Shown here one piece after another: positions 1-53,030 of a stretch of 53,030 nucleotides of DNA. The position numbers and the translations under genes were made by a program. This DNA comes from Kiritimatiellia bacterium (GTDB taxonomy: Bacteria > Verrucomicrobiota > Kiritimatiellia > RFP12 > UBA1067): positions 1 through 53,030 of the forward strand of contig JAQUCE010000025.1 in assembly GCA_028686345.1 (NCBI GenBank), read 5' to 3'. Position 1 is the first letter of the stretch; every line of letters begins with the position of its first letter. Under the pieces are notes generated by a model. It ran no database searches and had not been told where the DNA came from. It worked only from the letters and a program-made list of their open reading frames with translations.

Positions 1-268
1 GGCTAACCTTTGCCAGGCGGGATTGGTTACCCGCTGGATGTCTACTTTCTCTTTCATTGTATTTACGATTTTACAAATCCCCAGAAACTGGGCTTATCCT
101 GTCGCGACATAGAGCGGCTACTACACCGGACGATGCCGCTCATAGAGCGGCTACTACACGAACGATGGTGTGCGACGACAGCGGATTACGATTAAAAACT
201 CCGCTCTTAAAAATCGTCAACCAGCATCGTCACACAGCATCGTCAACCAAAGACGCAGCCGACCGTCT

Positions 269-316
269 GTAGCTCCGGTTTCCAACCGGACATCTCCGAT
301 TGGAAATCGGAGCTAC
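269..316. repeat. GTAG-footed palindrome, REP-like
   Basis: Two 22-base arms (269-290 and 295-316) are reverse complements at 20 of 22 positions, around a 4-base loop. Each arm starts, on its own strand, with GTAGCTCCG. Within each arm TTTCC/GGAAA gives a further small hairpin, so this resembles two REP units in head-to-head orientation (a BIME). GTAG is the tetranucleotide recognised beside REP palindromes by characterised RAYT transposases. A decayed relative is seen near 5428-5456. Confidence 0.7.
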
Positions 317-563
317 GGATCTCCGCAAATGTATAAGATCACTTTGAAGGTCATTCGCAGTCGCCCGCATAGCGAACAACCTCCTGCTCCCGCGCCTTGT
401 CAAGGGAGTAAGCGCGGAAGGAAGTCAGTCGCTATGCGGCTGACCAAATCATTCAAAACATGTTGTCTGTGGCCAATCTTAATCCCAATCCTAATCCCAA
501 TCCTCGTCTCTTTCGGTCAGCCACAGGAAACTGTTGTTTGATTAGGATTAAGATAAAGATTTT

Positions 564-650
564 CTAGGGACAGGCACTGATTTTCTCCTTAATCACAAAC
601 TTCTGAATGAGGGCGATGACCTCCCGCACATCACACAAACTCTTTTGGTT
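564..650 (-). repeat. Coding-like tail element, copy 1
   Basis: Read on the minus strand, this segment opens with codons for NQKSLCDVREVIALIQKF and ends at a TAG at 564-566. Related segments lie at 5832-5912 and 13251-13328, each also immediately 3' of a minus-strand gene. The three share the pattern NQ....(D/N)(V/M)R(E/K)...AL.... Here it lies in the same frame as the preceding YcaO stop codon, so readthrough would append it; the other two copies are in another frame. No start codon is evident. It may be a decayed gene end or a repeat that happens to be open. Confidence 0.45.
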
Positions 651-656
651 GCCTGG

Positions 657-1952
657 CTAGCTGCTGGCAAAGCTCTTGTTCGAGGCGCCGCCCGGCGAGG
701 CCTCGCCCTCTATTACATCATAGGAGCGCAGAATATCGCTGCGGGTATATTGCTGGAAAAGCACACGGCTGTCAGAGGGGTAGTATGGCAGCACGTCAGA
801 GTAACCGGGCACGACAATCTCAACCACTGGAAAGCCGATCTCCGGATCGGTAAAGTCGATCACAAAACAATCCTTACCCAGTTGCGCGAAGATCTCTTTC
901 GCCCGCGCGATATCCTGCAGGCAGTCGTCAAAGCGCTCGCCCTTATGGAAGGGCACGATTGGGCCCTCCTTCAAAAACTCCGCGTGAACCTGCGGCACAA
1001 AGCCGAACATAAAAGCTGAGAGATAGTTGTCGCCCTCAGCTGGAATGCACTTGAGCGCCCGCAGATCATACTTCAGCACCCGCGCCTGATCCGCCTGACT
1101 GCCGTCAATAAACTCATCGCGCATCCGCCCCTGAGCATACTCGGTAAAGACCCGAATCAGCGCCTCTTCCAGGTTAAAACCCGCGCCGACCTTGAAAAAA
1201 TGGTGAAACTGATACTCCTGCGGTATATTAGGATCCCAGAAATAAGCACCCACGCATGGCATCACACCGCCGAAAGTCAGATCCTTGAGGTAGATCTCAA
1301 TCCCCTTACTTTCGAGAAACTCGATCTGCTCACGGATCACAGGATGCTCGATGGTGCTCTGGTCAATCGTCGGCATCACCAGCCTCTGCTTCAGCACAGT
1401 GATATGCACCCTGCGCTCAAAGACCTCGTCGATCGCGTGCACAATCGCCTCCTCACGCCGGTTCCCGGCCGCCATGCCGCTGGGACCGCTGATCCGCCGT
1501 ACAAACTCAATCGGAATCTTGGCCGTCTTACCGCTCATCAGGGAAAATCCGTCCACCCAGAACATGGCGATATCCGATTGCTTGATGCTTTCCACTACCT
1601 CCGGCGGCAACACGACATGCGGGATCATTGCCTCAATTCCAATCGCATCCGGAATGGTGCTCTGATGACCGACCATATACCCCTGCAACTCCTCGTGCAC
1701 CCTGTCACCCACCCACTCCGCGCACTCCGCCAGCGCCCCGGCCTTGGCCTGCAACGCGGTGATGCCCTTGCCCATGGAGCGGAATTCCAATGCGTCAATA
1801 TACAACGCCGACCAGTAAAGCCGTTCAGAGACCCGGGTCTCAAACAAGCGGTAATCATGGCGGGCGCCAATCACCGCCTCCAGCCGCTGAACAGTCTCTT
1901 CCAGCGGCACACAGCGACCAAACTCCAGCTTTTTGCAACTCTCTAATTTCAT
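657..1952 (-). CDS. YcaO-family protein, stand-alone
   Basis: This is a 431-residue protein with the YcaO ATP-binding fold. YcaO enzymes use ATP to activate peptide amides, making azolines, thioamides or amidines, or in some cases assist RimO. Supporting sequence: a glycine-rich SMGKG at 59-63 followed by AKAGALAECAEW (69-80); PIEFV (147-151); GPSGMAAGNRREEA (156-169) leading to a DEVFERR helix; DLTFGG with a second GAGFNLEEAL helix towards the C-terminus. These match the order of conserved YcaO blocks. The C-terminus lacks the proline-rich end seen in azoline-forming cyclodehydratases. No TfuA, E1-like, dehydrogenase or RimO-like partner and no obvious precursor peptide lies nearby. It is separated from the divergent double-ketosynthase gene by the 2088-3030 repeat array. 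The ribosome-binding site is weak (AAGAAAGG, distant). Family call is secure; substrate unknown. Confidence 0.85.
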   Translation of the reverse strand: MKLESCKKLEFGRCVPLEETVQRLEAVIGARHDYRLFETRVSERLYWSALYIDALEFRSMGKGITALQAKAGALAECAEWVGDRVHEELQGYMVGHQSTIPDAIGIEAMIPHVVLPPEVVESIKQSDIAMFWVDGFSLMSGKTAKIPIEFVRRISGPSGMAAGNRREEAIVHAIDEVFERRVHITVLKQRLVMPTIDQSTIEHPVIREQIEFLESKGIEIYLKDLTFGGVMPCVGAYFWDPNIPQEYQFHHFFKVGAGFNLEEALIRVFTEYAQGRMRDEFIDGSQADQARVLKYDLRALKCIPAEGDNYLSAFMFGFVPQVHAEFLKEGPIVPFHKGERFDDCLQDIARAKEIFAQLGKDCFVIDFTDPEIGFPVVEIVVPGYSDVLPYYPSDSRVLFQQYTRSDILRSYDVIEGEASPGGASNKSFASS

Positions 1953-2087
1953 GTAAAAAAAGACCTTTCTTGTTTACTAATAGGATCACAGGCGTATTTT
2001 TGAGGCCCTACTAACTGACACACATACATTATTAACACTGCCAGCGCGCCAGCGCAAGAATAACTTTTCAAAAAGCGACAAGGGTGC

Positions 2088-3030
2088 CGGCGCCGCAAGC
2101 TGTAAGAGGTGCGCCAACCAGGTGACTCGCGAACCGAAGCTGTAGGGCGGCTGGCCGTGACCGCGCCGGCGGGCGAAAGTGCGGTGCAATGCGAGCCGGA
2201 AACGGCAAGGTACGTGCCAGACAAGTGACACGCAGGTCGAAGCTGTAGGGCAGCTGGCCGTGACCGCGCCGGCGGGCAAAAGTGTGGTGCTTCGCGAGCC
2301 GCAAGCTGACAGGAACGCGACACCCGAGCGATTAGCGAGTCGAAGCTGTAGGGCGGCTGGCCGTGACCGCGCCGGCGGGCGAAAGTACAGCGCAATGCAA
2401 GCCGCAAGCTGCCAGGCGGTTGACCATCAACGCGCCCCCGCGGTCACGGCCCGCGGCTACAGTGCTACGCGATGTGCAAGAGACGCACCAGCCGAGTTAT
2501 TTGCAAGCCGCAAGCGGCCAGGGATGCGCCAGCCGAGCGATTGACAGGCCGAAGCTGTAGGGCGGCTGGCCGTGACCGCGCCGGCGGGCGAAAGTGCGGT
2601 GCTTCGCGAGCCGGAACGCCTGACAATTGGCCATACAAGCATCACCCCGGCTGTCACGGCCCGCGGCTACAGTGCGCCGCAAGCAGTAAGAGGTGCGCCA
2701 ACCAGGTGACTCGCAGGTCGAAGCTGTAGGGCGGCTGGCCGTGACCGCGCAGGCGGGCGAAAGTGCGGTGCAATGCGAGCCGGAAACGGCAAGGTACGTG
2801 CCAGACAAGTGACACGCAGGTCGAAGCTGTAGGGCGGCTGGCCGTGACCGCGCCGGCGGGTGAAAGTGCGGTGCTTCGCGAGCCGGAACGCCTGACAATT
2901 GGCCATACAAGCATCACCACCGCTGTCACGGCCCGCGGCTACAGTGCGCCGCAAGCTGTAAGAGGTGCGCCAACCAGGTGACACGCAGGTCGAAGCTGTA
3001 GGGCGGCGGGCCGTGACCGCGCCGGCGGAA
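2088..3030. repeat. Higher-order tandem repeat array (103/169-bp units)
   Basis: Seven copies of a core starting CGAAGCTGTAGGGCGGCTGG begin at 2135, 2238, 2341, 2550, 2719, 2822 and 2991. Spacings are 103, 103, 209, 169, 103 and 169 bp. The longer units carry an extra near-reverse-complement of the core, GTCACGGCCCGCGGCTACAG, at about 2443, 2653 and 2925, so each can form a long hairpin with its partner core. The 169+103 pattern repeats as a 272-bp super-unit. Open frames of 65-152 codons across it on both strands are by-products of the repetition. It fills the divergent gap between the YcaO and double-KS genes. Confidence 0.9.
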
Positions 3031-3210
3031 GTCGAAGCAAGTCGAAAGTTTTGAATGCGCGCAATACTCGGTTTAAAATTATCTGCCAAGCGCTTTTTTA
3101 GGCTTTTCGCGCTTCAAAAGCACCCCTCTTTCCGGTATAGTTACTTTACTTAAAAGATTTTCATTTTGTGCACTGCATAACGCAAGGCCGATTCAAGGGA
3201 GGCAAGGCAG

Positions 3211-5373
3211 ATGAATAGACCAATCGCAATCACAGGCATGGGGGCAATCACACCTTACGGAAGCGGAGTTGAAACACTCTGGCAGGCACTGCTTGCAAAA
3301 GAGTCCGCCATCTCCGCCATGGATCTCTTTGATCTGGGCGGCATCCTCTGTACCCAAGCCGGTGTGATCCGGAATTTCCGCGCGCCGGAGGGGTTTGAGG
3401 AGCAGCCGCGGGCCACCGCCTTTGCCGCTGCCGCCAGCCTGGAAGCGCTGGCCCAGGCTGGAATCCTAAACAATCCGCAGGCGCTGGCAGAGTGCGCCCT
3501 GATCACAGCCTCCAACTTCGGCAACATTGATTATGGCGAAAAAGCGCTGATCCCCCCCGAACACCCGGATTATGAGCCTGGCATGGCAATCGGCTGCGCC
3601 CATTTCAACACCGCGGATATCATTGCTGACAAGCTGGGGCTGGCTGGCTTCCGCCTCTCGCTCTCCCTCTCCTGCGCCTCAGGTGCCTCGGCGGTCGTCA
3701 CTGCCGCGGGGCTGATCACCGCCGGACGCGTCCAGCGGGTTGTGATTGTCGGCTACGACGCTCTCTCGCGTTTTGCCTGGAGCGGGCTCTGCGCCCTGCG
3801 GACCATGAGCAAAGAGGCGGTACGTCCCTTTGACCTGCACCGCAACGGCACTATTTTCACCGAGGGCGCTGCTGCGATCGTGCTTGAAGCAATGAGAGCC
3901 GATGCTCAGCCGCCGCTCGCTTTTCTGAGCGGCTGGGCCTCTAACAACAACGGGCACCACATGACCGCCCCTGCTCCTCTGGGCGCCGGCTCAGCTGAGG
4001 TAATGGATCAAACTCTGCAACAAGCAGGGTTGGCGGCCAATCAGATTGACCATATCAACACCCACGGCACTGGCACCAAGCCCAACGATGTCACCGAAAC
4101 CCAGGCCATTCAAACCATCTTCGGCACCTGCGCCGCGTCGATTCCCGTCACCTCCATCAAAGGCGCCCTGGGCCACATGCTGGGGGCCGCTGGCGCAGTG
4201 GAGCTGATAGCGGCAGTGCTCTCGCTGCGGGACAACCTGATCCCCCCCACCGCTGGTCTGACCGAACAGGATACGGAGTGCGCGCTGGATGTAGTGACAA
4301 CTCCGCGGAGTGCTGAGCTGCAGCATGTGCTCTCCAACTCCGCCGGTTTCGGGGGTTGCAATTCCGCGCTGGTGGTCAGCCGCACCGCGACACCGTCGCA
4401 GATCCAACAGGCGAACCGAATCTTCATTACCGGCTCCGCCTTGATCACTGCGCTGGGCTGCGATAATGAGGAAACACGGGCGGCACTGGAAGAGAGTGAG
4501 AGCGCCTGCTTTCCGCTGGAGCGCTTTGAGCTGCCGGACGCTGAGGAGCCGCCGCTGGTGGGCGAGCTCTTTGAGCTTGAGATCGCTGATTACGGCGTTG
4601 CCACCAAACCCTACCTGGACCATAGCAGCCGCCTGTTTCTCTGTGCCTGCGGCGCGGCGCTGCGCGAGGCCCGCCACACTGCTGCAACACTCAAGAGTTT
4701 AAACGCCGGCATTATGGCAGGCACGGCCTGGGGCTGCGCCTCAACGCAACAGCTCTTCTTTGCCGACTTTATCAACAAGGGGCCGCGCCTGGTCAAACCA
4801 TTTATCTTTCCGCACGCCTACTCCAACACAGCGGTCAGCCTGGCCTGCATGGAGTGGTCGCTCACCGGCGCCCACGACAACATCACCAACCCTTGCATTG
4901 CCTCAGGCGCAGCACTGGTGGAGGCCTGCGACACCATTCGCGCTGGCCGCTCAAAGTGCATGCTGGCAGTTGGCTGTGACGCACTCTCGCTACCGCGATT
5001 GCTGGCAGAGGGCACCGGAGAGCCGCAAGGCGAAGCCGCTGCGGCACTGGTGGTTGAAGCCTCAGCCGAACACGCACTGGCGGAGATCGCGGGCTGCGGC
5101 CTGGCGCCCGATGCCGGGAGCGCGGTCAGTGCCGCGCTGCATCGCGCTGGTTTAAACGCCGCGGAGCTGACCGCGCTGTACGTAGGCGGCGAGAAGGCAG
5201 CTATCGCTCTGCCGCTGCCGACGTTTCGACTGGAGGATTTATGCGGCGAGCTGGCAGGCGCATCCACGATCGCCTGCGTGGCGGCGGCCCTGATTAAAGG
5301 GTTGAACGGCGCGACACTGATTCTGACAGCCGAGCAGAGCGCAGCTGTCGCTGTTATTATCAAGCCGTGCTGA
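3211..5373 (+). CDS. Fused double ketosynthase (FabF-like KS + chain-length-factor-like half)
   Basis: This 720-residue protein is two beta-ketoacyl-ACP synthase domains in tandem. KS1 (1-400) has the full catalytic set: Cys155 in LSLSCASGAS, His285 in NTHGTGTK and His322 in KGALGHMLGAAG, so it should condense acyl-ACP and malonyl-ACP. KS2 (about 403-720) is shorter. It keeps a Cys at the nucleophile site (Cys562 in TNPCIASGAA), but I find no counterpart of HGTGT, and the GH position reads GE (LCGELAGAS), so it looks non-catalytic, like the KS-beta/chain-length factor of type II systems. No ACP, ketoreductase or dehydratase is adjacent. The start has an upstream GGGAGG. The product could be a fatty acid, aryl-polyene-like or polyketide chain; not determinable here. 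It could work with the other KS locus at 35.9-40.6 kb, but they are far apart. Confidence 0.85.
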   Translation: MNRPIAITGMGAITPYGSGVETLWQALLAKESAISAMDLFDLGGILCTQAGVIRNFRAPEGFEEQPRATAFAAAASLEALAQAGILNNPQALAECALITASNFGNIDYGEKALIPPEHPDYEPGMAIGCAHFNTADIIADKLGLAGFRLSLSLSCASGASAVVTAAGLITAGRVQRVVIVGYDALSRFAWSGLCALRTMSKEAVRPFDLHRNGTIFTEGAAAIVLEAMRADAQPPLAFLSGWASNNNGHHMTAPAPLGAGSAEVMDQTLQQAGLAANQIDHINTHGTGTKPNDVTETQAIQTIFGTCAASIPVTSIKGALGHMLGAAGAVELIAAVLSLRDNLIPPTAGLTEQDTECALDVVTTPRSAELQHVLSNSAGFGGCNSALVVSRTATPSQIQQANRIFITGSALITALGCDNEETRAALEESESACFPLERFELPDAEEPPLVGELFELEIADYGVATKPYLDHSSRLFLCACGAALREARHTAATLKSLNAGIMAGTAWGCASTQQLFFADFINKGPRLVKPFIFPHAYSNTAVSLACMEWSLTGAHDNITNPCIASGAALVEACDTIRAGRSKCMLAVGCDALSLPRLLAEGTGEPQGEAAAALVVEASAEHALAEIAGCGLAPDAGSAVSAALHRAGLNAAELTALYVGGEKAAIALPLPTFRLEDLCGELAGASTIACVAAALIKGLNGATLILTAEQSAAVAVIIKPC

Positions 5374-5473
5374 GCGGCGAAGGTCGAAGCTGCGCTGAGT
5401 TGTTTTTTAGGTAAAAATTTTGCGGACTGTCCGATTGGAAATCAAACCTACTGGAGCTCGGCTGCGCATTCGG

Positions 5474-5767
5474 TGACGATGCTGGTGGACGATTTTCAAG
5501 GGCGGGGTTTTCAATCGTCCGCCAACATCGTCGCACAGCATCGTCAACCGATGCCGCTCTGCGAGCGTCATTTTGCGCCAGACTCGTGAAAGGCGCACCC
5601 CGGGGTGTAGGGTTGCTTCCAGCATGTCCGCCGCTATGCGGTGGATGACTGCGAAGTATATCCGCCGCTATGCGGTGGATGACTGCAAAATAAGTCGCAA
5701 TAAGGCGACACCAGACAACTCTTTGGAAAGAACAATTAATTGTTTTTTCTAGTCGCCTAAGCGACTA
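5474..5767 (+). repeat. Mosaic repeat, short version (modules D-L-B-C)
   Basis: Four modules occur in the same order and orientation as in the longer tract at 8792-9485. D, 5474-5549, begins GACGATGCTGGTGGACGAT. L, about 5598-5622, is CCCGGGGTGTAG followed by GGTTGCTT. B, 5626-5687, is two copies of CCGCCGCTATGCGGTGGATG. C, 5713-5767, begins AGACAACTCTTTGGAAAG, contains the palindrome AACAATTAATTGTT and ends in a hairpin AGTCGC-CTAA-GCGACT. With the tail element at 5832-5912 it accounts for most of the 5374-5935 gap, in which I see no gene. Confidence 0.75.
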
Positions 5768-5831
5768 AGAACGCCAAGCCCTGGCAGGTTATTGAGAGGT
5801 TACCTTTACTTCCCCAAACGCGGGGTGTTTG

Positions 5832-5912
5832 TTACTGTAGCAGCGGGCTCTTAACCATAAACTTCTGAATGAGGGCGACGACCTTCCGCACATCACACGA
5901 ACTCTTTTGGTT
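5832..5912 (-). repeat. Coding-like tail element, copy 2
   Basis: Minus-strand 27-codon segment beginning NQKSSCDVRKVVALIQKF and ending in TAA, just 3' of the GHL10 gene. It aligns without gaps to the copy at 13251-13328 (11 of 26 residues identical, most others conservative). Similarity continues past the stop into a shared GTAACAAAC...CGCGTTTGGGGAAG tract, so the conservation is not purely protein-level. Confidence 0.5.
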
Positions 5913-5935
5913 GCGGCAAAAACTACTTTAGTGCT

Positions 5936-8377
5936 TTAGTCTTTGGTCACACCGAGTTTGAGGTAGGGCAGGCTCTGCTCCGCATATCTGTCATAATTGA
6001 AAACAGTGAATCCCTGCAGCCCGGCCTTGCGGGCCGCCTCAATCTGACGGACGAGTGTGACTGCATGGTTGGAGCTATCCTTCCAGCATGAGAGTCCGAT
6101 GCCAGGGTACATGCGAACATCCCCCACCAGCTCTTTTTGAACCTTAACCATGTTGCTGAAAGCGGCTGTTGAGTCAACATAATCCATGGGGCAGACAAAA
6201 TCCAGCCACCCCTTCTCGCACCACCTCTGCCAATCCTGCCCAACAGAGTCGCGGTCTCCCGGCGCATGGCGGAAGACTGCAGCGGAGATCTCCACCTCTG
6301 GACGTATCTGGCGGGCTTTGGTCGCAACCTCGCTGACCACCTTGGTAATATTGTCGCGACGGAACTCCAGCCATTGTTCATAGTGGGCACCACCTTTTTT
6401 GACGCTCTGCGGCCAGTCTTTCAGCTCCTGGCCGCAGCGTTGGCCAAAGCGTGTTCGACACCCCTCGCAAAAACAGTAGTTACTGCTTGGATAGCGGATA
6501 TAATCGAAGTGAACCCCATCCACAGCGTAATTGCGCACCACCTCCAACATGGCGTCAACCTCCAGCTTTTGATTTACGGGGTGCGAGGGGCAGAGCCATA
6601 TGTTTTCATCGTCGCCACTGTCACTCATCTGCAAGCGCTGCTGCTCGCGCAACTGCTGCGCATCCTCTTTTGAGAGTCGTCGTCCGGTGTTCCAGCAGAC
6701 CCTCCAGATATGGCACTTCACCCCATATTTGCGACAGGCCGCCAGGCACTGCGCGATCTGATCCCCCTGCTCCGCCAGCGAGCTGTGCTCATGCAAAACC
6801 TTGGATGGATAGTAGGCGGTGGCGCCCCACGACATATTGGGCAGAATCGCATTGAAGCCATGCTCTTTTAAAAACTTAATTGAATCATCCCAGCTCTGGC
6901 CGCTCAGCCCGAAAGCGCTATGACACCAGAGTGCGCGATGCTCATCGGCAACCGCCTCAAAAGAGCTGCACCAGCATTTAACCGCCAGCCCTGCCGCACG
7001 CTCGCTCAACTCGCAACTGAGGGGCCAATCCTTCCTGGCATAGGCCTCCTTTGCCTGACGATGCGCCGTAGCACTCTCCTCCAGCAGCGCCGCAGTGGTA
7101 GTTTTCATTTTGCCGCGCTTAATAAAATCATAAAACGCCTGGTATCCGTCCAGTTCGTCGATCTGGCCGATCTTATCAAAAGCCCGGCGCGCGTGTTTCT
7201 CCCATAAGGATGGAGCGAGCTCCCCCAGCAGGCTCATCAGCAGTGCCCCTGATTGCGGTTCCCCGCCCCGCAGCCAGACATGCCCGACCACTGCGCCGGC
7301 AGCGGTTGCAATGATGGCGGGATGCTCGGTTGCCTTGCCGGCACCACTGCGCCAAACAGCTATCACTCGCCCGCCCGGCACCGTAGCATCCGGCTGGTAA
7401 ACATTGGCACACCATGACCCCTGCGGCGCGAATTCGGGCTGCCCCACAACTCCTGCGCCAACCCGCGAAAACCCGGCGAAAGCGCCGCTCTCATCCTTGA
7501 TCCAGCTCCCTTTTTTGACCCCTAAAAGCTCGGAAACACCTGTTGGCAAGGTATAAAACGCCATCACCTTGCCACCATGCTGCACAAAATTCTGTAAAAT
7601 CCGCAGCGCACTCTCTGGCAGCGACTGGCTGTAAGGCAGAGCAACAACTGCGATGCCCTCCAGCGCGGCTTGATCAAGCGCAGTATCATCCAGCTGGAAG
7701 CTCTCTACACCCAGCCGCTGCAGAGAGTCGTAGAGCGAATCCGAGTACATCTGATACTGGGAGAGATCCTGACTGTCTTTAGCGGAAGAGAGACCAGTCA
7801 GCAAAAGAACATCAGGCTTAAACGGGATCAGACTCACATTCGCCAGCGCGCAGATTGTATCTTTATCCGCGCCGCGCCAGCCGGAGATACGGATGCGATC
7901 AACATGTTTAAAGCTGCGCGAGTTCACCGCCGGATTATCTGCTTTAAACTCGACTTTCTCCAGCACAATCCGACTCCACTGTCCATTGCTGCCCGGCATG
8001 AAGGTTGTCTGCTGCCAATGACCATCAACACGCAGGTATAAGCTGCATGAGACAAACACGCTCATGTCAGCGCAATAGAAATCAAAGGCAATCCCTTTGG
8101 AGCGAATCAAATCAAAATTCACAGGCAGGTCCCAGGAGACCCGCTCAATCTGCGTGCCCTTGAAATTCACTGGCAGCCTGACAAACCCGCGTTCAAAACC
8201 GAGTGCCGCTGCGGTACCGGCTTGCGCCTGCACCAGATCAGCGCTCTGAATCTCGCCTGCCGCCAGCTTTTGCCACTCGCTGATCAGGTGCTCACGCATC
8301 GGCACCTTTGGAATATCAGCTCCGCATGCCATCAAAGCGACCAAAGTAGAAGCAAACACAATTTTTTGTAACATCAT
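5936..8377 (-). CDS. GHL10/DUF187 glycoside-hydrolase-like lipoprotein
   Basis: This 813-residue protein has a lipoprotein signal (lipobox LMAC around residues 15-18), so it is probably anchored in the outer membrane or periplasm. The N-terminal 170 residues look like a beta-sandwich. A middle part (about 190-400) resembles a glutamine-amidotransferase-like Rossmann domain (VLLLTGLSS, VVALPYSQSLP, NFVQHGGKVMAFY). The C-terminal 350 residues have the GHL10 TIM-barrel hallmarks: FLKEHGFNAILPNMSW, YGVKCHIWRVCWN, VDGVHFDYIRYP, the CFCEGC cysteine cluster and DFVCPMDYVDS. The acidic pair in VHFDYIRYP is the usual candidate active site. Members are thought to act on polysaccharides but substrates are poorly defined. 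It is monocistronic, with repeat tracts on both sides. Confidence 0.85.
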   Translation of the reverse strand: MMLQKIVFASTLVALMACGADIPKVPMREHLISEWQKLAAGEIQSADLVQAQAGTAAALGFERGFVRLPVNFKGTQIERVSWDLPVNFDLIRSKGIAFDFYCADMSVFVSCSLYLRVDGHWQQTTFMPGSNGQWSRIVLEKVEFKADNPAVNSRSFKHVDRIRISGWRGADKDTICALANVSLIPFKPDVLLLTGLSSAKDSQDLSQYQMYSDSLYDSLQRLGVESFQLDDTALDQAALEGIAVVALPYSQSLPESALRILQNFVQHGGKVMAFYTLPTGVSELLGVKKGSWIKDESGAFAGFSRVGAGVVGQPEFAPQGSWCANVYQPDATVPGGRVIAVWRSGAGKATEHPAIIATAAGAVVGHVWLRGGEPQSGALLMSLLGELAPSLWEKHARRAFDKIGQIDELDGYQAFYDFIKRGKMKTTTAALLEESATAHRQAKEAYARKDWPLSCELSERAAGLAVKCWCSSFEAVADEHRALWCHSAFGLSGQSWDDSIKFLKEHGFNAILPNMSWGATAYYPSKVLHEHSSLAEQGDQIAQCLAACRKYGVKCHIWRVCWNTGRRLSKEDAQQLREQQRLQMSDSGDDENIWLCPSHPVNQKLEVDAMLEVVRNYAVDGVHFDYIRYPSSNYCFCEGCRTRFGQRCGQELKDWPQSVKKGGAHYEQWLEFRRDNITKVVSEVATKARQIRPEVEISAAVFRHAPGDRDSVGQDWQRWCEKGWLDFVCPMDYVDSTAAFSNMVKVQKELVGDVRMYPGIGLSCWKDSSNHAVTLVRQIEAARKAGLQGFTVFNYDRYAEQSLPYLKLGVTKD

Positions 8378-8791
8378 AGCACCCTCTATTTTTAAGTGGA
8401 TTTTAAAACAGCTTCACCTTAATTAAAACATTAAGCGCCAAATCAGCATCCTTCTAATGCCAAACAACCCTGTTTTACTAAAATGAAATCAAGCATACCG
8501 CTTTTAGCAATCTGAGGCAAATACAATAATCGATTACAGAAGGCTTTAGCCTGCTTCAAAGCGGGTTATTGAGACGTGACCCTAAAAGTGATAATAGAGT
8601 AGTGCAAGCAGCGGCGATCAGGTCAGGCTGAAAGAGACAAGGATTGAGATTAAGGTTACCCACCGACAACATTTTTTTAAGGACCAACATGTTTGTCTTA
8701 TTCTTCGGTAAGGGCCTAAATCCGCGCAAGGCGCGGAGTTTAGATTTTGGATTTTTGATTTTGGATTTCAGAGATCGGTTGACGATGGCGG
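8378..8791. other. Gene-free stretch with two dispersed repeats
   Basis: No gene is visible. It contains the element CTAAAAGTGATAATAGAGTAG followed by TGCAAGCA (about 8580-8612), with related copies at 11425-11460 and 19040-19075. It also holds a longer element (about 8638-8727; ACCCACCGACAACAT ... GTAAGGGCCTAAAT) whose inverted copy is at about 45318-45395. A GHL10 promoter should lie in 8378-8500 but I could not assign boxes with confidence. Confidence 0.5.
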
Positions 8792-9485
8792 CGACGATGC
8801 TGGTGGACGATTTTCAAGGGCGGGGTTACTAATCGTAATCCGCTATCGTCGCACATCATCGTCGCCCAATGTCGCCCGCAGAGCGACTACTACACATGCG
8901 CTGCACTGCGGAGTGCAAGGGTTGTCGCTGGGTGTAAAATGCCGCTCTACCAGCGGCATTTTACTACAGGCAAGTGAAAAGTACGTCCCGGGGTGTAGTG
9001 TTGCTTCTCAGAAGCAATTGCGGATGTCAGGCGCTTGTTCGCCAAAGGCTGGTCACGGGTTTTCATGATCTTTGTTTGGCTCATCCGTCGTCTTCCCGCA
9101 ACCCGGCTTCGCCCGCAAGCGGGGCTACGCCGTGGCATTGCGGAACTATGCCGGACAAGGGCCGCCAACACTACACATTTCAACTTTCCATGAAACTTGC
9201 AGGTCGCACGGCGGATGCAATGCGCTACGCTGTTTTTGAGGTGAAAAATCGAAGAGGTAAAAAATGGGCGTCCACCGCATAGCGGCGGACATACTGAAAG
9301 CAACACAGTATATCCGCCGCTATGCGGTGGATGGTTGCGAAGTATATCCGCCGCTATGCGGTGGATGGTTGCGAAGTATATCCGCCGCTATGCGGTGGAT
9401 GGTTGTGAATCGAGCTGCAAAAAGGGCTGACAGACAACTCTTTGGAAAGAACAATTAATTGTTTTTCCAGTCGCTTAAGCGACTA
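8792..9485 (+). repeat. Mosaic repeat, long version (modules D-L-B-C)
   Basis: Same module order as 5474-5767: D at 8792-8867; L at about 8987-9215, extended by a sequence with CTTTGTTTGGCTC that recurs at 34717-34866; B as three perfect tandem 34-bp copies (9308-9409) of CCGCCGCTATGCGGTGGATG plus spacer, preceded by an inverted B unit at 9269-9294; and C at 9432-9485 ending in the AGTCGC-TTAA-GCGACT hairpin. It sits directly 3' of the helicase gene. Open frames across it are side effects of the repeats. Confidence 0.75.
8934..8964. repeat. Perfect 13-bp hairpin
   Basis: GTAAAATGCCGCT (8934-8946) and its exact reverse complement (8952-8964) flank the loop CTACC. There is no U-tract and no gene ends nearby, so it is more likely a repeat-family palindrome than a terminator. 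Confidence 0.7.
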
Positions 9486-9509
9486 AAGCAGCTCCCTCCG
9501 CTTCACGGC

Positions 9510-11117
9510 TCAGCGCTGCATCCAGGGTGGCACATTTTTGGGTTTACGGCTGATTTTACCCTTGCGCTTGTCAACCCTCTCGCCCGATGTCTTGGGAGCA
9601 GAGGCGGATGTTTCACTGCTGCGCCGGGCGGTTGTCCGCCCAGGCTGCTCAGAGGCACCGGCCGCTCTCTCCGCAGAGGTCGACGCTGCCGTTCCGGGGC
9701 GGAGCCCCGGTGTCATCCGTTTGGTGCGGTCAGGCTTGACCGCGCCGCGGTTTTTACCCCGCATTGGATTACGGAAGCGCGTGAAGCGGCCCTGTGGCTT
9801 CTCTTTTGCCCCGCTCCCTACAAGCGAGTTTTCCACGGCTTCATCATGATACGGCTGCTCTTTATCACGCGGGATCGTTTTTTTGATCAGCCGTTCAATG
9901 CCGCGCAGCAGATTGCGCTGGCCTTGGCTAATGAACGAGATCGCGGCACCCTCGCTGCCAGCACGCGCGGTGCGTCCGATGCGATGAACATACGACTCAT
10001 CCTCTTCCGGCAGATCATAATTGATCACATGCGTAATCCCCTCAACATCGATCCCGCGCGAGGCGATATCAGTGGCAATCAGAACCCGCACACGTCCTCT
10101 GCGGAAATCATCCAGTGTTTTGGTGCGCACAAACTGGGTCTTATCACTGTGGATGGCTGCAGCGGCAATGCCTGCCTGGCTGAGCTTACGAGCAATGTTA
10201 TCTGAACTGTGCCGCATCCGCGAAAAAACAATCACCCGCTTCATCTCCGGCATATTTTCCAACAACCAGATCAGCAAATGGCTCTTCTTGGCTTTGTCCA
10301 CAAACATCAACGACTGATTGATCTTGTCAACTGTCGGGGTGCCTGGGTCAATCCGGACATGCAACGGATCACGAACCATTGCATCAGAGAGTTGCAACAC
10401 CTCTTTCGAGAGGGTCGCTGAGAAGAACATGGTCTGGCGTTTTTCCGGCAGAGCCTCAAGAACTTTTTTGATGTCAGGCAAAAAGCCCATATCCAGGAGG
10501 CGGTCGGCCTCATCTAAAACAAAATGCTGCACTGCGTCGAGCGAAATGCAACCTTGATTCATCAGGTCAAGCAACCGGCCCGGCGTTGCCACCACAATGT
10601 CGGCGGCGTTGTTGAGCGCTCTGACCTGCGGCTGCTGACTCACACCGCCAAAGACCACTGCGAACGAAACCCGTGTGTAGCGTGCAAAATCAACGGTGCT
10701 CTTGGCAATCTGGGCGGCCAGCTCACGGGTGGGAGCAATGATCAGGGCACGCGGTTTTCCTCGCTCGGATTTCGTGCCGGACTCCAACAGGCTGTTGAGA
10801 ATCGGCAGCAGGAAGGCGGCTGTTTTGCCAGTGCCGGTCTGGGCACACCCGCAAATATCGCGCCCTTTCACCAGCTCAGGGATCGATTGCTCCTGCACCG
10901 GCGTGGGAACTTCAAAGCCCTGAGCCAGCACGGCGTGCTGCAGCAAAGGATGGACACTGCCAAAAACAGTTTTGGCAAACTCCTCCGGGATCTCGCCCTT
11001 TGGTGTTTCTAAACGGCGCTGCGGCTGATTTTCAGCCAGGCCAGGATGACGATTCTTCCGAGGAAACGAACCCCGTGACCGGTCGCCACGGCGGTTATAA
11101 GATTTTTCTTTTTTCAT
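9510..11117 (-). CDS. DEAD-box ATP-dependent RNA helicase, RhlE-like
   Basis: This 535-residue helicase has all motifs in order: Q motif before AQTGTGKT (Walker A), PTRELA, GG, TPGR, DEAD, SAT, then in domain 2 VIVFSRMR, ATDIASRGID and HRIGRTARAG. DEAD-box enzymes unwind short RNA duplexes in ribosome assembly and mRNA decay. The N-terminal 30 residues and the C-terminal ~110 are rich in Arg, Lys, Ser and Gly and are probably disordered RNA-binding tails, typical of RhlE-type proteins. The start has an AT-rich leader and no strong Shine-Dalgarno. It is monocistronic, between a repeat tract downstream and a 360-bp gap upstream. Confidence 0.93.
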   Translation of the reverse strand: MKKEKSYNRRGDRSRGSFPRKNRHPGLAENQPQRRLETPKGEIPEEFAKTVFGSVHPLLQHAVLAQGFEVPTPVQEQSIPELVKGRDICGCAQTGTGKTAAFLLPILNSLLESGTKSERGKPRALIIAPTRELAAQIAKSTVDFARYTRVSFAVVFGGVSQQPQVRALNNAADIVVATPGRLLDLMNQGCISLDAVQHFVLDEADRLLDMGFLPDIKKVLEALPEKRQTMFFSATLSKEVLQLSDAMVRDPLHVRIDPGTPTVDKINQSLMFVDKAKKSHLLIWLLENMPEMKRVIVFSRMRHSSDNIARKLSQAGIAAAAIHSDKTQFVRTKTLDDFRRGRVRVLIATDIASRGIDVEGITHVINYDLPEEDESYVHRIGRTARAGSEGAAISFISQGQRNLLRGIERLIKKTIPRDKEQPYHDEAVENSLVGSGAKEKPQGRFTRFRNPMRGKNRGAVKPDRTKRMTPGLRPGTAASTSAERAAGASEQPGRTTARRSSETSASAPKTSGERVDKRKGKISRKPKNVPPWMQR

Positions 11118-11477
11118 ATGAATGGCGCTTTATACGCTTTTCAGCGGTGTGTGTCAAGCAGGAAGCACAATTTACGATTCATCGAAAATTCTTGCTGAAA
11201 ACTCTTCGCGCCTTTCGCAAATCCCTGAAACTATAAAACCAGGATGAGAGTTCCTGCCGACGACGGCTGCGGATCAAGGATATAATCGGCCAGAGAGCAA
11301 AGAGCACGCTGAAGCGTGAACAACAAACGGCTGCCCCGTAAGGTTTGTTGTCCAGCCTTTCCGTGTCCGGCGTAGCTGCGAAGCGCGGAGACGGGAGGCT
11401 GCTCCAAGCGGATTATTGAGACATTACCGTAAAAGTGATAATGGAGTAGTGCAAGCATCCTGCCTGCACTGGCAGGC
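11118..11477. other. Intergenic gap with palindromes
   Basis: No gene is seen. It contains a stem from CACGCTGAAGCGTG next to an inverted pair AACAACAAAC / GTTTGTTGTC (about 11308-11357), resembling the TAGTTCACGCTTTAGCGTG family. It also holds the element CGTAAAAGTGATAATGGAG followed by TAGTGCAAGCATCCTGC (about 11425-11455) and the palindrome GCCTGCACTGGCAGGC (about 11460-11477), which lies just 3' of the CoADR-rhodanese stop and could aid termination. Confidence 0.45.
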
Positions 11478-13148
11478 CTAGCCCTTGATCAATTTTCCTG
11501 GCCACATCAGAAGACCGCCGTCCATCACAGTTACATCCTTAAAGCCCGCGTTTTTCAGAATTAAGGCACCCTCATAGCCGCGCAGCGACATCTTACAGTA
11601 TGCGACAATAGGTTTTTCCCGGCTCAGTTCACCAACTCTTTGGCGTAGCGTGCCCAATGGAATATGGGTGCTGCCCTCAATCCGCATCTGCTGATATTCA
11701 GTGGGCGAGCGCAGATCGAGCAGGGTGAACTCTTTTTGAGCTTCGTACATGGCATGGAGCTCAGCGGGTGTCACGCCGCTCAGATAACCATCCATTTTAT
11801 TGCGCAGGATGTTGACAGCGGTCAGCAGATTATCCACTGCCGGCGAGAATGGCGGGGCATAGGTCAGATCCAGGTGCGCCACCTGATCGACTGTCATGCC
11901 GGCTGCCAGCGCGACAGCCACCACATCAATGCGGCGGTCAGCCACCCCCGGCCCTGTGGCCTGCGCACCCAGAATTTTACGAGTTTTGCGGTCGGCAATC
12001 AATTTGAGATAGAGCAACTTGGCAGTTGGCATAAAATGCGGTTTGTCGGGTGCTGGCGACAAACAGGTCACAACATCAAAACCAGCCGCGCGCGCCGCTC
12101 CCTCCCCCAACCCTGTGCATGCCACAGAGTAATCAAAGATCTTGCAGATCGCACTGCCCAGTACACCTGGAAAGGCGTCGTGCACCCCGCAGATCGCATT
12201 GGCAGCCACCCGCCCCTCTTTGTTGGCAGTTGAGCCCAAGGGCACGTAGCAGGGCTGCCCTGTGAGCAGGTGGTACTTTTCAGCGCAATCGCCGACAGCG
12301 AAGATATCAGGGTCTGAGGTTTGCATCTGGGCATTGACGGCGATCGCCCGGGTGGGGCCAATCTTCAGGCCAGCTGCCACCGCCAACCCAGTTGCAGGGC
12401 GCACCCCAACTGCCATCACAACAATATCAGCGGGAAACTCGCCCTTGTCAGTCACCACTGACGAGACCTTGGTCTCGCCCTTGAACTCCATAACCTTGGT
12501 GCCTGTTTTGATCTTCACACCGTTGGCTTCAAAGTGTTTTTCAGCGAGCGCTGCAATCTCCGGATCCACCAGCGAGAGAATCTGCAGCTGAAACTCGATC
12601 ACGGTGATCCGGCAGCCCATCTCCTGAAAGGCCTCAGCCACCTCCACGCCAATCAACCCGCCCCCGACAATCACCGCGTTCAAGGCCTTTTTGTCACCCA
12701 GCATTGTTTTAATGCGCTCAGCATCCTCAATATCCTTTAGATTAAAGACATTTTCGAGCTCCACCCCTTTGATAGGCGGTATCACAGATTGCGCACCAGT
12801 GGCCAGCACCAGCTTATCGTACGGCAGCTTCTGCTCGATGCCCTCACGGCTGACAACCGTGACTGTGCGCGCCTCGCGGTCGATCGCAGTGGCCTCGGTG
12901 CGGTTCAAAACACGCACATTTTTCACATCCTGAAAATAAACACAGTCGCGCACCGTGCCCACCGGAGTTGACATCAGCTCTCTCTGCTCCTTGACGACCC
13001 CTGAGATATAATAGGGTAAGCCGCAGCCGGCGTAGGAGAGAAACTCCCCTTTTTCAACAATGGTCACCTCCGCGTCGCCGCACAGCCGGTTGATGCGTGA
13101 GCCTGCTTTCGGTCCGGCGGCAACACCGCCAATAATAACTACTTTCAT
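11478..13148 (-). CDS. CoA-disulfide reductase / rhodanese fusion (persulfide reductase type)
   Basis: This 556-residue flavoprotein has a pyridine-nucleotide-disulfide oxidoreductase core (FAD-binding GGVAAG at 7-12; NAD-binding IVGGGLIGVEVAE; FAVGDCAEK) with the single redox cysteine Cys42 in SYAGCGLPYY. That marks the CoA-disulfide reductase/NADH-oxidase subgroup rather than two-cysteine enzymes. A C-terminal rhodanese domain (about 455-556) carries Cys518 in AYCKMSLRGYEG. Such CoADR-rhodanese fusions reduce CoA persulfides, polysulfides and disulfides with NADH. It lies 3' of the outer-membrane barrel gene on the same strand, 205 bp apart with a repeat between, so it may be transcribed separately. 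The ribosome-binding site AGGAAG fits the start. Confidence 0.92.
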   Translation of the reverse strand: MKVVIIGGVAAGPKAGSRINRLCGDAEVTIVEKGEFLSYAGCGLPYYISGVVKEQRELMSTPVGTVRDCVYFQDVKNVRVLNRTEATAIDREARTVTVVSREGIEQKLPYDKLVLATGAQSVIPPIKGVELENVFNLKDIEDAERIKTMLGDKKALNAVIVGGGLIGVEVAEAFQEMGCRITVIEFQLQILSLVDPEIAALAEKHFEANGVKIKTGTKVMEFKGETKVSSVVTDKGEFPADIVVMAVGVRPATGLAVAAGLKIGPTRAIAVNAQMQTSDPDIFAVGDCAEKYHLLTGQPCYVPLGSTANKEGRVAANAICGVHDAFPGVLGSAICKIFDYSVACTGLGEGAARAAGFDVVTCLSPAPDKPHFMPTAKLLYLKLIADRKTRKILGAQATGPGVADRRIDVVAVALAAGMTVDQVAHLDLTYAPPFSPAVDNLLTAVNILRNKMDGYLSGVTPAELHAMYEAQKEFTLLDLRSPTEYQQMRIEGSTHIPLGTLRQRVGELSREKPIVAYCKMSLRGYEGALILKNAGFKDVTVMDGGLLMWPGKLIKG

Positions 13149-13250
13149 ATAACACTCTTCCTTTCAGGATAAAATTCCATAGCAAGCAGGATGCTTGCTC
13201 TGCTTTATTATCATTCCCAATAAACTTCCCCAAACGCGTAGCGTTTGTTA

Positions 13251-13328
13251 CTAAAGCAGCGCGCTCTTAACCATTAAATGTTCAGTGAGCGCGAAAAACT
13301 CTCGCATATTGATAAACTCAACTTGGTT
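13251..13328 (-). repeat. Coding-like tail element, copy 3
   Basis: Minus-strand segment reading NQVEFINMREFFALTEHL and ending in TAG, about 25 bp 3' of the barrel gene stop. It aligns without gaps to 5832-5912 and shares the GTAACAAAC...CGCGTTTGGGGAAG tract after the stop. It carries repeated AGCAGCTAA trinucleotide-like copies at its upstream edge. Confidence 0.5.
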
Positions 13329-13353
13329 ACAACAATTAGCTGCTTTAGCTGCT

Positions 13354-14655
13354 TTAGAAATTGTAACGCACTGAAAAATTCACCGAGTTGTTTCTTCTTA
13401 ACCGGCCAAAGAAGGTGTAATCACGTTCGCCGAAGAAGAAGTTGCCATTGAGATTTGTGCTCCAGTTGTCGGAGATTTTATAGGTTGCGCCGGGGCGAAT
13501 GTAGGCATCGCGATCTGAGGGCGAAAAGAAGGTGAACAGATCGAGGATCAGATTCTGGCTCATCAGCATTTGGGTCAATCTGAGTGTCACCACGTGCCGC
13601 AGCTCATCACGGGCCGCGGAGTCCGGCGGCAGAGTCGCCGTGTAGTCATTGTAATCCATCATCCACTCAACATAGTACTGCACGCCCGCGGTCAGCTCCT
13701 GAGCCAACTCGCGCTGGTAGCCGGTGAGCAGACGCAACTCGGAGTTGGGGATGTATGGATCACGACCGCCGCGATCCTCGGCTGAGTCGTAATAGCCTGT
13801 CTCAAAATTGACGATGCCGCCCGCCGCGGCGCCCTTGACACTGGCGCCAACCACATTCAGTTCAGGGAAGTACGGCCTGTTATCTGAGACATCATAGCCA
13901 ACCGGACTCTTCCAGAAGCCGTGATAGAGATAGAGCGCGGTCTCATACTCTGAGAATCTGCGGTAGAGACGCGCGGCAATCTCATCATCCTTGAACCAAT
14001 CGTCGCGGCGGCCTGCCCGCATCACGGAATCATCGCCCACATAGCGTCCGTTCATATCGTAGAACGAAACCCGCTCGCCGTCAATATAACGGTCAGCGTC
14101 AAAGCGCGGCACATAAACCAGATCAATGTTGACAAAAGAGGGGAAGAAACTCGCCAGAATCGCATCCGAAGGCGCCTTAAGGTACTGCTCCTCCCGACCA
14201 AGCAGAAACGAGTTCCAATCTTTGGGAAAAAGGTCGTTAATAAACAGCAGATCCCCGGTGCCCCAGGTCAGTATCTGACGCCCCACCTTGACATCGGCCC
14301 AATCCACTGGAAAGAAAACTACATTCAGCTCCCGCAGATCAAAGAAGCCCTGGCCGCGCTCCAGATCGACCTTACCGATATCATGCGCCAGCTCGTCATA
14401 GACCAAGTCACCGCGGAATTGAAGCTGGAAAAGCTCAAAATGATTCAGCGAATCAAGCTGAGCGCGCAGCTCGGTCAGGCTGCGCTCGCTCTCGCCGGGA
14501 TCGTTGCGTGTCCGCACGCCACCGCGCCCTTCGACAAAGCCGTGCAACTCTTCGCCCCATGGCAGCTCCAGCGCATACGCCACGCTGCCCGCAGCCACAA
14601 GGGCGAGTGCTAAAGCGCGCGCCAACCGCAGCCCCCTCATTGATCTATCTCTCAT
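13354..14655 (-). CDS. Outer-membrane beta-barrel protein (DUF1302-like)
   Basis: Predicted 433 residues. I chose the ATG at 14655 because AGGAG stands 7 bases before it and the signal peptide (arginine-rich, then LALALVAAGSVAYA) starts there; a longer frame to 14742 overlaps the upstream gene. After cleavage near AYALE the protein alternates polar and aromatic residues in short strands and ends in VRYNF, the terminal-Phe signature of proteins inserted by the BAM machinery. The region with VKVGRQILTWGTGD resembles DUF1302/alginate-export-like barrels. It follows the LolA-like gene by 28 bp and belongs to the RND/LolA-like/barrel set, which suggests export of a lipid-like compound through or into the outer membrane. 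Substrate unknown. Confidence 0.8.
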   Translation of the reverse strand: MRDRSMRGLRLARALALALVAAGSVAYALELPWGEELHGFVEGRGGVRTRNDPGESERSLTELRAQLDSLNHFELFQLQFRGDLVYDELAHDIGKVDLERGQGFFDLRELNVVFFPVDWADVKVGRQILTWGTGDLLFINDLFPKDWNSFLLGREEQYLKAPSDAILASFFPSFVNIDLVYVPRFDADRYIDGERVSFYDMNGRYVGDDSVMRAGRRDDWFKDDEIAARLYRRFSEYETALYLYHGFWKSPVGYDVSDNRPYFPELNVVGASVKGAAAGGIVNFETGYYDSAEDRGGRDPYIPNSELRLLTGYQRELAQELTAGVQYYVEWMMDYNDYTATLPPDSAARDELRHVVTLRLTQMLMSQNLILDLFTFFSPSDRDAYIRPGATYKISDNWSTNLNGNFFFGERDYTFFGRLRRNNSVNFSVRYNF

Positions 14656-14683
14656 CGCAACTCTCCTGGAAAACAAGGCGCTT

Positions 14684-15466
14684 TTATCTGATCGCCTCTC
14701 TGGGCGGTCTTCTGAGGAAACGCTCAGTGAATATGCGTTCATTCAAGCCGATGTTGTACTTAATGGCCGCGTAAGTATTGACCGTTGTACTGCCGGAGTT
14801 GAGATCCTTGGCAACGGATTCGACCACGGTGGGAAAGCCTTGGATTGTTTCAACTTTCGTGGCTTCCACTGTGCGGCTGAGTTTGCCGGTTTTGTCATAA
14901 TACTCGGCCCTGCGCGGCAACATGGTTGCCTTGTCAATCCAGATCGTGTAGTGGGCAAACTCAACTGCTTCAGGCTTGACCGGGGTGTTTTTCACCACGT
15001 ACTGGTCAGCAGTAGTCTCCACCAGTTCATGGATGTCCTCTCTCAAGTTGCGGCCGGAGACATCCTCATAGACAAAGTCCGAGCCCACAAAAGAGGTGCG
15101 CTTATCCCCCGGCGCAATGCTGCGCTTGAGATTCAAGGCCGGCAGCCACATCCAGCGGCTGTCATCCCTGCCCTCGGCGACCTCTTTCCAAACCAGGAAA
15201 ACCTGCTTATAAAGGTCAGCTGGTTTATTGAAGTAAACATAGAACTTCTGAGTGCCTGCACCAGTGTTCATGCGCAGCACCGTGAACTCGCGAGAGCGGG
15301 TTGAGCCGCCCTTATCTGTGATCGTCATGGTCACATCCGCGCTGCCATCATCACCTGCGTAGTACGATGCCTGATTAGCGCGCTCCACAATCTCATCCAC
15401 TGAGAGCTCTCCGAGCAGGATTCCGGCAAAACCTGCCGCAACCAGTAAAACCGTTAGTTTTTTCAT
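14684..15466 (-). CDS. Outer-membrane lipoprotein-sorting (LolA-like) protein
   Basis: 260 residues with an N-terminal signal peptide (MKKLTVLLVAAGFAGILLG) and a LolA/LolB-like fold suggested by the pattern VDEIVERANQ, VTMTITDKGG, FYVYFNKPAD, SRWMWLPALN, FVGSDFVYED, TIWIDKATMLPRRAEYYD. The family binds hydrophobic molecules in the periplasm and is often encoded with MMPL/RND exporters and outer-membrane barrels. A strong Shine-Dalgarno (AAAGGAG) precedes the start. It lies 232 bp 3' of the RND gene and 28 bp 5' of the barrel gene on the same strand. It probably shuttles the exporter's substrate across the periplasm; this is inference from context. Confidence 0.85.
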   Translation of the reverse strand: MKKLTVLLVAAGFAGILLGELSVDEIVERANQASYYAGDDGSADVTMTITDKGGSTRSREFTVLRMNTGAGTQKFYVYFNKPADLYKQVFLVWKEVAEGRDDSRWMWLPALNLKRSIAPGDKRTSFVGSDFVYEDVSGRNLREDIHELVETTADQYVVKNTPVKPEAVEFAHYTIWIDKATMLPRRAEYYDKTGKLSRTVEATKVETIQGFPTVVESVAKDLNSGSTTVNTYAAIKYNIGLNERIFTERFLRRPPREAIR

Positions 15467-15484
15467 TTTTTTTCTCCTTTCTCC

Positions 15485-15542
15485 GCAAGCAGGATGCTTG
15501 CACTACTCCACCCTCTGCAAGCAGGATGCTTGCACTACTCCA
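15485..15542. repeat. Duplicated GCAAGCAGGATGCTTGC element
   Basis: Two direct copies of GCAAGCAGGATGCTTGCACT plus ACTCCA, each a near palindrome, lie inside the likely ArsR-RND-LolA-barrel operon. Single copies, some inverted and joined to GTGATAAT, occur near 8600, 11445, 13185 and 19060. They could act as an intra-operon RNA-processing or stability hairpin, or simply be repeats. The rest of 15467-15698 shows nothing else I can name. Confidence 0.65.
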
Positions 15543-15698
15543 TGATCACTTTCAATTCAATTCCATGTAAAGGCATATTGCATCAGCTCACTCGGCTGCC
15601 TGCCAGTGCATAGCACGCAGACAGCCAGCAAAACATACTTCCCGTCAATCCCATCACTCCCATCTCCCGCAAAACCCTAAACACCCACAGCCTAAACA

Positions 15699-18635
15699 CT
15701 AAACCACTTCCTTAAACAGATACTTCTGCAGCACGGTGATCAGCGCGGCCAGGATAAAGAGCGTGGCCAGCCACGAGACCGCCATAATGGTTGCCAGGAA
15801 AAAGCCCACTGTTTTATAGGGCACCAGCGGGGCGAACAACAGCGGGGTGAAGCCGACTGAGATGACAATCGCATTGCGGCTGATGGCCATGGCCGGCTCC
15901 TGGAACATCGCTGCCACCGCCTTTTGCCAGCTCCCGGTGGCGGCGGTGATCTCCCGCGCACGCTCCAGAAAATGGATTGCAAAGTCCACGCTGAGGCCCA
16001 GCGTCAGAGAGGAGAGGACTGCCACCGGCATATCATAGTCCTTGCCGACCAACCCGATCACCCCGTAAATAAAGGTGATCGTAACAGTCAGGGGCAGCAT
16101 TGCCAGCACCCCGAAGATCAGTGAGCGGAAGAGCACCACCATCATAATCAGAACCACCACAAAGCTGCCGAGCAGGGAGCTCAACATGCCGGTCACCATC
16201 TTCTCCTGCCAGACCACATTCAGATAGGTCAAGCCCGCCCACCCGCTTGTCATGGCCACTGGTGCGGGGTTGTCGCGGATCCAACCCTGGGTCAGCTCCA
16301 CCACAGCCTGCATATCGGTGTTGTCGCCGCTCTTTAACTGCACCCAGAGGTTGACCTCTTCGTAATCCTTGGTCACAAGATGGAAGAGCGAATCCTTTTT
16401 CTTCATGCCCTCCAGCTGCACAAAGACCTGCCCCACGGCCGAGGGCGACCCTGGAATGCTGTAAAAGGTGTTGTTGCGCTCCTGAGCCGCCGAGGCGTCG
16501 TAGTTCAACTCAAAGGATGCCTTCTTTAACGCGTCAACCGCTGAGCTGGTTTTACCAACCTTGGGCGCAGTTGCCAGGAACCCCTGTAATTGCTCAACCC
16601 AGGCGAGATTGGCGGGCTGCTTGAAAGCGGGCGCAGTCACCTCGGCCAGTGCCTCGTTCAGCAGGGAGAGCAGGGAGATCGTGCTCTGCCGGTCGATAAT
16701 TTCAAGCGCTTGCTCCTGAAGCGCGGCACCGGTGATCTCGGAGTGCGCCCGGAGCGCCTGCATCAGCCGCTGACGCTCCTGTGCGCCGCCTTGCGCCTGT
16801 ATTGCCTGCGATATGGCTTGCAGTGTCACTTGATCAGGTTCAAGGTAGTTGATCACATCACCCAGCGCCTGCCAGCCGCCGTTGATCCGCGTGTCAAGCG
16901 CCTCGACCTTTGCGGTTAACCCCGCGAAGAAAGCCTTTTCATCCGCAGTGCGCTCTTGCCCGGCCTCGGCGACCGCTTGATTCAGGATGCTCTCAAACTC
17001 ATGCGTAACCTCGCTCCCCGGCTCCATGCGCGCCAGGATAAACTCACGCAGAGCCGTTACCCTGCCCGCCGGGTTGGAGCTCTCCGCCACAGCAGGCCGC
17101 AGCGTCAGGTAAGCGGTGTAGGTGCCGCCAAAGTGGCTGTTCAGCACATCGTCCGCAACCCTGATTTTATGATTTTCGGTAAACCACTTGACCGGATTGT
17201 CATTAACTCTGATCTTGGAGATGCCGTAAGCCGAAACCGCGACCAGCGCAACCGTGATGAACAGGATCACCTTCCATCGCCGATAGGAGAAGTCCCCGAC
17301 AGAGGCCAGCCGCCGCCCCAACGCTCCGCTACGCTTATGTTGCCCATCAGGCTGCAACGCGTCCAAGGTCTTGGTGCGCACAAAAAGCATGATGTAAGCA
17401 GGCACCAGCGTCATGGTCAGCACCCAGGCCAGCGCCACACCAAAGGCCACATGCAAACCAAAAACACGCACTGGCGGTATCGGGGTGGTGGCCAGCGACG
17501 CAAAACCGGCGATGGTTGTCAACGAGGTGTAGAGCATTGGCTTGAACAGGTGGCTGATCACATGCTTGATCGTCTCCGCCTTGTCACGAAAACGGGGGTA
17601 AACATCATAAAACTCACTCAGAATATGCACCGAGTCGGCCACTGAGATCGGCATCAGGAAAATCGCGATCATCGAACTCATGATATGCACATCATAACCC
17701 AGCCCGATCAACAACCCCATGGTGCAGATAACACTCACCACTGCCACAACCATGGGCGCCACGACCAGCGAGATTCGGCGGAAGAAAAAGAGCAGCAGCA
17801 GAAATATTGCCAATCCAGCCAAAGGCGCTGAGGAGGCCATCTGAACCAGCATCTCCACCCCGAAGGTGTCCTGCGCCACGGGCTGACCTGTGATGTAAAC
17901 CTTGTCAGCTGCGGGCCACTCCCTGGTGAGCGCCTCCAGAAGGTTGGCCACATTGTAGGAGTAAGGTTTGGCGATGATCGGTATGTAAAGCACCATGGCA
18001 TGACCATCCTCCGAGACCAGTGTGCCCTTATACAGGGGGTTGCCCATGGCGTCGTGCTTGACACGCAGCGCCTCGTCGCGGTTCAAAGGCGCACGTTCCA
18101 TCAGATACTCAATCGCCAGCTGCCCCGTGCCATCCTGGCGGATATTATCAACCACACTGGGGCTGATAATCTCATCTGTGATAATTACCGAGCCCCCTGA
18201 TTCATCAAAGAGGTTGTTCACATCATGGCTGAAGACACGCGCCAATATCCGTTGCCACCAGCTCTTTGGCTGCAAATCAGGCGCGAAAGGTTTGCCATCG
18301 CGCAGCACCTCAGGCAAGCCATCCGCGTTTTTACGCAGCGAGATCAACTCGTGTGTCAGCGCGTCTATACGGCCCAGCGACTCCACATTGAAAATACCAT
18401 CCGCATGCTCAGTGTTCACTACACCGGCGATTACAAAATCGAAGAGCTGATAGCGCTCTTTAACCTCATTGTGCAGAACGCGCACATACTCATCCTTGGA
18501 AAGCATGTTTTCCGGATCATTGTCAAACTTGACCTTAGGAAATTGAGCTCCGAAAAACACCACTGCCAGTGCGGTTGTGATCACCACCAACCAGGGATAC
18601 CTGGTACTGAAAAGAGTTAGCCTCAAACGTTTCAT
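15699..18635 (-). CDS. RND/MMPL-family exporter (HAE3-like)
   Basis: 978-residue inner-membrane transporter with the two-fold RND layout: TM1 (about 15-30), a large periplasmic loop, a TM cluster at about 270-430 including the conserved PISVADSVHIL segment, TM7 around 455-475, a second very large loop (to about 770), then the last TM cluster with LSLTLGLSVDFAIHFL. Both halves keep acidic residues in the fourth helix of each cluster, as expected for proton-driven exporters. The second loop contains a long Ala/Gln/Glu-rich, probably helical stretch. HAE3/MMPL members export lipids, hopanoids or hydrophobic compounds. The start overlaps the ArsR stop by 4 bp (18632-18635), implying translational coupling and control by that regulator. 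Confidence 0.9.
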   Translation of the reverse strand: MKRLRLTLFSTRYPWLVVITTALAVVFFGAQFPKVKFDNDPENMLSKDEYVRVLHNEVKERYQLFDFVIAGVVNTEHADGIFNVESLGRIDALTHELISLRKNADGLPEVLRDGKPFAPDLQPKSWWQRILARVFSHDVNNLFDESGGSVIITDEIISPSVVDNIRQDGTGQLAIEYLMERAPLNRDEALRVKHDAMGNPLYKGTLVSEDGHAMVLYIPIIAKPYSYNVANLLEALTREWPAADKVYITGQPVAQDTFGVEMLVQMASSAPLAGLAIFLLLLFFFRRISLVVAPMVVAVVSVICTMGLLIGLGYDVHIMSSMIAIFLMPISVADSVHILSEFYDVYPRFRDKAETIKHVISHLFKPMLYTSLTTIAGFASLATTPIPPVRVFGLHVAFGVALAWVLTMTLVPAYIMLFVRTKTLDALQPDGQHKRSGALGRRLASVGDFSYRRWKVILFITVALVAVSAYGISKIRVNDNPVKWFTENHKIRVADDVLNSHFGGTYTAYLTLRPAVAESSNPAGRVTALREFILARMEPGSEVTHEFESILNQAVAEAGQERTADEKAFFAGLTAKVEALDTRINGGWQALGDVINYLEPDQVTLQAISQAIQAQGGAQERQRLMQALRAHSEITGAALQEQALEIIDRQSTISLLSLLNEALAEVTAPAFKQPANLAWVEQLQGFLATAPKVGKTSSAVDALKKASFELNYDASAAQERNNTFYSIPGSPSAVGQVFVQLEGMKKKDSLFHLVTKDYEEVNLWVQLKSGDNTDMQAVVELTQGWIRDNPAPVAMTSGWAGLTYLNVVWQEKMVTGMLSSLLGSFVVVLIMMVVLFRSLIFGVLAMLPLTVTITFIYGVIGLVGKDYDMPVAVLSSLTLGLSVDFAIHFLERAREITAATGSWQKAVAAMFQEPAMAISRNAIVISVGFTPLLFAPLVPYKTVGFFLATIMAVSWLATLFILAALITVLQKYLFKEVV

Positions 18636-18961
18636 CTTTTACTCTCCTTATAACTACAACAGATGCAATTCAACAAACTGAGCACGCGCGGATCAATGAT
18701 CCGATAGACAACCTCGCGCCCGTCACGCCGCGACCCCAACAGGTGCATGCGCTTCATCTGATTCAGATGGTGGGAGACCGAAGATTGCGGCTGACCAACT
18801 TCATCGATCAGGGTCGTGACATTGCACTCCCCCTCCCGATCAAGAATTTCAATAATTTTCAAGCGGTGCGGATGCGACAGCATGCGCAACATGCGCGATG
18901 TGTTTTCAAGAAACTCAACGCTCAACCCCTGCTCCTGGATACATGTACTATCTCTCTTCAT
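18632..18961 (-). CDS. ArsR-family repressor, possibly leaderless
   Basis: Small winged-helix regulator: LSHPHRLKIIEIL, then the recognition region QPQSSVSHHLNQMKRMHLL and wing RRDGREVVYRI. I start it at ATG 18961 (109 residues) because a near-consensus promoter (18969-18998) lies inside the first codons of the longer frame (to 18985). Transcription would begin at or within a base or two of this ATG, giving a leaderless mRNA. Cysteines: Cys46 in GECNV and a CICC cluster (99, 101, 102). One N-terminal-domain Cys plus a C-terminal Cys is reminiscent of persulfide-sensing ArsR proteins (SqrR/BigR), but the spacing is shorter here; metal sensing is an alternative. It is first in the operon with the RND exporter and probably represses it and itself. 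Confidence 0.85.
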   Translation of the reverse strand: MKRDSTCIQEQGLSVEFLENTSRMLRMLSHPHRLKIIEILDREGECNVTTLIDEVGQPQSSVSHHLNQMKRMHLLGSRRDGREVVYRIIDPRVLSLLNCICCSYKESKR

Positions 18962-18968
18962 GCGGGGC

Positions 18969-19002
18969 ATAATACATTTAATCATCTACATATGTCAATA
19001 TG
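18969..19002 (-). promoter_or_regulatory. Promoter with overlapping ArsR-type operator
   Basis: On the minus strand, TTGACA (18998-18993), an 18-bp spacer and TATTAT (18974-18969) form a near-consensus housekeeping promoter. The -35 box is embedded in a perfect palindrome CATAT-TGAC-ATATG (18989-19002), placed so that a bound repressor would block RNA polymerase. The predicted transcription start coincides with the ArsR ATG at 18961. Confidence 0.7.
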
Positions 19003-19155
19003 AAAGTTTAAAAAAAAGACTTTAAGTGAACTTGAATTGAAAATGATAATGGAGCAGTGCAAGCAGCTTGCTTGCAGGCACTTTTCCTTAATTCGGCACC
19101 AAGCAAGATCTGAAGATGCCAAACAACGCGCACTTTCCCGCTGGTGAGCACATCC

Positions 19156-19222
19156 CCGGGAGCGCCGACATCCACGTCGGCATGGCGAAAACAATGCCGA
19201 CGAAGTACGTCGGCGCTCCCGG
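19156..19222. repeat. Nested double palindrome
   Basis: Outer arms CCGGGAGCGCCGAC (19156-19169) and GTCGGCGCTCCCGG (19209-19222) match perfectly. Inner arms GTCGGCAT (19176-19183) and ATGCCGAC (19194-19201) also match. The whole can fold as a long stem or a cruciform with two side hairpins. A shorter relative is at 42345-42402. Confidence 0.75.
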
Positions 19223-19664
19223 AACAACGATGCTGGTGGACGATTCCCCGCATGATCCCAATCCTCGTCTCTTTCTACCAGCCACAGGCAGCCGTTGTTT
19301 GATTAGGATTGTTCGTATTACCAGCCCAACGGGCCGGATTCACCATAGCCCGGGACAACGTCCCGGGTATCCGGAGCCCGCATTTATGTGTCCTGAAAGG
19401 ACACCTCAACCACGATATTGAGGAGCCCTTTCAGGCCGCAAATCTAACTTCTTACCTCCCGGGGCTTCGCTTCGCTTGCCCCGGGCTAAGGTGACTACAC
19501 CCCTTCGGGGTTCTTCTGATTACTTGCACAAGTATAGCAGTCAGCTGAACACAGATGTCGATTAGAAATCAGGAGACGTTGACCACCCTCTTCCCCGTAA
19601 CTTTCCCAAGTCGAACTATTCATAAATCAGTTCTCGCGCTTGCCATTCCGCGGGGCGGAATCAT

Positions 19665-19687
19665 ATAATTCGGCGTAGCCGAATTAT
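19665..19687 (-). terminator. Possible operon-end hairpin
   Basis: ATAATTCGGC-GTA-GCCGAATTAT is a perfect 10-bp stem about 50 bp 3' of the ThuA-like gene, with a second hairpin (ATTCCG/CGGAAT) beside it. There is no clear U-tract, so intrinsic termination is uncertain. Confidence 0.4.
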
Positions 19688-19737
19688 TGCTAGTTGCTAT
19701 TCGCTCAACTCCTGTTGTAAAAAACAAGAAGTTCAGC

Positions 19738-20676
19738 TCACTTCACTGGCGCATCATCACACTCCAGATCGCCGAGCGCGTACTGGATACCGCCCAGCAT
19801 GAAGTGCAGCAGGGCCGGCTGATCAAAACTCGCCGGGAAGTGGGAGGGTGAGCAGTAAAAGACGTGGCCTTTGCCATGGCGCTTGATCCAGGCAGTGTAG
19901 CGTTTCATGGTCGGCAGTTTATCAAGCCGCTTATCCTTGATATTACTCATATCCATCTCAAGCAGGGGCTTAAAGTTCATCTTCTCATAAGCGCGGTTAA
20001 AGAGATAGGGTTCGTCCTTGTGCACAAAGGGCTTGTTGCCAAAACATTTTGTCAGCGGGTGCTCCTTGTCAACCACATTCAGCGCCAGCTCCTGCGCAGC
20101 CGGATGAAAGTGGAAACTGCCGCCCATCATTGCGCTGAAATCATCGTTGTAGTTGAAGTTTGCGATCGCGCCATGCAGCGCAATCAACCCGCCGCCATTT
20201 TCGACATAGCTCATCAATGAAGCCAGCAGTGCCTTGGCCTTGGCCTCCCGCTCGGCCAGCGGTAAATCTTTGTAAGCGGCACCGTGCTTATCCACCAGAT
20301 TGATCAGAACGTCACGGAAGATGTCGCGGTCTTTACCAGTGGGGCAGTTGTTGTTGAGCACCACCGCATCATAGGCCTTGAGATTCTCCGGCGTAAACTG
20401 CTCAATATCATTGCTCTCCACCACCTTCCAGGCCCCGCTCTTTTCGCCGAGCAGCTTGACCACCGCGCTGGTTTTCGGGGTGACCTTATGATCAAAACCG
20501 GTGATCAGCGAGAAGACCAGCAGGCTCCGCTCTTTTTTGGGGGTTGCCATCGCCTTTTCAGGGGCGATCTTCTCGATTGCCGCCTGCCACTCAGGGGTGA
20601 TGGTGTATTCATCGGCGGCTTGGGTGTTTAAAAGGCAGGTAGCTGCCAGTGCTGTTGCTATAAATATGCGTTTCAT
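19738..20676 (-). CDS. ThuA-like secreted protein
   Basis: 312 residues with a signal peptide (cleavage near NTQAADEY). The ThuA fold, a glutamine-amidotransferase-like Rossmann domain, is indicated by LLVFSLITGFDHK, YDAVVLNNNCPTG, GGGLIALHGAIANF, MMGGSFHFHPAAQ and HGKGHVFYCSPSHF. ThuA-like proteins occur in sugar-utilisation operons of PVC bacteria and Bacteroidetes; their reaction is not well defined. The ATG overlaps the UroD-like stop as ATGA (20673-20676), so translation is probably coupled. Third gene of the Gfo/Idh-UroD-ThuA operon, likely controlled by the XylR-type regulator at 29168 through the site at 23334-23361. Confidence 0.88.
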   Translation of the reverse strand: MKRIFIATALAATCLLNTQAADEYTITPEWQAAIEKIAPEKAMATPKKERSLLVFSLITGFDHKVTPKTSAVVKLLGEKSGAWKVVESNDIEQFTPENLKAYDAVVLNNNCPTGKDRDIFRDVLINLVDKHGAAYKDLPLAEREAKAKALLASLMSYVENGGGLIALHGAIANFNYNDDFSAMMGGSFHFHPAAQELALNVVDKEHPLTKCFGNKPFVHKDEPYLFNRAYEKMNFKPLLEMDMSNIKDKRLDKLPTMKRYTAWIKRHGKGHVFYCSPSHFPASFDQPALLHFMLGGIQYALGDLECDDAPVK

Positions 20677-21752
20677 ATGTTTTTGTTCCTTGTTGGGGCG
20701 CGTAGGGGCGAAAAATCTTTCGCCCCTACAGCATCAATAAATGCGTTCAGGTTTGCGGTGGGCACCCCTGGCGGCAGACCGCCGCCGCAGGAGAAGACCA
20801 CCCGCGTGAAATCTCCGTTCAGACGCTCTTTCATCTCAGCGACACTCCTGCGCACATGCTCCGGTGTGCCGGCTGCCAGCACATCGCGCGGCGGAATGTT
20901 GCCCAGCAAGGCAACCTTATCCCCCACCAGCGTGCGCATCTCATCTATCGGGTGCTCAAACCCGAAGTTAAACAAATTGATCCCAGCTGCTGCCAGCTGC
21001 GGCGCACAGCTCAATCCATTGGCATCATTATGGAAGAAACGCACCTCGCTGTCAACCGCGCTGTAGATTTGCTTTAAATACGGCATGGCAAAGGTCGCCA
21101 CATCATCAGGCCCGAGAAAGCCGACAATATCATCCAGCAGAAAAACCCCGCGAATCGAGGAAAAAGCGGCTGCCTGAAGTTTGATCCAATCCTCGAGAAA
21201 CTCTGTGATCACCGCCAGCATGGCGTGTGTCCCTTCAGGGTCAAGCTGCATGGCCATCAAAAACTCGGTGGTGCCCATCAGGAAGGTGGCGATGTTGAGC
21301 GGACCGCGGGCAACGGCAAAGCGGATGGCGTGGCCTTCGGATTCAATTGCGGGCTGCATCAGCTGCAGCCGTCGCAGCGTGAAGGGCAGCAACCCCGCGC
21401 TCCTGACATCCGGCTTGGTCAAGCGCAGTGCGCACTCGCTCTCTTTGCCAATTGGCTCGGCAAAAGGCAGATCATGCTCATGCCAGATCAGCCTTGAACC
21501 AAAGGCGGATGGCTCAGTGCACATGCCGTACTCTGACCAGAATCCCGGCAGAAACGCGGTGCCTGGAAAGGCCTGTACAGCCGCCATATTCGTGTCAAAC
21601 CAGATCTTGTCCGAGCTGTAATAATCCAGAATGGAGGCCTTGCCGCTCCACTCAGGCAGCCAGGGACTGTCGGCGATAAACCCGCACATCGGAGTGTCGA
21701 GTCGCTCGCCGTTGATGGCAGCCAGTAGCTGCTCCCATTGTTTTTGTGTCAT
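20673..21752 (-). CDS. UroD-like methyltransferase with REP-encoded tail
   Basis: I take the ATG at 21752 (359 residues), preceded by GGAG; a longer frame to 21815 would run through an intergenic hairpin. It belongs to the uroporphyrinogen-decarboxylase/cobalamin-methyltransferase superfamily: FLLDDIVGFLGPDD, FHNDANG, GINLFNFGFEHPIDEMR, VALLGNIPPRDVLAAGTPEHVRR. PVC genomes carry many such copies of uncertain function, some in corrinoid-dependent demethylation. The last about 16 residues (VGAKDFSPLRAPTRNKNI) are encoded by the REP palindrome at 20702-20729 and flanking bases. They follow what would be a normal family end, NAFIDA, so the tail appears acquired. Its stop overlaps the ThuA start. 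Confidence 0.85.
   Translation of the reverse strand: MTQKQWEQLLAAINGERLDTPMCGFIADSPWLPEWSGKASILDYYSSDKIWFDTNMAAVQAFPGTAFLPGFWSEYGMCTEPSAFGSRLIWHEHDLPFAEPIGKESECALRLTKPDVRSAGLLPFTLRRLQLMQPAIESEGHAIRFAVARGPLNIATFLMGTTEFLMAMQLDPEGTHAMLAVITEFLEDWIKLQAAAFSSIRGVFLLDDIVGFLGPDDVATFAMPYLKQIYSAVDSEVRFFHNDANGLSCAPQLAAAGINLFNFGFEHPIDEMRTLVGDKVALLGNIPPRDVLAAGTPEHVRRSVAEMKERLNGDFTRVVFSCGGGLPPGVPTANLNAFIDAVGAKDFSPLRAPTRNKNI
20702..20729 (-). repeat. REP palindrome inside the UroD-like 3' coding end
   Basis: GTAG, then an 8-bp stem GGGCGAAA/TTTCGCCC with a 4-base loop, then CTAC. It is the same palindrome as that in and around the RAYT gene at 32.2-33.4 kb. Read in the UroD frame it gives VGAKDFSPL, the same phase used inside the RAYT protein. 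Confidence 0.88.
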
Positions 21753-21755
21753 TTT

Positions 21756-21859
21756 AATCAGTTCTCCACGGGGGTAAACCCCGTGGTGGAAGGGGCGGCG
21801 CAAACCGCGCGCCACAGTTTCAATCAGTTCTCCACGGGGGTAAACCCCGTGGTGGAAGG
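21756..21859 (-). repeat. Duplicated intergenic hairpin between Gfo/Idh and UroD genes
   Basis: A 38-bp unit is directly repeated with a 66-bp period (21756-21793 and 21822-21859). Each copy holds the stem CCACGGGG/CCCCGTGG with loop GTAAA. In the copy nearest the UroD gene, the minus-strand side ends GTGG followed by AG, so the UroD Shine-Dalgarno GGAG is partly inside the stem. The hairpin could therefore limit translation or protect the upstream message. Confidence 0.75.
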
Positions 21860-23254
21860 TTAGCCTTTTTTGCTCAGCCGCTCAAAGGCGCGGCGGGTAC
21901 CGTATGGGGCGCGCTCGGCACGGGCCAGCATGGTGTTGGCCTCATCGTCCTTGACAAACAGCTCCTTGGCTGGATCCCACTGCAGCTTGCGCCCCAGTTT
22001 CATGCCGATATGCGCCAACAGACAGGCGCTGCAGGATCGGTGGGCCGTCTCAGCCGGCACCAGGCTCTCTTTACGTGAACGAATACAGTCAATAAAGTTC
22101 TGATGATGGCTGCCAATATGCTTGTAGAGCTTAACCCCGTTTTCAGGGATTTCAAACTTCAGAATTTCCGGATCACTGGCATCCAGCGCCTTCAAAGCGC
22201 GGCCGGGCGCAACCGGGTCAGAGGCGGTCATCTTGGCGGCACCGCGGCTGACAAAGATCCAGCGGCCATCTTCGCCGATAAAGCGCGCGCCATTCGGGAA
22301 CTTGTTCCAAACGCGCATTGTGACATCCCCGGGGTAGGTCAGGGTAATATCATAATCGCCATGCACATCCCACAGCCCCTCGGTGTGGAACTGGCCCTTA
22401 CCATCAATCGCCAAAGGACCGCTCTGCTCCCAGCCCATGGCCCAATGCGCGATGTCGAGATGATGCGAGCCCCAGCCCGTGATCATGCCGGCGCCGAACT
22501 GCTCGCAGCGCAGCCAGCCTGGACGCCCGATAATCCCCTTCTGATTATGAACGCGATCCTCGGTGTAATAAACCTCAGGGGTGGAGCCGAGCCACATCTT
22601 GTAATCCAGCGCCTCAGGCACCGGCATCTCCTCTGTCCTCCCGCCAGCGGGATCACCAGGAAGCCCGATCTCAATGTGCGCTACCTTGCCGACAGCGCCG
22701 TTACGTACCAGTTCGCAGGCGCGGTGGAACTGCGAGGACGAGCGCTGCTGGGAACCCAGCAGAAAGATGCCCTTGTTCAGCGTCAGCGCGTCGCTGAAGA
22801 AACGTCCCTCGGCAATGGTCAGCGAGGCGGGCTTCTGCATGTAAACATCCTTGCCTGCAAAGGCAGCCTCAACCGCTGGCTGGCTGTGCCAGTGATCAGG
22901 GGTGGAGATTGCCACTGCATCGATATCCTTACGTCCGATGATCTCGTTGTAGTCATGGTAGCCTTTTATATCAACGGATGTTTTCTGCTTGGCATAATAA
23001 TCATTCATATACTTTACGCCAGAGGCAAGCCGTCCCTTGTCCAGATCGGCCACCGCCACATATTTAACACCCTTACACTTAATAATGCCAGGCACATCCA
23101 TATCGTGGCCAATGCGGCCAAATCCGATCTGACCCACCTGAATTGTCTTGCTCGGCGCATCCTGGCCCAAGACCGAGGATGGAATGATCGTTGGAAAGCC
23201 AACCGCAGCCGCGGCTGTGGCAGCGGCACCCATGAACTTGCGACGTGATATCAT
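21860..23254 (-). CDS. Gfo/Idh/MocA-family oxidoreductase, Tat-exported
   Basis: 464 residues beginning MISRRKFMG, a twin-arginine signal with a following Ala-rich h-region cleaved near VLGQDA, so the folded protein is exported. Rossmann NAD(P) site QIGFGRIG, then AISTPDHWH, the EKP-type motif as MQKPAS, and GWGSHHLDIAHW with the candidate catalytic histidines. Such exported proteins in PVC bacteria act on sugars or sugar acids, often with tightly bound cofactor. A strong GGGAG precedes the start. First gene of the Gfo/Idh-UroD-ThuA operon; its promoter region carries a two-half-site operator shared with the secreted-protein gene at 29052. Confidence 0.92.
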   Translation of the reverse strand: MISRRKFMGAAATAAAAVGFPTIIPSSVLGQDAPSKTIQVGQIGFGRIGHDMDVPGIIKCKGVKYVAVADLDKGRLASGVKYMNDYYAKQKTSVDIKGYHDYNEIIGRKDIDAVAISTPDHWHSQPAVEAAFAGKDVYMQKPASLTIAEGRFFSDALTLNKGIFLLGSQQRSSSQFHRACELVRNGAVGKVAHIEIGLPGDPAGGRTEEMPVPEALDYKMWLGSTPEVYYTEDRVHNQKGIIGRPGWLRCEQFGAGMITGWGSHHLDIAHWAMGWEQSGPLAIDGKGQFHTEGLWDVHGDYDITLTYPGDVTMRVWNKFPNGARFIGEDGRWIFVSRGAAKMTASDPVAPGRALKALDASDPEILKFEIPENGVKLYKHIGSHHQNFIDCIRSRKESLVPAETAHRSCSACLLAHIGMKLGRKLQWDPAKELFVKDDEANTMLARAERAPYGTRRAFERLSKKG

Positions 23255-23303
23255 CTTTTTTCTCCCTTTTTCCCTGATTTTACATCAATTAAAAAACAAT
23301 CCC

Positions 23304-23361
23304 ATAATAACACACTTGGCTTTCAAACAAAACTGCAATATGTTGTAATCAAAGTGCATTA
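23304..23361 (-). promoter_or_regulatory. Activator site and -10 box for the Gfo/Idh operon
   Basis: On the minus strand, half-sites TAATGCA and TATTGCA begin 21 bp apart (23361-23334). After 22 bp comes GTTATTAT (23311-23304), a good -10. No -35 consensus is present. Gene start is 80 bp from the operator edge. The same layout is at 29103-29160, with 41 of 58 positions identical. A 21-bp direct-repeat period is what AraC-family activators use, so the XylR-type regulator at 29168 is the obvious candidate. Confidence 0.75.
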
Positions 23362-23426
23362 TTTCTTCAAATCGCCGCGGAGCTACCTCAGTAACTCTCA
23401 TCTTTTCCCGCAACAGCCTAATGGCT

Positions 23427-23483
23427 GAACTACATACTCGGTAAACCGTACCAAAAGCGGTATGTAGTTCACGCTTTAGCGTG
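23427..23483 (+). repeat. GTAG-footed palindrome pair
   Basis: Inverted arms GAACTACATA (23427-23436) and TATGTAGTTC (23461-23470) are followed by GTAGTTCACGCTTTAGCGTG (23464-23483), itself a GTAG-footed hairpin. The trailing GTAGGGCGCGGCCATAAT (about 23494-23511) also occurs in the inverted repeat at 52503-52621. Confidence 0.7.
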
Positions 23484-23547
23484 GTGTCTTATTGTAGGGC
23501 GCGGCCATAATGAACATAGCTGGAACGGTCTATCAGCATCCCGTGTC

Positions 23548-26500
23548 CTACCTGATAACTATGACAGTTCCCTTAGCGGTAATGCGTGCCTTGAGCGCAT
23601 TGTCCTCAACCAAGAGCTCGATCTTCATGCCCGCGCCGTTGATTCCGGCGGCGGCTTCACCCCTCCACGCAGCCAGATTGGCCGCGCCGACCAGCGAGCC
23701 TGAAGGTTCCAGAATGGTGTAGACACCCGGCCTGACTTGCTCGAACACGACTGTTCCTTTATCGCCCAGAGTCAGATCCCCGTTGATTGAGATCACCGCC
23801 TCGCCCGCAGCGGGCAGCTCTGTTACGGTTATCACTGTGCCGCCCACCCCAGCTGCGGCGGTGTAGCTGAGCATAAGATCACCATCAATATACATGCCGC
23901 CGCTGCCGGCACTGATCGCCGAGGCGCTCACCAGTGCTCCGGCGAAGGTTCCTGAGCCGCTCAAGGTCAAAAGACCCTCATCCAGCACCCGGTAACCAGG
24001 CACCGGACGGTCAAACCATTTGGCTGAGAGATAGGCATCATTCTGCTCCTGTTCAATTGGCAGCAGTTGCCGGCGATAGATCAGCACCTCGCCGAGCCGC
24101 TGGGCACCGGAACGGTGTCCATAATCTTTATTCACCCGCTCACTGGCAAAAGCGCCCGCCCAGGTCGGACCGGCGGCCCGCAGTGAGAGCAGATGATAAC
24201 CAGCTGATGGAAAACCGTTGGTCAGACCGGGTGCTGCAAGGATCTCCCCGTTCATGCGGGTTTCGCCATTGAGGATATTGGGGATTCTTCCACGAGTGGC
24301 AAACCTGACCCCTGACCAGAGCGGCGTGCGGTAGTCGGCATAGCCGTAATTGAAGGGCGTTGATGACTGATCGCTGCAGCGGAAATAATCTATGTCGCCG
24401 GTATTCCAATCTCCCAGCATCTGGCCGCCGCCGTTCTGCGCACCGATCACCCAGTGTACGGCCTGCACATCAGTGTAGCGGGTGCTCCAGATCATGCCGC
24501 GTTCATCGGTTTTGCTGGTGCCCAGCGTTCCAAAATCCACCACTGGCAGACCATTAAGCTGACCCCCCATGATCACCGGCATGCGCACCAGTGAGGTGGC
24601 TTTGTTCAGACCGGGGGTGCCATCGCGCACTGTGCGTTTGTCCAGCCACTCCAATTTGCCGGCACCGTTTGTCACGAGCGAGCCACTCTGACTGGCATCC
24701 ACCCAGAAGGCCGGGGCAGCCACCGGGCCTGATGGCGTGACTTTGGTGCGGGTGGTGTCGATATTGATTGAACCGCCCTGGTTTTCAATCGCGCCGGCAA
24801 AGCCGTAGCTCTCATTGAAGCTGATTGAGCCGCCGCCGGCGACTGAGATTGAGCCGATGCCCTCAAGGGCTGGTGAACTCAGTGTCGCGCCGCCCGCCAC
24901 CTCAACTGACGTTCCCTGCAGCGCAAGCGCCGTGTCACTGACCATATCGGTCTTAAGCAGGATAGTTCCGTTGACAAAGGTGACCTTGGCCCCTGTTTCA
25001 ATTTTCACGCCACTGTTCAGGGTCAGCACTGAGTTCCGACCCAGATCAACGGTCGCGTCAACATTGGCGCGCGCCTCAAATACGTTCAGCGTCAGGGCTG
25101 TGTTGTCAGGCAGAGAGAGCCCTTCGCTGAGATATCCACTCTGATTGAAGAGCACAATTTTGTCAACATTCGCCACCGAGCCGGTGACGCTGAGCACCCC
25201 GCCGTAAAGATATATAGCGCTGCCAGGGAGTGAACTCAGATTGGCCACAGTAGTCGTCTGCCCAACAGGAAAGGCCATATTCTTGGCCGCTCCGAAACTG
25301 AGGGTTCCGATCTGCAGAGCCGTCGCATCAGCGGCTCTTAGATAAAAACGACCCTCACCCCCGGTGTTGTTATTTAATCTACCGATATTTGCCGCAGCTC
25401 CCTGCACAAAATTGAGGCTTTTAGTCCTGTTGCCGTTGGCTGTATAGATAGTGATCGGAACGCGACCAGAGCCATTGACAGTGAGTGTTTTATAGTTATG
25501 GTTCACCGATGCAATGCTTGCAAACACATCGCCGGACATGGTGAAATCGGTTTCATCAACCAATAGCGTTCCGGCGCAGATTACTGAGCCGTCACCGCTC
25601 CTGGTCAGCGTACCTCTACCATACACATCCTGTATATTCAGTGCCACGTCCTCGGCCAGCTGGAGCTGCAGAGTCCGGGGTTCCGTCTCCAGATATCCCA
25701 CACCGACATCTAACGCGCCGGAAATTGAAAGCACTCCGGCGGCATTCAAAGTACCGATTGAAATCCGGCCAGACGAAGAGCCGAGCACCGTGCGCTCATA
25801 CGCATAGGCCCGGTCAATTAGAACATCGTCGAAGCCATTGAAAGTAAGAGCATCCTTGGCATAGAGAAAGCTGCTCAGCAAGGCAGCCCCGTTGCCGGTC
25901 ACGGTCAAGCTCTCATCCGCGGCAACAACTATACCGCCGACACTCAGATCCGCTACCGCATGTACGATCACACTGCCGGAGCCGGAGAGCTGGCCAATGT
26001 AGGGCGCAGAGGCCAGCGAGAGATCGGCTGTCACCACACAGCCATTCCTAACCCGCAGCTCGCCAGCGCTAAAAGGCAGAGCGCTCTGCGTAGCATTGCT
26101 CACAGTGTAGCCACTCACACCCACCTCAATCCGCTCAACCTTAGCGATATTGCTGAGGGCGCGTAGTGGATCAACCCCGGGTGCATCCAGGTTGAGAGTG
26201 TTGATCCGAACGCTCCCGCCAACAGCGCTGAGCGTCGCGGAGGCGCCTCCCAGACGCACTGAGGCGAGGGTCACATCTCCCCCGAACCACTTCTTCTGCA
26301 AATAGTTTTCGGTGTCCAGGATCTCCGCATCGCTCAGGGCATTGGTAAAGACCAGCACCTCACCGAGACGCTGACATCCGGAGCGTAAATTATAATCAGA
26401 GAGCCGTTCCGATGCAAAGGCTTTTGCAACGGTATCATCTGCCGTACGCAGTGAGATCACATGATACCCAGGTGTGGGAAAGCCTCGCTGGAAAGAGTCG

Positions 26501-29052
26501 TAGAGTTCACCGTTGACCCGCGTGGTTCCATCGCGAACATCCCGCAGATTATCCCGATTGGCATTGGCGTAACGAGTGCTGAACAGCGCTGTATAAGGGG
26601 TGTTCAGAGGGTAATCGAAGAAATTGCTGATACTAGGCACAAGCTCGCCGCGCAGAAAATCTAGCAGCGACTCATCACCGAGCAGCATGCCGCCGCCCTC
26701 CTGAGCGCCGATCACCCAGAAGACTGTACGGATATTGGTCAACCGCTGATCCCAGACCATGCCCTTATAAGTGGAGGAGGAGGGCGAAGCAAATTTGACC
26801 ACGCTGTTGTTGTTCAGCTCATTGGCGAGAATCACTGGCTGCTCCCCTGTGGCCGTGGCTTGCATGGTGTGAATGCCGCCACTGTAACGCTTGTCGCGCC
26901 ACTGGAGATTACTCCCGGTCACCAGCGACTCCGAAGCTGTGGCGTCGACCCAGAAAGCGGGCTCACCCGATGTCCAGAGAGGCACTGCCGGCGCGGATGG
27001 CGCGCTCAGCACAACACTGCCGTCATTGATATCCAGGTGCACAGAGGAGGCGACATCCGCGACTGCCAGCACACCGCCGTCCAGTCGGAAGGTGCCGTCA
27101 CCGGCGAGTGACCCGACCGTCAGTGTGTTGCCTGCGCCGGGATTAATCGCAAAAACACCACCAACGGCAATCGCACAGCTTTCGATATTGTTGACCAAAG
27201 AGCCGCCGGTCAGCTCAATGCCAGCAGCAGCACCTTCAAACACAGTTAAATCACCAACCGCCAACCCGCCTCCACCCGCGACAGAGAGCGTGCTGCCATA
27301 GAAATTCAGGTTGCTCACACTCAGCAATGTGGCTGGCGTGAGGGTTATATCCCACCATACATTCAGCTCCGATAAAACGCTCAAAGCACTATTCAAGGTT
27401 GTGCCGCTGCTTGCAGTGAGAGTGCCGCCATCCGTATCGAACACAGATTTGTCAATAATATCAAAGCTGCCGCCGCCGGCAACGGAGAGCGTGCCCCCGC
27501 CGCTGAGAGTGTAAATCACAACATGACCGCTGGAGTGAATTGTGGCGGTGACACCAGCGGGAATCTGCAGCTGCTCTAAAACGAGATCAACTCCATCCGC
27601 CACTGTCAGCGTTCCGCCCTGCAGCTCCACAGATGAAATCACCACACTCTCAACCAGCGAGGTCACGGAAACAGCGCCGTCAACCACAAGGTTCAGCTCC
27701 AGGGCTGGATTCACGCCGGTAATTAGCGCTGCCGAGCCGCTGAGCGCAAGCGTCATCTCGCCTGCGTCGGCAAGGTTGTCGAGCAACACTGTGCCGCTGT
27801 CACGGGCCAGAGTGCCGCTGAAGCCGCTCTGATCGCCGCCAAAGGTCAGGGTGCCATCCCCTGCGATGTTCAACCGCGCCGCGCCGCTTAAACCCTGGCG
27901 CATCAGCACGTCATTGGCACCGATGTCCAGCGTTGATTCCGCTGAAACAGCGACACCCACCGAAGCTCCCCGAAAGAGACCGGCGCTATTCGGAGTTAGC
28001 ACCTCCAGCGTGCCGCCGGCAAAATCGAAATTGATTGTTCCAGCGTCGGCATACACATCAGGTGTACGCAGTACGCCGCCATCCTGCAGCAGAATATTGC
28101 CGATACGGAGGCTCTGCGATGACAGAACTCGCTGCGAGGCTGTGACCACTGCGTTGCTGCCGATCTCAATGGTGTTGGTGTTGGGCAGATTATAGTTGGA
28201 GTCTTTCCAGCCCATCCAGATGGTGCCCACATTGACAACCGCCGGTGTACCGTTAGTCCCGTTCACCACCAGCGTGCCAGGCTGCTTGGTACCCACGAAA
28301 ATGCCGCCATCCGCAGCTGCTCCTGTAGCGGCAAATATGCCGCCCAGAATCTCCGCCCGCGCCGACCCCGCACCGGGATCACCCTGGGCTGTATAACCGA
28401 TCAGCAGCACCGCCCCGCCGGAGCCGCTGCAGTTGACAACCCCGGAGTTCATCCGGAAAAGGGCGCCGTCGGCCATCACATCCTGACCCATGCGCACGAT
28501 CTTTGTACTGATAGTGCCGCCGTCGAGCACCAACGCGGCAGTTCCATCCACATATAGATCCTTGTTCGCCGCCGTCAAGATTTCACCTTCGGCTGTAACC
28601 TTGGTAACCCCAGCTTCAAAGGCGGGGGTCGCCCCGCTCAGAAAATCCCAGGGGGCTTCAATGGAAAGTTCGCCAGCTCCCTGTTTGATGATCTTGGAAC
28701 CTCCCTGGCTTGTGACTGGAGCCGCCAGCTCCACTGTGCCGCTATCGACGGTCAGAACTCGCTCCCCATCCAAAACAAGCGCACTCCCAGCAGGGCTGCC
28801 GGATGCAACTCGCCATGCTCCGCTGCCGAAGATCACATCAGCTGCGTTAGTGCGGCTGCCATCCAATGCAACCGTCAGCTTCCCGCTGTGTGTATTGGTA
28901 AAATAAAGGTTGACACTGCCGTTGGGAACAGCCGCGCCATCCCAGTTGGCACCCGTTCCCCAGCTTCCATCCACCCCGCTGATCCAGCTTTGACCATAAG
29001 AGGAAGAAACTGCAACCAGAACGACTGCTGATATTTTGCATAACAACTTCAT
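23548..29052 (-). CDS. Giant secreted beta-strand-repeat protein with duplicated LamG-like domain
   Basis: 1834 residues with a signal peptide (MKLLCKISAVVLVAVSSSYG). The start of the mature protein (GSWGTGANWDGAAVPNG) and the many short strands rich in Gly, Ser, Thr, Val and Leu resemble autotransporter-associated beta-strand repeats, probably forming a long beta-helix. Two homologous inserted domains occur at about 700-925 and 1440-1680, sharing PAFWVDA, a W.DKR motif, HWVIGAQ/FWVIGAQ, GGG..LGD, GYH..SLR and QRLGEVL; they look LamG/concanavalin-like. I find no C-terminal barrel, PEP-CTERM, sortase or T9SS tail; the end is KARITAKGTVIVIR. It is probably a surface or extracellular carbohydrate-binding adhesin. 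Divergent from the XylR-type regulator, whose operator lies 81 bp upstream. Confidence 0.85.
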   Translation of the reverse strand: MKLLCKISAVVLVAVSSSYGQSWISGVDGSWGTGANWDGAAVPNGSVNLYFTNTHSGKLTVALDGSRTNAADVIFGSGAWRVASGSPAGSALVLDGERVLTVDSGTVELAAPVTSQGGSKIIKQGAGELSIEAPWDFLSGATPAFEAGVTKVTAEGEILTAANKDLYVDGTAALVLDGGTISTKIVRMGQDVMADGALFRMNSGVVNCSGSGGAVLLIGYTAQGDPGAGSARAEILGGIFAATGAAADGGIFVGTKQPGTLVVNGTNGTPAVVNVGTIWMGWKDSNYNLPNTNTIEIGSNAVVTASQRVLSSQSLRIGNILLQDGGVLRTPDVYADAGTINFDFAGGTLEVLTPNSAGLFRGASVGVAVSAESTLDIGANDVLMRQGLSGAARLNIAGDGTLTFGGDQSGFSGTLARDSGTVLLDNLADAGEMTLALSGSAALITGVNPALELNLVVDGAVSVTSLVESVVISSVELQGGTLTVADGVDLVLEQLQIPAGVTATIHSSGHVVIYTLSGGGTLSVAGGGSFDIIDKSVFDTDGGTLTASSGTTLNSALSVLSELNVWWDITLTPATLLSVSNLNFYGSTLSVAGGGGLAVGDLTVFEGAAAGIELTGGSLVNNIESCAIAVGGVFAINPGAGNTLTVGSLAGDGTFRLDGGVLAVADVASSVHLDINDGSVVLSAPSAPAVPLWTSGEPAFWVDATASESLVTGSNLQWRDKRYSGGIHTMQATATGEQPVILANELNNNSVVKFASPSSSTYKGMVWDQRLTNIRTVFWVIGAQEGGGMLLGDESLLDFLRGELVPSISNFFDYPLNTPYTALFSTRYANANRDNLRDVRDGTTRVNGELYDSFQRGFPTPGYHVISLRTADDTVAKAFASERLSDYNLRSGCQRLGEVLVFTNALSDAEILDTENYLQKKWFGGDVTLASVRLGGASATLSAVGGSVRINTLNLDAPGVDPLRALSNIAKVERIEVGVSGYTVSNATQSALPFSAGELRVRNGCVVTADLSLASAPYIGQLSGSGSVIVHAVADLSVGGIVVAADESLTVTGNGAALLSSFLYAKDALTFNGFDDVLIDRAYAYERTVLGSSSGRISIGTLNAAGVLSISGALDVGVGYLETEPRTLQLQLAEDVALNIQDVYGRGTLTRSGDGSVICAGTLLVDETDFTMSGDVFASIASVNHNYKTLTVNGSGRVPITIYTANGNRTKSLNFVQGAAANIGRLNNNTGGEGRFYLRAADATALQIGTLSFGAAKNMAFPVGQTTTVANLSSLPGSAIYLYGGVLSVTGSVANVDKIVLFNQSGYLSEGLSLPDNTALTLNVFEARANVDATVDLGRNSVLTLNSGVKIETGAKVTFVNGTILLKTDMVSDTALALQGTSVEVAGGATLSSPALEGIGSISVAGGGSISFNESYGFAGAIENQGGSINIDTTRTKVTPSGPVAAPAFWVDASQSGSLVTNGAGKLEWLDKRTVRDGTPGLNKATSLVRMPVIMGGQLNGLPVVDFGTLGTSKTDERGMIWSTRYTDVQAVHWVIGAQNGGGQMLGDWNTGDIDYFRCSDQSSTPFNYGYADYRTPLWSGVRFATRGRIPNILNGETRMNGEILAAPGLTNGFPSAGYHLLSLRAAGPTWAGAFASERVNKDYGHRSGAQRLGEVLIYRRQLLPIEQEQNDAYLSAKWFDRPVPGYRVLDEGLLTLSGSGTFAGALVSASAISAGSGGMYIDGDLMLSYTAAAGVGGTVITVTELPAAGEAVISINGDLTLGDKGTVVFEQVRPGVYTILEPSGSLVGAANLAAWRGEAAAGINGAGMKIELLVEDNALKARITAKGTVIVIR

Positions 29053-29102
29053 CTGACACCAACTTTCTTGTTTTTAATATTACTTCATATTAAAGCATGC
29101 TA

Positions 29103-29160
29103 ATAATAACTCATTTTGCTGAAAAAAACCATTGCATTATTTAGTCATCCGAGTGCATAA
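29103..29160 (-). promoter_or_regulatory. Activator site and -10 box between the secreted protein and regulator
   Basis: Minus-strand half-sites TTATGCA and TAATGCA start 21 bp apart (29160-29133), followed after 22 bp by GTTATTAT (29110-29103). The operator edge is 81 bp from the secreted-protein ATG and only 8 bp from the regulator's own ATG at 29168. Binding could thus activate the giant protein gene and repress the regulator gene. Matches 23304-23361 in sequence and spacing. Confidence 0.75.
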
Positions 29161-29167
29161 TATTGTC

Positions 29168-30322
29168 ATGTTAAGCAAGAAAAATAGGCTTGCGCAGGCG
29201 AATATTCTGATTCTCATGGAGTGGTATGACCACCAAATCCGTCAAGGCATCGGACGTTACGCACTTAAAAACAACTGGCATCTGACCATTGACGAGCGCT
29301 CCGCGATCCCCGAGGGGTGGCAGGGCGACGGAGTGCTGACTGTTTTTGATAAGCGCAACGATATCGCCGACTATGTTCAACAGCTGGATATACCGGTTGT
29401 TGATATGGGTTTGTATCACCCCGAAATTCAACTGCCGCGCGTCACCGGCGACAACCTCGACATTGGCGCGTTGGCGGCGGAGCACTTTGCGGAACGCGGC
29501 TACAGGCACATTGCCTGGTTCTCGCGAATCAGCAACCCGATTGAACAAATGCGCTATGAGGGGTTCAGGGAAAGAACGCTCAAACTGGGCTTAAACGAAC
29601 CGCTGCGCTGGGTCTGGGCGGAAAACCCCTCCCATCCAATGGACAGCTGGCAGGGATTGAGCCGCTGGCTTGAAAGCAACCTCTTAGCAGCACCAATGCC
29701 GTTGGCGGTCTTTGCCTTTAACGACTATGACGCATCCAATGTTCTTTACGTCTGCCGCAATGCAAACATCAATGTACCCGAGGATGTCGCGATTCTGGGC
29801 ATTGATAACAACGAGCTGATCTGCCTTAATCAGCCAGTGCCGATCTCCAGCATCATGCACGACCTGAATCGTGTCGGCTATGAGGCATCCCGCTTGCTGA
29901 GCAGGCTGATACAGGGCGCAACACCCCCCGCTGAGCCAATCCTAATACCGCCTAAAGGGATCCAGCTGCGCCAAAGCACGGACTATACCGCCATTGCGAT
30001 CCCGGCTGTTCGCAAAGCAATGACCTATATGAAAGAGAACATCAGCCGCAGCATAGGAATCAACGAAATTGCTGAACATGCTGGAGTATCACGAAGCACC
30101 CTGGATCGGCTTTTTCTCGAAAATTTCGGGCGAACAGTCCATACAGAGGTTCTCAGAACCCGTCTGAATGCAGTAAAACATCTATTAACAACCACCAACC
30201 TTCCAATCCACAAGATTGCCGAACAAACCGGATTCTGCCATGCGCAATACCTTAACAACCTCTTTAAACGCCATGAAGGCATCACCCCCAAAGAGTTCCG
30301 CAAACGCTATGACAGGGGGTGA
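29168..30322 (+). CDS. XylR-type transcription regulator (sugar-binding + AraC HTH)
   Basis: 384 residues from ATG 29168; an upstream in-frame ATG at 29132 would start within the operator. The N-terminal half is a LacI/XylR-type periplasmic-binding-like sensor (ANILILMEWYDHQIRQGIGRYA, PRVTGDNLDIGALAAEHF, AVFAFNDYDASNVLYVC, VAILGIDNNELICL). The last 100 residues are an AraC double helix-turn-helix: INEIAEHAGVSRSTLDRLF and IHKIAEQTGFCHAQYLNNLF, ending TPKEFRKRY. In E. coli XylR this architecture binds xylose and activates xyl genes. Here the neighbours and the shared 21-bp-period sites imply control of the giant secreted protein, the Gfo/Idh-UroD-ThuA operon and itself. The ligand is unknown. 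Confidence 0.92.
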   Translation: MLSKKNRLAQANILILMEWYDHQIRQGIGRYALKNNWHLTIDERSAIPEGWQGDGVLTVFDKRNDIADYVQQLDIPVVDMGLYHPEIQLPRVTGDNLDIGALAAEHFAERGYRHIAWFSRISNPIEQMRYEGFRERTLKLGLNEPLRWVWAENPSHPMDSWQGLSRWLESNLLAAPMPLAVFAFNDYDASNVLYVCRNANINVPEDVAILGIDNNELICLNQPVPISSIMHDLNRVGYEASRLLSRLIQGATPPAEPILIPPKGIQLRQSTDYTAIAIPAVRKAMTYMKENISRSIGINEIAEHAGVSRSTLDRLFLENFGRTVHTEVLRTRLNAVKHLLTTTNLPIHKIAEQTGFCHAQYLNNLFKRHEGITPKEFRKRYDRG

Positions 30323-30329
30323 GGGGTCG

Positions 30330-30432
30330 AGGGAATCGACTTAATCGACTTAATCGATCCTGGACGTTCCAGGCACCGGGCGCGGCGCTGGTGCCGCTGG
30401 TCGAGAGAAACGATTCAATCGACTTAACCGAT
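30330..30432. repeat. ATCGACTTA-type repeats
   Basis: Short direct repeats of AATCGACTTA occur near 30340, 30350 and 30416, around a GC-rich inverted stretch (GCACCGGGCGCGG...GGTGCC). Similar TCGACTT/AAGTCGA repeats are at 40627-40671. This fills the gap between the regulator and the NYN gene; a promoter was not assigned. Confidence 0.45.
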
Positions 30433-30478
30433 TGCTCCAACTACCCTCCTTTTAACCTTTTTAACTTTTAACCCAGCT

Positions 30479-32221
30479 ATGTCTATCTCCACCATACCGC
30501 TCACAGAGCCCTGCAAAAAAGAGTTACTGCGTATTGTCAAGTTTGTCACTGACAAGGAACTCGACACCCTGCTGAAAACCGAACCAATGTTCAGCGTAGG
30601 TGGCTTCCGCTCGCAAAAACCAGCGCTGTTGCGCAAACGGCTGGAACAGCTTGTCAGTGGCGGCGGTGCGGTCTCCTCTCAGATCCGCGCCACCCTGGCT
30701 GCTCACGCGCGCACAAACTCACTGCTGAGTCACCTCTCCGCCAGAACCCTGATCCACGGCTCCGCGGCCTGGGCCGCCCTGCTCGGCGAACATGTTTTCT
30801 TGGTTTCAGCCCTGCTGGACTCCCGCCAGGAGCTCCGCGAGCAGGCGGAACTCTGGATGGAGCGCACACCCCACTTCCTGACCATGGAACCAGCGCAGGC
30901 ACTGGCGGAGATTGTGGAGATTTTTTCAGATCTGATCGCGCTGGTCGGAGCGCAGCCAGGCCAAAACATTCCTGTTACCAAAGAGAGCTGGCATGAACAA
31001 AGAGAGCGGCTGGAGCAAAGAGTCAGAGCCCTGCAATCCGAAAACCGTCGGCTGAAAGGGATCGATGATAAAAACAACCGCACCAATGAGATGCTCAAAA
31101 AAGAGATTGAAAAGAACGACACTCTCGCACTAAAACTGAAGAGTGCTGAAACGCAACTGCGTCAGGCCTGCCGGGAGCTGGAAACAACTACAGCTGAGCT
31201 GCAACGTGAAACCAGCCGCCGCGAGGAGCGCCTGCAGGCAGCCTTGGAGATCTCGCTGGCGCAGGAGTTTCATGGATGGCTAACGCAGGCCCGCGACCTT
31301 GAGTCCGCAGTCCTCCACCCGAATTCAGCTCATGACGCAGTCGTTTTTGCCGAAAGCGCGCTAAAAAAACAGGCGCAGATCGACCGCCACAGCCGTAATC
31401 GGCTGGAGCTGACCGCCCGGCTGCAACAGCTTCAGGAACTGATTGCCACGGTTCACGCAACACTCCAGAATGCAATTCATCGATCGCCGGAACTCAAGCA
31501 GGCTGAAGAGAGGTTGGCACAAGAGATCAACCAGATCGAAGGGTTAATCGGAGCAGGACAAGCGAGTGCCGCACCCATGGAGGAGGCGCTGATCAACCGT
31601 ATCCATGCCGCACCCGATGAGGCCCTGCCGCGCTTACGCGCGCTTCCGAAACTGCTTAAAGAGCTGAAAATTCTCAACACCGACTCCTTGAATCGGGTGG
31701 AGGCGGAGTTCACCCGCCGCCTCTCGGCGATTGCAGCCATTGGGGTGCCCCCTGACCCTGAGAGGGAGAGGCGTACGGATGCCGCCTCCCTGCTCGGGCG
31801 CGCCCTGGCAGGCCAGGTGCCCGCCATCCTGTTACTGGATGGGCACAACGTCATCTTCGGACTCCCGGCCCGCTACATGCCCGGTCGCGGCAAATCCGTC
31901 ACCGATGCTCAGAAAAGACAGAACCTGGTCGATGACCTGATCCGCATCACCGCTCCCAACCCCGCCCTGCGCGCCATCCTGCTCTTTGACGGTCCCACCC
32001 GCAGCGATGCCACCCCGGCCCCGAATGTCAGCGTGACCTACTCCGGCGGCGAGGGTGAGCACCGCGCCGACAAGGTACTCATCGACAAGATACGTTTCCT
32101 GAAGGGTGCCTACCCTGAGGCGAACCTGCTGCTGGTTAGCAATGACAATGATCTATGCCGCGAAGCCCGGCGGCTGGGAGCTCAGAACCTCTCGGTGCTG
32201 GATTTCGGCGGTTATCTGTAG
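30479..32221 (+). CDS. Coiled-coil protein with C-terminal NYN (YacP-like) nuclease domain
   Basis: 580 residues. The last about 130 form an NYN/PIN-fold nuclease domain of the YacP type: AILLLDGHNVIF (Asp454, Asn457), AILLFDGP (Asp504) and LLVSNDNDLCREARRLGA (Asp556, Asp558), the acidic set expected to bind a metal. The N-terminal 160 residues are helical; 170-260 and 300-360 are Glu/Gln/Arg/Leu-rich and very likely coiled coil (ERLEQRVRALQSENRRLKG). NYN proteins cleave RNA, for instance Rae1 on ribosomes, but known YacP-like proteins are only about 170 residues, so the long coiled-coil part is unusual. No Shine-Dalgarno is evident. The TAG stop is part of the GTAG foot of a REP palindrome, next to the RAYT gene. 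Confidence 0.82.
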   Translation: MSISTIPLTEPCKKELLRIVKFVTDKELDTLLKTEPMFSVGGFRSQKPALLRKRLEQLVSGGGAVSSQIRATLAAHARTNSLLSHLSARTLIHGSAAWAALLGEHVFLVSALLDSRQELREQAELWMERTPHFLTMEPAQALAEIVEIFSDLIALVGAQPGQNIPVTKESWHEQRERLEQRVRALQSENRRLKGIDDKNNRTNEMLKKEIEKNDTLALKLKSAETQLRQACRELETTTAELQRETSRREERLQAALEISLAQEFHGWLTQARDLESAVLHPNSAHDAVVFAESALKKQAQIDRHSRNRLELTARLQQLQELIATVHATLQNAIHRSPELKQAEERLAQEINQIEGLIGAGQASAAPMEEALINRIHAAPDEALPRLRALPKLLKELKILNTDSLNRVEAEFTRRLSAIAAIGVPPDPERERRTDAASLLGRALAGQVPAILLLDGHNVIFGLPARYMPGRGKSVTDAQKRQNLVDDLIRITAPNPALRAILLFDGPTRSDATPAPNVSVTYSGGEGEHRADKVLIDKIRFLKGAYPEANLLLVSNDNDLCREARRLGAQNLSVLDFGGYL

Positions 32222-32274
32222 GGGCGAAAAATCTTTCGCCCTTACCGCACGGGCGGCAGATTTTCGCCCTTACC
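32218..32274 (+). repeat. REP palindromes 5' of the RAYT gene
   Basis: A complete unit (32218-32245) has GTAG, the stem GGGCGAAA/TTTCGCCC with loop AATC, and a terminal CTTAC. A decayed second unit follows (about 32250-32274). REP units beside a RAYT gene are the usual arrangement of REP/RAYT systems. The TAG within GTAG is the stop codon of the NYN gene. Confidence 0.88.
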
Positions 32275-32286
32275 CAACGGTGATCA

Positions 32287-33354
32287 ATGAGCAAAAACCA
32301 ATACAACCCAGAAATTCACCACAGGCGGTCGATCCGGCTGAAAGGCCACGACTATGCCGGGGGCGGGGTGTATTTTGTGACAATTTGCACGCATCACCGG
32401 CAGCAGTTGTTTGGGCACATGGCGGGTGGTAAAGTCGAATTGACCGAGGCGGGGCGTGTGGTTCAAAAGTGCTGGCAGGCCATTCCAGAACATTTTCCAG
32501 GTGTTACAGCCAAAGAGTTGGCCGTGATGCCCGACCATGTGCACGGGTTGGTGGAAATGGTAGGGGCGAAAGATTTTTCGCCCGTACATGGGGCGAAAGA
32601 TTTTTCGCCCGTACATGGGGCGAAAGATTTTTCGCCCGTACATGGGGCGAAAGATTTTTCGCCCGTACATGGGGCGAAAGATTTTTCGCCCATACAGCCG
32701 CCCGCACCGGGGCGGCCAAAAGGCACCTCACGCACGCTAGGCTCGGTGGTGCGCGGGCTCAAGGTGGGTGTCACCAAGTGGGTTCGGGAAAACACAGCGG
32801 TGCAGGATGTCTGGCACCGCAATTATTACGAGATGATTGTGTGGGATGCCGAAGAGGAGCATCGGATCGCGAACTATATCCGCATGAATCCGTGGCGCTG
32901 CGTGACGGATTTTGGCAACGGTCTACGCGGCATGGGCAACCCAGCGCTATGGAACACGGATAAACTTGGGGTGCTGTGCAGCCGCAATGCACCGCGCCCA
33001 AAGAGCATTCCCAAGGCAGCCGCGTATTTAAGCGGCTTCCACTCCCCCATGGAGAAGGAGATTCTCCAGAAGCTCCTGGAATACAAGCTGCCCCTAATCT
33101 GGTGCCCGGCCTGGGGGCTGACTGGGACGCTCAGCACCGAGACGACCACAGCTCTCGAAGAGAACCGCATGTTGATTCTGGAGATGACGGCGCACGATGG
33201 CAACCTCGCATCAGCCGAGGCGCGCAACCGCTTTGTGCTGGGAAACGCTGACCAGCTCTGGTTGCCGCACGTGACCCCCGGCGGCATGCTCGATCGGCTG
33301 GTGCGAAACATGCAGGTGCAGGAGAAGTTTTTAACCCGCGGCGAAAAACCCTGA
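32287..33354 (+). CDS. RAYT (Y1/TnpA-REP) transposase with DprA-like C-terminal domain
   Basis: 355 residues. 1-90 and 140-205 form a Y1 (IS200-like) transposase: YFVTICTHHR, the HUH motif His84-Val-His86 in MPDHVHGLVE, GTSRTLGSVVRGLKVGVTKW, and VWHRNYYEMIV with Tyr180/181 as candidate nucleophile, then IANYIRMNPW. RAYTs cut and rejoin single-stranded DNA at REP palindromes. Between the HUH motif and the tyrosine helix, residues 93-136 are five near-identical copies of GAKDFSPVH encoded by tandem REP palindromes. Residues 245-345 resemble a DprA/Smf Rossmann domain (SGFHSPMEKEIL, LPLIWCPAWGL, ARNRFVLGNADQLWLPH), which binds ssDNA in natural transformation. The reading frame is intact throughout, so the protein could be active. 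REP units flank the gene on both sides. Confidence 0.9.
   Translation: MSKNQYNPEIHHRRSIRLKGHDYAGGGVYFVTICTHHRQQLFGHMAGGKVELTEAGRVVQKCWQAIPEHFPGVTAKELAVMPDHVHGLVEMVGAKDFSPVHGAKDFSPVHGAKDFSPVHGAKDFSPVHGAKDFSPIQPPAPGRPKGTSRTLGSVVRGLKVGVTKWVRENTAVQDVWHRNYYEMIVWDAEEEHRIANYIRMNPWRCVTDFGNGLRGMGNPALWNTDKLGVLCSRNAPRPKSIPKAAAYLSGFHSPMEKEILQKLLEYKLPLIWCPAWGLTGTLSTETTTALEENRMLILEMTAHDGNLASAEARNRFVLGNADQLWLPHVTPGGMLDRLVRNMQVQEKFLTRGEKP
32563..32697 (+). repeat. Five tandem 27-bp REP units inside the RAYT gene
   Basis: Copies start at 32563, 32590, 32617, 32644 and 32671. Each contains the 8-bp stem GGGCGAAA/TTTCGCCC with loop GATT plus the spacer GTACAT. The first is preceded by GTA, giving the GTAG foot. 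27 bp is nine codons, so copy number can change without breaking the frame. Confidence 0.95.
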
Positions 33355-33356
33355 AA

Positions 33357-33376
33357 GGGCGAAAGATTTTTCGCCC
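33357..33376 (+). repeat. REP palindrome 3' of the RAYT gene
   Basis: The stem GGGCGAAA/TTTCGCCC with loop GATT starts 2 bp after the RAYT stop codon. With 32218-32245 it brackets the gene. Confidence 0.9.
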
Positions 33377-33505
33377 CTGCCGGGGCGGCTAAAAGGCACG
33401 TATATCCACACATTGTGATTGTCATCTTCAGCATGTTATGTTTCAATCATCAGCAACAGGATCCCCTTACAATGCTAAATGATTTTGCCGAATAGACACA
33501 ACACC

Positions 33506-34719
33506 ATGAAATTTAAAATTACCGACCTCACTGGAAGGAGGGTTTCGAGCGAGACCTTCCTTAATAAAACAATCACTGTTGAATCACGCTCCGGGCTTCA
33601 CACTGCCGAGAAGGCGCTGATCAACAACCTTAGCTCCATCCCACCCGGCGGCAACCTGCTGATTGCGGGCAACCGCACCGGGGTGCTGGCCATGATTGTC
33701 GCCACCCTGCAGCCGGAGCGTCAGATCACCTGCCACACCGGGGACATTCACCATGCCAAGACACTCTGCCGCAACCTGCAGAGCAACCGATTCAACACCC
33801 GGCTGATCTTCGATGATTTTGTGAGGGTGGAAGAGGGTGTCGGGGTGACGGACGACAGCTGTCCGGCTGACGCGGCAGGCGCAGTGATCACCGTGGCCTG
33901 CACCACCCGGATTCCGGAGGGCGGGTTTGACAACGCTCTTTTCATGATTACACCCACCACCACCACCGGCGAGCTCACGCTGGATCTGCTGGAAAACATT
34001 CATCAAAGGCTAAAAATCAAGGGTAAGTGTCTGATCGCCTATGACGGCGAGTCACATGCTTTGACCAAGCAGTTGAAAGAGGCTTTCGGCAAGGTGCAGA
34101 CAATCGAGCAGAGCCGCAAAGGCGGGACTATCTTTCTGGCAACCAAAAAAGGTGAGTTGAAAAAACCGCGCGATTTTCACGCCACCTTCGAAACCTCCCT
34201 GCCGGGCGGCAACAAAATAACCCTGGGGTCACTGCCCGGCATCTTCTGTCACCGCCGCGCCGACAGCGGGGTCTGGCCCTGGCTGAAATTGCGGCAGAGC
34301 GGCTGGAGCCGGGAATGCGTGTGCTGGACATGGGGTGCGGCTGCGGGATTGTCGGCCTGCTGCTGGCGCAGAAACACCCGGAGATTGAAGTGACATTCAT
34401 TGACTCGCACACCCGGGCAATGGATGTCACGCACCAGAACATTCAGTTGCTGGGGGTTGCCAATGCCAAGCTGATCCTCTCTGACACTGGAACTGCGGGT
34501 AAAGACTACGATATGTTTGTGGGCAACCCGCCCTACTACGCGGACTACCGCATTGCCGAGGTCTTTATTGAGCAGGCCTATCACTCACTCAAAGAGGATG
34601 GCGTGGCCCTGTTTGTTACCAAGCAGACCGCTCAGGTCGGCTATCTCATCCATGAAAAATTCGGCAACTCTGATTTGATCAGCCGCCGCGGCTACGGTGT
34701 GATCAGCGCGGTAAGGTAG
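33506..34719 (+). pseudogene. RsmC-like rRNA guanine-N2 methyltransferase, frameshifted
   Basis: Two overlapping frames make one protein of the RsmC/RlmG type (COG2813). The first frame (from ATG 33506, or 33479) gives the N-terminal MTase-like domain and linker up to SLPGIFCHRRADSG. The second, one frame away, continues as GLALAEIAAERLEPG, then the SAM-binding motif VLDMGCGCGIVG and the catalytic VGNPPYYADYRI, ending at 34719. The switch falls at a GGGG run (34268-34271); one extra G would restore RADSGGLALAE. This could be a sequencing or assembly error, a phase-variable run, or a young pseudogene. RsmC methylates 16S rRNA G1207. No good ribosome-binding site is seen for either start. Confidence 0.82.
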
Positions 34720-34950
34720 GGTTGCATCTATGAAGCAATTTGCGGGTGCCAGGTGGCTGTTCGTCAAAGGCGCGTCAAGAGGTTTCATAATCTTTGTTTG
34801 GCTCTGAGAGCCAACCCTACAGTTTCAACTTGAGTGAAGTTTGCAGGCCAAGCGGCATGCGCAAATGTGCCAAAGACAACGAGTTGTCACTCGACAGACA
34901 ACTTTTTGGAAAGAACAATTAATTGTTCTTTTGCGCCTTGTAAGGGACTA
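34717..34950 (+). repeat. Mosaic repeat, modules L and C
   Basis: The L module (34717-34866: GTAGGGTTGC..., AGAAGCAATT-like start, CATAATCTTTGTTTGGCTC, then CCAACCCTAC) matches 9003-9215. The C module (34897-34950: AGACAACTTTTTGGAAAGAA with the AACAATTAATTGTT palindrome) matches 5713-5767 and 9432-9485, though its terminal hairpin is degraded. No gene lies in 34720-35031; the panB promoter should be in its last 80 bp. Confidence 0.7.
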
Positions 34951-35031
34951 ATCTCTGTTAAAAACCAGCAGAATAAAACCCCGGCAACTTCCTCCTTTTA
35001 AACTGCGGTCATTATTTGATAACATGTAGTT

Positions 35032-35853
35032 ATGAAAAAGTGGAACACCTCTAAAATCAGAGCCGCTAAAGGTTCGTACAAACTCGCGTGCCTGACAGCT
35101 TATGACTATGCCTTTGCCCGACTAGCTGACAGCGCGGGGGCGCATCTCATTCTAGTGGGCGACTCTCTGGGCATGACGACCCTGGGATATTCCACCACTG
35201 TTCCCGTGACCATGGATGACATGCTGCATCACACCGCCGCCGTTGTACGCGGGACGCGGGAAGCACTGGTGATCGCTGACATGCCTTTCCTCTCCTATCA
35301 GGTTAGCATTGAAGAGGCGCTTCGCAACGCCGGGCGTTTTCTGCAGGAGGCGGGAGCTGACGGGGTCAAGATTGAGGGCGGTGCTATTCGCCGCGGTTGT
35401 GTTGAAGCTCTGACCAACAACGGCATACCAGTGCTGGGTCATATCGGGCTGCTACCGCAATCGATCCACAATCTGGGTGGCTACAAGGTGCAGGGCAAAA
35501 CCCAGGAAACAGCCAACGCCTTACTGGAAGATGCCCGCGGGCTGGCGGCGGCCGGCGCTTTTGCAATTGTTTTAGAGTGTGTGCCGCCGGATATCGCGGC
35601 CCTGGTCACCGCCGCTGTTCCAGTGCCTGTGATTGGGATCGGCTCGGGCTCAGCCTGCGACGGACAGGTGCTGGTTATGAATGACCTGCTCGGCCTATCA
35701 GAGAGTCCTCCCGCCAAATTTGTCAAGCAGTATGCCTGCCTGGCGCCGCAAATCAAAGCAGCCTTTGCCAGTTTTATCGCAGATGTCCAGGCTGGAGAGT
35801 TTCCCGCATCTGAGCATTTCTACGCACCTGCTCAACCCAAGAGCAACTCCTGA
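35032..35853 (+). CDS. panB: 3-methyl-2-oxobutanoate hydroxymethyltransferase (PanB)
   Basis: 273 residues, full length for PanB. It transfers a hydroxymethyl group from 5,10-methylene-THF to alpha-ketoisovalerate, the first committed step to pantothenate and hence CoA. Motifs: LTAYDYAFARLAD, LVGDSLGM (metal-binding Asp), VIADMPFLSYQ, GADGVKIEGG, VLGHIGLLPQS, FAIVLECVP (catalytic Glu) and GIGSGSACDGQVLV. No panC or panD is next to it. The KS-like gene starts 15 bp after its stop, so it probably heads an operon in which the last gene carries a phosphopantetheinyl transferase, which consumes CoA. Its start lacks a strong Shine-Dalgarno. Confidence 0.96.
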   Translation: MKKWNTSKIRAAKGSYKLACLTAYDYAFARLADSAGAHLILVGDSLGMTTLGYSTTVPVTMDDMLHHTAAVVRGTREALVIADMPFLSYQVSIEEALRNAGRFLQEAGADGVKIEGGAIRRGCVEALTNNGIPVLGHIGLLPQSIHNLGGYKVQGKTQETANALLEDARGLAAAGAFAIVLECVPPDIAALVTAAVPVPVIGIGSGSACDGQVLVMNDLLGLSESPPAKFVKQYACLAPQIKAAFASFIADVQAGEFPASEHFYAPAQPKSNS

Positions 35854-35868
35854 CTGATTGGATATTGC

Positions 35869-37287
35869 ATGTTATCGCACCGAATAACCAAGGAAGAGAT
35901 TGTGATCACCGGGATATCCTGTCGATTTGCAGAGTCCCAAGCTCCGTCGGCATTGTGGAAGAACATTCTGCAGCGCAGGACACTCTTCACCCAGATTGAC
36001 CCTGAGGCCGGGAGCGGGAAACACGGGGCAAGCGCCAAATATGTTTTTGACCGCCCCTACCCCAGGTATGGAGCACTGCTCAAAGATCTTTACGCCTGCA
36101 ACCCGGCTGATCAATACTTTCCCCGCAAAATAAACGCTGGCGAGAACCAGGATGTTTTCTTCGCAGTTCAACTGGCCATTGATGCCCTGCGCGACAGCGG
36201 AACCACGATCAGCAGCCTGCCCACTGACCGCGTCTCCCTGCGGCTGGGTTATGCACCGCCCTTTAACTGCGCCTCAGTGAACTGGCTGCAGCACACGGTT
36301 TTGGTTGACCAGACACTGGATATCATCAGCAGCTTTTTCCCAGGCGCTGACCGATCGCAAATTGATGACATCCGTGAAACCCTGGTCAAATCGCTGCCAG
36401 AGCCGGCTGCTTACTCCTTTATCTCCGCGCTGGGCTGCGCCATGACATCCTGGACCGCCCATTTGCTGGGCTTTGCCGGGCCGGCATTCTCGCTGGATGC
36501 CGGAACTGTCTCCGGCTTGCAAGCTGTTCAAGGCGCGATTGATGACCTGCTGTTGCACCGCTCCGACATCGCGCTGGCGGGTGCCATCCAGCCCCCCTTA
36601 AACCGCGCCATGCTGCAGGGGCTTGCCGGAGCAATGACCTTCTCGCGCGCTGAAAACCTACAGCCCTTCAGCCGTGATGCGGATGGGACCCTGCCGGGCG
36701 AAGGGGGCGCGGTTTTCGTGCTTAAGCGTTTGAAAGACGCTGTGCGGCACGGTGACCGTATTTACGCTGTGATCCGCAGCACCGGTATTGCCGCCGCCTC
36801 CATTGATCAGCATCAGCGTGTTCCCACCCCGGAGCGCTTGACACGCGCCATCATGCGCGCCCTGCATGCGGCTGAGCTGACAACCGAATCGATCCAGCTG
36901 ATCGAAGCGCACGGCTCTGGAAACGCGCATGCCGACCGTACAGAGATGAATGTGCTGCAGGATGTGTTCAGCGGGCGCGACCCAAGGCTGCAGCGCATCG
37001 GCATTGGCACAATCAAGAGCAACATCGGGCACACGCTCTGGGCCTCCAGCGCGGCAGGCATATTAAAAGCCGCGCTCGCGCTGCACCACAGGGTGCTGCC
37101 CCCCAACGCCCCGGTTGATAAACCTTATCTCAGCTTTCTCTCAGCGCAGTCGCCTATCTACCTGTTGAAAGAGGTACGCCCCTGGATCAGGGAATCGGAG
37201 AAAAATCCGCGGCGCGCCTGCGTCACAGCCATTGATTTCACAGGAACATGCGCCGCCGCTGTTCTGGAGGAGTACCAGGAGCCCTAA
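35869..37287 (+). CDS. Ketosynthase-like protein lacking the active-site Cys
   Basis: 472 residues with the modular-PKS/PUFA-synthase KS fold: IVITGISCRF, LGCAMTSWTAHLL, FSLDAGTVSGLQAVQGA, PFSRDADGTLPGEGGAVFVL, IEAHGSGNAHADRTE and TIKSNIGHTLWASSAAGILKA. The nucleophile position of the usual DTACSSS motif reads DAGTVSG, so Cys is replaced by Thr213; both histidines remain (His348, His388). Without Cys it cannot condense, but a KS with the His pair alone can decarboxylate malonyl groups, as KSQ or chain-length-factor domains do. The stop TAA shares one base with the ATG of the next gene (TAATG at 37285-37289). It may be the partner of the AT/DH/PPTase protein, an enediyne- or PUFA-type synthase split in two and lacking ACP and KR. 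Confidence 0.88.
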   Translation: MLSHRITKEEIVITGISCRFAESQAPSALWKNILQRRTLFTQIDPEAGSGKHGASAKYVFDRPYPRYGALLKDLYACNPADQYFPRKINAGENQDVFFAVQLAIDALRDSGTTISSLPTDRVSLRLGYAPPFNCASVNWLQHTVLVDQTLDIISSFFPGADRSQIDDIRETLVKSLPEPAAYSFISALGCAMTSWTAHLLGFAGPAFSLDAGTVSGLQAVQGAIDDLLLHRSDIALAGAIQPPLNRAMLQGLAGAMTFSRAENLQPFSRDADGTLPGEGGAVFVLKRLKDAVRHGDRIYAVIRSTGIAAASIDQHQRVPTPERLTRAIMRALHAAELTTESIQLIEAHGSGNAHADRTEMNVLQDVFSGRDPRLQRIGIGTIKSNIGHTLWASSAAGILKAALALHHRVLPPNAPVDKPYLSFLSAQSPIYLLKEVRPWIRESEKNPRRACVTAIDFTGTCAAAVLEEYQEP

Positions 37288-40200
37288 TGAGCGTATTGAA
37301 ACATCTCTATGACACTTTTGACAGCGAACTCTGCTTGATTGGGGCGCGCAACCCCAAAGAGCTTGCCAAAGAGGTCGACCGTTTAATCAACTTTATCGAC
37401 CACGCTTCCGGAGTTCTACTGGAAGACATTGCTTACACTTGCGCACGGTCAGCACGCCGCATGCCAATGATCTTAGCGTTAGTGGCAGTCAACCCCACGG
37501 AGCTGCGCGACAGCCTAATCCTGGCCAGCGCCAAGATCAAGGGAGGGGTAAAGCGGATTAAAGACCGTGGCGGCACCTACTACTTCACCGACCCGATCCG
37601 CCCGCGCGGCCAGCTTGCATTTCTTTTTCCCGGAGTGCTCTCCTTCTACCCTGATATGCTGCGGGATCTGGCAACTGTTTTTGACAGCGTGCGGGATAAT
37701 TTTGATCAACTCGAAGCAGCACTCTACTCACAGACCAACCGGAAACTCTCGCCAGCTGATTTTGTGTTTCCGCCGGCGGCCTGCTACCGGAAGGCCAGCA
37801 AAAATGACAAAGAGCCTGATTTCGCTAAATCACTGGCCGCGGTTCACTGCGCCAACACAGCGCTCTATAATATTTTCAGCCTGGTTGGCATCATACCCGA
37901 CGGTGTGCTGGGATATCAAGGCGGGGATTTCGCGGCCATGGACGCTGCCGGCGTGTTCGGCAACCTCACGCCAGCGAAGAGAGTGCAGTTTATCAGCGAA
38001 AGCTATAAGATGTTCGTCCGGCTCTGTACGCGCAAGGATCTACCCACCTGCACGATGCTTGCAACAGTGGATGCCACCCCTGAAATTCTCGGGCAGCTCA
38101 TGGATAAATTCCCGGGCCGTCTGATCATCTCCGGCTTTCACAGCCCGAAGCAGCACACGCTCACCACAACCCTGGAGGCTGAGAAAGAGATCCTGAAAAT
38201 ACTGAGCAGTGCCGGGGTCAAGGTCATGCCACTCTCCATGGACCGGCCATTCAACACCCCCTGGTGCTCCAAGTCATTGCCAACTATCCAGCAGTTTTTA
38301 GCCCACTGGGTCAAGCGTGCTCCGCGTATTCCGCTTTACTCATGCACCTCCGGCGAGAGGCTGACCGAGATATCGCGCAACACACTGGAGATGGCCGCTG
38401 ATCAGTGGATTGAGCCCATTAACTTTGAAGCAACCATTGAGCGGATGTACGTGGATGGCTACCGGATCTTTGTTGAACTCGGGGCGCGCGGCAACCTGAC
38501 CAATGCGATCAACGAGACCTTACGGGGCAAGCCCCACGTTTCACTGGCCGCGAACCGTATTCACCGCTCAGGCCTGGTCCAACTGCATCACACCTTGGGC
38601 ATGCTGGCAGCCCAGGGCGTGCAACTCGACCTGACCAAACTTCATGCCAACCGGCGCTGCAACGAGCTTAACCTACGCCGACCGCACTCTGTGATCACCA
38701 CCTCGCCCAACACCTTGCGGCTCACATCAGAGCTGCCGCTGATCACTGCCTTCTCCCTCTCGGACAGCTTTCTGCCATCGCAGGACAAAAAAGAGAGCGA
38801 GCAAATCAGCCGCACCCTCCCCAAAATCAGCAGTCGCTACCGGCTTGATTTCGGCGCTGATTTCCCCATGCTCGCCAACGCTGAGATTAAAGAGGAGCGG
38901 CCGGGCGAATTACTGGAGCTCTCCAAGGTGGTCAGCATCACGGATTATCCGTTTTTGAAAGATTACTCATTGGGCACAACCCACATCTCCTTCTCAAAGC
39001 CCGCTCTGACCGGGCTGACGATCTTGTCGCTGTGCACCGGGCTGGAGATGATGGCCGAGGCTGCCCGCAAACTAGTTCCGCGCCGTCGCGTGGCCCAGAT
39101 TGTCAGTGTGCGCTCACAACGGTGGCTCGGGTTTGAGCGCGGGGCGATCAGCATCAATATCCGCGCTGAGAACATCAACTGGCGCGACTCCAGCTTTCAG
39201 GCAGTCAAGGTGGAGCTGCGGGACAATGCGCCTGACAGTGAATTCACCGACCCTGTGATTGAAGCCATCATCCTGTTGAGCACAGCGGGGTTCATTGCCC
39301 AGAGCGCGCAGGCCGAGCCGTTGATCACCCCCCATCCGGTCAACTGGTTTGGCCACGAGATCTACCCGAACCGCCTCTTCCACGGCTCAGAGCTGCGCGC
39401 CATCCGGCATGTGGACCTGTGGAGCGAAGGCGGCATCAACTTTGAGATTCAGGTGCCGGGCCGGTCACGGGCAGTCAAACACACCCGCATGCCGCTCTTT
39501 TCGATTTGGCCGGCCCTGCTCGACGCAGTTGTCTCCAGCATCCCGCTCTGGCGCTCGCACGGCAACTTTCCTGACTCGATCTCCATTCCTTTCAGGTGTC
39601 GCAGCATTATCTTTTATGCGGCCAGCTTCACTGAAGGCAGCCGTCTCAACGGCTATATGCGCATCACGGCCACGACCCCGCGCTCACAGATTGCGGACAT
39701 CAAGGTCTCTGACGGCAACGGCAACATGCTGATTCATATTCGAGGGTGGGAGGAGCTGAGTGAGCCGGTGCCGGATATCTACCATAAGTTTGTGCTGAAC
39801 CCCTCGGAGACCTTCATCACCGGCACCCTGCCCATGGAGCTGCTGGGCAACCCAACCACGCCGGTTGCAACTGCGGTCACCAAAGATATTCCTTTTAAAA
39901 TGTTCGAATCCAACCAGGAGCTGTGGCTCAAAACCCTCGCATTCACCAGCCTCTCGGAGAAAGAGCGGATCGAGTGGCTCGAGATGCAGGGTGCGACCAG
40001 CCGCCGGGTTGAATGGCTTTTCGGAAGAATCGCGGCCAAGGAGGCCCTGCGACGCTACCTCATAAATTTTCAACAGGCGCGCTGGACCTGCGCTGATATT
40101 GACATCTGGCCGGACGACTCTGGCAAGCCCCATCCGCTAGGCACCTGGCGTCAGCACTCGGCCACACACCTGGATCTCTCGATTGCCCACACCTCCAAGC

Positions 40201-40598
40201 TGATTGTGGCAGCCGTGGCCGCCAATGCCCGTCTGGGGATTGACATTGAGATGGTCACCCGCGATCTCTCCGAAGAGTTCACCAAAGGGGTTTTCACCCC
40301 TGCCGAACTTGAGCTGGCAGCCCATGCGGGCGAGGGCCCGGTGGCGATCCTGCGCTTCTGGTGCGCCAAAGAGGCCATCTCCAAGGCCCTGGGGGTTGGC
40401 ATCCGCTACTCGCCCAAAGACCTGCAGGTGCTGCATATCGACCCAGTCAACGGCGAGATCCAGCTCCAGATGACTGGGCAGTGGCTGGATGAGTTTAAAC
40501 CCATGAAGGGGCGCAAAACAACCATCACCACCTCGATCTTCGCCGGCCACGTCTTTGCAGCCTGTATGCTGCCCAACTCCATCTTCGACAAAGAGTAG
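37287..40598 (+). CDS. AT-like / DH-like / phosphopantetheinyl-transferase fusion
   Basis: 1103 residues from ATG 37287 (GGAG-rich leader; overlaps upstream stop by one base). Domains in order: an acyltransferase-like domain (about 105-450; LAFLFPGVLSFYPDMLRDLA, FHSP at 284-287), whose GHSxG nucleophile elbow reads GYQGG, so Gln211 replaces Ser; a double-hotdog dehydratase-like domain (about 540-830), where the catalytic His of the DHxxG motif is Tyr560 (YPFLKDYSLG) although Asp746 is kept in WPALLDA; and a Sfp-type PPTase (about 880-1090) with GRIAAKEA, DSGKP, LSIAHTS, LGIDIE (Asp986, Glu988) and FWCAKEAISKALG (Glu1029, Lys1033), all intact. AT, DH and the separate KS thus look inactive while the PPTase should work. 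The order resembles enediyne PKSE and PUFA synthases without ACP and KR. Confidence 0.88.
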   Translation: MSVLKHLYDTFDSELCLIGARNPKELAKEVDRLINFIDHASGVLLEDIAYTCARSARRMPMILALVAVNPTELRDSLILASAKIKGGVKRIKDRGGTYYFTDPIRPRGQLAFLFPGVLSFYPDMLRDLATVFDSVRDNFDQLEAALYSQTNRKLSPADFVFPPAACYRKASKNDKEPDFAKSLAAVHCANTALYNIFSLVGIIPDGVLGYQGGDFAAMDAAGVFGNLTPAKRVQFISESYKMFVRLCTRKDLPTCTMLATVDATPEILGQLMDKFPGRLIISGFHSPKQHTLTTTLEAEKEILKILSSAGVKVMPLSMDRPFNTPWCSKSLPTIQQFLAHWVKRAPRIPLYSCTSGERLTEISRNTLEMAADQWIEPINFEATIERMYVDGYRIFVELGARGNLTNAINETLRGKPHVSLAANRIHRSGLVQLHHTLGMLAAQGVQLDLTKLHANRRCNELNLRRPHSVITTSPNTLRLTSELPLITAFSLSDSFLPSQDKKESEQISRTLPKISSRYRLDFGADFPMLANAEIKEERPGELLELSKVVSITDYPFLKDYSLGTTHISFSKPALTGLTILSLCTGLEMMAEAARKLVPRRRVAQIVSVRSQRWLGFERGAISINIRAENINWRDSSFQAVKVELRDNAPDSEFTDPVIEAIILLSTAGFIAQSAQAEPLITPHPVNWFGHEIYPNRLFHGSELRAIRHVDLWSEGGINFEIQVPGRSRAVKHTRMPLFSIWPALLDAVVSSIPLWRSHGNFPDSISIPFRCRSIIFYAASFTEGSRLNGYMRITATTPRSQIADIKVSDGNGNMLIHIRGWEELSEPVPDIYHKFVLNPSETFITGTLPMELLGNPTTPVATAVTKDIPFKMFESNQELWLKTLAFTSLSEKERIEWLEMQGATSRRVEWLFGRIAAKEALRRYLINFQQARWTCADIDIWPDDSGKPHPLGTWRQHSATHLDLSIAHTSKLIVAAVAANARLGIDIEMVTRDLSEEFTKGVFTPAELELAAHAGEGPVAILRFWCAKEAISKALGVGIRYSPKDLQVLHIDPVNGEIQLQMTGQWLDEFKPMKGRKTTITTSIFAGHVFAACMLPNSIFDKE

Positions 40599-40759
40599 CC
40601 GGAAATAGACGAATCCCTCGAACGAAGTCGACGGAAGTCGAAGAAAATCGAGTGACTCGACTTCCTTCGACTGACTCGATTCCCATCGACTGGCGCGATC
40701 CGCGCCTCCTGAGTCATGACCTCTCGCTACCGAATTCCCGAAAAACTTCATCTTTTCAT
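40599..40759. other. Gap with a TCGACTTCC hairpin
   Basis: GTCGACGGAAGTCGA (40627-40641) and TCGACTTCCTTCGAC (40657-40671) pair at 14 of 15 positions with a 15-base loop. Further AATCGAGT/ACTCGATT pieces surround it. It could end the PKS-like operon but lacks a U-tract, and similar motifs occur at 30330-30432. No gene is seen. Confidence 0.5.
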
Positions 40760-40788
40760 TTGATATTTCAGTGAAATTCGGGTATATA
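40760..40788 (+). promoter_or_regulatory. guaB promoter
   Basis: TTGATA (40760-40765), a 17-bp spacer and TATATA (40783-40788) match a housekeeping sigma promoter. The guaB ATG lies 35 bp downstream with an AAGGA ribosome-binding site. It shows that guaB is transcribed separately from the PKS-like operon. Confidence 0.65.
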
Positions 40789-40823
40789 TCTCAAGGAAAG
40801 CAACACATAAAAAAAGGAACGTC

Positions 40824-42317
40824 ATGCATATCAATCCAAACGTCAAAGCTTTCATGGAACATTTTCCGCATCAGGCCTTAACCTTCGATGACGTGACCCT
40901 GGTCACACGCTACGCTGATTTTCTGCCTGAAGAGACATCTTTAGTGACAAAACTGACTGACCGTATCACCCTGAACATACCGTTTGTCAGCGCTGCCATG
41001 GACACGGTCACCGAATCCGGGATGGCCACTGCCATGGCACTGCTCGGAGGCATTGGCGTTATTCACAAAAACCTGCCCCCTGAGATGCAGGCCCACCATG
41101 TGCGCCGCGTCAAGCATTACCTCAATGGTCTGATCATGCGGCCCGTAGTTTTCCGGGCCACTGACACCCTGGGGCACATCAAGCAATATCGGGATGAGCA
41201 CAAGCTCTCCTTCAGCGGCTTTCCCATTGTGGATGACAACGGACGGCTGACCGGCATTGTCACCTCCAGCGACATGCGCTTTGCCAACCGCTGCGCAACC
41301 AGTGTTCTTGAAGTGATGACCACGGATGTGATTACCGCGCCGCCCTCAACCACACTTGAGCAAGCCTACAAGGTGATGATCGAGAATAAGATCGGGAAGT
41401 TGCCGCTGGTTGACAACACCGGCAAGCTGGTTGGGCTCTACTCCTTCACCGATGTCAGGGAGCTGGTCGAGAATGAGCAGCCCCTCTACACCCGTGATAG
41501 CCGCTACCGCCTGCGCGTGGCGGCCGCTGTCAGCGCCGGCGACCATGAGCGCATGGAGCAACTAGCCGCGGAAGAGGTGGACGTGGTAGTGGTTGACAGC
41601 GCCCATGGACACTCCAAAGGCATTCTGGATATGATCACCTGGATCAACCAGCACTACCCTGACATTGATGTGATAGGCGGAAATGTCGCAACCGCCGAGG
41701 GGGCTTTGGCACTCCGTAAAGCCGGCGCCAATGCGGTAAAAGTCGGCATCGGCCCAGGGTCGATCTGCACCACGCGGGTGGTCTGCGGCGTGGGTATCCC
41801 GCAAATCACCGCTGTTTACAAGGCAGCCGACGCCCTGGAAGGGAGCATCCCGGTGATCGCCGATGGCGGCATCCGCCTCTCTGGGGATGTTCCCAAGGCG
41901 CTCGTGGCCGGGGCGGACACCGTGATGCTCGGCTCGATTCTGGCTGGAACCGCCGAAAGTCCGGGTGAAAAGATCATCCACGAAGGGCGCCAATATGTGA
42001 TCTACCGCGGGATGGGCAGCCTGGCAGCCATGAAAGAGGGCATAGGCAGTCGCCAACGTTACGGGCAGGATCATGTGGATGATGAAGATCTCACCCCCCA
42101 GGGTGTAGAGGGCATTGTGCCGTTTACCGGAACCGTTAAAAAGGTTATGACACAGTACTGCGGCGGCCTCAGGGCATCGCTCGGATACTGCGGGTCTAAA
42201 ACCATTGAGACGCTCAAAGCACAGGGAATTCTCTACCGGGTCAGCAATGCCGGCGTGCGTGAAGCCCATCCGCACGATGTGAAGATCATCAAAGAGGCGC
42301 CGAACTACCGCTCATAA
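40824..42317 (+). CDS. guaB: IMP dehydrogenase
   Basis: 497 residues, normal for GuaB. It oxidises IMP to XMP with NAD+, the rate-limiting step to GMP. The barrel start has [17 protein letters not shown] and [10 protein letters not shown]; two CBS domains (about 95-205) follow as [18 protein letters not shown] and [19 protein letters not shown]. The catalytic loop has the active Cys in [13 protein letters not shown], then [26 protein letters not shown] and [10 protein letters not shown]; the mobile flap is seen around [11 protein letters not shown]. It has its own promoter and a good ribosome-binding site. Confidence 0.98.
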
Positions 42318-42344
42318 CTACCGTCAATTAAAGCGAACGTCCCT

Positions 42345-42402
42345 GAGTGCCGACGAGCCTGGGAGTGCCGATGAGCCTGGGAGCGCCGACGTCCTCGTCG
42401 GC
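42345..42402. repeat. GAGTGCCGACGAGCCTGG repeats with hairpin
   Basis: Three units with an 18-bp period start at 42345, 42363 and 42381. The last forms GCCGAC-N6-GTCGGC. It is related to the nested palindrome at 19156-19222. It lies in the guaB-ferredoxin gap and could slow or end guaB transcription, but no U-tract follows. Confidence 0.6.
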
Positions 42403-42575
42403 ATCAATGAGTACAAAGCCGACGGTGATGCCTGTGCTGCTTTGTTTAATTTAACAGAGATTTCTGCGCTTGCAAAAAGAACGCGAAGTTGAGAGAATAG
42501 CAACCAATTAAGACAAAAATCAGGGTTAACAACCACAGCAATAAGTTGCTGTTAAACAAACTAGGAGATATATTA

Positions 42576-42743
42576 ATGGCGTATACAATTAATGACAACT
42601 GTGTATCATGCGGTCTCTGCAAGGACTCCTGCCCGGTCGATGCGATTAGCGAGGGAACTCCTTACTCTATCGATCCTGACACATGCATCGATTGCGGCGC
42701 GTGTGTAGGCGAATGCCCAAGCGAGGCCATTGAGCCAGCTTAA
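42576..42743 (+). CDS. 2[4Fe-4S] ferredoxin, clostridial type
   Basis: 55 residues from ATG 42576 with TAGGAG 9 bases upstream. Two CxxCxxCxxxCP clusters: CVSCGLCKDSCP and CIDCGACVGECP, each binding a [4Fe-4S] cluster, with the usual pseudo-two-fold symmetry. It is a low-potential electron carrier typical of anaerobes (pyruvate:ferredoxin oxidoreductase, hydrogenases), which supports an anaerobic lifestyle. It is monocistronic, closed by a clear terminator. Confidence 0.97.
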   Translation: MAYTINDNCVSCGLCKDSCPVDAISEGTPYSIDPDTCIDCGACVGECPSEAIEPA

Positions 42744-42757
42744 GCAACCGCGTCACC

Positions 42758-42786
42758 AAAAGCAGGCTTTATGCCTGCTTTTTTTT
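42758..42786 (+). terminator. Rho-independent terminator of the ferredoxin gene
   Basis: AAAAGCAGGC (42758-42767), loop TTTAT, GCCTGCTTTT (42773-42782), then a continuing run of T to 42786. This is a textbook intrinsic terminator 15 bp after the stop codon. Confidence 0.95.
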
Positions 42787-42830
42787 ATCCACCTACACCC
42801 TGGCGGCGTTCCGCTGGAGACACTCCTGCC

Positions 42831-44351
42831 ATGCGCTATGCTTTCATATCCGACGTTCATGCAAATCTCATTGCTTTGCAAAGCGTGCTGAATGATATTT
42901 CGCGCCTCAAAATTGATAAAATCATCTGCCTCGGGGATACCACTGGTTACGGGCCGCAACCAGCCGAGACCTTGGAGCTGATCTATCAAGTGGCTGAGGT
43001 ACACCTGCTGGGCAACCACGACGCTGCCGTCTGCGGCAAACTCAACCCAGTGATTTTCTCCGACTCCGCCCGCAAAGCTGTTCTCAAACACCGGGAGATG
43101 ATCTCCGCACAGGCCCTGCAGTGGCTTGAGACACTGCATCTGACCCTCAAGGCGCCGGATTTCCAGTGTGCGCACGGTGATTTCTCAAAGCCCGGTGCTT
43201 TCAATTATATTATCAGTGAAGCGGACACCCTACCCTCATGGAGCGCCACACATGAGCAATTGCTGTTTGTCGGTCACACGCACCTGGCTGCCATCCACGT
43301 GATTGGAGCAAGCGGGCTCCCCCACTATCTGCCGCCCTGTGATTTTATTCTGGAAAAAGGCAAGCGCTATATTATCAACCCCGGGACGGTCGGCTACCCG
43401 CGTGGCGGCACCTTTGAGTCAACCTACTGTATCTATGACTCCGCTGAAAAAAGCGTGGTCTTCCGCCACCTGCCATTTGATTACATTGCCTACAACCGCT
43501 CGCTCGCGGCGGCGGGCTTTGATGAAATCCCGTGGATCAATCAACGGGCCTCTGTGCTCTCGCTGCCAGAGGTGCGTAAGCGCCTCTCGTTTACAAAACC
43601 ACTGGCCGACGAAGATCATGTGATTGAATCACTGAAGAAAATCCAAAGCTCACAGAAAAAGCTCATCAAGAAATATCGCGTCCTGATCACCCTTGTGGTG
43701 CTCCTCTCAATTGTTGGAGCTCTCTACCTGACGCGTCGCATCACAGAAGCGCGGGCCGCCGCCGCTATATCCCTGACCGTACCCGAGGGCCAGATGCAAA
43801 TGATTAACGCCTATCCAATCAAGGCTAACGGGGTTAATTTTCTGCACGCGCTTCCATCAGCCTTGAGCTCTGGCGACCCTCTGCCAGGGTGGCGCTATGT
43901 TTTTGAAAACAAAAACCGGCAGCGCGTTACAGCGGGTGCAGGCATCGCGGGCAATCAGCTGATTGTCACGCACAGCGGACAACATAAATTTGTTTTTGAG
44001 TCGCCCTTGGTCAATCTGGCTGGCACTGCTCTTAATGCAGTGCGGATCAGAGGGCGAATCCGCAAGCTGGCAGGGTTTGAGGGCCACGTGTTCTATCAAT
44101 TGCACACCTATGTGCAAGACAAAGAGGGAGCACTGCACCGAGTCAAAGTCGACAGCTTTGAGGTGCGCGGCCACTCCAACGAAGGAGCTGACGTTGCCGC
44201 GATCTCCCGTAAAATCAAGCTCATCAAAGAGGCCTCTCACCTGCGACTCCGAGTTGAAGCTGATTTCACCGGCACCGTTGAACTGCGCCAGCCAGAGCTC
44301 GTGGAAGAGGACACCACCATTCCCGCCGCAGCGGGAGGCAATATTCCGTAA
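42831..44351 (+). CDS. Calcineurin-like phosphoesterase with membrane anchor and C-terminal beta domain
   Basis: 506 residues from ATG 42831 (MRYAFISDVH); an upstream frame to 42771 overlaps the ferredoxin terminator and is unlikely. 1-240 is a metallophosphoesterase of the YfcE/diadenosine-tetraphosphatase-like group with the metal ligands FISDVHAN, CLGDTTGYG, LLGNHDA, CAHGDFS and VGHTHLAA. A basic segment (KKLIKKYR) and a single transmembrane helix (about 285-303, VLITLVVLLSIVGALYL) follow, then about 190 residues that look like an extracytoplasmic jelly-roll (WRYVFENKNRQRV, HSGQHKFVFES, LRLRVEADFTGTVELRQPEL). With the positive-inside rule the enzyme faces the cytoplasm and the beta domain the outside, suggesting a sensing link. 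Substrate unknown. Confidence 0.85.
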   Translation: MRYAFISDVHANLIALQSVLNDISRLKIDKIICLGDTTGYGPQPAETLELIYQVAEVHLLGNHDAAVCGKLNPVIFSDSARKAVLKHREMISAQALQWLETLHLTLKAPDFQCAHGDFSKPGAFNYIISEADTLPSWSATHEQLLFVGHTHLAAIHVIGASGLPHYLPPCDFILEKGKRYIINPGTVGYPRGGTFESTYCIYDSAEKSVVFRHLPFDYIAYNRSLAAAGFDEIPWINQRASVLSLPEVRKRLSFTKPLADEDHVIESLKKIQSSQKKLIKKYRVLITLVVLLSIVGALYLTRRITEARAAAAISLTVPEGQMQMINAYPIKANGVNFLHALPSALSSGDPLPGWRYVFENKNRQRVTAGAGIAGNQLIVTHSGQHKFVFESPLVNLAGTALNAVRIRGRIRKLAGFEGHVFYQLHTYVQDKEGALHRVKVDSFEVRGHSNEGADVAAISRKIKLIKEASHLRLRVEADFTGTVELRQPELVEEDTTIPAAAGGNIP

Positions 44352-44387
44352 AAGTGATAATGAACTCCACTAACAAGGTGAACACTT

Positions 44388-45251
44388 ATGATCTCGCATA
44401 TCTCAAATGAAGTCTGGGCCTTTGATTGCGAATGGGTGCCGGATCTGAGCGCCGGACGCTTGATTTATCAACTCCCGGATGACCTGCCGGACAGCGAAGT
44501 GCTGAAGGTGATGTGGCTGGAGGGCGGCGCGACCGAGGAGAACCCCAGGCCTTTTCTCAAGACCGCGCTCTGCCGGGTGGTCTCGATTGCCACACTCATC
44601 CGCCGTAAGAACGCCAACGGGACTGTCCAGCTCTATCTGCAGGCGCTGCCTGAGAACCCTGCTGACAGCAGGCAAGATGAGCCCTATATTCTGCGGCGTT
44701 TCCTGCGCGAGGGACTTGCCGGCAGAGAGCCGCAGCTGGTGGGCTACAACTCCCACAACGCGGATATGCGCATCCTCACCCAACGGGCGATTATTCACGG
44801 ACTGGAACTGCTCGCCTTGAGCCAGCGCCTGAGTGCCAAGCCATGGGAGAGCCAGGATGTGGATCTGATGACCATCTTCTGCGGCTATGGCAAAGGGTAC
44901 AGCGCCTCATTAAATGAGGCCGCCACACTCTCCGGTATCCCCGGCAAACTGGAGACCTGCGGCGATGATGTCTGCGGGCTTTTCTACAGCGGAAAACTGG
45001 CTGAGATCATTCAGTACAACTGCTTTGATGCGCTTACAACCTATCTGCTGTGGCTGCGCATGGCGCACTTTTCGGCTAAATTCTCAGCAGAGGAGTACCT
45101 GCAGGAGCAGATCCGGGTTAAAAATATGCTCGAAGCCATGGTGCAGAGGCCAGAGCACAGCTACCTGCAAACCTACCTGGATGCCTGGAAGCGACTCAAA
45201 ACACAGACCAATCAGGGGGATGACGGGGTGTTTCAGGCTCCACTTCAATGA
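44388..45251 (+). CDS. Predicted 3'-5' exonuclease, PolB-exonuclease-like (DNA_pol_B_exo2 type)
   Basis: 287 residues with the DEDD exonuclease layout: VWAFDCEWVPD (Asp and Glu of ExoI), VGYNSHNADMRIL (ExoII Asp) and YNCFDALTTYLLWLR (ExoIII). Exonucleases of this family resemble the proofreading domain of family B polymerases but stand alone; they are thought to trim DNA or RNA 3' ends. It starts 37 bp after the phosphoesterase stop, with AAGGTG as a weak ribosome-binding site, so the two may be co-transcribed. Confidence 0.88.
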   Translation: MISHISNEVWAFDCEWVPDLSAGRLIYQLPDDLPDSEVLKVMWLEGGATEENPRPFLKTALCRVVSIATLIRRKNANGTVQLYLQALPENPADSRQDEPYILRRFLREGLAGREPQLVGYNSHNADMRILTQRAIIHGLELLALSQRLSAKPWESQDVDLMTIFCGYGKGYSASLNEAATLSGIPGKLETCGDDVCGLFYSGKLAEIIQYNCFDALTTYLLWLRMAHFSAKFSAEEYLQEQIRVKNMLEAMVQRPEHSYLQTYLDAWKRLKTQTNQGDDGVFQAPLQ

Positions 45252-45670
45252 ACAGCAGCTCAGTGGTCAGAGAGTGAGCTAAATCAGTGCCTGTCCCTAA
45301 CCCAAGTTTATTATTTAGGCCCTTACCACAGGGCAAGATAAACATGTTGTCGGTGGGCCCATCCTCATCTTAGTCCTAACCTCAATCCTTATCTCTTTCG
45401 CAAGCCGCAGGCAGCCGTTGTTTGATTAGGATTGTTCGTGTTACCGGCCCGACGGGCCGGATTCACCATAGCCCGGGACAACGTAGCGGGTTCATTCCGA
45501 TCCGACAAAGTAAATATGAGCAGCGCGCAGCTGCGCTGCAAAAAAACGGCGACAAAATACAACTAAGTGGCTAGATTGCAGACAAACGCGAAGTATTGTT
45601 GACTAATCACGGTTTTAATGAAACAATTCATCTGTTATTGAATTTCAAGTTCACAATCAGGAGATTAAGC
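45252..45670. repeat. Gap with two dispersed repeats
   Basis: No gene is seen. 45318-45395 is the inverted copy of the 8638-8727 element. 45408-45484 is a 77-bp copy of 19285-19361, differing at about three positions (GTTGTTTGATTAGGATTG core). At about 45281-45300, ATCAGTGCCTGTCCC is the reverse complement of 565-582. The Gfo/Idh promoter should lie after 45550; TTGACT at 45599-45604 with AACAAT 17 bp later is a weak candidate. Confidence 0.65.
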
Positions 45671-46951
45671 ATGAACAGCACCCGTAGAAAATTTCTAGGC
45701 ACAACCGCGATAGGCACTCTGGGCCTCGCCGGAGGCGGCGCGCTCGCACAAACCGATAAGAAAACAATCAGGATTGGCGTTATTGGGGTTGGCTGGTATG
45801 GAATGGTTGATGCCAAAGCCGCGCTTAAAGCTGGCGGAGCGGAGATTACGGCCATCTGTGATGTGGACAGTGTGCACCTCAAAACAAGTGCTGATGAACT
45901 CGAAAAACTCCAAGGCACGCGCCCTCAGGAATTTAAACTCTACGAAGAGATGCTCTCAGCCGGTGGCATAGATGCGATCATCATCGGGACACCTCCGCAG
46001 TGGCACGCCCTCCAGCTAATGGCATCTCTGAAAAACGGCTATGATGTTTACTGTGAAAAACCGCTGGCCTACGACATCCGCGAAGGGCGCGCCATGGTAG
46101 ATGCCGTCAAAGCCTCCGACCGCATTGTCCAGATCGGATTCCAGCGCCGTCAAAGCCCTGTCTTTGCTCAGGTTAAAGAGGCTATTGATGCTGGCAGGAT
46201 CGGCCGAGTCATCCAAGCCGAGGCGCAGATCCATTACCAAGCTGGAACCAGCGATCCAACCCCGGTTGATCCGCCCGCCTGCCTGGATTGGGAGCTGTGG
46301 TGCGGGCCTGGCCCCAAAATCCCCTACAGCGTTCAGGTCGGACACAAAAGCTGGCGGCTTGAACAAACTTCAGGCCACGGGCACCTCGTTGACTGGGGCA
46401 TCCACAACATTGATGCCACCCGTCTGATGCTTGATCTTGGCATGCCAAAACAGATCACCGCCGCCGGAGGTATTTACCAGTACAAAGGCATCATTACAAC
46501 CCCCGACACCTTGACTGTAAACTTTGAATTTGACCGCTGCCCTGTGATCTGGCGACACCGCATCTGGGGGGCCGCCGAGTACACACCGGAGACCAAAAAC
46601 GGTATCTTCATCTACGGAACCAAAGGGACGATCTTCGCATCCGACAACCGCTGGGAAATCATATTGTCAGCCAAAGGAGAGAGTCGCGAGGAAGTCAAAT
46701 TAAAATCCGATATGGGCACTGACCATGTTGCCGACTTCCTTGAGTGCGTCCGCACCCGCAAGCAGCCCAGCTGCCCGATCCAGCAGGGATTCAACAGCAC
46801 CGCGACTGTTCAGCTTGCCATGATCGCCTACGAAACCGCCTCGGTGGTCAACTGGAACTCCCAAACTGAGCAGATCACCGACAACCCCGAAGCTGCGGCT
46901 CTGCTAAAACGTGACTATCGCAAACCCTGGCAGCACCCCTGCCAAGGATAA
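45671..46951 (+). CDS. Gfo/Idh/MocA-family oxidoreductase, Tat-exported (second copy)
   Basis: 426 residues from ATG 45671, with AGGAG 8 bases upstream; a longer frame to 45596 has no such site. The signal is twin-arginine: STRRKFLGTTAIG, cleaved near GALAQT. Rossmann site VIGVGWYGM, then IIIGTPPQWH, the catalytic-lysine motif CEKPLAYD and VDWGIHNIDATRLM with the active histidine. It is only distantly like the copy at 21860, so the two probably act on different sugars. It stands alone, convergent with the glycosyltransferase operon, and I do not see the 21-bp-period operator in front of it. Confidence 0.92.
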   Translation: MNSTRRKFLGTTAIGTLGLAGGGALAQTDKKTIRIGVIGVGWYGMVDAKAALKAGGAEITAICDVDSVHLKTSADELEKLQGTRPQEFKLYEEMLSAGGIDAIIIGTPPQWHALQLMASLKNGYDVYCEKPLAYDIREGRAMVDAVKASDRIVQIGFQRRQSPVFAQVKEAIDAGRIGRVIQAEAQIHYQAGTSDPTPVDPPACLDWELWCGPGPKIPYSVQVGHKSWRLEQTSGHGHLVDWGIHNIDATRLMLDLGMPKQITAAGGIYQYKGIITTPDTLTVNFEFDRCPVIWRHRIWGAAEYTPETKNGIFIYGTKGTIFASDNRWEIILSAKGESREEVKLKSDMGTDHVADFLECVRTRKQPSCPIQQGFNSTATVQLAMIAYETASVVNWNSQTEQITDNPEAAALLKRDYRKPWQHPCQG

Positions 46952-46984
46952 TTTAGTGGAGTCAAAGTAAGCGCTTCCACGCTC

Positions 46985-48490
46985 TCACTCAACCGTATCG
47001 GCGGCTTCCTGCGCGGCTTTCAGCTCGCGCCAGGTAGGCGCGGAGACAAATTGAAAGAGGTGCCACTCGCCAAAGGCTCCAGCAAAGAGCAGTCGTTCGC
47101 AGCCATACTGATAGATACCGGGATAGGCGGAAAAAATATCCTCCATGGCTGTGACCCCCTCTGGTTTGGCGACCAAGACATAGAGATCCTGCCCAAAATA
47201 TTCCTGACGCAGGATATTGACCCGAAAATGCAGATTAGGCACCAGCAGATCTCCCTCATAATCCTGCAGCAGCGAGAGTCCTGTGTAACCGGGAACAAAC
47301 ACGCGCCCGTATTTTGTCCGGGCACGCACATAATTTTCCACTTCGCCGCGCAAGGTGTGGCGCTCATCAGCGCTGGGCAGGTTTGCGGAGTATGGGGTGA
47401 AAGCAGAGCCCAGCCAGATCGCCAGTGCAACAAAGGCCGCACTGCCGGCAACCACCAGCACTCGGCTGTTGAAAAAGCGCCCACAGAAAATCATGACAAT
47501 CAACAAGAGCGAGAGCAGCAGTTCAGAGGCGCCCCACGCCAAGCCAACGTAAGAGAGCCCATAAATATATCCAGCTGCGGCAACCACAATCAGTAGAGCA
47601 AAGAGCCTGTTACCCCAAGCAGTGGCAACGCGATCCTCCTGTCCACGGAAAAAGAGCGCTCCGAGTGTCAGATATCCGAGCAGCAGGGTGCCCGGTGCAA
47701 GCACCACAGCCAGCAGCGGAAAGCCGCTCTCGCGCCCGTAGGTGATCAGCGAGCGCAGAAAGAAAACCGGATCACCCATAATCAGCCAGTTCAACATAAT
47801 CCATGTGCCGCAGATATAGATCACAGGCAACCAGCCGATCAGCGCCGCAGAACTGGTGCGCCCCAGGGGCTCCCCCGGACGATGCCAAAACCAGATCAGA
47901 GGCAGCGCCAGGGCCAGCCAGACGCCGAGGGCGAAGAAGTGAAAGCCGCTGATCGAGATCATCGCCACACCAATGCCGGTCATCACAACATCGCGCAGGC
48001 GCATCTGCGCTGACCAATCCAGCAGGCTTCCGAAAGCAATCGCGAAAAAAGCCGCTGGCAGCACTGTGTTCACATTGAGCAATTCAGCGGGTATAACGGT
48101 CAGTGCCAACACGCTGATGCCCACCTGCGCCGCCAGGATGTGGGTAAAGGCGTGCGCGCTGCTTTTAAGCGCCTCCCGCACACTCCACAGCACTAGAAAA
48201 AACGACAGAAAAAACGCCACTCCGCCTGCGATACGGAGTGAAAACATCCAGGCCAGCGGCAGATAAAAAAGGGTGGACAATGGCCCGAACCAACAGGAGC
48301 CGGCCAAAGCCTGGCGGCCTTGAGTGGTTCCCTGCACCAGCTCCTTGCATATGCCGGCCAGCCGGCCAGCCGGCTCCCACCCCTCATATGTCATTGTTGC
48401 CACGCCCAGCACCACCAGAGCGAGCACTGCTGGCACCACCCCTCCGGTTATCAACCGGAGCCATTTATACTCTTTACGACAATCACTCAT
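46985..48490 (-). CDS. Polytopic membrane protein, GT39-like
   Basis: 501 residues with about 11-12 transmembrane helices in the first 370 (for example VVPAVLALVVLGVATM, FLSFFLVLWSV, LLIVVAAAGYIYGLSYVGLAWG) and a soluble C-terminal 130 residues (RTKYGRVFVPGYTGLSLLQ, YPGIYQYGCERLLFAGAFGEWHLFQF). The architecture fits GT-C/GT39-type polyprenyl-phosphate-sugar glycosyltransferases, but I see no clear catalytic Asp-Glu loop, so the enzymatic assignment is tentative. Its start overlaps the GT2 stop by four bases (48487-48490), so the pair is translationally coupled and probably acts on the same envelope or secreted glycan. Confidence 0.75.
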   Translation of the reverse strand: MSDCRKEYKWLRLITGGVVPAVLALVVLGVATMTYEGWEPAGRLAGICKELVQGTTQGRQALAGSCWFGPLSTLFYLPLAWMFSLRIAGGVAFFLSFFLVLWSVREALKSSAHAFTHILAAQVGISVLALTVIPAELLNVNTVLPAAFFAIAFGSLLDWSAQMRLRDVVMTGIGVAMISISGFHFFALGVWLALALPLIWFWHRPGEPLGRTSSAALIGWLPVIYICGTWIMLNWLIMGDPVFFLRSLITYGRESGFPLLAVVLAPGTLLLGYLTLGALFFRGQEDRVATAWGNRLFALLIVVAAAGYIYGLSYVGLAWGASELLLSLLLIVMIFCGRFFNSRVLVVAGSAAFVALAIWLGSAFTPYSANLPSADERHTLRGEVENYVRARTKYGRVFVPGYTGLSLLQDYEGDLLVPNLHFRVNILRQEYFGQDLYVLVAKPEGVTAMEDIFSAYPGIYQYGCERLLFAGAFGEWHLFQFVSAPTWRELKAAQEAADTVE

Positions 48491-49941
48491 AACTCTTCAC
48501 TCTTCACTTGCGATAGCCCGTGCTGGGTTTTTTCCCATACAAAGGGATCATGGAAAAACTGGAAAAAGGCACGCCAGCCGCTGACACTCATGAACACCCA
48601 GTAGATAGGGGTGAGCAATGAATACCAGAGCAGACTGTCACGCTTGCGTTTGTAGCAGCCCAGTAGGGTAACATAGACAAACACAAAATTTCCGACAAAG
48701 AGACAGAATGCGCCAGCGGCAAAGATCGGCCCGGGAAACAACATTGCCACGCCGACCGGCTTGAAGATAAACCAGATCAGCGCCATAATCCAGAAAACCG
48801 GGTTGACCAGCACTGAAAAGGTGACACCGCCGATCAACAGTTGATAGTGGATATAGTTGACCAAGCCGATCTCCTTCAGCAGTTGCAGAGGGTGGCGCAT
48901 ATGTACAAACCAGGTCTGGATATAACCCTTCTGCCAGCGGGTGCGCTGCTTAATCCAGGAAGGCAGGTGGCTACAGGCCTCCTCCCAGGTGGTGGTGGTC
49001 AGCATCCGCGTAGCGTAACCGGCGCGTACCAATCGCACTCCCAGATCGCAGTCTTCGGTCACATTGTATGCATCCCACCCCATCAGCTCCTGCAGCACCT
49101 TGGTTTTAAAGTGGTTCGAGGTGCCGCCCAGCGGAATCAACGCCCCTAAGGCCGAGAGGCCAGGGAGCTGGAGATCATACCAGGTGGAGTACTCCGCTGT
49201 GAACCAGCGGGTCAGAATATTCTGATAAGGGTTGTAGTAATTCAACCGCGATTGGACGCAGGCCACGGTTTTATCTGAATGCTCAAATGCCATCACCGCC
49301 TTCTTGAACTGATCACTCTCAGGAATATCATCAGCATCATAAATCACGAGATACTGACCTTTCGCCAGATAGAGCCCGATGTTACAGGCCTTGGGCTTGG
49401 TGCGCGGAAATGACTCCGGGATCACCGTAATCCTAAAACCCTGTGGCATATCCATTGCCAGGGCGGCCGGCAGCGTCAGGTCATCATCCTCCTCCAGCAG
49501 AAACTGAATATCCTTTTTGTCGGCAGGGTAATCCATCTCAGTCATGGCCTTAACCATCTGCTGCAAAACCTCCGGCTCCTTGTACATTGGTATCAAAACC
49601 GAGTAGACAGGCCAATCGCGCGGCTCCTCGGCAGCCATCTCTTCAGGGGTGTAGTTGATGGAGGCTCCAGGCGAAATGGATGAGCGAATCACCACAAACT
49701 TGTAGAGCGTCAGGATCATATAAAAGATGGTGCAGAGCGCGATCAGAATCTGCGCGGTTTTCAACGGCGCAAACACTGCCGCTGCCAACAACAGCACAAA
49801 CATGGCTAGCACCGCACGCTTCTGCACCGTTGTGATCGGCACCGAGGCACTCCACTCCGGGTGCTTCCTGGACAACTCCAATGGATCAATAGATGCGATT
49901 GTCCTACGCATCTCCTCCCCCTGGTCAAATTTAGCGTACAT
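48487..49941 (-). CDS. Processive family-2 glycosyltransferase (cellulose-synthase-like)
   Basis: 484 residues. Two transmembrane helices near 40-85, then a GT-A domain with VYSVLIPMYKEPEVL, an LLEEDDD segment, YLVIYDADDIPE (DxD for UDP and metal), NVTEDCDLGVRL (TED catalytic base) and the processivity motif IKQRTRWQKG (Q..RW). Three further helices follow (VTFSVLVNPVFWIMALIWF and others). The motif set defines membrane synthases that extrude polysaccharide, such as cellulose, mannan or exopolysaccharide synthases. No PilZ domain is seen. I use ATG 49941 with GGAG upstream; the second Met at residue 11 has its ribosome-binding site too close. First gene of a two-gene operon. Confidence 0.92.
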   Translation of the reverse strand: MYAKFDQGEEMRRTIASIDPLELSRKHPEWSASVPITTVQKRAVLAMFVLLLAAAVFAPLKTAQILIALCTIFYMILTLYKFVVIRSSISPGASINYTPEEMAAEEPRDWPVYSVLIPMYKEPEVLQQMVKAMTEMDYPADKKDIQFLLEEDDDLTLPAALAMDMPQGFRITVIPESFPRTKPKACNIGLYLAKGQYLVIYDADDIPESDQFKKAVMAFEHSDKTVACVQSRLNYYNPYQNILTRWFTAEYSTWYDLQLPGLSALGALIPLGGTSNHFKTKVLQELMGWDAYNVTEDCDLGVRLVRAGYATRMLTTTTWEEACSHLPSWIKQRTRWQKGYIQTWFVHMRHPLQLLKEIGLVNYIHYQLLIGGVTFSVLVNPVFWIMALIWFIFKPVGVAMLFPGPIFAAGAFCLFVGNFVFVYVTLLGCYKRKRDSLLWYSLLTPIYWVFMSVSGWRAFFQFFHDPFVWEKTQHGLSQVKSEEL

Positions 49942-50029
49942 TCAACACAATCTCCAATTTCTTAATTTGGTTACTAATATATCAAAGTTCGGAGGGCAGG
50001 ACAAACAGATAAATTGAAGGGTGGCAGAC

Positions 50030-50061
50030 AGTCGCTTAGGCGACGAGAAAAAACAATTAAT
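50030..50061 (-). repeat. Module C repeat, inverted copy
   Basis: AGTCGCTTAGGCGAC then GAGAAAAAACAATTAAT is the reverse complement of the end of module C (5713-5767). The RHS-like coding sequence starts exactly at its edge, so the element marks the point where the 5' part of the RHS gene was lost. Confidence 0.75.
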
Positions 50062-50249
50062 AATGATGCGGGGCAAATTATCCAGACCATCAGCCATGAT
50101 GGCTCGTCAACGGTCTTTGATTACAATGAGCTTGGAGAAAGGGCCGCGACAATTAGTGTAGCAGCTGGCCAAACGCTTGACTTTGATCCGCTGAGTTTTA
50201 CACTGGCGAATATTGTTTTATTGGATAAATATGTAATAAATTTAACCAG
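50062..50249 (+). pseudogene. RHS/YD-repeat protein remnant, 5' fragment
   Basis: Open frame reading NDAGQIIQTISHDGSSTVFD then YNELGERAATISVAAGQTLD: YD-repeat-like sequence typical of RHS wall-associated proteins. It has no start or signal peptide; it begins at the repeat at 50030-50061 and stops making sense at the group II intron 3' end. It continues in the fragment at 51784. The whole is a disrupted gene. Confidence 0.75.
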
Positions 50250-50259
50250 TAGAGTAGCA

Positions 50260-50321
50260 CTCGGGAGTTTAATCCCGAGGCCCTCATCGAACCGTAGATA
50301 GAGATTTCCACTATACGGCTC
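50260..50321 (-). ncRNA. Group II intron domains V and VI
   Basis: Domain V (50321-50289, minus strand): GAGCCGTA pairs with TACGGTTC around TAGTGGAAATCTCTATC; the AGC catalytic triad is present. Domain VI (50279-50260): CTCGGGA-TTAAA-CTCCCGAG, offering an A near the base of the loop as branch-point candidate. These are the diagnostic 3' domains of a group II intron. Confidence 0.85.
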
Positions 50322-50373
50322 TCCCGTTATCCTCGTAGTAAGGCATGCACAGGGAAGCCCTATTTTGCTTTTA

Positions 50374-51780
50374 TTAAAGAGGTTGATATCCATATCTCCG
50401 CAGTCCTGCGTATAGGCTTTCACCATCTCTAAGAGGTTTGCATCGTCGTTGGCTTCGGTGGTTGATAAATGATTCAAATCGTTTTAAGACGAACCAGTTC
50501 ATGTCCCTGAAACTTTTCCTTGAGTATTCATCCTTGAAGTAATTCTTCCAGCACTGGTTTTTCTGATTTACCGCTGCTATGGTGTCTTTAAGCGTATGTT
50601 TATATCCGCTGTTGATTACACCACGCAGGTTTTCCCGTTGCCGAGCTTCCGTTTTCTTTGATGGAAACGTGTTCAAATACTTCTTGTTCCTGCCGTGACG
50701 ATCTTGATCGTAACGCATCGTGAATCCAAGAAAATCAAGGTTGTCCCCCTGTTCCAGTTTTACCACTTTGGTCTTTTCCCGGTTTACGCTCAGTTTCAGC
50801 TCCCCTTCAATAACCTGTTCAACCCAGCTCGTTATGCGTTTGCCCATGTAGCGGGCCTGAACGACAAAGTCGTCTGCATATCTTGTCAAGCGGGCGTTTG
50901 CGAAGTTCTTGGGTGAGTCTGTTCGTGTGTGAAACGCTTTATCCAGCTCATTCAAAAAGATATTTGCGAGTAGCGGGGATATAACACCTCCTTGAGGCGT
51001 GCCGCAGGTTGAAGCTGTTAGCTTAACCACGCGTTTCCCTTTCTTCGCTTCGACTTTTTCTTGTTTCCTGTGAGCTTTACGCTCCCATTTACGCTTTGGA
51101 AAGTCGATGTTACTCTCTTCAGAGACTGGGCATTTCAGCCACATTCTTATTAGTTTCAGGACTGATCTGTCGGACACTCTTTTCTCAACTAACTCCATTT
51201 ACATATCATGGTCTATTGTGTCAAAATAGGCACTGAGATCAGCATCGTACACTTCATCCTTGCCAGCACGGAGATTGGATTTTATATCTTGTATCGCATC
51301 ATGGGCGCACCGTTCAGGCCTGAACCCGTGCGAACAGTCAAAGAAGTCCGCCTCAAATATGGGTTCGAGTATCAGCTTAGCCGCTGTCTGAACAACTCGG
51401 TCACGTATGCACGGTATTCCGAGTGGGCGCATTTTTCCATTCGCTTTTGTGATATATGTCCTTCTCACTGGAGACGGCATGTATTGCTTTTCTTTTAGTT
51501 CCTTCTGTAGCTCCTTTATCAATCCTTCAGCACCTTCTTCTGAGTTTTCGATGTCAGTAAAGCTGACTCCGTCAACCCCTGGTGCCCCGTCTTTCGCCTT
51601 TGTGAGCTTATAAGCTGTTTCCAGCACATCACTTCGGTAAACACGGTCATATAGAGCGTAGAACCTGAAATCAGGTTCCTGCTTGGCCTTACAGCCCAGT
51701 TTCCAGCGTAGAGAGGAGAGACTTGCGGGCATTCCTTTTTCAAGTGGCGCCTTTTCCGTAGTGTAACGTTTACCGTTCAA
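50374..51780 (-). pseudogene. Group II intron reverse transcriptase/maturase with in-frame stop
   Basis: A 468-codon frame (from TTG 51780) broken by TAA at codon 194. The N-terminal part has [37 protein letters not shown] and [14 protein letters not shown] (RT blocks 0-3). The stop falls in [17 protein letters not shown]. The C-terminal part has GTPQGGVISPLLANIFL, the catalytic TRYADDFVV (YADD) and the maturase domain X (CWKNYFKDEYSR). No HNH endonuclease follows. In related enzymes this site reads HDKLMELV, so two single-base changes (AAG to ATG, TTA to TAA) suffice. An ATG follows the stop directly, so two polypeptides could be made, but the RT fold would be cut. Confidence 0.92.
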
Positions 51781-51783
51781 GCG

Positions 51784-52433
51784 GGGTGACGGAACACTTT
51801 TACGATGGTTCTGCTAGAAGAGTAAAAACTACGAATTATGCGAACAGCCGCGAATTGAAGAGCGTTGTTGCCTACCATGATGACGGAAGTATGGCGACCG
51901 TCGGCGAAGTTACAGCCAGCGGTACGAACACAACCAGTTACAGTGTGCGGCAGGCTGTGGCAGGAAAACCGGGAGCTTATAAGATCACAGTGACCGATGC
52001 CAAGGGCAATCAGAGTGTGAACTACTATTCAGGCAACGGGCAGCTTTACCGCAGTGAAGGCGCGACCTATCCAACCGAGATCGCTTTTGACGCTGCGGGG
52101 CGCATGGTAGAACTGCATACATGGCGCAACGAAGCTGGCAATTCCGACATCACTCGTTGGTATTATGACCTATTCACCGGAGCCATGACAAACAAACTCT
52201 ATGCCAATGGAAAAGGCACGGCATACACCTATCTCGATGACGGGCGCATTGCCACCCGCAAATGGGTACGCAACATCATCACGACCTACGGATATGCCTA
52301 TACAGTCACTGGGAGCATCCGCACCACGGATTACAACGATGATACTATAAGTGTCACTAACTTTTATAACCTTGTCGGCCAGTTTATCAAAGTCGAGGAC
52401 GGCACCGGCACAACCAACCTTCTCAGAACAACC
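51784..52433 (+). pseudogene. RHS/YD-repeat protein remnant, 3' fragment
   Basis: Reads [16 protein letters not shown], then VAYHDDGSMATVGEVTAS, NYYSGNGQLYRSEGATYPTE, YPTEIAFDAAGRMVELHTW, TRWYYDLFTGAMTNKLYANG and TAYTYLDDGRIATRKW: at least five YD-type repeats. RHS proteins form secreted or surface shells around toxin or adhesin domains. After about 52433 the repeat pattern dissolves in both forward frames and runs into the inverted repeat at 52503. With the 5' fragment and the intron this is a dead gene. Confidence 0.85.
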
Positions 52434-52502
52434 TTCAATCATAACCCACACTGCCATACGCGCCGCCACTCAGGACTCCACAAGAACCGACTCGGCCAAC
52501 CC

Positions 52503-52621
52503 AGCAATTCTAATTATGGCCGAAGACACGCTAAAGCGTGAACTACATACCCCAGAAACCGTATGTAGTTCACACTTTAGCGTGTCGCATGAGCAGGTGC
52601 GCGGCCATAATTAGAATTGCT
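52503..52621. repeat. 119-bp inverted-repeat element (MITE-like)
   Basis: Perfect 19-bp terminal inverted repeats, AGCAATTCTAATTATGGCC (52503-52521) and its complement (52603-52621), enclose a second inverted pair ACACGCTAAAGCGTGAACTA / TAGTTCACACTTTAGCGTGT around CCCAGAAACC. Inner parts recur at 23464-23511. It has no coding capacity. Confidence 0.85.
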
Positions 52622-52640
52622 GCAGCCAACCGAGCCTCAG

Positions 52641-52669
52641 TTGACAACGCATTTAGCCCGAATTATTTT
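52641..52669 (+). promoter_or_regulatory. Promoter of the gene at 52763
   Basis: TTGACA (52641-52646), a 17-bp spacer and TATTTT (52664-52669). Perfect -35 and good -10. The start codon is about 90 bp further on, leaving a leader of about 85 nt. Confidence 0.7.
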
Positions 52670-52734
52670 TCCAAAGTTTTATGTTGCATTTTTGTGAATA
52701 ATCAGTTTTAATAGCTTTAATCAAATTTAAGTAG

Positions 52735-52766
52735 GAGTTTTTTATTATGTGAGTTTTTTATTATGT
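52735..52766 (+). repeat. Adjacent 16-bp duplication over the start codon
   Basis: GAGTTTTTTATTATGT occurs twice in tandem (52735-52750 and 52751-52766). The AGGAG ribosome-binding site (52733-52737) precedes the first copy, whose ATG is followed at once by TGA. The second copy carries the ATG that opens the long frame. Confidence 0.85.
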
Positions 52767-53030
52767 CTTCTACTTTTCTTAGTATCCTAGTCAGCGGACT
52801 TTTTCTTATATACCTGAGCGTTAACTGCTACAAATCCTGTGTTGAGTTGATGCGCGAGCTCTGGCTGCAATTTAGAAGGCTGACAATAGTAACGCAGATC
52901 TCGGTCCTCTGTGTTCTATCTCTGTTCACAAATTATGGCGGGGCAAAGTTTCCGCGTACACCACAGCAAGAATCGGTTCCCGCTGAGCTGCGGTCGGGCG
53001 GCCTTGTCGCAACCTCCAGCGACGGCGCTG
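52763..53030 (+). CDS. N-terminal part of a membrane-anchored protein (runs off the window)
   Basis: 89 codons from ATG 52763 to the window edge, frame still open. It begins MSSTFLSILVSGLFLIYLSV (a first hydrophobic helix), continues with a basic amphipathic stretch (ELMRELWLQFRRL), a second hydrophobic segment (TIVTQISVLCVLSLF) and then TNYGGAKFPRTPQQE, a polar Pro/Ser/Gly-rich region. This looks like a membrane anchor ahead of a large extracytoplasmic domain. I do not recognise the family. Being next to the RHS remnant, it may start a related surface protein. Its initiation region is altered by the 16-bp duplication. Confidence 0.7.
   Translation, partial: MSSTFLSILVSGLFLIYLSVNCYKSCVELMRELWLQFRRLTIVTQISVLCVLSLFTNYGGAKFPRTPQQESVPAELRSGGLVATSSDGA

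What the first reader, a model, noticed from the sequence alone, without database searches (positions are those of the whole stretch)
35032..40598. panB followed by a polyketide-synthase-like pair whose KS, AT and DH look inactive but whose PPTase looks intact
Seen directly: panB, 15 bp, a KS-like gene, one-base overlap, then an AT-DH-PPTase fusion. Nucleophile positions are changed in all three polyketide domains: KS Cys to Thr213 (DAGTVSG), AT Ser to Gln211 (GYQGG), DH His to Tyr560 (KDYSLG). The Sfp-type PPTase keeps GIDIE and FWCAKEAISK. Known: enediyne PKSE and PUFA synthases share a KS-AT-(ACP-KR)-DH-PPTase order; PanB feeds CoA, the PPTase substrate. Inference: a scaffold derived from an iterative PKS that now serves ACP activation or lipid assembly, with panB supplying CoA; or a decarboxylating KS with partners elsewhere, perhaps the double KS at 3211. 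Frames are intact over 4.7 kb, so it is not simply decaying.
Basis: partly seen in the sequence, partly recalled or inferred. Interest (0 to 1): 0.85.

Follow-up and report, generated by a model that had tools for sequence, protein, structure and literature searches.

The report
Dead lipid synthase carrying sole PPTase
Two neighbouring genes encode what is likely the leftover half of a lipid-building enzyme: its three catalytic sites have lost key residues, but its last domain, the only enzyme of its kind found in the genome, keeps them and is predicted to switch on the carrier protein on which ordinary fatty-acid synthesis depends.

Summary
The anatomy is as described. Alignment with intact relatives from other orders of the class confirms KS Cys to Thr213, AT Ser to Gln211 (plus AT His to Asn323) and DH His to Tyr560. 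The pair occurs across one order of Kiritimatiellia. Over all loci examined, KS Cys survives in 5 of 101, AT His in 10 of 115, DH His in 0 of 116, while nine PPTase residues are kept in 113 of 113. Six outgroup loci keep every site examined in KS, AT and DH; in one, the pair lies 6 kb from an NMO-KS-AT-ACP-KR megasynthase, which the window's genome lacks. The fused PPTase is the only one over cut-off here and in 113 of the order's 116 PPTase-bearing genomes outside family f4; f4 lacks the fusion and has one other PPTase. The genome keeps a plsX-fabD-fabG-acpP operon. Best reading: the second subunit of a PUFA-type lipid synthase took over as holo-ACP synthase while its own catalysis died. In relatives the dead domains, including the separate KS gene, are under purifying selection, so they probably serve as scaffold or ACP dock. 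panB adjacency is restricted to some lineages. Some relatives keep a complete KS triad or AT dyad. No activity was tested.

The parts
35032..35853 (+). panB (ketopantoate hydroxymethyltransferase), lineage-restricted neighbour
   Evidence: PF02548 358.5 bits, TIGR00222 above cut-off; directly upstream of the KS in 20 of 51 KS loci
35869..37287 (+). pseudo-ketosynthase gene, 472 aa, Cys replaced by Thr213
   Evidence: PF00109/PF02801; best NCBIfam match PfaA, far below its cut-off; model pLDDT 90.7
36505..36507 (+). KS Thr213 in the Cys column
37287..40598 (+). pseudo-AT, pseudo-DH and intact PPTase in one 1103-aa protein
   Evidence: model pLDDT 85.6, pTM 0.54
37335..38666 (+). KS-AT linker and AT domain, Ser replaced by Gln211 and His by Asn323
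   Evidence: borders approximate
38853..39836 (+). DH domain, His replaced by Tyr560, Asp746 kept
   Evidence: PS-DH; borders approximate
39849..40595 (+). Sfp-like PPTase domain with R914, K918, H968, D986, E988, W1025, K1028, E1029, K1033
   Evidence: PF01648; profile matches AcpS, Sfp, human PPTase and fungal FAS PPTase chains; residues kept in 113 of 113 loci

Best explanation
This gene pair, likely the remnant second subunit of a PUFA-type secondary-lipid synthase, has lost the KS and AT nucleophiles and the DH histidine but keeps an intact PPTase motif set that is the only one found in the genome, so it is predicted to be the cell's holo-ACP synthase, loading phosphopantetheine from CoA onto the ACP of ordinary type II fatty-acid synthesis. 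Shown: residue states; sole PPTase at the Pfam cut-off; no NMO-KS-AT-ACP-KR megasynthase found in this genome; a plsX-fabD-fabG-acpP operon; low dN/dS of the dead domains in close pairs of relatives. Inferred: an ancestor of the order had both this synthase and a free-standing PPTase; the synthase-borne PPTase took over, the free-standing one and the megasynthase were lost, and KS, AT and DH decayed stepwise. Inferred and weaker: the dead KS, AT and DH, whose active relatives all handle ACP (recalled knowledge), persist as a scaffold that docks or presents apo-ACP to the PPTase; where panB is adjacent, it would couple CoA supply to use.
For: Sole PPTase: own genome; of 116 non-f4 genomes of the order with any PF01648 match, 113 have exactly one. 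The matched gene is the fusion in all 116: 67 fetched and checked, 49 by overlap with the fusion search, one of these (G056) only as a contig-end piece. The search is sensitive: 283 of 288 genomes of the phylum sample, 10 of 14 control genomes. f4, without KS or fusion matches beyond the PPTase part, has one PPTase in 15 of 19 sampled genomes. FAS operon. Intact outgroups with a megasynthase; no megasynthase in own genome. PPTase residues 113 of 113 while KS, AT and DH residues drift. NG86 dN/dS in nine close pairs of relatives: KS 0.03-0.19, AT 0.05-0.14, DH 0.02-0.27, PPTase 0-0.22. Families recovered on the tree, consistent with vertical descent.
Against: No activity is shown. The window's genome is a 90% complete draft. 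G014, G037 and G042 have extra PPTases. Decay is incomplete: AT Ser in 30 of 113, second KS His in 93 of 102, DH Asp in 41 of 114 loci; G046 and G056 keep a complete KS Cys-His-His, and five f2/f5 loci keep the AT Ser-His dyad. Eight of 59 newly fetched loci lack an adjacent KS; no KS at E<=1e-40 in G011, G024 and G030 (72-84% complete). The window's own dN/dS was saturated, and the nine pairs are not all independent. The megasynthase search was answered for the own genome only. The deep split of the PPTase tree is weak, with long branches. Nothing direct supports ACP docking by the dead domains.
Confidence: 0.7

Rival explanations
1. PPTase with baggage: the fused PPTase is the holo-ACP synthase, and the dead KS, AT and DH have no role beyond keeping it folded or attached.
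For: Sole PPTase; active-site decay; the KS is unlinked in some genomes.
Against: The KS is a separate gene, found in 51 of 54 non-f4 relatives, also where it lies on another contig (G009, G010, G034); dead domains are nearly as constrained as the PPTase in close pairs; no shortened PPTase was recognised among the fusion loci fetched, though several are cut by contig ends.
Confidence: 0.17
2. The pair is still part of a lipid synthase: a non-catalytic chain-length or docking subunit working with KS partners encoded elsewhere, such as the double KS at 3211.
For: Other KS genes exist in the genome; in pfaB of DHA producers a KS without Cys is part of a working synthase (PMC3098273, passages; PMC12895367, passages); some relatives keep a KS triad or an AT dyad.
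Against: No ACP-bearing megasynthase in the own genome; DH His lost in 116 of 116; no further recurrent neighbour besides panB in most loci. Co-occurrence with the double KS was not tested.
Confidence: 0.09
3. The domains have new chemistry with relocated residues.
For: Both KS histidines remain in the window; DH Asp746 remains; dN/dS in relatives is low.
Against: The KS nucleophile column holds 12 residues, the first KS His is kept in 28 of 102 loci, AT His is Asn in 101 of 115: no single new active site fits.
Confidence: 0.04

Closest known systems
PUFA / secondary-lipid synthases, pfaA-E (PMC3098273, passages)
   Same: KS, AT, DH and PPTase domains; in Pseudoalteromonas DS-12 the PPTase is built into pfaC; outgroup loci carry an NMO-KS-AT-ACP-KR megasynthase
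   Different: Here no ACP or KR domain in the pair and no megasynthase in the genome; catalytic residues lost
PfaB with its pseudo-KS (PMC12895367, passages)
   Same: A KS fold without its catalytic residues, proposed by its authors as structural scaffold that may help position ACP
   Different: PfaB's AT is active and no PPTase is described there; here the AT is also damaged and the partner is a PPTase
Sole Sfp-type PPTase of cyanobacteria such as Synechocystis (PMC5605751, passages)
   Same: One PPTase of W/KEA type serving fatty-acid synthesis in place of AcpS
   Different: Those are free-standing; here it is fused to dead synthase domains
Fungal type I FAS with integrated PPTase (PDB matches; statement in PMC5605751)
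   Same: PPTase domain at the C-terminal end of a synthase chain
   Different: Fungal FAS is active and modifies its own ACP; here there is no ACP in the chain
Enediyne PKSE (recalled; the finding's comparison)
   Same: KS-AT ... DH-PPTase order
   Different: No ACP and no KR between AT and DH; the KS is a separate gene; sites lost

Membership tests
Sfp-type PPTase | ACPS domain over Pfam cut-off with GIDIE-like and W/KEA motifs, about twice AcpS length | tested here: met
   58.7 bits against 25; GIDIE and WCAKEA; 249-residue domain; Sfp 1qr0 matched at 1.1e-6
Sfp-type PPTase | Transfers phosphopantetheine to ACP | not testable with these tools
   needs an assay
PPTase of secondary-lipid synthases | P1a x(G/D)xP and P1b or P1b' motifs as defined in PMC3098273 | tested here: met
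   SGKP and LSIAH read in the sequence against definitions; the P0 motif was not seen by eye
PUFA / secondary-lipid synthase | At least one KS, ACP and KR in the cluster | tested here: not met
   no ACP or KR in the pair; no megasynthase in the genome
PUFA / secondary-lipid synthase | Active KS, AT and DH residues | tested here: not met
PUFA / secondary-lipid synthase (as ancestor) | Homologous loci with intact sites and megasynthase | tested here: met
Enediyne PKSE | KS-AT-ACP-KR-DH-PPTase in one active chain | tested here: not met
Holo-ACP synthase of primary metabolism | Sole PPTase in a genome with a type II FAS operon | tested here: met
Holo-ACP synthase of primary metabolism | Essential for growth | not tested
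   experiment needed

The most novel reading that the evidence does not exclude
Nearly a whole bacterial order has replaced its housekeeping holo-ACP synthase with the tail of a dead PUFA-type lipid-synthase subunit, and the dead KS, AT and DH were kept as a dedicated carrier-protein docking platform that gates or speeds phosphopantetheinylation: a megasynthase turned into an essential protein-modifying machine.
Probability: 0.5. Interest if true: 0.87.

Novelty: new variant of a known kind. Interest (0 to 1): 0.76.

Why it matters
PPTases are essential where fatty-acid synthesis depends on ACP, and are usually small and free-standing (recalled knowledge). Here the only one found sits on, or next to, about 1,300 residues of dead synthase that close relatives conserve. 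The class offers a graded series, from intact outgroups through partly decayed families to pairs with all three sites damaged, in which to watch a synthase lose catalysis while keeping its fold. It makes testable whether KS, AT and DH folds have a value as ACP-binding modules apart from chemistry, and how a cell changes its holo-ACP synthase.

Tried and rejected
Decarboxylating KS: no Gln in the Cys column of 101 loci. panB as a defining partner: of 51 KS loci, 20 have it directly upstream (one cut by a contig end), 27 have at least 1 kb upstream and no panB, 4 have too little upstream sequence; 55 of 60 relatives have panB somewhere. Simple decay: frames are open and dN/dS is low in nine close pairs; the three pairs with the window's genus were saturated, and YN00 gave no value for many comparisons. 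Hidden second PPTase in the own genome: the one weak match (14.7 bits) lies in what reads by eye as a PilT-like ATPase. The weak match in G032 (22 bits) lies on the minus strand of a stretch where a long ORF runs on the plus strand (read by eye); those in G013 and G002 were fetched and not analysed. Recurrent neighbours: in 52 loci only the KS and panB recur in more than 7 loci (overlap filter, so counts are minimal). Papers: this arrangement did not appear in the searches (listings and abstract starts, several lists cut by rank; passages only of PMC3098273, PMC5605751 and PMC12895367; subscription journals are mostly missing). The structure of the KS-fusion-ACP complex was not predicted.
Full report
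What is there. panB (35032-35853), a 472-residue KS-like gene (35869-37287) and a 1103-residue AT-DH-PPTase gene (37287-40598) run head to tail with a 15-bp gap and a one-base overlap. The break lies between the KS and the KS-AT linker, whose Pfam models match, below cut-off, at residues 17-77 of the second protein. The best NCBIfam match of the KS is PfaA of PUFA synthases, far below its cut-off. AlphaFold models are good within domains (KS pLDDT 90.7; fusion 85.6 but pTM 0.54). Foldseek puts the KS on PKS ketosynthases, a KSQ-AT structure first by a narrow margin, and the fusion on multidomain PKS chains and AT structures.

Are the sites lost? Yes. Aligned with homologues from other orders of the class, the window has Thr213 where 5 of 5 outgroup KS have Cys, Gln211 where 6 of 6 outgroup AT have Ser, Asn323 where 6 of 6 have His, and Tyr560 where 4 of 4 outgroup DH have His. 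Across the order (loci, the window, and the 67 loci; rows with a gap in a column left out of that column): KS Cys 5 of 101, first KS His 28 of 102, second KS His 93 of 102, AT Ser 30 of 113, AT His 10 of 115, DH His 0 of 116, DH Asp 41 of 114. PPTase R914, K918, H968, D986, E988, W1025, K1028, E1029 and K1033: 113 of 113 each. Replacements vary widely. On a tree of 56 rows the fewest changes are 1 for DH His, 1 for AT His, 5 for KS Cys and 7 for AT Ser, so decay came in steps. It is not complete everywhere: G046 and G056 keep a KS Cys-His-His, and five loci of families f2 and f5 keep the AT Ser-His dyad.

Is it decaying? The sites are, the genes are not. In nine close pairs of relatives, three of them sharing genomes, NG86 dN/dS is 0.03-0.19 for KS, 0.05-0.14 for AT, 0.02-0.27 for DH and 0-0.22 for the PPTase; the comparisons with the window itself were saturated. 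KS and fusion are adjacent in 41 of 42 loci that hold both in the first set (the exception, L075, has its fusion in two frames). In the second set, of 59 loci with enough upstream sequence, 51 have the KS directly upstream and 8 do not; 8 further loci are too short to tell. In G009, G010 and G034 the KS lies on another contig but is present.

Where does it come from? The nearest named records (L158, L159; contig lengths equal to those of G002 and G001) are titled Kiritimatiellae bacterium (class). Other titles in that list read Verrucomicrobia, Lentisphaerae or, twice, Akkermansia muciniphila, as their depositors wrote. Among the 60 nearest genomes (own included), 52 of 54 outside family f4 match the fusion and 51 of 54 the KS; the six f4 genomes have no KS match at E<=1e-40, and four of them match the fusion only at the PPTase level. 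In a class sample of 193 genomes (capped list, three candidates scored per genome), G223 and G304 have AT-DH-PPTase fusions; G095 and G339 have a KS next to an AT-DH protein without recognised PPTase; G186 and G345 have a KS-AT protein. G223, G186 and G345 also carry ORFs of 2535-2725 residues of NMO-KS-AT-ACP-KR type, two of them with DH. This resembles a PUFA-type secondary-lipid synthase, so the window's pair is read as its surviving second subunit. In the window's genome the megasynthase of G223 as query finds only the pseudo-KS, the pseudo-AT, the FabD-like AT of the FAS operon, a KS in a 431-residue frame and the double KS at 3211.

What does the PPTase do? It is the only PF01648 match over cut-off in the genome. 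In 144 genomes of the order 131 have a match; the 13 without are 56-85% complete. Of 116 outside f4 with a match, 113 have exactly one, 108 on a frame of at least 850 residues. All 67 loci then fetched are the fusion; the other 49 overlap the fusion matches, G056 only as a contig-end piece. G014, G037 and G042 have extra PPTases; G014 and G042 also have further large AT-bearing ORFs. Family f4 has one PPTase in 15 of 19 sampled genomes, on frames of 275-394 residues in 13 and of 606 and 787 in two. The search finds a PPTase in 283 of 288 genomes of a phylum sample. In the PPTase tree the fused domains group with those of G223 and G304 and with the PPTase encoded near the synthase of G186, apart from most free-standing ones (two free-standing ones fall on their side); the deep split is weak (72/52) and several branches are long. 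The genome has a plsX-fabD-fabG-acpP operon and three more small carrier-protein genes over cut-off. Some PPTase must activate that AcpP; this is the only candidate found.

How it most likely works. The fusion would use CoA to turn apo-AcpP into holo-AcpP (inferred from family and sole status). The dead KS, AT and DH, whose working relatives all handle ACP (recalled), most likely remain as an ACP-docking scaffold, the KS as a separate partner (inferred from constraint alone). Where panB is adjacent, pantothenate supply and use would be linked; this holds for 20 of 51 KS loci, while panB exists in 55 of 60 relatives.

Relation to known systems. Single Sfp-type PPTases serving fatty-acid synthesis are known in cyanobacteria (PMC5605751, passages), PPTases built into synthase chains in a PUFA cluster (PMC3098273, passages) and fungal FAS (PDB matches), and a pseudo-KS taken as scaffold in PfaB (PMC12895367, passages). 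The combination found here did not appear in the searches. It works like a holo-ACP synthase (predicted); it descends from, but by the tested features no longer is, a secondary-lipid synthase.

Noticed in passing
window 3211-5370: FabF-like double KS in one protein; the second half reads NPCIASGAA where the first has SCASGAS, so it may be a chain-length-factor-like half (by eye).
   Followed up: no
window 32287-33354: Transposase-like ORF with an in-frame run of repeats of GAKDFSPVH (by eye).
   Followed up: no
window 33479-34719: A methyltransferase-like protein appears split over two overlapping frames (by eye).
   Followed up: no
window 23548-29052 (minus): 1834-residue ORF without a Pfam match.
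   Followed up: partly
L286 (G014:C15:20000-30000): A genome of the same family has a 2527-residue AT-bearing ORF and its own additional PPTase beside the dead pair.
   Followed up: partly
L256 and L257 (G095, G339): Outgroup AT-DH proteins of similar length keep the synthase residues, but Pfam finds no PPTase and PPTase residues are partly changed or missing: the reverse decay.
   Followed up: partly
L348, L319, L334, L338, L330, L291, L293, L332: Eight fusion loci without a KS gene directly upstream.
   Followed up: partly
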